A DNA stretch of 28,284 nucleotides from a virus: the IMG/VR virus record IMGVR_UViG_3300025097_000037, positions 1-28,284 of that record; one strand, written 5' to 3'. The translations under genes were made by a program, and so were the position numbers. Each line of letters starts with the position of its first letter. The stretch's first letter is position 1. The notes below the pieces were generated by a model. It was not told where the DNA came from. It ran no database searches and was given only the letters and a program-made list of their open reading frames with translations. Shown here piece by piece: positions 1 to 28,284 of the stretch.

Positions 1-747
1 CCCATTGCAATAAAGGGAGATAGCTGAGTAAGGGGATAGCAAAATTATAGAATTTTGACCGTCGATTGTTTGCGTTCCGCTAGCAGAAATGGTAATATTA
101 TTGGTATTGGCGTTTCCTGTCTCGTCTTTAATAACATATGTTTGACCTGTAGCGAGGGTTGCTGCATTGGGCAAATGTACTGTAATGGCCGAACTGCTGG
201 AATCTACTCCTAGATAATAATCCGCCTGCGAAGCCGTCATATGGGTCGAAACGGCGGTACGGTTTAATGACATCCCTCCGCCCAGAACCATTCCTATTCC
301 ATAGAAGGCTGACGCAGAGATATTAACGCTTGACGAAAGCGTACCCGAAACTACAAGTTGATGGGCTGGCGCTGTAGTACCACCAATGTTAAGACTACTT
401 GTTACCGATGCATTAGAACCATCGATAACAGTAAAGATGCCAGGACCACCGATGCCATCTAAATTTGAACCATCGCCATAGAAGGCTGACGCGGAGACAT
501 TAACGCTAGCGGTGAGAGTGCCTGCCAGCGTAAGAGTGGTACCATCAAAGGTTAAGTTTGGTTCTCCGACCAAACTATTAGCGGTACCGCCTACTGTAAG
601 TAAGTTGTCGGTTGTCGGATTAGAAGTAATCCGAGGGATATTTAATAGGCTTTGCCCATCCCCAATAAAGATGCTACCGGAGATTTGCCCTTCGGAAAGC
701 AATTCGCCGGGGAGATATACGGTTCCCGATAATACATTGAACGCCAT
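1..747 (-). CDS. Fibre-like virion protein, 3' end cut by window edge
   Basis: The frame runs open from an ATG at 747 to the first base of the window (249 codons), so the C-terminus is missing. A good Shine-Dalgarno (GGGGAG) lies 10 nt before the ATG. The protein is rich in Ser, Thr, Gly and Val with beta-type repeats: LTFDGTTLTLAGTL, then SASAFYGDGSNL, then a second SASAFYG copy. The final visible stretch (TYVIKDETGN, SGTQTIDG, AISLYCNG) matches the C-terminal end of the upstream neighbour at 767-1441 (VYVIKDEVSG, SGSETIDG, AISLYSNGANWFVF). By that comparison only a few residues are lost beyond the edge. Phage fibre and tail-tip proteins often have this architecture. A host-contact role is inferred; the exact structure it belongs to is unknown. 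Confidence 0.82.
   Translation of the reverse strand, partial: MAFNVLSGTVYLPGELLSEGQISGSIFIGDGQSLLNIPRITSNPTTDNLLTVGGTANSLVGEPNLTFDGTTLTLAGTLTASVNVSASAFYGDGSNLDGIGGPGIFTVIDGSNASVTSSLNIGGTTAPAHQLVVSGTLSSSVNISASAFYGIGMVLGGGMSLNRTAVSTHMTASQADYYLGVDSSSSAITVHLPNAATLATGQTYVIKDETGNANTNNITISASGTQTIDGQNSIILLSPYSAISLYCNG
299..330. repeat. Direct repeat copy 1 within fibre-like gene
   Basis: A 32-bp stretch matches 476-507 at 30 of 32 positions. The copies are 177 bp apart (59 codons, in frame), so they encode the repeated SASAFYG beta module. This looks like internal duplication in a fibre gene. Confidence 0.8.
476..507. repeat. Direct repeat copy 2 within fibre-like gene
   Basis: Partner of the 32-bp repeat at 299-330, with two mismatches (A/G and T/C). 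It encodes the same V-[NS]-[VI]-SASAFYG segment, followed in this copy by GDGSNL. Confidence 0.8.
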
Positions 748-766
748 TTATTAGGAACTCCCCTCA

Positions 767-1441
767 TTAGAATACAAACCAATTTGCACCATTAGAATAT
801 AAACTGATAGCTGGATAGCTACCAGATAATTGATAAGTTGCGGCGCCGTCGATAGTCTCGCTACCCGAAGCGCGCACGGTGATGGTGCCGGCGCGGCCGC
901 TAACCTCATCTTTAATGACATAGACGGATCCAGACAAAGCATCACCTGCCGCACTGTGGAGGCGGAAATTTACATCTCCAGCAACTGCAACACCATAAAG
1001 ATAGGTTGCTACTGAACTGGTGCTATTGTTAGCACCAATGCGCTTATAGCCGCCACGAAAACCATCAACGCGCACTACTTGGGTAGAAATATTTACTTCA
1101 AGTGAGGCGGAGGTAGAGGCTGACTGTGCCACATAAAAACTACCTGTTCTAACATGTACATCATCATTAGTATTACCGAAATATGTCGAGCCGCTTGCAT
1201 CGATCTCGGTTACATTTTCAATATGATAATGACTAGCACTGATAGTCCCGCTTACTACGAGAGTGCCCGTGAGGTGCACCTTGTTAGACGCGGATAGAAA
1301 CGTGAAATTATTAGATCCAGAAGTTAATCTTGATCCTGCGGCGCCGGAAATAAATTGGATCGATCCTATTGATCCGGTTCCGCCACCGGCGGCGGAGCCT
1401 GAATCTGCGCAATTTATATATGCCCATCCAAATGTTGCCAT
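767..1441 (-). CDS. Fibre-like virion protein
   Basis: 224 residues, starting MATFGWAYINCADSG. The N-terminus is Gly/Ser rich, followed by beta-type segments (VHLTGTLVVSGTISASHYHIEN) and an ISTQVVRVDGFRG middle. It ends in a recognisable C-terminal block: VYVIKDE, then SGSETIDGAATY, then AISLYSNGANWFVF. That terminal block recurs in the downstream gene at 1-747, so the two share a C-terminal beta domain on different N-terminal bodies. It starts 8 nt after the preceding gene's stop with only a weak GAG ribosome site, which suggests translational coupling. A tail-fibre or virion-surface role is inferred from composition, modular sharing and position at the end of the structural cluster. No catalytic motif is visible. 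Confidence 0.8.
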   Translation of the reverse strand: MATFGWAYINCADSGSAAGGGTGSIGSIQFISGAAGSRLTSGSNNFTFLSASNKVHLTGTLVVSGTISASHYHIENVTEIDASGSTYFGNTNDDVHVRTGSFYVAQSASTSASLEVNISTQVVRVDGFRGGYKRIGANNSTSSVATYLYGVAVAGDVNFRLHSAAGDALSGSVYVIKDEVSGRAGTITVRASGSETIDGAATYQLSGSYPAISLYSNGANWFVF

Positions 1442-1449
1442 CTAGTCTC

Positions 1450-3372
1450 TTATGCCTCGCTTATTACATATTGTAGCCACACATTAGCTTTACCAGCGGT
1501 AAGGTCGGCAGTACCGATTGTCAAAGTAATAGCCTTGCCGCTCGCATCATCAACCTTAACTGCGGTTGCGCCAGTACCAGCGGGAATGATGCTCTGAACG
1601 CCGGCCGAGTCATAGCCTAAGCTAGAAAGGGTGTTAGCGGCTACCATGTCAGCCGTGCCCTGGACTCCAATTGAGACTGTGGCGGATCCAGCGGAGGTAA
1701 ATCCAGTAAGAACATCTATAAAGCCTCCTGTGATGATAGCATTATCAGGAATGGTGACCCCTAAGTCAATAGTGGATATAGCGCCTGCGCCTGGATCTGC
1801 ACCAAAATCATATTCAGCTTTTGCCCATCTTGTCAGAGAGGCCCAAGCTCCATCTGCTGGCTCGGTGACGACCGATGCATCTAAAAGGTTAAGCTCGGCA
1901 GACGTTACTGTTGCACCATCCAAAATCTCGATTTCGGTTTGAGTTAACAGCGCTAAAGCGCCGGGGGCACCACTTTGCATTCCGGATAAAGTATCTAAAT
2001 CTGCATCCCATGCTTGAACGTTGGTTCCAATCACGAGACCTAGGTTTGTACGAGCATCGCCTTCAGTGGAGGCGCCTGTGCCGCCATGGGCCACAGCCAC
2101 ATCTGTTGCTTGCCAGTCGCCTGTAGCAACTGTTCCCAGCGTGGTAACGTTCGTTGTGCCAACCCAAGTTGAGAGGGCAGTGTCTTCTACGTTGCCTAAG
2201 CTTAGATCTGTTTTTACTTCACTATAACTTCTGCCTTCAATACCTGTTGCAGTAAATTTAGCATAGTCATCATCTGCTGCAGTCGTGGTTTGATCGACTT
2301 GTAAAGCATTAGTATCTGCAATACCAAATGTTAATGTTGCCTGCTTTGCATCAAGTTGTGTCTGAATAGCGGACGTGACCCCATCAACATAATTAAGCTG
2401 GGCTGCGGTGGCAGTAACCACCGTCCCTCCCAGCGCAAGACCATTAGTCCCATCGTGAGACGCGATATCAAAATCATAAGCCCCATCTTTAATTGTAATT
2501 TGAGTAGCAGCCAGAGTAATGAAATCGCTAACCGATGCATTGCCAACTGTTCCGTCATCAGGGACATCGACTGCAGTCGCGCTCACTGCTGCGGGAGTAG
2601 TAGAACCGAGTGCGGCGGGGGCTGCCCAATCAACGCCATCAAGAAGATCGGCATTGAGGTTGGTAACCACTGTAGTGGAAGAAACCGTCAGTGGAGCAGT
2701 GCCCGTGGTGACATCCGATGTAAGAGTCTGTCCTTTCACATCATAAGCGCCAAAGTCTAAATTAGCGTCATTGTTGGATGCTGCGCTAGCGAGAATAGCT
2801 ACATCCTGCGTAGTAGAAGTTGTGAGAGTACCGGCTGATACATTTAGAGTTTTGCCTGCACCGACTGTCACATCTGAAGTTGCGATGGTGCAACCATCAA
2901 TGTTGCCTCCATCAATATTAACAGTGTCAGCCGCAAAGCTCACTCCGCTCTTAACTGTTACAGTATTATTAAGCTGTAGCGTTCCATCGATATCAGCGTT
3001 GCCGGAGCCGCTGAGAGTGGTTGCCTTCACGCTAGATGGGGTGGTCGCCCCTACGGTCACATCGTCAATTGCACCACCGTTAGCATCTAAAGTAGCAACA
3101 GTTAAAGTTGCTCCATCAAATGTAAGATTAGCACTCTCGGCTAATTTATTTGCAGAACTTTCATATAAGATTCGATTACCAGCGCCACTAGCCACAGTGT
3201 TACCGACAGTAATCGTAAGACTGCCTCCGCCTACATTAGTAAGATTGGAACCATCGCCTGTAAACGAGCCGGCTGAAACACCGGACGAAGCTGATATATT
3301 ACCAGCAACTGTGAAGTCTCCACTTACATCATTTCTTCCCGGGGTAAACCCGTCACCAGAACCAAAGCCCAT
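1450..3372 (-). CDS. Long repetitive fibre-like virion protein
   Basis: 640 residues, almost entirely Ala/Thr/Val/Gly/Asp, in short beta-repeat phrases common in phage fibres. From N to C these are: FTGDGSNLTNVGG near 38, LTFDGATLTVATL near 82, LNYVDGVTSAIQTQLDAKQ in the middle, VAHGGTGASTEGDARTNLGL after that, and a 130-residue C-terminal domain starting near WAKAEYDFGADPG and ending LQYVISEA. The AHGGTGA..ARTNLGL and LNYVDGV..QTQLDAK phrases are widespread in tail fibres and probably form trimeric beta helices. A strong AGGAGAAGGA site precedes the ATG. It is the largest of three modular fibre-like proteins in a row and shares the GDGSNL phrase with the gene at 1-747. Adhesion or virion-surface function is inferred; receptor unknown. 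Confidence 0.85.
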   Translation of the reverse strand: MGFGSGDGFTPGRNDVSGDFTVAGNISASSGVSAGSFTGDGSNLTNVGGGSLTITVGNTVASGAGNRILYESSANKLAESANLTFDGATLTVATLDANGGAIDDVTVGATTPSSVKATTLSGSGNADIDGTLQLNNTVTVKSGVSFAADTVNIDGGNIDGCTIATSDVTVGAGKTLNVSAGTLTTSTTQDVAILASAASNNDANLDFGAYDVKGQTLTSDVTTGTAPLTVSSTTVVTNLNADLLDGVDWAAPAALGSTTPAAVSATAVDVPDDGTVGNASVSDFITLAATQITIKDGAYDFDIASHDGTNGLALGGTVVTATAAQLNYVDGVTSAIQTQLDAKQATLTFGIADTNALQVDQTTTAADDDYAKFTATGIEGRSYSEVKTDLSLGNVEDTALSTWVGTTNVTTLGTVATGDWQATDVAVAHGGTGASTEGDARTNLGLVIGTNVQAWDADLDTLSGMQSGAPGALALLTQTEIEILDGATVTSAELNLLDASVVTEPADGAWASLTRWAKAEYDFGADPGAGAISTIDLGVTIPDNAIITGGFIDVLTGFTSAGSATVSIGVQGTADMVAANTLSSLGYDSAGVQSIIPAGTGATAVKVDDASGKAITLTIGTADLTAGKANVWLQYVISEA

Positions 3373-3384
3373 TTTATCCTTCTC

Positions 3385-3795
3385 CTATTCGGTTAAACCA
3401 GAACCGGTTAAATTATACATGCTCTGTGTGGGGATCCCGGTGAGTTCTGCCACTACGCGAAAACTACCGGTACCAGAGGTCCCATCGGCTCTCGATATAT
3501 AAACCTCTTTGCACTTTGCATTGAATGTATACGAATCTTCGTCACTATCCAATTCAACATAGTGGACACCAGCCACTATACGCCCTACTCCGCTCCCGGT
3601 AGAATTGAAATGTACTCGCAGTGTCTGAGTTGAATGATTGACCACAGTAACGGTTTTAGTTACATAGGGGAATTCATATTTCATTTGTTGCCCGGGTCCG
3701 ATAGCTGTTGAACCGGATATATATGGATGACCCGCTACTTGGTATGAGCCAACATTTCGTAATCCTGGTGATGGCCAATTCGGATTTGTCGCCAT
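3385..3795 (-). CDS. Small beta-rich virion structural protein
   Basis: 136 residues with no membrane segment. The N-terminus (PGLRNVGSYQVAGHPYISGS) is followed by alternating beta-strand patterns (TVTVVNHSTQTLRVHF, YVELDSDEDSYTFNAKCKEVYIS) and a FRVVAELTGIP strand, which suggests one small beta sandwich. An AGGAG site sits 8 nt before the ATG. It lies directly before the three fibre-like genes and after bS21, following one of the few real intergenic gaps. A decoration, neck or tail accessory role fits the context, but I do not recognise a named family. Being in the structural block is the main support for calling it a virion protein. Confidence 0.75.
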   Translation of the reverse strand: MATNPNWPSPGLRNVGSYQVAGHPYISGSTAIGPGQQMKYEFPYVTKTVTVVNHSTQTLRVHFNSTGSGVGRIVAGVHYVELDSDEDSYTFNAKCKEVYISRADGTSGTGSFRVVAELTGIPTQSMYNLTGSGLTE

Positions 3796-3824
3796 TATAA
3801 ATCTCCTAAAATTTTAATATTCAT
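3795..3824 (-). other. Possible 9-codon leader ORF coupled to the next gene
   Basis: The only sizeable gap in this half of the window contains ATG, eight further codons (MNIKILGDL) and TAA. That stop overlaps the ATG at 3795 as TAATG, the same stop-start junction used by real gene pairs here. The downstream gene's AGGAG lies inside it. Its own ribosome site is weak, so it may be chance. Confidence 0.25.
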
Positions 3825-3825
3825 T

Positions 3826-3833
3826 ATAAATAG
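3826..3833 (-). promoter_or_regulatory. CTATTTAT box, candidate late-promoter element
   Basis: Minus-strand ACTATTTATAATGAA lies in the 41-bp gap upstream of the structural gene at 3385-3795. The same ACTATTTAT occurs in the 68-bp gap at 27533-27540, before another structural gene. The reading overlaps a TATAAT but has no matching -35. It could be a phage-specific late element or simply AT-rich leader. Confidence 0.3.
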
Positions 3834-3836
3834 TCT

Positions 3837-4079
3837 CTAAATTTTTCTATTGCGCCTTTCTTGCGCTCTCTTACGTTTTTGTTCTTCTCTGACACGGCGT
3901 CTGGCGGCGCGCGCGCGTTTTTCTCTTTTGGCAACCGAAGGCTTTTTATAATAACGCTTTTCTTTTACTGTCTCCAGGACACCCTCTTTTTTGACCTTCT
4001 TTGTAAATTTCCGAATCATTCGATCAGCCATTCCTCGACACTCTTTTGCTGTAACTTTAACGTGTGCACCTTTTGCCAT
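3837..4079 (-). CDS. rpsU: Ribosomal protein bS21 homologue, phage-encoded
   Basis: 80 very basic residues. The core IRKFTKKVKKEGVLETVKEK, then RYYKKPSVAKREKRARAARRR, matches the bS21 pattern (RRFKR..EKAGVL.EVRRREFYEKPT..RKRAKA.A..R) over most of its length. bS21 binds the 30S platform near the anti-Shine-Dalgarno end of 16S rRNA and helps initiation; phage copies are thought to exchange into host ribosomes. I chose the ATG at 4079 because TAGGAG lies 6 nt upstream and the gap to the preceding gene is 8 nt. An in-frame ATG at 4106 would add nine residues and overlap the preceding gene, with a poorer site. It sits between a tagged putative capsid protein and virion structural genes. Confidence 0.88.
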   Translation of the reverse strand: MAKGAHVKVTAKECRGMADRMIRKFTKKVKKEGVLETVKEKRYYKKPSVAKREKRARAARRRVREEQKRKRAQERRNRKI

Positions 4080-4087
4080 TTCTGCTC

Positions 4088-4477
4088 CTACTTTAATGCT
4101 TGCCATATGGCTGACGACTTTCCAACAAGCGAACTAATATCTACTCCCGCGTCTTGGGGGTTGCCGAGATCCGCTTGTCCTTGCGAGGGTTTCGCCTGAT
4201 TAAGAGGCTGTGTGCCTTCAAAAAGATTAACTCCATTATAAGCATCCTGTCCAATAGAATTCATTAAGTTCTCTTTGTATTCTTTCATTTGACGATTGGA
4301 CTGTTTCATCTGTTGTGCTTCGGGTCGTGGCTGGTGGGTCTCTACAATCGTGTTGCCTTGGAGTCCCTTGGCCACTTCTGCTACCACATTAGACAAAAGA
4401 CCTTCTTCGAGAAGGACTTCGTGAATACACTCTTTTACAAGAGGTTTAATAACTTTCTTCAAATCTGCTTTGTTCAT
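4088..4477 (-). CDS. Unknown protein with tag-like N-terminal helix
   Basis: 129 residues, function unknown. The N-terminus (MNKADLKKVIKPLVKECIHE, then VLLEEG) is an amphipathic helix resembling the MKITKSxLKxIIxEEL tags at 12866, 13692 and 16729. It contains L-E-E-G, which fits the T4 prohead-protease consensus [LI]-x-E then A/G. The rest is Gln/Asn rich, with QQMKQSNRQMKEYKENLM likely helical, and ends DISSLVGKSSAIWQALK. The GGA TAG that ends the upstream gene supplies its ribosome site (AAAGGATAG). It lies two genes after the prohead protease. A small head-core or internal protein is a reasonable guess, resting on the tag and position only. Confidence 0.7.
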   Translation of the reverse strand: MNKADLKKVIKPLVKECIHEVLLEEGLLSNVVAEVAKGLQGNTIVETHQPRPEAQQMKQSNRQMKEYKENLMNSIGQDAYNGVNLFEGTQPLNQAKPSQGQADLGNPQDAGVDISSLVGKSSAIWQALK

Positions 4478-4480
4478 GCT

Positions 4481-5590
4481 CTATCCTTTGATAATTCCTG
4501 CGAGTTTCTGCCAGTTTTCTAATAAGGCTTGATCTTTTGTGTCCAGACTCTCCCCTACCGCCGGCTGCGCTGTGGTGGACCATTGAGCAGAAGGCACGTT
4601 AGCCATGCTCATTTCCTCTTCGTCTCCGGATTGTCCTTGGGCGGCCGGTTGCTTGGGGGTGCACTTATCAACGGGGTTAGTTAGTTTGCTTATCGGCGCA
4701 GCGAACTCTTGGCCACGTTTGGGGTTGCAATCCGGATCTAGCGGGATTACCTGCGCATGCTGCGGGTGTTTCTGCAGCGGGTCTATGACCGTTACTACTG
4801 TCGGGTTGCCCTTCCCTGAAACATATTCATAGCTGTCGCCCTTTTTAACGGCTGTTCCGGGAGGGGGTGCCTCTGCACCACCTTCTTCCTCGCCAGGAAC
4901 CTCTTCTCCTGGCTGCGCGCCGGGCTGCTCTGCGGGCTCTTCTGCGGGCTGCTCAGCCGCCTGTTGCTGCTGTTGTGCGGGCTGCTCTTCGGGTTGTGTT
5001 TGAATATAGGCAGAGGCAAATTCTCTTACGTCACCAAAGCCAGCATTTTGAAAAATCGTTAAAACAGTTTTTTGGTACTCATCTGATTTAAGACCGGTTG
5101 CCACAAGCTTATAAAGATTAGGATATTTCTCCAGATCTTCCAGCTTCCCGATCTTAGGCTTGCGCTCGTGTTCCATTGCTCCGCGCTCTACTGCCTGCCG
5201 GCGCCGGAATGGATTCCGGATCTCTGACAAGTCAAGCTCTTTACCCTGATCCACAACTTTAATATTCTGGGCTCGTAAGAACTGTTGATATTCGCGCATA
5301 ATGGCAGCATCATCCAGTCTTCCCTGAAACAAATCCTGATTCAAATCTTGAAATCCTTTGACCGGCTCCATAAATTGGGATTGGTCAATGGGTTGCTCCG
5401 GCAATTCTTCTTTCTTTTCGCCTTGGGCGTCGGGGCACGGACACTCCTCGGTGCCGCCATCGGGCAGGCATTTCTGCTTGTCTTTAAAGCGAGCCTTTAC
5501 CATTCGGCTGCTCATCTCCTCGTTCAAATACTCGCGCCATGCATCAGTGTGTTGCTGGTTTTCCTTAAAGCTGCTCCATTGTTTACTCAT
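4481..5590 (-). CDS. Putative prohead core or structural protein with E/Q/P linker
   Basis: 369 residues. The N-terminus carries AWREYLNEE (residues 17-25), matching the WR-x-[FY] phrase at the start of the proteins beginning at 19309 and 7538. Residues 41-52 hold four cysteines with spacing CxxxxxxxxCxC. A mostly helical segment (70-195) precedes a low-complexity Glu/Gln/Pro linker (about 199-245). A compact beta-like domain follows (GDSYEYVSGKG to ISKLTNP, 251-307), and the end is ENWQKLAGIIKG. The start overlaps the protease stop by 8 nt, with GAGGT upstream. In T4 the scaffold gene 22 follows protease gene 21, so a core or scaffold role is plausible by position, but no sequence similarity to gp22 is obvious. 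Alternative: a cleaved internal head protein. Confidence 0.75.
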   Translation of the reverse strand: MSKQWSSFKENQQHTDAWREYLNEEMSSRMVKARFKDKQKCLPDGGTEECPCPDAQGEKKEELPEQPIDQSQFMEPVKGFQDLNQDLFQGRLDDAAIMREYQQFLRAQNIKVVDQGKELDLSEIRNPFRRRQAVERGAMEHERKPKIGKLEDLEKYPNLYKLVATGLKSDEYQKTVLTIFQNAGFGDVREFASAYIQTQPEEQPAQQQQQAAEQPAEEPAEQPGAQPGEEVPGEEEGGAEAPPPGTAVKKGDSYEYVSGKGNPTVVTVIDPLQKHPQHAQVIPLDPDCNPKRGQEFAAPISKLTNPVDKCTPKQPAAQGQSGDEEEMSMANVPSAQWSTTAQPAVGESLDTKDQALLENWQKLAGIIKG

Positions 5591-6248
5591 TGTCTAATAC
5601 CTCGTTAAGCAATCGATTAATACGATCTGCTTTGGTGAACACGTTAGGGGTGCTCAAATCCTTTGCTTCTTTCATCATATATGCGCCGGGGGTTGAAGGC
5701 TCCGACACAAAATCAAAACAAATAAGCTGGAAATCATCTTCCACGATAGTTTGCCCTTGAGCTTCGCTGACGGATCCCATTCCGCGTGAAGAGATGCCAA
5801 GCTGGGCACCACTATTAACTAGTCCTCTGAGAATGTTGCCGGAGGGAGTGTCGAGAACTTTTACTTTCCCCATCACATTTTTATTGTCCATCCACACATC
5901 GGTAACCATGTGAGAAGCATTCTTCAGATTAATAACTGAATCATCAGGGTGATCTAATTCTCCCAGGGCGCGCCGTTCTTTTACGAGCTTCTTATAATTT
6001 TGGACCTCGCGCGTTAAAACCTTAAAGGGATAGATGCGTCCGTTTCCATTTTGTACGTCAGCTTCCTGGAGCTTACCAGACAGCATCATACCGCCATTAG
6101 AAACGAATCGCTTCTCTTCTTCGGTTAACAAATCTTGACATACGCCGCCTTCGCACAGGGCATAATATTCTCGTAATAAAACTTTAGCCATAGTTAAGAA
6201 CCTTTGCAGCAGTTTCTTACTGGCTGCAGCATCCATTTTCGTGTCCAT
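5583..6248 (-). CDS. Prohead maturation protease, T4 gp21 type
   Basis: 221 residues from the ATG at 6248. Family hallmarks are visible: LSGKLQEADVQNGNGRIYP (57-74), LGELDHPDD with the candidate catalytic His100, and GISSRGMGSV with the candidate catalytic Ser153/154. The His-Ser spacing of about 54 is close to that of T4 gp21 (His85, Ser140). The gp21-type enzyme sits inside the prohead and cuts scaffold, shell and internal proteins after [LI]-x-E before DNA packaging. The upstream ATGs (M1, M5) have almost no ribosome site; an ATG at 6191 (MAKVLLREYYALCEGG, 202 residues) has AAAGG 9 nt upstream and may be the true start. Its likely substrates include the tagged proteins elsewhere in this cluster. 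Confidence 0.9.
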   Translation of the reverse strand: MDTKMDAAASKKLLQRFLTMAKVLLREYYALCEGGVCQDLLTEEEKRFVSNGGMMLSGKLQEADVQNGNGRIYPFKVLTREVQNYKKLVKERRALGELDHPDDSVINLKNASHMVTDVWMDNKNVMGKVKVLDTPSGNILRGLVNSGAQLGISSRGMGSVSEAQGQTIVEDDFQLICFDFVSEPSTPGAYMMKEAKDLSTPNVFTKADRINRLLNEVLDNE

Positions 6249-6258
6249 ATTGAAATAT

Positions 6259-6576
6259 TCATAAATCCCATTCCCCCTTTTTCTTCGCGAGGTTTAATCC
6301 TTCATCTCCAAACAGCATATTAAGAACATACGATGTTCCTGATGAAACGAAACCTAAAATAAAATAATTTACAGGAGTTACATCAAAATTAAATAGTTCT
6401 GTATAGGGAGAAAGTAGCATTAAAATCCATCCTACATGAAAACCCATACACATGGGGCACGAAAACATTTGACCAAGCCACCCCTTAGTTGGTCTTAACC
6501 CATCTAAAACTTTTCCGTATACTAGAATTTGGGTGAACCCGTAGGCTGCTAATATGAATGTTAATAGTTCTGTCAT
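6259..6576 (-). CDS. Small membrane protein with CPMC motif (DUF1360-like)
   Basis: 105 residues with a hydrophobic N-terminal helix (LLTFILAAYGFTQILVYG), a FSCPMCMGFHVGWILMLL segment, and a third hydrophobic stretch (VNYFILGFVSSGTSYVLNML). The C-P-x-C-x-G/S-F-x-x-G arrangement in a small inner-membrane protein resembles the DUF1360 group; I make that match by memory and it is tentative. The charged C-terminus (NLAKKKGEWDL) would be cytoplasmic. It lies between two head-cluster genes with gaps of about 10 nt, so it is expressed with head proteins. A role in anchoring prohead assembly at the membrane or in redox/metal binding would be speculation; function unknown. Confidence 0.75.
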   Translation of the reverse strand: MTELLTFILAAYGFTQILVYGKVLDGLRPTKGWLGQMFSCPMCMGFHVGWILMLLSPYTELFNFDVTPVNYFILGFVSSGTSYVLNMLFGDEGLNLAKKKGEWDL

Positions 6577-6587
6577 TATTCTGTTCT

Positions 6588-7538
6588 CTACGTTGGTGCT
6601 GGTGTAGGCTGGGTGATGTCTCCGAGCGGATTCTCCGGCCCGAGCCCTCCCCTACTTTTAAAAAATTTCAACACGGGCGCCAATGAAGCCACAACAAACT
6701 CTACGCCCTTGGCAATTGCCTTTAGCCAACCCCAAAACTTTGTAACGCCTCCTGTAACCATGGCGGCACCCTCATCAGAAAGCTTCTTGAGCGCGCCGCC
6801 AAAAAGCTCTTGGGCTTTATCTTTTAAAAACTTTTTGGCAACATTCAAAAAGCAGCCTTTCGCGACATCGCGGACAGAGCCAGCGGTTTCGGGTACTGCC
6901 CCTGCTGGACCTTCTTCGTCCTCTCCGCCACATCTAAAGAATTCTTGAGCGAAGTCGGCGACCTTGCTCCAAGCAAATTGTAGACCAACACTTAGTGCTA
7001 CAAGACCAAGAGCTTTCATCCAAGGCTTCGTAATACTGTTCACCCACTCAAGTGCTTTTTCTATGGCGTTTTTGATTGATGTAGCCCATTGTGCCAGTTT
7101 TTGCATGACGGCGTTTTGAATGCCGCTTGCCTTCGCAATAAGGAAATCAATGAATTTCATTATCTTTTCTTTGATTCCCAGCCCACGCCGGTTCATGGCT
7201 TTCGTAAATGCTGGAAGCTTGTTGGAATCGGTAGTAGCCCTATAAAGCATCTGCATTGTTTCGGGATAAGTCGCGATTTTTTCTTTGGTGCCCTGCCACC
7301 AGTTTCCAATTGGACCCTCAAGGAGAACATCTTCGCCACCCCACCACTGTTCAATTAATTGCTGTTCTTTTAAAATCTCTTCAATTAATTCGGGAGAATA
7401 AGACTGAAGCGTATTTCCATCTTCTGATAGAGGGATTTGTACCCCCAATACCCCTGTAATATAATCCGACCGCGACAAGAGTTTTTCTCTAGATTCATAC
7501 TGTCGCCAGTTCTCCATTATCAATTTCATTTCAGACAT
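6588..7538 (-). CDS. Unknown head-cluster protein with N-terminal tag
   Basis: 316 residues, starting MSEMKLIMENWRQYESRE, close to MKLLMESWRKFVNES at 19309. Residues 72-75 read LLEG, a possible prohead-protease cut site. The middle (110-200) is a run of amphipathic helices (FTKAMNRRGLGIKEKIMKFI, WATSIKNAIEKALEWVNSIT), with a hydrophobic patch at 175-190 that might insert in or lie on a membrane. The tail is Gly/Pro rich (GPENPLGDITQPTPAPT). AGGAAA precedes the ATG at good spacing. It is flanked by conserved head-cluster genes. The tag, helices and position suggest an internal or injected head protein; no enzyme motif is visible. Confidence 0.75.
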   Translation of the reverse strand: MSEMKLIMENWRQYESREKLLSRSDYITGVLGVQIPLSEDGNTLQSYSPELIEEILKEQQLIEQWWGGEDVLLEGPIGNWWQGTKEKIATYPETMQMLYRATTDSNKLPAFTKAMNRRGLGIKEKIMKFIDFLIAKASGIQNAVMQKLAQWATSIKNAIEKALEWVNSITKPWMKALGLVALSVGLQFAWSKVADFAQEFFRCGGEDEEGPAGAVPETAGSVRDVAKGCFLNVAKKFLKDKAQELFGGALKKLSDEGAAMVTGGVTKFWGWLKAIAKGVEFVVASLAPVLKFFKSRGGLGPENPLGDITQPTPAPT

Positions 7539-7547
7539 AAGAATTTC

Positions 7548-8087
7548 CTAAATAGTATATAAATAACTCAACGAGTAGGGATCTCTAATATAGCCCGGAC
7601 GGATCGATCCTTGCTCATCGCGTTGTGGGACTTCTCCCAATTCGGTGGAGTCGGCCTTATCCGGATGGACAAGTTCGTCATCAGTCATAGAGATAATAGC
7701 CTCTGTGGACTCAAAGTACGGGCGCTCTTCATCGATAAAGTTAGAAATATTAATAAGAGCTAGTTTGGGAGTGCTTAAATCAGGGGAGGAGGCTTCTTCC
7801 ATCAAAGCTTCAAAAGAGCCAAAAAAGGAGCCGGCTTGAATAGAGTCACCAATCACGAGTCCCTTTTTGCGCAAGTGGGCAAAAAGCCTGTTCTGTGCTC
7901 CGTAAACTAAATCGTTCATTGTTTCTTTGGGGAACGCGGTGATCTTGTTATTCTTTGTTGACAATACAATATCAATGTCGCCATGATCAAAAATCATAAG
8001 ATCTCCGTTCATGCTTTTGCGGATGTCCATCTCCAGACGGACTACCGCATCGTCAGCGGCCGCGCCGATTCTAACTACGACTGCCAT
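7548..8087 (-). CDS. Conserved phage protein of unknown function
   Basis: 179 residues with no membrane segment. The N-terminal half (MAVVVRIGAAADDAVVRLEM, then MIFDHGDIDIVLSTKNNKITAFP) looks like alternating strands. The C-terminal half is acidic (ERPYFESTEAIISMTDDELVHP) and ends RPGYIRDPYSLSYLYTI. The start overlaps the upstream gene by 17 nt, with AAGGAG inside that gene, so the two are translationally coupled. It lies between the gene after the portal and the tagged helical protein. A head-completion or connector role is possible by position alone. I recognise no named domain. Confidence 0.75.
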   Translation of the reverse strand: MAVVVRIGAAADDAVVRLEMDIRKSMNGDLMIFDHGDIDIVLSTKNNKITAFPKETMNDLVYGAQNRLFAHLRKKGLVIGDSIQAGSFFGSFEALMEEASSPDLSTPKLALINISNFIDEERPYFESTEAIISMTDDELVHPDKADSTELGEVPQRDEQGSIRPGYIRDPYSLSYLYTI

Positions 8088-8904
8088 CAGTATAGATCTC
8101 CTTTACTAAGCTTTGAGTTTTCATTACAGTGAGCAACAGTTCGTCATCTATTGAGCGCTTTGAGAATTCCTTTAGACGCGCAATGATCTCTTCTGTTTTG
8201 GCCAACATATCCGGATCATTTTTAATTTCTGGGCTAGCCTTAGCCTCGGTTAGGCATGCCTTGAGGCGGACGATTTCTTCATTCAGGAATACTTTAAGCT
8301 CTAAGGCATTGTCTGTAAAAGAAGAGATATAATAAATGAGGAGTTCTTTCTGTTCCTCTAAGAGGTTCGTGTCATACTTATGATTAAACTTTTCGGTAAA
8401 TGTTCTCACCACCACACTATCAATCTCTTCGCTGCGAGATGTTTCTATTGGGGCGTTGGTCATGTTTTTAATAATCTCGCCTTCTAATATAACTTGATCC
8501 TTGGGGGATGTTTTATCCGAGAAGATTCGTGCGATAGACGCAAGAGATTTATAGTTCGGAACAAAGTTATTAAATACAGAAGGCTCCAGTTCCTTGTTAA
8601 CATCATGAATCAAAACGCTCTGCTCTTTAAACAAACCTTCGGAATCAATTAGCCGACTGGCCAATTTTGCTTCTCTAAGGATTTTCTCCGAAGTCTCTTT
8701 GTCCAAGTTCTGGTTTTCATACAGGGACCGGTGGCATTCTAAATCTCGTCGAAGCAATGAGTCTTCTTTAAAGTGCCTCTTAATAAGCTTCACGGCCGTC
8801 TTCTGTCTTTTAAGATCTTTTTTCAAAATTGCAACAGTGGCTTCTCTAATCAAAGCTTCATATACAAAAGCGCTGTTTCTCTTTTTATTGTGTCTACTCT
8901 TCAT
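8071..8904 (-). CDS. Conserved helical protein following the portal
   Basis: 277 residues from the ATG at 8904, starting MKSRHNKKRNSAFVYEALIR. This start is chosen over an in-frame site at 8970 because GGAG lies 7 nt upstream and the overlap with the portal stop is only 11 nt. The protein is highly charged and predicted almost all alpha-helical (VAILKKDLKRQKTAVKLIKRHF, ELKVFLNEEIVRLKACLTEA), with a very basic first 15 residues. There is no zinc, ATPase or membrane motif. Tight coupling to the portal suggests a prohead or portal-associated role. T4 has small prohead core genes (67, 68) between 20 and 21, and this may fill that slot, but it is much larger and I see no direct similarity. Confidence 0.8.
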   Translation of the reverse strand: MKSRHNKKRNSAFVYEALIREATVAILKKDLKRQKTAVKLIKRHFKEDSLLRRDLECHRSLYENQNLDKETSEKILREAKLASRLIDSEGLFKEQSVLIHDVNKELEPSVFNNFVPNYKSLASIARIFSDKTSPKDQVILEGEIIKNMTNAPIETSRSEEIDSVVVRTFTEKFNHKYDTNLLEEQKELLIYYISSFTDNALELKVFLNEEIVRLKACLTEAKASPEIKNDPDMLAKTEEIIARLKEFSKRSIDDELLLTVMKTQSLVKEIYTDGSRS

Positions 8905-10909
8905 CCTGTGGCTCCGTTGTGGGGGTTGTATTACTTTCAAGTCCCATAATAAGATCTCGAATGGATTCATTTATCTGAAACAATTGTGTTTCTTCTTTCT
9001 GCTCTCCTGTTTTATAAGTAGGCTCTTCCCTTTCATAAATACCTGTTGCGGCACCACCCATTTTTGCTAAGGATTGTAAGTCGCCCATTCCGGGGACTAT
9101 ATTGCGTAATGTACTGCTGCCTTTTTCGCGGCTATACTTAGCTGCATTTGAGCGCATTCTGGCGCCGGCCACACGGCGATCTCCACCGGGGTTTTTCCGA
9201 GAACCCTTGGGGTGATATACTTTTCCCTTAGCACCGGGGGTGAGTCGGGGTTCATTACGGGAACCGGGCGGTACTGCCAAAAGGGTTTCTTCCTCTCCTC
9301 CTGCTTCTGCACCACCTAACTCTTCTCCGCCGGCGTCACCAGCGGGCATCTCTTCTCCTCCAAGATCACCGCCTAGATCACCACCAAGGTCGCCGCCTAG
9401 ATCGCCACCAAGGTCGGCGCCCATTCCACCGCCTCCTGCGCCGGCTGCTGCAGCAGCTTCCGCAACTTGTTGAAGGGCTGCGTCATGTTTGCGGTCATAA
9501 TACATTTCTCGCTGGTTGCGCGCAAATTCTTCATGAGACATCCCAAAGATGTTCTCGGTAACCCATCGTCGAGAGAAGAAGCCTTCTGTGGCTGCGCCGG
9601 CAATATCAAACTTACTCTTCCAGAATTCAATCTCTTGAAGTTCCGCAATCCGAGAAGGATTATTGAGCGTTAAGGTAAAGCTTAATAGATCGTCGCCTCT
9701 GAAGCCTAGGGTGTAGAGGTGAATAATTCCAATCTTTGTGAGTTCCGCAATGATGACTCGCTGCAATCTCTGAATGGTTCGGGCAAATCGGATATCCTTT
9801 TGTGCCAGGGTGCTCTTGTCTTCTTCTGCTCCCTCTCCCATTGTCAGATAAGACTGCGGGATTTTAAGAGCCGAGAAAAGCTTATCACGTAAATACTTGA
9901 TATCATCAATCGCTGTAATATTTGATGCGCCGGCCAATGAAACGATATCGGTCGCAGACCCAGCCCGAATAGGAATAAAGTAATCTTCTTCAATGGACAT
10001 GGGATTATAGCGCAAGTCAACGCGGCCGGTTGCAGGATCAATAACCTGATGGCGCTTAAGGTTTGTCACCACCTTTTCCATATATTGTTCCACTTCGTTT
10101 GGAGGCACGGCGCCTACATCAATCTTAAACACGCGGCGTTCAGATGAGCGGATAACTCGGTATGCCATCATGGCATCTTCCATCAACGTTAGCTGGCGCC
10201 AGATGCGACGAGAGGCTTCCAAAATTGAAGTACCATACGGAGCATACTTATCATTTCCTAAGACCCGGAAATGAGCAATCTGCCAGTTCTCGAAAGTCAT
10301 ACCAGCAGAGTTCCACTGGTATTGAATGTAGTTGGGGTTAGTGGAGTCCTGTCCTTCTAGGCGCTCAACTTCCTGTGACGGGAGAGCAATGACGGATTGG
10401 ACTCCGTATTTATCATCAATGTCCAAGTAAAGAAAAAAGTCTCCATACTTGCACATGGTGCGGGCCCAACCAAAAAGGTTATACTTGAGATTCAAAATAC
10501 TATCAAAGAGAACATTAAGGACTGCCGCGATTTCTTCGTTCGGGCACTTAACATTTAACATCGGACGCAACTCCGAATAGGTCGTCATTTCATCTGCATA
10601 GATATCTAACGTGGATGCAATCTCCGGCATGTATTCCATTTGATCAAAATCTACATAACGCTCTGAGCGTCGTTGATTAGAGATAGCGTTGACAGCAATA
10701 TTATCAAGAGGGCTATAAAGAGTTTTCTTAAACTGTTGTCCCGAGGCGGACTTAAAGCGTGAAGAAAATCGATCCAGATGTTGACGTCGGATGCGTCGAC
10801 CGGACTGCGAGCGATAACTAACAATAGGACCCGAAAAGAGCCTTGTTAATGCTTTAAATAATCCTGACTGACTATTCGCGGGGTTGTTTTTGGGAGGGGT
10901 ACGTGCCAT
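8894..10909 (-). CDS. Portal protein, T4 gp20 type
   Basis: 671 residues. The core has gp20-type phrases: SSERRVFKIDVGAVPPNEVEQYM, MSIEEDYFIPIRAGSATDI, DDIKYLRDKLFSALKIPQSYL and STLAQKDIRFARTIQRLQ. The portal forms the dodecameric ring at one capsid vertex, nucleates prohead assembly and is the docking site for the terminase. The N-terminus is basic (SYRSQSGRRIRRQHLDRFSSRF). The C-terminal tail is unusual: a DLGG repeat array followed by an acidic Gly/Glu stretch, then a basic GAKGKVYHPKGSRKNPGGDRR segment. It starts 8 nt after the terminase stop, giving the classic terminase-portal order. Confidence 0.94.
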   Translation of the reverse strand: MARTPPKNNPANSQSGLFKALTRLFSGPIVSYRSQSGRRIRRQHLDRFSSRFKSASGQQFKKTLYSPLDNIAVNAISNQRRSERYVDFDQMEYMPEIASTLDIYADEMTTYSELRPMLNVKCPNEEIAAVLNVLFDSILNLKYNLFGWARTMCKYGDFFLYLDIDDKYGVQSVIALPSQEVERLEGQDSTNPNYIQYQWNSAGMTFENWQIAHFRVLGNDKYAPYGTSILEASRRIWRQLTLMEDAMMAYRVIRSSERRVFKIDVGAVPPNEVEQYMEKVVTNLKRHQVIDPATGRVDLRYNPMSIEEDYFIPIRAGSATDIVSLAGASNITAIDDIKYLRDKLFSALKIPQSYLTMGEGAEEDKSTLAQKDIRFARTIQRLQRVIIAELTKIGIIHLYTLGFRGDDLLSFTLTLNNPSRIAELQEIEFWKSKFDIAGAATEGFFSRRWVTENIFGMSHEEFARNQREMYYDRKHDAALQQVAEAAAAAGAGGGGMGADLGGDLGGDLGGDLGGDLGGEEMPAGDAGGEELGGAEAGGEEETLLAVPPGSRNEPRLTPGAKGKVYHPKGSRKNPGGDRRVAGARMRSNAAKYSREKGSSTLRNIVPGMGDLQSLAKMGGAATGIYEREEPTYKTGEQKEETQLFQINESIRDLIMGLESNTTPTTEPQDEE
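9363..9422. repeat. 12-bp tandem repeat encoding DLGG array in portal C-terminus
   Basis: Five consecutive 12-bp units (+ strand AGATCACCGCCT, AGATCACCACCA, AGGTCGCCGCCT, AGATCGCCACCA, AGGTCGGCGCCC) keep the reading frame and encode (DLGG)n. Units alternate in a 24-bp higher-order pattern. The copy number could change by slippage without a frameshift. Confidence 0.85.
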
Positions 10910-10917
10910 TTAGTTTC

Positions 10918-12504
10918 TCACTTAATAATCCATTTGTATTGTTCGTAAAGTTGTTGTGCGTCTGTCATCTTAGCATCCAACGCGTTGTCTTTTTCATAGC
11001 CATGCTGGCCAGACACTCGGGTATTCATCGTTGTCCTACTTGTAATAATTGCATCGACAAATGCTCGTTGATAATTTAAATCGCGGGCGCTGGCTTGGAT
11101 AGCAGTATCGCGCACCCAACATGCAATAGCTAAGGCCATGATTAAATCATCATTATATCCTTTCATTGCTTGGGGCTTACCGTTTTTCCAAATAAAAGTT
11201 TTCATTTCATTAACTGTCCGAGATGAGTACACTTTAATTAGTTTATTTCTTATAAACTCTTCCAATTTTGCAACTATTAGTGGTCGTGTCTTCATTGTGG
11301 TTGAAAACCCGGGGACCGCTGACGTATGAGCTTCTGCTTGGTATTGTTCGATATATTCATGTGTAGACTTTACTGAATAATATAAGTTAGGATAACCGTA
11401 TTCTATGAGTTTGTCAAGTACTGTATAGCCAATATTATTATTTTCTACTACTAACATGGCATTTCCAAACTCTCGACCAACTTGATTTAACATATTAGCA
11501 AATAAATCTGGCGTGATCTTTCCTTGATATTCTCCAATGATTTCAAGTGTTTCTAGTTTTAGTATATGAAAGGCAGAAAAATCGGCGCCATCTCCACGAG
11601 ACACATCGACTACCAATAAATAATTACAGGTAGGATCAAACTCTTCCCAAATCCAAAAGTTACGATCAAAGCCAGTGCGATGCTTTGGTTCTTTAATAGT
11701 AGAGAATAACCACTCCATACAATCTGGATCTATAACTGTCTCCCCCGAAGTATTGAAATTGCACTCAAGTTCCTGCGCAATTTGGCGCCGGGACATATTT
11801 TTAGTTTCTTTCTGATACCATACTTCGTCTCGATCAGGGTGCACCTGCCAGGGGAGTGTAGTAAGATTAAAGTTGTTGGAGGCAGCCTCAGCATCTACAC
11901 AGGTTTTATGAAACCAGTTTCCTACCCCGTTGGGGGTTGACAAGGCAATACACCGTCCACCTGTGGATAGTGTAGGATACAGACCAGTCCATAGTTCTTC
12001 TAGTCCTTCGATGTGAGCGGCCTCATCTAATACCAAAAGCGACAAGGCTTCCGAACGACCGGCATCGCCAGAAGTGGAAGCTGCTTTAATGGACGAACCG
12101 TTAGACAGTTCAAAAGAAGTGCGGTTGTCTACGCTAATGGTGGCAATCTTTAGCCATGCCGGTACGTTGCGCATGATGCCTTTAACTTTCTTTACAAGGT
12201 TACCCGCTGTGGCAAACTTAGTGGCCATTACAAGAATGGCTTTGTCTCGATGAAAAAGCATCATCCAGACAACATAGCCGGCAGTAACAGTAGAAATACC
12301 CAACTGCCGAGCTTTTAAAATCACATTAAAGCGATAATCGTTAAAGCTATTGAGTAGCTCATCTTGAAAATCGTATGTATCAAACAGAATTAGACCATGC
12401 ATCGGATGAGAGATGCGCGCATAGGTCTTCAGAAAGTAAGAAGGGTCTTTACCGCACTTTAAGATCTCGCCGACTTGCTGTTTTTTGTCTAGTTGAAAGC
12501 TCAT
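10918..12504 (-). CDS. Terminase large subunit, T4 gp17 type
   Basis: 528 residues with both halves of a packaging motor. The ATPase half shows a variant Walker A (KARQLGIST, 64-72), Walker B with catalytic Glu (LLVLDEAA, 156-163) and a coupling motif (LSTPNG, 188-193). The RNase H-fold nuclease half shows LVVDVSRGDGADFSAF (Asp300), LVVENNNIG (Glu354) and NDDLIMALAI (Asp452/453). It translocates and cuts concatemeric phage DNA at the portal. Its start overlaps the preceding gene's stop as ATGA. No gp16-type small subunit is obvious; the three small genes just upstream occupy that position. Confidence 0.95.
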   Translation of the reverse strand: MSFQLDKKQQVGEILKCGKDPSYFLKTYARISHPMHGLILFDTYDFQDELLNSFNDYRFNVILKARQLGISTVTAGYVVWMMLFHRDKAILVMATKFATAGNLVKKVKGIMRNVPAWLKIATISVDNRTSFELSNGSSIKAASTSGDAGRSEALSLLVLDEAAHIEGLEELWTGLYPTLSTGGRCIALSTPNGVGNWFHKTCVDAEAASNNFNLTTLPWQVHPDRDEVWYQKETKNMSRRQIAQELECNFNTSGETVIDPDCMEWLFSTIKEPKHRTGFDRNFWIWEEFDPTCNYLLVVDVSRGDGADFSAFHILKLETLEIIGEYQGKITPDLFANMLNQVGREFGNAMLVVENNNIGYTVLDKLIEYGYPNLYYSVKSTHEYIEQYQAEAHTSAVPGFSTTMKTRPLIVAKLEEFIRNKLIKVYSSRTVNEMKTFIWKNGKPQAMKGYNDDLIMALAIACWVRDTAIQASARDLNYQRAFVDAIITSRTTMNTRVSGQHGYEKDNALDAKMTDAQQLYEQYKWIIK

Positions 12505-12866
12505 TCATCATCTTCAAGTTCTACTTCGACTTCCTCTTCATCGTGTTCCTCATCGCCGGGTCCAGAAACATCTGCCTTCAAGTCCACCCCCGCAGCGCTG
12601 GCTAAGTCATGGATAGCCTTCATGGCTAGCATGGCATGACCTTCAACATCGTCAGAGGCAGGCTCTTCGGCGCCGTGTTCATAATCGTGCTCTCCTGGGT
12701 GGGTGTGTGATTCGTCACCCTTGTGTCCGGTATAGTCTTCCTCTCCAGGGCGAGTTCGGGACTTTTCGTCCTTACCCATTCCCCAGTCTTTATCATGGCC
12801 TTCAGTAGTTGCGTGAGCAACCTCCTCCATAATAATCTCTTTGAGACGTGCAATAGAAATTTTCAT
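12501..12866 (-). CDS. Acidic His-rich protein with N-terminal tag
   Basis: 121 residues, starting MKISIARLKEIIMEEVAHAT, a clear member of the MKITKSxLKxIIxEEL tag set. The body is low complexity with many His, Asp, Glu and Gly (HTHPGEHDYEHGAEE). A single likely helix (EGHAMLAMKAIHDLASAAGV) follows, and the end is almost purely acidic (EEHDEEEVEVELEDDE). It lies just before the large terminase, where a small terminase might be expected, but it lacks a DNA-binding helix pattern. Both junctions are 4-nt ATGA overlaps, and AGGAAGAAAG precedes the ATG. A packaged internal head protein or acidic core component seems more likely than TerS; that is inference. Confidence 0.72.
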   Translation of the reverse strand: MKISIARLKEIIMEEVAHATTEGHDKDWGMGKDEKSRTRPGEEDYTGHKGDESHTHPGEHDYEHGAEEPASDDVEGHAMLAMKAIHDLASAAGVDLKADVSGPGDEEHDEEEVEVELEDDE

Positions 12867-13402
12867 GATTCTTTCTTCCTTGTATCATTCTTCGGGCGCT
12901 TTCCCCAGCCCCCTTGATTTAAAAACTTTTCCCAACTGCGCTCGGCTGGAACCTCAGAACCGGTTTCTAGGTTCATTTCCTCACTCAGTCCACCAATTTT
13001 ATAGTGCTTTTTGGCGACCACCCAGCTACGGACACGCGAAGAGTTTTCGACTCGAATATCGATTTCTCCTTCTGCTGTCAACGTAACAGAGTTTCCTGTA
13101 ATCTTCTTGTATTCTTTCTTGATCCATCCCGCAATATCCTCAAGGCGCTGGTCGGTATCTCCTTCAAAACCAGAAGCATAAACTTCCTTTAATTGAATCT
13201 CGGATTGATAAGCCAGACACATCATGTCGCCATAAAACTTCACATTAAAGCCGTCCATGACTCGTTGATCAATAAGGGCATCGCCCTCTTCCCTACGAAG
13301 GATTCCAGGCTTGTCGGGTTCATAATCCTCTCCCAGCGCGCCGTCATATGAGTTTGCGGCTGCTTGTGCTAGTCCTTGTATGATTTCATAAATTGTTGCC
13401 AT
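12863..13402 (-). CDS. Conserved phage protein of unknown function
   Basis: 179 residues. An N-terminal helix (MATIYEIIQGLAQAAANSYD) precedes an alpha/beta domain with VKFYGDMMCLAYQSEIQLKE, EDIAGWIKKEYKKITG and strand-like SVTLTAEGEIDIRVENSSRVR. The basic end is QGGWGKRPKNDTRKKES. The mix of an alternating-strand core and terminal basic tail would allow nucleic-acid or virion binding, but no known motif is visible. Its start overlaps the preceding gene (TAATG) and its stop overlaps the next (ATGA). It sits two genes upstream of terL and may be a packaging or head-cluster partner. Confidence 0.75.
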   Translation of the reverse strand: MATIYEIIQGLAQAAANSYDGALGEDYEPDKPGILRREEGDALIDQRVMDGFNVKFYGDMMCLAYQSEIQLKEVYASGFEGDTDQRLEDIAGWIKKEYKKITGNSVTLTAEGEIDIRVENSSRVRSWVVAKKHYKIGGLSEEMNLETGSEVPAERSWEKFLNQGGWGKRPKNDTRKKES

Positions 13403-13692
13403 TATCCCTGTTCTCCTTGCATCATCTGTGCAACCAAACTATTAATAGAGGCGCCCTTGGGTCCAAAAACCTCCTCTAGGCCGGCCTTTCTGACTGCTGC
13501 AGGAACTTGAGGGCTCAATAAAACTTGTTTAAGCATGTCTACGTACTCACCAACATCCATCCGAGCGCCAGTTGTAGCTGCCGTGGCTACCTTCTTGGCC
13601 CGGGCAGTCTGTTGCGGCTGAGCTTCTTGTCCTGTCTCCGGAGCCAGTTCTTCTAAAATTATCTTTTTTAAATCACTTTTGGTTATTTTCAT
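13402..13692 (-). CDS. Small tagged protein of unknown function
   Basis: 96 residues from the ATG at 13692, which has GGAG 8 nt upstream. The in-frame extension to 13770 lies inside the preceding gene and lacks the tag-first layout. It begins MKITKSDLKKIILEELAPET, nearly the same as MKITKSQLKQIIKEELEEAR at 16729. An Ala/Gln/Thr-rich linker follows, then a helical tail (VGEYVDMLKQVLLSPQVPAA, VRKAGLEEVFG, INSLVAQMMQGEQG). No enzymatic motif is visible. The layout of tag, flexible linker and small helical domain suggests a cargo or core protein carried into the prohead. That is inferred from the repeated tag. Confidence 0.75.
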   Translation of the reverse strand: MKITKSDLKKIILEELAPETGQEAQPQQTARAKKVATAATTGARMDVGEYVDMLKQVLLSPQVPAAVRKAGLEEVFGPKGASINSLVAQMMQGEQG

Positions 13693-14068
13693 TATTTGGT
13701 CTCCAACCTTTTTCCCATCTTTCCTCTCTGCCTTCCACATATTGAATGTAACAGTTGTAGCAACATTCATATTTTAGAAAGCAAACGTCGTCTGCTGTTT
13801 TTTTCATGGAAGAAGAACACACCATACAACGTTGTAAAGAATCTCTATTAAATAGTTTCTTTGATACCTTTATACCATTTACATCTATTTTCTCTTCCCA
13901 CTTCTTGTGTTCGCTGTTTTTCTTATAAAGCTCTCGCATTTGATCGAGGTATTCTTTTTCTTTGTCCTCGTCCCAATTTGCACGAGGATTTTGAATAGCC
14001 TCGTCTCCATATTTCTTGGCAATCGCTTGTTCAATTGCTGCAATTTTATTGAGATCTTTATTCTTCAT
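13673..14068 (-). CDS. Small zinc-finger-like protein
   Basis: 131 residues from the ATG at 14068, which overlaps the upstream stop by 11 nt; a longer in-frame start at 14122 lies deep in the upstream gene. The N-terminus (MKNKDLNKIAAIEQAIAKKY) is helical and only weakly tag-like. The C-terminal part has a treble of cysteine pairs: CMVC (81-84) and CCYNC (102-106), followed by IQYVEGREERWEKGWRP. Two CxxC pairs about 18 apart suggest one structural zinc site. It could bind nucleic acid or protein; no specific family is recognised. It sits between lysis-like and tagged genes in the same transcription unit. Confidence 0.75.
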   Translation of the reverse strand: MKNKDLNKIAAIEQAIAKKYGDEAIQNPRANWDEDKEKEYLDQMRELYKKNSEHKKWEEKIDVNGIKVSKKLFNRDSLQRCMVCSSSMKKTADDVCFLKYECCYNCYIQYVEGREERWEKGWRPNNENNQK

Positions 14069-14480
14069 TGAACAATCTATAGGATCCATATGTTGCGGCG
14101 ACACCAACTGCGACACCTCCAACGGCCCACATCCAATTATTGCGGGGAGATTGCTTTAATAAGGATCTTTGAAGATGATCAATCTCTTCATCTTTCTGGA
14201 AAATGAGAAGACTCATTTCTTCGTGCAATGCATTATATTGAATCTCCCAATTGCGAAGCTCTAACTCATAGCTTGCAGCTTCAACTGAAAGCTCATATTC
14301 AATTCGTGCTTGGCATGCGAGGTTGGCCGTTGATTGGCGCGCCAAGATTTCAGACAATGCCGGAACATCGAATAGCACACCTTCAAAGGGTGCGCACTGT
14401 TGGTGTCCGAGAAAGGTGAACTGACCTGCGTCGGCTGCTTGAGCAGGGCTGCCCAACGTTAATAATAGACTAAGGAACAT
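14058..14480 (-). CDS. Exported coiled-coil protein with C-terminal membrane helix
   Basis: 140 residues from the ATG at 14480; an in-frame TTG at 14486 would add two. A short signal peptide (MFLSLLLTLGSPAQA) with an Ala-x-Ala site is followed by a Cys-containing segment (QQCAPFEGVLFDVPALSEIL), a long heptad-like helix (ELSVEAASYELELRNWEIQYNALHEEM) and a terminal membrane helix (WMWAVGGVAVGVAATYGSYRLF). The likely topology is a periplasmic coiled coil anchored by its C-terminus. It overlaps the spanin-like gene upstream by 11 nt. Membrane-anchored periplasmic coiled coils suit the last step of lysis, so it may partner that protein; unproven. Confidence 0.72.
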   Translation of the reverse strand: MFLSLLLTLGSPAQAADAGQFTFLGHQQCAPFEGVLFDVPALSEILARQSTANLACQARIEYELSVEAASYELELRNWEIQYNALHEEMSLLIFQKDEEIDHLQRSLLKQSPRNNWMWAVGGVAVGVAATYGSYRLFNEE

Positions 14481-14856
14481 AATCAAATCCGTACATAAAC
14501 ATTATTGTCTCAGATAGTTCCTCTGGGTCTTCAGAGAATTGTCTTCCGAATTCTTCTCTGCGACTCTCGATCACTTCTAGTAACTCATCCTGGCTCTCTT
14601 GATAATCCCGCTCTACTTGATCTAAGGTATCCTTATAGACCTGGAGTGAGTTCTCCATGTCTGCCATCTGCTTCTTGTGGATCTCTTGCAAGCCTGCTAG
14701 TTGCGCCTGCAATGATTGTTCTGAAGCCTCGTATGCAGCCTGCATCTGTTTGTAGTCGAAACGCATTTTGCCCACCACTACAAGCGAAAGAAGGGCGATT
14801 AAAACACCCTTCCAGTTCTTCACTAAAAATTGTATTACTAACTGCCGGGGTGTCAC
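14470..14856 (-). CDS. Candidate i-spanin (Rz-like)
   Basis: 128 residues beginning at a GTG (14856) that overlaps the upstream TGA as GTGA, with AAGGG 6 nt upstream. The N-terminal anchor (WKGVLIALLSLVVVGKM, about 15-31) is followed by a long uninterrupted charged coiled coil (QMQAAYEASEQSLQAQLAGL to QESQDELLEVIESRREEFG). This type II topology with a periplasmic coiled coil is the i-spanin (Rz) plan, in which the protein links inner to outer membrane and fuses them at the end of lysis. It directly follows a holin-like gene. No embedded Rz1 frame is evident; the proline-rich lipoprotein at 16095-16280 could be the outer partner. Alternative: a tail or membrane structural coiled coil. Confidence 0.65.
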   Translation of the reverse strand: MTPRQLVIQFLVKNWKGVLIALLSLVVVGKMRFDYKQMQAAYEASEQSLQAQLAGLQEIHKKQMADMENSLQVYKDTLDQVERDYQESQDELLEVIESRREEFGRQFSEDPEELSETIMFMYGFDYVP

Positions 14857-15047
14857 TTGTTTCCCTTGAATCTCTCAACGATGTCAACTGCCCCTTGGGT
14901 GCCGATAAAGACTGTGCTAATAACCACCCAGTCGCCGCTGGTTAAATACCCGGCAAATGCTAAGGCTGACGCAGTTATCCATACTAATAACTTACGTGAC
15001 GTTAGCTTTAATAACCACGTATCTAAAAATCCTTTGTGCTCGGCCAT
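14853..15047 (-). CDS. Candidate holin, two membrane helices
   Basis: 64 residues. A short charged N-terminus (MAEHKGFLDTWLLKLTSRK) leads into hydrophobic helix 1 (LLVWITASALAFAGYLT), a GDW turn and helix 2 (VVISTVFIGTQGAVDIV), ending ERFKGNK. Two short membrane helices with charged ends fit small phage holins, which form the inner-membrane hole that starts lysis. It is followed by a spanin-like gene, which supports a lysis role. The start forms TAATG with the upstream stop, and GGAG lies 6 nt before it. No endolysin lies in this window, so the cassette is incomplete here or dispersed. Confidence 0.62.
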   Translation of the reverse strand: MAEHKGFLDTWLLKLTSRKLLVWITASALAFAGYLTSGDWVVISTVFIGTQGAVDIVERFKGNK

Positions 15048-15238
15048 TAGCTACTCCACAACCACCAGCCCAATGCAAGCCCATCGAGCCACACCAAACC
15101 TACGAGCACCCACCAGCTTGCGCGTGTGGCGCCTTCTCTGATTTCGCTCCATACGGACCATCCTACATCGAGAACTAGTCCCCACACATTTGCTGCACCG
15201 GTGGTGGCGCAGTCCCATACCTTTCTTAATAAACTCAT
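15047..15238 (-). CDS. Small membrane protein ending in GLALGWWLW
   Basis: 63 residues, very Trp-rich (nine Trp). The N-terminal half (MSLLRKVWDCATTGAANVWG) is amphipathic. The C-terminal half is a membrane helix (WWVLVGLVWLDGLALGWWLW). The end resembles the 53-residue protein at 17087-17248 (GLGLGWYLWGGV), giving a shared G-L-x-L-G-W-[YW]-L-W ending. The start overlaps the preceding stop (ATGA), with GAGGA upstream. The position before the holin-like gene suggests a lysis or membrane-modulating role (for example antiholin), but the sequence alone does not show it. Confidence 0.65.
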   Translation of the reverse strand: MSLLRKVWDCATTGAANVWGLVLDVGWSVWSEIREGATRASWWVLVGLVWLDGLALGWWLWSS

Positions 15239-16107
15239 TTGTTTTTCCTCTTTGATTTTGGTTTTTCCATCGGGGCTTTACACATGTGTTCTGCTTCGCC
15301 TTGTGATAAACTTTCAGGTCTGTCCCCGTCTGGTGCGTCTTTCATTGCGCACATAAAATCTCTTTGCTTTTTTGAATAAACTTCATCTAAATATCCCTCA
15401 AGCTCTTCTTTGACATATTGAGCTAATTGGGGTTCGCCCTCCAAGTCCGATCCTTGCATTCTTTTAAGCTCGTTAGCTAATTGTTCTGCCTCTTCCAAAT
15501 CAAACCCATACCTATCCACTAATTGAATCAAGATGGATTCTACTTCATAGGGCATTCCTTGAGTAAAGTGTCGAATTGCGCTTATCTGCCCTTGTTCGGC
15601 TTCACGCAAATTATGTTGTCCCATGTGGGCTTTTAAATCTTCTCGAATAGCTTTTCCTAATATCTTCTGTAACCAAGAAGGCTTCTCGGCTGGACCTTCC
15701 AGAGGCTCTGTCTCAGCCTGAGCGGCGGCATTGACCAATTCCCACGCCAAGATATCAATTGCTTGCTGTCCCACGTCTACATTAAAACTAGCCAAAATGT
15801 GGATAGCTTGACGACGGTACTCTTTAGGGGGTCGCTTGGGCGGGGGCGTCATTTCATCTTTAGCTCGTTGCCAGCCACCAGGGCCGCCGCCTAAGATTGC
15901 ATCGGCTCTTAGCCCCTCTGGATCTTCTCCTGTGCCTTCGGGCCATTCTAATTCGGGGAACTCTCCTTCTTCTTTGTCATCGTGGGCTTGGGGCTCTTCC
16001 CATTCTTCGGGGTTGAGCGAACTGAGGGAATATCCTTCCTTGACGGCTTTTTGTAATTCTTCGCCAATGATTTTCAACAACTGTGTTTTATTAATTACAA
16101 GGGACAT
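15235..16107 (-). CDS. Tagged helical protein of unknown function
   Basis: 290 residues, starting MSLVINKTQLLKIIGEELQK, a variant of the shared N-terminal tag. An acidic Trp/Pro/Glu linker (SSLNPEEWEEPQ to LADAILGGG) is followed by a helical domain (YRRQAIHILASFNVDVGQQA, IDILAWELVNAAAQAE). A second helical domain follows (YEVESILIQLVDRYGFDLEE, AEQLANELKRMQG), with a Cys-containing basic tail (DFMCAMKDAPDGDRPESL, EHMCKAPMEKPKSKRKNK). GGAG lies 5 nt before the ATG, and the start overlaps the lipoprotein stop by 13 nt. The tag and linker layout matches the shorter tagged proteins at 12866 and 13692, and it may be an internal head protein. No catalytic motif is visible. Confidence 0.72.
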   Translation of the reverse strand: MSLVINKTQLLKIIGEELQKAVKEGYSLSSLNPEEWEEPQAHDDKEEGEFPELEWPEGTGEDPEGLRADAILGGGPGGWQRAKDEMTPPPKRPPKEYRRQAIHILASFNVDVGQQAIDILAWELVNAAAQAETEPLEGPAEKPSWLQKILGKAIREDLKAHMGQHNLREAEQGQISAIRHFTQGMPYEVESILIQLVDRYGFDLEEAEQLANELKRMQGSDLEGEPQLAQYVKEELEGYLDEVYSKKQRDFMCAMKDAPDGDRPESLSQGEAEHMCKAPMEKPKSKRKNK

Positions 16108-16280
16108 GGTGGCTCCAACTTCACTGGTGGGTGTGTATCAAGCGGAACGCCGATACGTTCCATATCGTTTAATCTTTCTTGTACTCTGTGGTGTGAACAG
16201 CATGCGACTGCCAAAGCAAGCGATGCTAGCCCAAGAGCCAGCACATCTAATCGACATAATTTTAAGAGCTTTTGTTTCAT
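16095..16280 (-). CDS. Small proline-rich lipoprotein, candidate o-spanin
   Basis: 61 residues from the ATG at 16280. This start is fixed by the ATGA overlap with the small upstream gene and AGGA 5 nt before it; longer in-frame starts to 16361 lie within that gene. A basic start (MKQKLLKLCR) and hydrophobic core (LDVLALGLASLALAVACC) end in a lipobox-like LAVAC with Cys27. The mature part is short and Pro-rich at its end (GVPLDTHPPVKLEPPCPL), as in Rz1 outer-membrane lipoproteins. The usual -3 residue is Leu; here it is Ala, so lipidation is likely but not certain. An o-spanin function is inferred; the candidate i-spanin lies four genes downstream, not overlapping. Confidence 0.6.
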   Translation of the reverse strand: MKQKLLKLCRLDVLALGLASLALAVACCSHHRVQERLNDMERIGVPLDTHPPVKLEPPCPL

Positions 16281-16411
16281 TGTAATCCTGCCCATGTTAA
16301 CATTATAACTAGTCCGACAATGGTTCCAAGTGCTATGGATGCGCCGACAATATCGGTCCACTTAATGCCGCGCCATTCGAGCCAGTTATTTAGTTTGTTC
16401 CAAAGCTTCAT
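16277..16411 (-). CDS. 44-residue membrane protein
   Basis: This short gene fills the space between its neighbours exactly. Its ATG at 16411 directly follows the upstream TAA, a strong GGGAGGAG lies 5 nt upstream, and its TGA overlaps the next ATG as ATGA. It reads MKLWNKLNNWLEWRGIKWTD followed by a single membrane helix (IVGASIALGTIVGLVIMLTW) and AGLQ. The aromatic, basic N-terminal half would lie at the cytoplasmic membrane face. The strong ribosome site and perfect fit argue that it is real. It may be a holin or lysis regulator given the lipoprotein next door, but no family is recognised. Confidence 0.7.
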   Translation of the reverse strand: MKLWNKLNNWLEWRGIKWTDIVGASIALGTIVGLVIMLTWAGLQ

Positions 16412-16729
16412 TTAGGCTCCTCCCATAAGATCTTGTGCAACCTGATCAGGAGACATTCCACTCAGCCACATATCATAAAGATTAATATCAGAGGACATCT
16501 CATCTGCTGCTACATGTTCCCCTGAAAGGCTTTCAATGTGTCCATCGACTTCCAAGACCCATTCAGCAAACTCACGTAGGCTACGATTCATATTAGTTTT
16601 CTCACTCTTCTCGTCATGTGGTCCGAGTCCCGGTTCGGGCACATAGCCCGGGCGCTCCCAGGCTGGGAGTCGAGCCTCTTCAAGCTCTTCTTTGATTATC
16701 TGTTTAAGTTGTGATTTTGTGATTTTCAT
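16412..16729 (-). CDS. Small acidic protein with the canonical N-terminal tag
   Basis: 105 residues from the ATG at 16729, an ATGA overlap with the upstream stop; a start four codons earlier at 16741 is less tag-consistent. It begins MKITKSQLKQIIKEELEEAR, giving L-E-E then A, a good match to the gp21-type cleavage consensus [LI]-x-E/A. A Pro-rich linker (LPAWERPGYVPEPGLGPHD) follows, then a helical acidic domain (LREFAEWVLEVDGHIESLSG, ADEMSSDINLYDMWLSGMSP, DQVAQDLMGGA). No catalytic motif is visible. The layout is the same as in the other tagged proteins and suggests capsid cargo or a core component (inference). Confidence 0.75.
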   Translation of the reverse strand: MKITKSQLKQIIKEELEEARLPAWERPGYVPEPGLGPHDEKSEKTNMNRSLREFAEWVLEVDGHIESLSGEHVAADEMSSDINLYDMWLSGMSPDQVAQDLMGGA

Positions 16730-17085
16730 TTGTTTTTCCAACGATCCACCGCCATCGGCTCGTCGCCGGCCATCTCAGCAGCTAATCTTAAAAAGTCACT
16801 TATCGACATATCTGCCATGGCAGGCGCTTGTTCTGGAATAATCTCTCGCCGTACATATTCTACAACGTCTTGCGCAAACTCTCGCGTAATTCCCACATCC
16901 ATCTCGTCCATGACTGCCTTTTGTTCCTCTGAGGATAGTGACGATCCTTGAAACCCAGGAGTCCCGATACCAGGATGGGCTTCCCGATCTGCGTCTGAAA
17001 ATCCTACTGCTCCTTCGGCCAGAGGCTCCGTCTTCTCATCCATGAAATATCGTGGATCAATAAATTTCTTGTTCTTTCTAATCAT
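16726..17085 (-). CDS. Unknown protein starting MIRKNKKFIDPRYFMDE
   Basis: 119 residues from the ATG at 17085, chosen because GGGAGGAG lies 6 nt upstream; an in-frame start at 17175 lies inside the upstream small gene. The basic start (MIRKNKKFIDPRYFMDEKTE) leads to a Gly/Ser-rich loop and a helical C-terminal half (SSEEQKAVMDEMDVGITREF, AQDVVEYVRREIIPEQ, ISDFLRLAAEMAGD). It does not carry the shared tag in its usual form, though its C-terminal half resembles the small helical domains of the tagged proteins nearby. It lies one base after a 53-residue membrane-protein gene. Function unknown. Confidence 0.72.
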   Translation of the reverse strand: MIRKNKKFIDPRYFMDEKTEPLAEGAVGFSDADREAHPGIGTPGFQGSSLSSEEQKAVMDEMDVGITREFAQDVVEYVRREIIPEQAPAMADMSISDFLRLAAEMAGDEPMAVDRWKNK

Positions 17086-17086
17086 T

Positions 17087-17248
17087 TTATACTCCTCCCC
17101 ATAGGTACCAGCCAAGCCCAAGACCTGCGGCGAATGCGCCAAGCTTAACGACCCCAAGTACAACATAGTCTTCAAGGGTGGCTTTTAATGTAATAATACG
17201 CTTAAGAAGAATCCATGAATCTCCGGCTAAATCTCGTGGTGTGCTCAT
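17087..17248 (-). CDS. 53-residue membrane protein ending GLGLGWYLW
   Basis: This short gene occupies the gap after the tubulin-like gene. Its ATG is at 17248, with AAGGA 9 nt upstream inside the tubulin stop region, and its TAA is at 17087, one base before the next start. The N-terminal half (MSTPRDLAGDSWILLKRIIT) is amphipathic, then LKATLEDYVVLGVVKLGA leads into a Gly-rich membrane helix (FAAGLGLGWYLWGGV). The ending closely resembles the protein at 15047-15238 (GLALGWWLW). Placed directly downstream of a tubulin homologue, it might tether that filament to the membrane, or it may belong with the small lysis-type membrane proteins. Both are conjecture. Confidence 0.68.
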   Translation of the reverse strand: MSTPRDLAGDSWILLKRIITLKATLEDYVVLGVVKLGAFAAGLGLGWYLWGGV

Positions 17249-17251
17249 TTG

Positions 17252-18379
17252 TTATTTTCCTTTGGGTAACCCATTCATACATAGTATGGCCACAAGTCCA
17301 GGTACGTTATCATTAATATAAACGCCTGAAAAAAGTGTTTCTGTTCTGCCGCCAACATATCCAATCGCCGCATCCATGTGCTTGCTAATCTCTGGATCGT
17401 TTGCCATCTCTGACGACGCGATCAATAATAGTGCGCCTGTCTTAGGCTTTCCTGTGGGGGCGGGACACGGCGAGCGCTTCATACAATTCTGGAGAACCAT
17501 TGCTCCAAGATTGGGCGTGGCGGGATCCTTAACCATGGTCGATCCAATAAACATTCGTTGTGGTGTTTTCAAGCATCTTTCCAAATCCTTCGTGTCAAAT
17601 GACTGAATTGGAGATTTATCCGAAGACAGCTTTAAGACTTGGGTCCACAGCTTTGCGAATGCCGTGTTCGAGGTGGGGAACAAATTAAGCATTCCTACCT
17701 TGCCTCGCAACAGTTTTACTTGTCGCTCGTTATCAATAATAACGTGCGTGTGTGTCGCGACATCATTTATAAGCGTGTTAGCGTTCTTGCTAATGGTGGG
17801 GTTTAATGTTTCTTGGGCCGTAGGCCATGAGACTATATATACCACTTCGCCTTCAGCCTGCACTGACTTGAGATAACGCTCAAAGACAGTGTGTAAAGAG
17901 GCGACGGCAGAACCTGTTCCACCGCCGCCCCCAGCGCAAACGAACAGCCAGTCTACTTTGCCTAATTTTGTGCGGAGGGCATCTTCTACGACTGTACTGT
18001 TTGCATCAAACACAGCTTTTCCTAAATTCACATCTTTTCCAATACCATCGGCATCGGGAATCAAAACCACATGCTTATCATCCACATCGTTAGGAATATC
18101 TTTAGAAGTGGTATTGACAAGCAAAGTCCTATTGTAACCAAGATCGAGAAAGGCTTTGGCCATTTTGCCACCACCTCCACCTACGCCAACAACGGCGCAG
18201 TTCAGCGATGCGGGAATCGTGTTCTCCGGAAGCAAGTTCTCGTGTGTTACTTCTTCATCGTCTCCATAATGATCGATAAAATCAAAATCGTCAGTTGTGG
18301 TAGTTGTGGGGGTGTCGAGAGCAGGCGGGTTTACTTCGCTAGCTGTCTCGGCAAAATCAAAATCATCAGGGTTGTTCAT
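17252..18379 (-). CDS. Tubulin/FtsZ-family GTPase
   Basis: 375 residues. The GTPase domain begins near 60 with a T1 loop (AVVGVGGGGGK, 62-72). The tubulin signature follows (CAGGGGGTGSAVAS, 148-161), matching the FtsZ GGGTGTG box. A T7-type loop (SFDTKDLERCL, 260-270) has Asp262 and Asp265 aligning with the catalytic Asp pair of FtsZ (NVDFADV). The family polymerises into GTP-dependent filaments; phage members such as PhuZ and TubZ position or segregate phage DNA. An acidic 55-residue N-terminal extension carries DDFDF twice (5-9, 30-34) around a Thr/Pro linker. No FtsZ-like C-terminal peptide is visible; it ends MNGLPKGK. GGAG lies 6 nt before the ATG. The upstream neighbour has a ParB-like domain. 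Confidence 0.88.
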   Translation of the reverse strand: MNNPDDFDFAETASEVNPPALDTPTTTTTDDFDFIDHYGDDEEVTHENLLPENTIPASLNCAVVGVGGGGGKMAKAFLDLGYNRTLLVNTTSKDIPNDVDDKHVVLIPDADGIGKDVNLGKAVFDANSTVVEDALRTKLGKVDWLFVCAGGGGGTGSAVASLHTVFERYLKSVQAEGEVVYIVSWPTAQETLNPTISKNANTLINDVATHTHVIIDNERQVKLLRGKVGMLNLFPTSNTAFAKLWTQVLKLSSDKSPIQSFDTKDLERCLKTPQRMFIGSTMVKDPATPNLGAMVLQNCMKRSPCPAPTGKPKTGALLLIASSEMANDPEISKHMDAAIGYVGGRTETLFSGVYINDNVPGLVAILCMNGLPKGK

Positions 18380-18394
18380 ATAAATCTCCGTTTA

Positions 18395-19309
18395 TTATTC
18401 TGCAGCTTTTCTCTTTTTCTGTGGGCGCGCACCATACGCGTCGGCCGGTTTAGGACTATCAAAGTTAATTTCACCTGTACCGAGCGCTTGGTTGACAGCA
18501 TCCTGTGAAACTCCCGAATCTCCAGCTTGTGGCATACTTTTCTCGCGAGAGAACCTGCCGGCGGATTGTTTAATGACAGGTAAATTACCAGCGATATAGT
18601 CAGCCGCCTGCTGCTTATCGGGCTTCATAATTTTTTGGGCTTGGACCAGAAGTTGTAAAACTTCGTCAGTAACATTTTTGAGAACAAAGTCCTTAACTTG
18701 TTGCTCATTTGCCTGCATTAGATTTTCACCCTCAAATGGCTTTGTCACCACTTTATCAGCAGTTGCAGCAATTGCGAATTGCATAACTTTAAGCGCTTCT
18801 TCTTCGTTATCTATAGCAGGTCCAGTTAGGTTATCAATTTTAACGGCGCCATCTGGATTAACCATCATAATTTGTGACCACCGATGATGTCCGTCTAAGA
18901 TGTGTGTTCCATTGTATACTAGAATTGGAACTGGGCCAGACTTTGAAGCCATAACAATTGGAGTTCCATTTAGTCCGAGAGCGGTTTTAGTGGAATCGTA
19001 TTTATTAGCAACCTGATCAGCTAAACTGTTTCCAAAACCAATTTCTGCTTGTGTGGCTGTTAGATCTTTTGCGGCTACAGTAGCCGGCGCAACCTTAGCC
19101 ACTTCATCATCTGGCCGGCCATCGTCTTCTCCCGCTGCAGCAATCTTATCAAATTCCGGGTCTGCGGCATATTTCTTAAGTACGGCAACATATGTAGCCA
19201 AGGGAGTTCCAGGGTTATTTAAGACATAGAGGGCACCTTTATCAAGTTCTTGAAGATTGCCTTCTGATTCATTAACGAACTTGCGCCAACTTTCCATTAA
19301 GAGTTTCAT
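18395..19309 (-). CDS. ParB-like-domain protein with capsid-tag-like N-terminus
   Basis: 304 residues from the ATG at 19309, which shares its A with the upstream TAA (TAATG). A longer in-frame start at 19369 lies within the fused nuclease gene. It begins MKLLMESWRKFVNESEGN; FVNE-S resembles the FIAE-A cut site of T4 internal proteins. Around residues 126-145 the phrase PVPILVYNGTHILDGHHRWS matches the ParB/Srx-fold box (DGHHR). A charged C-terminal tail (PADAYGARPQKKRKAAE) is likely disordered. The ParB-like fold may bind or cut nucleic acid or act as a nucleotide switch. It lies directly before the tubulin-like gene. Being a packaged protein is a rival or additional explanation. Confidence 0.75.
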   Translation of the reverse strand: MKLLMESWRKFVNESEGNLQELDKGALYVLNNPGTPLATYVAVLKKYAADPEFDKIAAAGEDDGRPDDEVAKVAPATVAAKDLTATQAEIGFGNSLADQVANKYDSTKTALGLNGTPIVMASKSGPVPILVYNGTHILDGHHRWSQIMMVNPDGAVKIDNLTGPAIDNEEEALKVMQFAIAATADKVVTKPFEGENLMQANEQQVKDFVLKNVTDEVLQLLVQAQKIMKPDKQQAADYIAGNLPVIKQSAGRFSREKSMPQAGDSGVSQDAVNQALGTGEINFDSPKPADAYGARPQKKRKAAE

Positions 19310-22300
19310 TATTGGTTTACCTTCGCGTAGCCTTTTTTCTTTTCTATTACAATCTGCATATCGACGCAATCTTTGAGAGAGTCCAAATGCGATATCAAGA
19401 GAACGTTCTTAAAATATACTTTAATTAGTTCCAAGATCCGAATAAAACCCTCCATATTTTCCTCGTCCAATGCTGTTCCTGGTTCATCAAGAATGAACAA
19501 GTCAGACTTTGGAAGCGACGAAACACTCAAAAGCGCTAACCGAATGGCCATGGCGCCCATTGTCTTTTCTGCGCCTGACGCCATTTCAATGGGTCTTTCG
19601 TCGTGTTTGGGGTGTTTAATAAAGATATCTAGTTTGTTGCCGCCAGTTTCAAAGAACACTTCGAACTCAACAATGTTGGCGAGAACTTTTGCAATCTCTT
19701 GATTAATCACTGGAATCTTTTTCTTAATAATGTCGTAAGCGATCCCATTGGGGTGCATGCATTGCATGAGCATATCATATGCAGCATAGTCATTCTGTAG
19801 ATCTTTATACTCTTGGTGTTGCTGTTTCAAAGACGCAACCTTTTCTTCGTAGGAACCAATCTGCTTTACAAGCTCTAGAGTTTCTTCGTCGCATGCATGG
19901 ATTTTATCCTTTTTGGTCTCGATCTTATTCTCGTAAGTCTTGCGCTCGTTAATGAGCTTTTCTAAACCATCAATAACCTTTTTATTTTGGTTGTATTCTT
20001 TGACCTTTATTTTTGTCTGGGACATTTCTAGCTCGGTGGTTGCTTTCGTGTTCTTGTTGCGCTCGCACTCCAACAATAACTCTGCCACTTCGGTCTTAAG
20101 CTCTTGAATCAATTCTTGCATTAAGCGATATTCTTCAAGCTTTTCGCCAGTCTCTGTTGGATCTAACTTCTGTAGACGAGCCATCGCGGTTTGAAGATCT
20201 TCTTCAATCCCAGGTTTATTGGCCACATCTATATAAGCATCTTTAATGAAGTGGCATGAGGGAAATTGATCACCGCATGGAATACTCTTTAAAAGCTTTT
20301 CTTTCTTGCTAATGTTTCCGAGTTCTTCACGGAGATTAGCAATGCTATGATCAAGAATTTCGATCTCAGCTTTATCCTCGGTTAAGGTAGCAATATTTAT
20401 AAGATCTAAAAATCCTTCAGATATAATAATTTTTTGCTGCTTAAGATCAATATCGGTTTCTTGGGTTGCAATCTTTTCGGCTAGCATCTTAGAAAGATTT
20501 TCGTTCTCTTTTTGTGCTGATAGAATTTTAGTAATATCAATAAGTTTGCCTGGGATTAAGTTAATCTTATCATCTAGGCGCCTGGAGCCCTCGCTTAAAA
20601 TTTTAAGCTCTTGGCGATATTTCTCGCACGTAGTTTTATTAATATCTGCTTCTACATGTAGCCCTTCCAAGCTTAATTCGAGATCTGTTAATTCTGTGTT
20701 ATAGTCGCGTCCTTCGTATTTCTTTAGGAGCGCTTTTGCTTCTACCGAATCATCTTTAGCCATCTTGAATTTCTGTTCAAATAATTCCAAATCCAGGAAC
20801 TTGGCGATGATTTCCTTGCGACGGGTCGAGCCCTCATCAATAAAGCCCAATGCACCGTGCTGGCTTGCCAGTGAAGACACCAGAAAATCATCCATGGAGC
20901 CGAAGTGCTTTCGAATATTTGCGTCGGTCTGATTGCGAGTGGTGCCATTTAGGGAGGTAGTTGTGTCTGAAACAGGATCATAAACTTCAAAATTCAAATC
21001 TGTTTTAGCTTCTAAAGTTTCAACCCCTTTTAGACGCTTGGTATATTTCTCTGAAACTCTCTCGATTGTATAGGTCATGTGACCGATCTCAATCTCTAGA
21101 GTGCCCTTGCACGAATCTTGATGTTGGTTAATAACGTTAAGGTTTTTGCGCTCGTTCTTGCTGGTGGTATTAAACAATGTATAGAGGGCCGCGTCAACAA
21201 TACTAGACTTGCCTGAAAAGTTCTTTCCGAAGACCCCAACAATTCCATTAAGCTTTTCAAAATTAATCGAGTTGTCTTGTCCATAATTAAACAAGTTATC
21301 AAATTTAAATGATTTAATTTTCCAATTTACATTTCTAGAGATCTCTTCTCGATCTTCAATAATCTTATTGTACTTGCTATTAAGTTCAAATACTCTTTCC
21401 AAAGTGGCAACGTCTGATTGATAGTCGGATAGAAATTCATCAATTAATTCTTCTTGAACCTTAATGTCTCGAAGGTTTTCGGTCTTAATGCCGTCTGTAA
21501 GATCTTCAACGTTGCCGCGGATTCCTTCGGCCCGGTTAAGGAAAACAATGCTTTCTGGTTTAAACCGGTGCTTCGCAATATCCATTGCTCGGCGCATTGT
21601 GTTAAGCGGAAGGTTATTAACACTTACCAGCCGCAAACGTGCGCCTTTGGGTACTTGGATTTTGCGCGGCATGCGGCCTTTTAAAGTAAGAGGTATAGTA
21701 AAGAATGGCTTGGGGTTCTTAAACACAAGAGGTTCGATCTCCCATTTATCTTTTGAGTCAATCTCCCAAATGAGAATCCCCTTGTCGTTAGTTTCGCCGT
21801 GATTCTGTTGAACAGTTGAGCCACAATACCAAATGCGCCCATCATGATCTAAGAACTGACGTCGATGGATATCACCAAGCATGGCAAAGTCAAACTCGTC
21901 AAAGATAGAAATGTCGTCTTCGCCGAAGCTCATCGTCCAATTTGTGTCAGTCTTGCAATTGTTAATGGAACCATGATACAAAGCAATATTAACTTTGGAG
22001 CTTTTGGTCGGAGCCATCCAATTGTCACGATCAAAAACAGACAAGACATTCAAACAGAAATCGTCGTTTAAATGAGTCTCGCCTGAATTCTTGAGCAAGT
22101 GTAATGTTGGCATGTCAAGCGCATCGACAATCGGTGTCAGTGCGTCTTGGCGACTGCTGTTCTTTAGGTTACCATCATGGTTTCCTAGAATGATATAGGT
22201 TGGTGCAATCTCAGCGAGACTGCGAAAAAAATCAGAACACATCTCAACAAACTCTGGTGAGATCTGTGTCTTGGTGTGGGCAATATCCCCACAGTGTATA

Positions 22301-22416
22301 ATGTAATCGACCTTTTGTTCTCGCAGTGTTTCATACAACTGCTCAAAAATGACTCGATATTCATAATGATACTTCAAATTTTTGATATGAGTATCACTTA
22401 TATGTGCAAACTTCAC
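19309..22416 (-). CDS. SbcD-SbcC (T4 gp47-gp46) fusion, Mre11/Rad50-type nuclease-ATPase
   Basis: 1035 residues from a GTG start with GGAGG 4 nt upstream. Residues 1-345 are an Mre11-type phosphoesterase: SDTH (7-10), CGDIAH (42-47), GNHDG (78-82), YHGS (147-150), GDIHRR (181-186). Residues 365 to the end are Rad50-like: Walker A FGKNFSGKSS (396-405), long coiled coils, signature MASGAEKT (945-952), Walker B LFILDEPG (973-980) and H-loop His1010. In T4 and bacteria these are separate proteins that process DNA ends for recombination-dependent replication. The hook cysteines are CGDQFPSC (714-721), C-x6-C instead of CxxC. There is no stop or frameshift between halves, so this is a true fusion. 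A strong promoter lies just upstream. Confidence 0.93.
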   Translation of the reverse strand: MKFAHISDTHIKNLKYHYEYRVIFEQLYETLREQKVDYIIHCGDIAHTKTQISPEFVEMCSDFFRSLAEIAPTYIILGNHDGNLKNSSRQDALTPIVDALDMPTLHLLKNSGETHLNDDFCLNVLSVFDRDNWMAPTKSSKVNIALYHGSINNCKTDTNWTMSFGEDDISIFDEFDFAMLGDIHRRQFLDHDGRIWYCGSTVQQNHGETNDKGILIWEIDSKDKWEIEPLVFKNPKPFFTIPLTLKGRMPRKIQVPKGARLRLVSVNNLPLNTMRRAMDIAKHRFKPESIVFLNRAEGIRGNVEDLTDGIKTENLRDIKVQEELIDEFLSDYQSDVATLERVFELNSKYNKIIEDREEISRNVNWKIKSFKFDNLFNYGQDNSINFEKLNGIVGVFGKNFSGKSSIVDAALYTLFNTTSKNERKNLNVINQHQDSCKGTLEIEIGHMTYTIERVSEKYTKRLKGVETLEAKTDLNFEVYDPVSDTTTSLNGTTRNQTDANIRKHFGSMDDFLVSSLASQHGALGFIDEGSTRRKEIIAKFLDLELFEQKFKMAKDDSVEAKALLKKYEGRDYNTELTDLELSLEGLHVEADINKTTCEKYRQELKILSEGSRRLDDKINLIPGKLIDITKILSAQKENENLSKMLAEKIATQETDIDLKQQKIIISEGFLDLINIATLTEDKAEIEILDHSIANLREELGNISKKEKLLKSIPCGDQFPSCHFIKDAYIDVANKPGIEEDLQTAMARLQKLDPTETGEKLEEYRLMQELIQELKTEVAELLLECERNKNTKATTELEMSQTKIKVKEYNQNKKVIDGLEKLINERKTYENKIETKKDKIHACDEETLELVKQIGSYEEKVASLKQQHQEYKDLQNDYAAYDMLMQCMHPNGIAYDIIKKKIPVINQEIAKVLANIVEFEVFFETGGNKLDIFIKHPKHDERPIEMASGAEKTMGAMAIRLALLSVSSLPKSDLFILDEPGTALDEENMEGFIRILELIKVYFKNVLLISHLDSLKDCVDMQIVIEKKKGYAKVNQ

Positions 22417-22441
22417 GTACCCTCCGCATAGATACTGTTAT

Positions 22442-22470
22442 AGTATAACTCATTGTCAAGCAAGAGTCAA
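22442..22470 (-). promoter_or_regulatory. Sigma70-like promoter upstream of the sbcDC fusion
   Basis: The 71-bp gap before the fusion gene holds, on the minus strand, TTGACT (22470-22465), a 17-nt spacer and TATACT (22447-22442). Both hexamers are one mismatch from the sigma70 consensus and the spacing is optimal. A 13-nt perfect inverted repeat GTTATA-C-TATAAC (22449-22437) covers the -10 and could be an operator. A second TTGAC lies 11 nt after the first. Transcription would start near 22435. Confidence 0.68.
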
Positions 22471-22487
22471 GGATTATTTATCTCGCC

Positions 22488-23423
22488 TTAAACTGCGGAT
22501 AGTAAATTCATCAATAAATAGTCTTCTCTATCGATAAATCTCGCTTTTTGTTTTCGTTCTTGGAAGATCTCTCTAGGCATCGAGCCGACGTCTTCGTAGC
22601 CATCTACGTCGATCTTATAAAGTTCGACATCATATTTAAGAAGCGTCTGGATAATTCTGTTTTCTTTTTCTCTCGCGTCGGGATCGAGGGCAACGAAGAC
22701 TGGCGTATCGTTGTAGACGATTTTGCGGATGAGATCCGAATCAGATCGCAAGGTGGACCCCAAAATAGGTACGCTGTTTCCGGCAGTAATAGCATCAAAA
22801 ACTCCTTCGACAATTGTTAAATCTTCGTTCCAATCAACATATAATTCATTGAATACAACGCCTTTGGATGCTCTCGGATTCTTATATTTATAAGAGTCTC
22901 CGTTATAAGTTCTCGCAATAAAATAGCTGACATTGCCGTCATCATTGAAAGATGGAATAACAACGCGGTTACGATATTCGCCGCTAAAACAAAATCCAAT
23001 CTTCCACTTAAGAATATCAGCTTCTGTTATACCTCGCGCATCTAAATATTTTTGGGCATAAACACCGGTGGCTGGAACTGGACCAGCAAGACTTATAAAT
23101 TCTTCCGGAAGATCCAAAGTGGGCACAGGATCCACACTACTGCGGCTGTCGAACAACTCAGCAAATCTCTCAATATCGTGGCGGCCCGCAAGTTCTTCCC
23201 ATCGCTGTAATTGAACAAATGTGCCAAAACGACGAACCAAACGCCTAATGTTACGACCACGATAGTCGCATACCCAACACTTAAAAACGTTCTTGCGAAT
23301 ATTAACAGAGAGCTTAAGCTTGTGGTGATCGCATGCCGGACATTTGAAAAGTGTTTCTGGGCCATTGGTATGAAAATATCCTAATACATCACACAGAATC
23401 TTGTGTTTCTTTTTCTCGCTCAA
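22488..23423 (-). CDS. DNA primase, zinc finger plus TOPRIM (T4 gp61 type)
   Basis: 311 residues. The start is a TTG at 23423 supported by GGGAG 6 nt upstream, inside the preceding gene (35-nt overlap). A zinc-binding region (FKCPACDHH, FKCWVCDYRG; Cys28, 31, 49, 52) precedes the catalytic core. The core has TIVEGVFDAI (Glu206) and VALDPDA (Asp247, Asp249), the TOPRIM metal ligands, plus KNPRASKGVV near 181. It makes RNA primers for lagging-strand synthesis with a replicative helicase that is not in this window. It shares a block with RuvC-like and SbcDC-like genes. A TOPRIM primase-helicase is excluded because no ATPase domain follows. Confidence 0.86.
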   Translation of the reverse strand: MSEKKKHKILCDVLGYFHTNGPETLFKCPACDHHKLKLSVNIRKNVFKCWVCDYRGRNIRRLVRRFGTFVQLQRWEELAGRHDIERFAELFDSRSSVDPVPTLDLPEEFISLAGPVPATGVYAQKYLDARGITEADILKWKIGFCFSGEYRNRVVIPSFNDDGNVSYFIARTYNGDSYKYKNPRASKGVVFNELYVDWNEDLTIVEGVFDAITAGNSVPILGSTLRSDSDLIRKIVYNDTPVFVALDPDAREKENRIIQTLLKYDVELYKIDVDGYEDVGSMPREIFQERKQKARFIDREDYLLMNLLSAV

Positions 23424-23964
23424 TTATATCTCCCGCTCTCGCGATTATAATTGCATCCGCCCGATCAAACGATTCGGGTTTAGGATTGCCCTTACTTGTA
23501 TATTGTATCTTAAAAGTAGGCTCGTTGTCAAGTAAATATTTCAAAACAACTTGTTTTGCTTTCTCGCCTCTCGGAACTTTAATGCCGGCGCGCTTTCGGG
23601 CAGAGGAAGCGCCGATAAACTGTGGCTCCATCTCGAAGAGTTCGAAGAGAAGCCATGAGACAATACCATTGAATCGAGTTAAAGTTGAGAGAGTCTTTGC
23701 GGAGGATTTGCCTCCCATAAACATATGAAGCGATTGCTCGATATAGATATGTTCGATAGGAAATTCGGAATCGCCAACCAATCTATCATCATTATCAAGC
23801 TGATACATTTCATAAATGTCCATCAGTTTTTCTTTCATTGCAATTGTTTTTGCAAAGACTCCCTTGTATTTTCGCAAATCAATTGAGTCATAATATACCA
23901 GCACATTGTCGGTCACGATGGCAAAGCCAGTGATGCTGGTGGAGATGTCTACTCCGAGTATCAT
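23389..23964 (-). CDS. RuvC-like Holliday junction resolvase
   Basis: 191 residues with an RNase H-fold nuclease layout. ILGVDISTSITGFAI at the N-terminus gives Asp6, IYIEQSL gives Glu76, and FDRADAIIIA gives Asp167 and Asp170, the four acidic positions expected of RuvC. A basic segment (ARKRAGIKVPRGEKAKQVVL) fits the DNA-binding helix region. RuvC-type enzymes cut four-way junctions symmetrically; in phages they resolve branched replicating DNA before packaging. T4 itself uses the unrelated endonuclease VII. The ATG shares its A with the stop of the upstream structural gene (TAATG), so it is coupled to the structural block. Confidence 0.85.
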   Translation of the reverse strand: MILGVDISTSITGFAIVTDNVLVYYDSIDLRKYKGVFAKTIAMKEKLMDIYEMYQLDNDDRLVGDSEFPIEHIYIEQSLHMFMGGKSSAKTLSTLTRFNGIVSWLLFELFEMEPQFIGASSARKRAGIKVPRGEKAKQVVLKYLLDNEPTFKIQYTSKGNPKPESFDRADAIIIARAGDIIEREKETQDSV

Positions 23965-25421
23965 TAGATGTCCAGTTTTAATTTAATGGAATAATCCTGA
24001 TCTTCTTCTTTCAAGACCGGATTGGCCAACGTCGCAATCCCAATTATGTTTTTATTCTCGTCGTAGACAGCTACTCGGGAAATATAAACACTTCGTTTAA
24101 AGTCTGCGTCATAATCAGTATAACTCGAACTGACGGTGTTTGCAAGTAATTGTTGTGAATTTTCTTCATAAACTTGAGAAGAGGTGACCTTTAACTTGTC
24201 TTGTCCGTATTTCAAATAGGTAGGGTTGTTAGAGAAATTGGCTTCTCCGCGCTTTGCGTGGGTGAACAATGTCATGACTTGAGTTTCTGTGTGTCCCTTG
24301 AAGGATAGCCCGAAAGACCACTCGTCTGCGAGCCAGTAAGGTGAATCTCCGGCGCCGGCGGACCAACTAAGCCACGAGTCTCGGGGTGCCGCAAACTCAT
24401 CGTTCAAGCTCCAAGAGCCCGTAAGGATTATGTAACCCTCATCATACATAATAACACCAGCAGTTTTGTTGTTGTGAGTAACTGCAGTGCTTGAACCGGA
24501 AACTTGAACTAATTCTCCATTTTGGCGGATGTCTTGAAGCTCGGCTACTAGAGAACCAGTATAAAAATACTTCAACGATACGGTTCCTGGCTTGATTCGG
24601 GAACCAAAAAAGATCGACGGGATTGCAAGGGTGTTTAACGTCTGGATGTTTTTATTCCATGATTGGGTCCCTATGGAACCGGACACTTTATAGTGGGCGT
24701 TTCGTACACCATAAAAGTTCAAACGATTCTTCAGACTATAATAATGAGCGTTGAGCGAGGCAGAAGGTCCGGTGGTTAGCGGTGCTGTGGGATCCTGTCC
24801 ATCTATTTTTTCCCTCTTAATGGATCCATATAGGGGATAGGATCCTACAACAATCGATCCATATTGATATTCTGTGGCATAAGCGGTAGCGCTAATAGTT
24901 TTCCAAGTTGCGCCCGCACTGTCTTTCGAAATCCATGGATAGATGCGTCCGGTGTCTTCGACAAAGGTAACGGGATCGCCGGGCGTCTTGAGGGCGTCTA
25001 CTGCATCTTGATAATTTTCAGGTCCGTATCCGCCAGAAGGAAGGCCGCTCATGTCTCGGGCCGATGATGACGGGGTTGACGCTGTGGTGGTACCGTCTGC
25101 CCAAAGAAGAGATGTAAACAGCCCAATAGCAGGCGAAGTAGCAGCATTGCTAGTATTGGGCCTATCAACGTTATATTCATACAAATTGATAGACCCTAAA
25201 GAAACCATGTTAGCTTCAGCTACTGCTGAATAGGGACTGGCCGGATTTGGTCCGCTTCCCTTTGGGTCCCCGGGGCCCAAGTTTACTGCCCTAGCGGTTC
25301 CAGCGTGTGTCGGTGTACTATTATAAAAGATGTCTCCATCATAGATGAAGAACTCGCAATGGGGATAAGCCACCATTGTGTTTAGAATAATATCATTTTG
25401 TCCAAACTTCTTGAAGGACAT
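23964..25421 (-). CDS. Virion structural protein, paralogue of the next upstream gene
   Basis: 485 residues, Ser/Thr/Gly/Tyr rich with many beta-strand patterns and no membrane segment. The C-terminal 220 residues are related to the upstream gene product (25423-26484): RIKPGTVSLK (275-284) against QIKPGTFSLV, DEGYIILTGS (327-336) against EAGIVVLSGS, then NPTY..G and an ending ANPVLKEEDQ..IKLKLDI against SEPLRKDPNN..LRVRLDY. The N-terminal half (VAYPHCEFFIYDGDIFYNST) is unique, with a Pro/Ser-rich linker. The pair probably arose by duplication. A tail or baseplate-surface component is inferred from composition and neighbours. Confidence 0.8.
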   Translation of the reverse strand: MSFKKFGQNDIILNTMVAYPHCEFFIYDGDIFYNSTPTHAGTARAVNLGPGDPKGSGPNPASPYSAVAEANMVSLGSINLYEYNVDRPNTSNAATSPAIGLFTSLLWADGTTTASTPSSSARDMSGLPSGGYGPENYQDAVDALKTPGDPVTFVEDTGRIYPWISKDSAGATWKTISATAYATEYQYGSIVVGSYPLYGSIKREKIDGQDPTAPLTTGPSASLNAHYYSLKNRLNFYGVRNAHYKVSGSIGTQSWNKNIQTLNTLAIPSIFFGSRIKPGTVSLKYFYTGSLVAELQDIRQNGELVQVSGSSTAVTHNNKTAGVIMYDEGYIILTGSWSLNDEFAAPRDSWLSWSAGAGDSPYWLADEWSFGLSFKGHTETQVMTLFTHAKRGEANFSNNPTYLKYGQDKLKVTSSQVYEENSQQLLANTVSSSYTDYDADFKRSVYISRVAVYDENKNIIGIATLANPVLKEEDQDYSIKLKLDI

Positions 25422-25422
25422 T

Positions 25423-26484
25423 TTAGTAGTCCAGTCTTACTCTCAGGGTAATTACGTTATTTGGATCCTTACGTAATGGTTCAGAGAGCTTAGCAACTGC
25501 TAATAATTCGTTAGCCGAATTATATAGCCCAACTGTGGTGATATAAGATACTGGCAAATCAGTTGCCAAATTCTTTACTACGATCTTACTGCCCGACGTA
25601 TAAGTGGGATTGGAACTATAGTTGTACTTATTGTGAGGAACCCTACAGAAATAGATAGTAGAGTTAATCTCGGTAGTATTGTTATAGGAAATATTCGAAA
25701 CGCGGTGTCGTAACGCATTACAAGTTCCCGACATTGTTCCTGTAATAAACTGCTCCTGCCATGTATAATCCACCGCCCCAGTCTGATAGAAATCCGCTAG
25801 CGCGCCGCGGCCAAAAAGAGAGCCGCTAAGCACTACAATCCCAGCTTCATAGAATACCAATCCACAGCGCGAATCAGCATTACTGCCTGAATAAAGAACT
25901 CCATATTCTCCACCGGGAGTAGTCTTGGTGCCGCGCGTGATTGAAGCGGAAGCATCCGTTAGAGTACACAGACTATCAAAAGGAGTTTCCCAAGAGCCGG
26001 TACCAAGGACCAAAGAGAACGTTCCAGGCTTAATCTGATCCTTGCTAAGCAAGCGAGAAAAGTTAAGGAAGAAGCATTCTTTCATTTGGCGATCATTGTC
26101 GCCATAATCCAAATCACTCTCGAAGATTTCCACTTCATTATTCGAACCAGTATAGCCTAAGAGAACCTGTGCAAACTGATTGTAAACATTAATCTTCTTC
26201 TTTTGCATTACCTGAGTAGATCCTGCAGACTGTGATAAGACAGAGCCTTCATCGTACCCCATGGTCATATCGAAGATATGATTTGCGGAAGAACTTAAGT
26301 AAGGATAATCATATACCGACTGAAACATTCCATGGGTATAGTTCTTGATATTGCCCTCGTTTGGAAAAGTTCCATAAGTGGCACTTAAGATTGTGCCTGT
26401 TACGGGAATTGCTTCGTGAAGCAATGTCTTCGTCGTTGTTACATCCGCATTGGGATTTAATAATTCATAATTTTGTACTGGCAT
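25423..26484 (-). CDS. Virion structural protein, duplicated domain
   Basis: 353 residues, starting MPVQNYELLNPNADVTTTKT. The N-terminal region contains NYTHGMFQSVYDYPYLSSSA and FDMTMGYDEG. The C-terminal half shares a domain with the gene just downstream (IKPGTFSLVLGTGSW, AGIVVLSGSLFG, NPTYTSGSK, final RLDY). Beta-rich, without signal or membrane segments. The downstream start follows its TAA by one base. I recognise it as the kind of structural protein seen in marine T4-like genomes, but cannot assign it to a T4 gene product. Its position in a run of four structural genes supports a baseplate or tail-periphery role. Confidence 0.8.
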   Translation of the reverse strand: MPVQNYELLNPNADVTTTKTLLHEAIPVTGTILSATYGTFPNEGNIKNYTHGMFQSVYDYPYLSSSANHIFDMTMGYDEGSVLSQSAGSTQVMQKKKINVYNQFAQVLLGYTGSNNEVEIFESDLDYGDNDRQMKECFFLNFSRLLSKDQIKPGTFSLVLGTGSWETPFDSLCTLTDASASITRGTKTTPGGEYGVLYSGSNADSRCGLVFYEAGIVVLSGSLFGRGALADFYQTGAVDYTWQEQFITGTMSGTCNALRHRVSNISYNNTTEINSTIYFCRVPHNKYNYSSNPTYTSGSKIVVKNLATDLPVSYITTVGLYNSANELLAVAKLSEPLRKDPNNVITLRVRLDY

Positions 26485-26499
26485 TTAATGTCTCCGTTT

Positions 26500-27513
26500 C
26501 TAGCCGCTTACATATCTCAAAAGTCTTACTGGCACCTGAATAGAACGACCGGTGGAGTTTCCACGAATCATCACCATGCTATCAATTATATCATACTTCT
26601 GAGCCTTTCCACTGATGGCTGTTTGCGCCAACTTCCCATATTTGCTCCACTCTTCAGCACGAGTTTGAGTTGAAGTCGATTGTAAAGTATCAGGGATTGA
26701 TACGTTCATTGTCATTGCCGTGCCTCTAGGTCCAGCCAATTCACTTTTGGTGGTATCGGCTGCTTGAGAATTAGCATAATAATAAATTGTATTGGGTGCG
26801 CCGCGTACATTTGTATCAGCATAGTTTAACAATGTAGCCGAAACTGTTGTCGGCCGGGGTTCAGCAAGGGGACCAAAAGCTATAGTAAAGTTACCTTGTG
26901 CATTGTTAGTAAATGTTGCGGCTGGGCCGGTGCCGAGTACTCCATTAAAAAAGCGTGTATCCACTCCCACTACATACGTAGAATCCATCATGTTGACGGC
27001 CTGTAAATAAGTGGAGCGGTTCGCGGCGGTGCCTTTAATCTCAGATGTGTTTATCCCTGATTCTACGACAATGCCGCGAGTAGGGGCTCGGTTATTGGCC
27101 TGCATGATATATTTAGGATCCACGGCAGATGCGGCCGCTGCAGTTAACTTTCCTTGAGTCTCTTCGTTCACCGCTACGTGTATTATTTTGTTGAGCTTCA
27201 AGATAGATTGCTCGGTTTTTTGATTTAAAGCCAAGTCAGGTATATAAAGTACATTTTGGCTCGTCAATGAAATCAATCCATATTGAATATTGCTCGCTTT
27301 AGTATGTGCGGTTTCGCATGGAGTCTGCAAAATCTGCAAGTCATAATATGCCGACCCGGATGGGTGGTCTTTATTATAGAGATTATATTGAATCTCGTCA
27401 TCGCCTAATGCAAATTTTCCAATCGTAAAGTTGCCTTGCGACAATCGTTGTCGCCCAACATCTGTTAAAACAGCGTCAAGAATAATGTCGCCTGAGTTGT
27501 CTAAAAAAGCCAT
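26500..27513 (-). CDS. Virion structural protein, paralogue of the partial gene upstream
   Basis: 337 residues, starting MAFLDNSGDIILDAVLTDVG, with SRQ-type polar helices then beta-rich sequence. It is clearly paralogous to the product of 27582-28284 across its C-terminal two thirds: VVESGINTSEIKG against IVESGLNTTAIIG, DTRFFNGVLG against DSRFFSQVLG, ELAGPRGTAM against AIKGPRGSVL, YDIIDS against YDYIDT, and IQVPVRLLRYVSG against IEIPVRIIRYAGT. AGAGAGGAA lies upstream of the ATG in a 68-bp gap. A tail or baseplate component present in two versions is the best reading. Confidence 0.82.
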   Translation of the reverse strand: MAFLDNSGDIILDAVLTDVGRQRLSQGNFTIGKFALGDDEIQYNLYNKDHPSGSAYYDLQILQTPCETAHTKASNIQYGLISLTSQNVLYIPDLALNQKTEQSILKLNKIIHVAVNEETQGKLTAAAASAVDPKYIMQANNRAPTRGIVVESGINTSEIKGTAANRSTYLQAVNMMDSTYVVGVDTRFFNGVLGTGPAATFTNNAQGNFTIAFGPLAEPRPTTVSATLLNYADTNVRGAPNTIYYYANSQAADTTKSELAGPRGTAMTMNVSIPDTLQSTSTQTRAEEWSKYGKLAQTAISGKAQKYDIIDSMVMIRGNSTGRSIQVPVRLLRYVSG

Positions 27514-27581
27514 TTATTTTTTCCTCTCTTTCATAAATAGTTTATATTTTATTTGTTGCTTTATAATATATAGTTTATTTT
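27514..27581 (-). promoter_or_regulatory. AT-rich 68-bp leader with CTATTTAT box
   Basis: This is one of only three gaps over 40 bp. The minus strand is strongly AT-rich, contains TATATTATAAA and TATAAAC, then CTATTTAT (27540-27533) flanked as ATAAA-CTA-TTTAT, then AGAGAGGAA and the ATG at 27513. The CTATTTAT box also occurs at 3826-3833. No consensus sigma70 pair is present, so a phage late promoter or RNA-processing leader is possible. Confidence 0.35.
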
Positions 27582-28284
27582 CTAAGTACCGGCGTATCGA
27601 ATTATACGTACTGGGATCTCGATGCGCGCGTTAGAAGTCATGCCGGCCACATATATAGTGGTGTCTATATAATCATATTTATTACTACCACCGTTTATTG
27701 TTTGGTCGGTTTTGCCGAAAGTAGTATATTTTTGATCTCGTGTGGCGCCTGAGCTTCCGCCTAATTCATTTAAGATTGCGAACCCCAAAGCCAAAACACT
27801 TCCTCGTGGTCCCTTAATGGCTGATAAGGTAGTATCTGTCGATGTAGAACCTTGTGGGCGGTATACCTTATTGTCGGTCCCTCTAAGTAAGTATACATCA
27901 AAACGATCAATAACCGTCTCTAGAGAAACCTTTGTGCTAAATTCTAAGGGCGTGAAGTTTTCTTTCAAGATTCCACCTCGTCCAGTCTCAAATTGAGCCG
28001 ATTTAGGAGGGCCAAGAACTTGTGAAAAAAATCTTGAATCCGCATAAACCGTATAATAAGAATCTAAAAGTGCGTTCTGTAAAATATAAGTTTCTCTGTT
28101 CTTTGGGTCACCAATAATTGCAGTGGTGTTCAAGCCGGACTCAACAATAACTTTAGTGTTGGTTGTGTTGTTGCTCTCTAAGATATAATTCATATTTTTA
28201 AAAAAGCCGCTTTCATTCTTAAGTTTGGTGGTCGTCTCGTCATTAACAGATAAGTGAAATACGCTTCCTGATGGGCGCGCAAAG
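27582..28284 (-). CDS. Virion structural protein, 5' end cut by window edge
   Basis: The frame stays open past the internal ATG at 28193 to the right edge of the window. The 30 codons before that ATG (beginning FARPSGSVFHLSVNDETTKL) align with the downstream paralogue (IIHVAVNEETQGKLTAAA), so the ATG at 28193 is internal and the true start lies outside. 233 codons are visible. It shares VIVESGLNTTAIIG, DSRFFSQVLG, IKGPRGSVLALGF, YDYIDTTIYVAG and the ending IEIPVRIIRYAGT with the protein at 26500-27513. No membrane or catalytic motif is visible. It is one of two tandem copies of a tail or baseplate protein. Confidence 0.8.
   Translation of the reverse strand, partial: FARPSGSVFHLSVNDETTTKLKNESGFFKNMNYILESNNTTNTKVIVESGLNTTAIIGDPKNRETYILQNALLDSYYTVYADSRFFSQVLGPPKSAQFETGRGGILKENFTPLEFSTKVSLETVIDRFDVYLLRGTDNKVYRPQGSTSTDTTLSAIKGPRGSVLALGFAILNELGGSSGATRDQKYTTFGKTDQTINGGSNKYDYIDTTIYVAGMTSNARIEIPVRIIRYAGT

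Follow-up and report, generated by a model that had tools for sequence, protein, structure and literature searches.

The window analyzed here, a stretch of 28,284 nucleotides from the IMG/VR virus record IMGVR_UViG_3300025097_000037, carries a tubulin-like gene among genes of a T4-type phage. On a single strand, a fused SbcCD gene is followed by the tubulin gene, a cassette encoding holin-like, Rz-like, and secreted coiled-coil proteins, and then the terminase and portal genes:

19309..22416 (-): fused SbcD-SbcC (gp47-gp46-like), upstream of the tubulin gene; phrog_100 and phrog_77 in one 1035-aa chain
17252..18379 (-): phage FtsZ/tubulin-like GTPase, 375 aa; Pfam Tubulin above the cut-off, AlphaFold2 pLDDT 86.9, best folds FtsZ, CetZ, and TubZ
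14853..15047 (-): 64-aa membrane protein, holin-like (weak match to phrog_4237 holin, E = 0.02); in clades A and E, a neighbor of the tubulin gene
14470..14856 (-): 128-aa Rz/i-spanin-like protein with an N-terminal membrane segment and a coiled coil (phrog_1152 Rz-like spanin, E = 0.0013)
14058..14486 (-): 142-aa protein with a signal-peptide-like start, a coiled coil, and a C-terminal membrane segment; topology judged from its sequence
10918..12504 (-): T4-type terminase large subunit, gp17-like (phrog_2, E = 1.5e-53)
8894..10909 (-): T4-type portal, gp20-like (PF07230, E = 2.3e-75)
5583..6248 (-): prohead protease, gp21-like (PF03420, E = 1e-30)

This order, together with the gene orders in relatives, agrees with the initial annotation, which had put the gene beside head and lysis genes; the T4-type setting, which it had regarded as unusual for a tubulin, is evident from the gp20-like portal and the gp17-like terminase. 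The SbcD-SbcC fusion, composed of T4 gp47 and gp46 parts, is kept in about 25 related loci. The upstream neighbor of the tubulin gene (18395-19369, -) encodes a protein with a DGHHRW motif that recalls ParB/sulfiredoxin (Srx)-like proteins; this product has no Pfam match, and its gene is not a constant neighbor of the tubulin gene. No family match was found for the 142-aa protein.

GTPase loops and fold of the tubulin-like protein

The tubulin-like ORF starts with an ATG codon preceded by GGAG, a good ribosome-binding site. Its product matches the Pfam Tubulin profile (PF00091) with 36.2 bits (E = 9.6e-9; cut-off, 33) and contains the following loops:

18170..18190 (-): T1 glycine loop GVGGGGG, residues 64-70
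17912..17938 (-): T4 loop (tubulin signature) AGGGGGTGS, residues 148-156; GGGTGS invariant in 53 sequences
17582..17602 (-): T7 loop FDTKDLE, residues 260-266; D261 and D264 invariant, aligned to FtsZ D209 and D212

Along with these T4 and T7 positions, the 53 aligned relatives share invariant T1 glycines 64, 66, and 67, the Asn of T2, the Asp-Gly of T3, the Pro and Gln-Glu of T5, and the Asn-Glu of T6. AlphaFold2 models of the window protein and of a short relative (pLDDT of 86.9 and 92.8, respectively) both have the two-domain tubulin/FtsZ fold, which in the former is confidently predicted and includes the central helix. In Foldseek searches, FtsZ, CetZ, and TubZ come out on top in the PDB for both models, with E values of about 1e-20. 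Among viral models, the best match comes from an uncultured Caudovirales phage and is FtsZ-like (BFVD A0A6J5RW92; TMq of 0.74, only 16% identity), with PhuZ proteins ranked well below.

With a Pfam score above the cut-off, the predicted fold, and the invariant loop residues, the product of this ORF is a tubulin-superfamily GTPase with intact GTPase loops, as had been proposed from the letters of the sequence; the GVGGGGG, AGGGGGTGS, and SFDTKDLE motifs all lie where they had been placed. The comparison of profiles and structures, chosen beforehand as the test on which that assignment was to stand or fall, leaves the protein inside the superfamily. Intact T7 aspartates are what is expected of self-activating filaments. 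The gene of these T4-type marine phages is best explained as encoding a GTP-binding member of the FtsZ/tubulin family that probably forms filaments.

Placement among FtsZ, CetZ, PhuZ, and TubZ

Profile comparisons with hhalign gave an E value of 1e-11 over 265 columns for FtsZ versus 2e-7 over 126 columns for PhuZ. The NCBIfam FtsZ profile matches with an E value of 1.9e-9, and the FtsZ equivalog cut-off is not reached (TIGR00065, 37.3 bits versus the 295.2 needed). Among solved structures, the best full-length sequence match is 3zid, the CetZ of Methanosaeta thermophila (profile E = 1.2e-10), which is also the top fold match of the short-relative model. The nearest viral family by profile is phrog_17961 (unknown function; E = 3.5e-5), and the match to the PhuZ profile, phrog_4733, is very weak (E = 0.0039 over 99 residues). 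In a tree that included FtsZ, PhuZ, and one CetZ, 31 phage sequences formed a single group on a long branch (support of 92, not starred) outside the PhuZ clade; branches in this tree are long, the lone CetZ sequence sits on a long branch of its own, and TubZ sequences were left out. Because the profiles favor FtsZ and CetZ over PhuZ, the FtsZ equivalog cut-off is missed, and the phage sequences form their own group in the tree, we assign them to a separate phage family of the tubulin superfamily that is neither PhuZ, TubZ, nor FtsZ and is, by profile, nearer to FtsZ/CetZ than to PhuZ.

The new family shares with FtsZ the T-loop pattern and the T7 DxxD motif, and these proteins, along with CetZ, give its best sequence profile matches. 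However, identity to FtsZ is about 20%, and the new family is phage encoded and has no C-terminal linker and no FtsA/ZipA-type peptide. CetZ is an archaeal cell protein with 18 to 19% identity to the phage proteins, which, in the tree with its single CetZ sequence, appear to form a deep separate branch. Like PhuZ of phiKZ, 201phi2-1, and other chimalliviruses, the new protein is a tubulin-family GTPase encoded by large phages, but its genomes are T4-type, with no detectable chimallin or phage RNA polymerase, and its gene lies among late genes. Membership in PhuZ was rejected on the profile E value of 0.004, the position outside the PhuZ clade, the lack of an acidic C-terminal knuckle tail, and the lack of chimallin and phage RNA polymerase in 12 long, possibly incomplete relative contigs. 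The likeness of fold to TubZ of Bacillus plasmids is as close as that to FtsZ (TM of 0.75 to 0.78), but no TubR/tubC surroundings were found for the phage family. Membership in TubZ was likewise rejected, in view of the lack of iterons at four inspected loci, of partition-type neighbors, and of a C-terminal tail; this exclusion is based on profile, neighborhood, and tail, not on the tree. PhuZ and TubZ, with which the initial annotation had compared it, do not include this protein, and the comparison with them describes its likely way of working instead.

The proximity to FtsZ by profile also fits a host-directed role, in which an FtsZ mimic would coassemble with or titrate host FtsZ or its partners. 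Late in infection, division would then be blocked or redirected, keeping the cell large or letting it lyse at a chosen site. The lysis genes that adjoin the tubulin gene in two clades agree with such a role, but the low identity to FtsZ, a score far under the equivalog cut-off, the absence of an FtsZ-type C-terminal peptide, and the retention of a complete catalytic set, superfluous in a decoy that merely titrates, make it unlikely.

The acidic N-terminal peptide

Ahead of the glycine loop, the window protein has 16 acidic and no basic residues, and this extension includes two copies of a short motif:

18353..18367 (-): distal copy DDFDF, residues 5-9; lineage specific, from the alignment of relatives
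18266..18292 (-): proximal N-terminal peptide DDFDFIDHY, residues 30-38; motif shared throughout the family

The proximal motif, with the consensus (D/E)FDF(V/I)DHY and the wider form (D/E)(F/L)(D/G)(F/M)(V/I/L)(D/E)x(Y/F), is present 23 to 25 residues ahead of the glycine loop in 66 of the 67 tails located, compared with 0.015 expected in shuffled tails; these 67 are the tails for which the core was found, the simple pattern having missed the core in 12 of 79 sequences. In the shortest members, the motif is the very N terminus of the protein (MSEFDFVDHY). A blind scan of IMG/VR with degenerate DNA for DFDF(V/I)DHY matched 40 stretches; of the 33 newly fetched ones that were read, 32 continue into a tubulin core, and the remaining one, truncated at a contig end, is otherwise alike. 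The tails are acidic throughout the family (median net charge, -11). Only the clade of the window and an L019-like clade have the distal copy, which in the latter reads EFDFLPPAE. Both copies and the acidity of the extension, as first described, were found, but only the proximal copy is universal. Since the distal copy is lineage specific, it is the proximal copy that matters and not the duplication, and the pattern of conservation indicates that the acidic extension is under constraint.

On the C-terminal side, only 8 to 14 residues follow the last core motif, and none of the tails examined is of the TubZ/PhuZ kind, with its acidic knuckle in PhuZ, or ends in an FtsZ-type C-terminal peptide. 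In PhuZ, the acidic peptide is at the C terminus and is critical for polymerization (PMC3678025), whereas in the new family it is at the N terminus. PhuZ and TubZ rely on their C-terminal tails for contacts between subunits and for binding partners (PMC3678025, PMC5322520); the TubZ tail recruits partners (PMC5322520), and the new family has no such tail. By analogy, the DFDF(V/I)DHY peptide might touch the adjoining subunit or bind a partner. In the model of the short form, residues 7-17 are the sole segment with a pLDDT below 50, so that the linker is predicted to be loose; the slightly better placement of the peptide hints weakly at docking.

Gene position, occurrence, and possible functions

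At least six local positions of the tubulin gene were seen, most of them in the midst of late head, packaging, and lysis genes, and they follow the clades: between SbcCD, lysis, and terminase genes; between portal and protease; between core and scaffold; between major capsid and neck, a position reached twice, by two unrelated clades; inside an Rz cassette; and downstream of a gp55-like sigma factor. This late sigma is weakly recognized (phrog_234, E = 0.013) and directly precedes the tubulin gene in five loci (L115, L117, L118, L120, and L123). A late family is found within 6 kb of the gene in 40 of 47 loci versus about 25% of two long genomes, and a strict virion family is found in 29 of 47 versus 14 to 18%; the 47 loci are those with enough flank, they are related and not independent, and the wider list of late families was derived from the neighbors themselves, so that these figures indicate a trend, not probabilities. 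No late family was recognized nearby in the other 7 loci, and in some contigs the gene is remote from the portal (72 kb in G004 and about 80 kb in G058).

Gene order makes it plausible that, as initially suggested, the gene is cotranscribed with the lysis and head genes late in infection. A consensus T4 late promoter was not seen upstream of the tubulin gene. The T4 late promoter TATAAATA occurs at 6 upstream sites in G001, versus 2.9 expected, and at none in G004. A different element, ACTATTTAT, precedes several structural genes in G001 (e.g., at 125716, 132956, 139516, and 142536) and is found in the window at 3827 and 27534 (-); ACTATTTA occurs in 20 upstream regions of G001 versus 1.1 expected. 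Although ACTATTTAT may be the late promoter of these phages, none is found directly before the tubulin gene.

Relatives of the protein are encoded by 365 stretches in IMG/VR, on contigs of up to 203 to 235 kb. The T4 portal profile matched all 10 tested relative contigs longer than 100 kb. Neither chimallin nor a phiKZ-type multisubunit RNA polymerase was detected in 12 long relative contigs, which are possibly incomplete; both were detected in the phiKZ control. Among 50,697 phage records and 72,556 plasmid records, none matched the protein, and the gene is absent from Flavobacterium phage immuto and Microcystis phage Mel-JY01, the nearest cultured relatives by terminase. A search of a collection of open-access papers found no report of a tubulin in T4-type phages.

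In chimalliviruses, PhuZ filaments carry capsids (PMC12908238, PMC13282480), and a review raises the possibility that, in the late stages of infection, large virions depend on transport of this kind (PMC7950403). We tentatively favor the reading that the protein is a late GTP-driven filament that works without a phage nucleus in positioning or moving phage heads or packaging DNA, with the N-terminal peptide as a polymerization or docking element. A dynamic filament made with the late genes is suggested because the GTPase loops are intact, T7 is conserved, and a nucleus appears to be absent; head or DNA positioning or transport is favored because of the PhuZ precedent and the suggested need of large virions. 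The GTPase would be made together with the late gene products and assemble into dynamic filaments, which might place or carry heads or packaging DNA, doing in part the job of PhuZ. With slightly more reserve, we consider it possible that the separate family as a whole provides T4-type phages with a late, nucleus-free cytoskeleton for moving heads or packaging DNA, in which an N-terminal DFDF peptide replaces the C-terminal tail of known phage tubulins.

Descriptions of phage tubulins concern jumbo phages that form a nucleus and phages that are plasmid-like. In a survey of 224 jumbo phages, tubulin was linked with a phage multisubunit RNA polymerase (PMC7824862). The present proteins would be a third kind, widespread in uncultured T4-type marine phages with no detectable chimallin; if so, a phage cytoskeleton needs no nucleus, which raises the question of what use a tubulin is to an ordinary large virus. 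The conserved N-terminal peptide offers a precise site for mutation.

The positions at the portal and protease, the core and scaffold, or the major capsid and neck in several clades are also what would be seen if the protein were a virion component or a factor that, depending on GTP, scaffolds or places proheads as they assemble at the membrane. However, in other clades the gene is outside the head block, and T4-type relatives in culture that share these head genes have no tubulin, so that such a role in morphogenesis appears quite unlikely. A cytoskeletal element that clusters or times the holin and spanin via the adjacent secreted coiled-coil protein would account for clade E, where the tubulin gene lies between the Rz-like and secreted-protein genes and its end overlaps the start of the latter, and for clade A, which carries the same trio downstream of the tubulin gene; this link to lysis is very unlikely, given that it is missing in the head-operon clades and the holin and spanin assignments are weak. 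Finally, a TubZ-like partition system of a plasmid-like phage state, for which the closeness of the TubZ fold could be cited, is hardly credible for a gene found among virion genes of T4-type phages, with no plasmid relatives, no iteron array in any of four inspected loci, and no TubR-like conserved neighbor in the loci of relatives.

Two further observations concern relatives of this phage. The metagenome-assembled genome labeled Flavobacteriaceae NAT231 includes a contig (L041) whose terminase is 84% identical and, on another contig, a tubulin fragment; this membership may be a hint at the host or a binning error. The 203-kb G001 contig encodes a tmRNA (L049:10469-10890; Rfam RF00023, 112.5 bits), for which ARAGORN gives the tag ANNNNNFESVRLAA.
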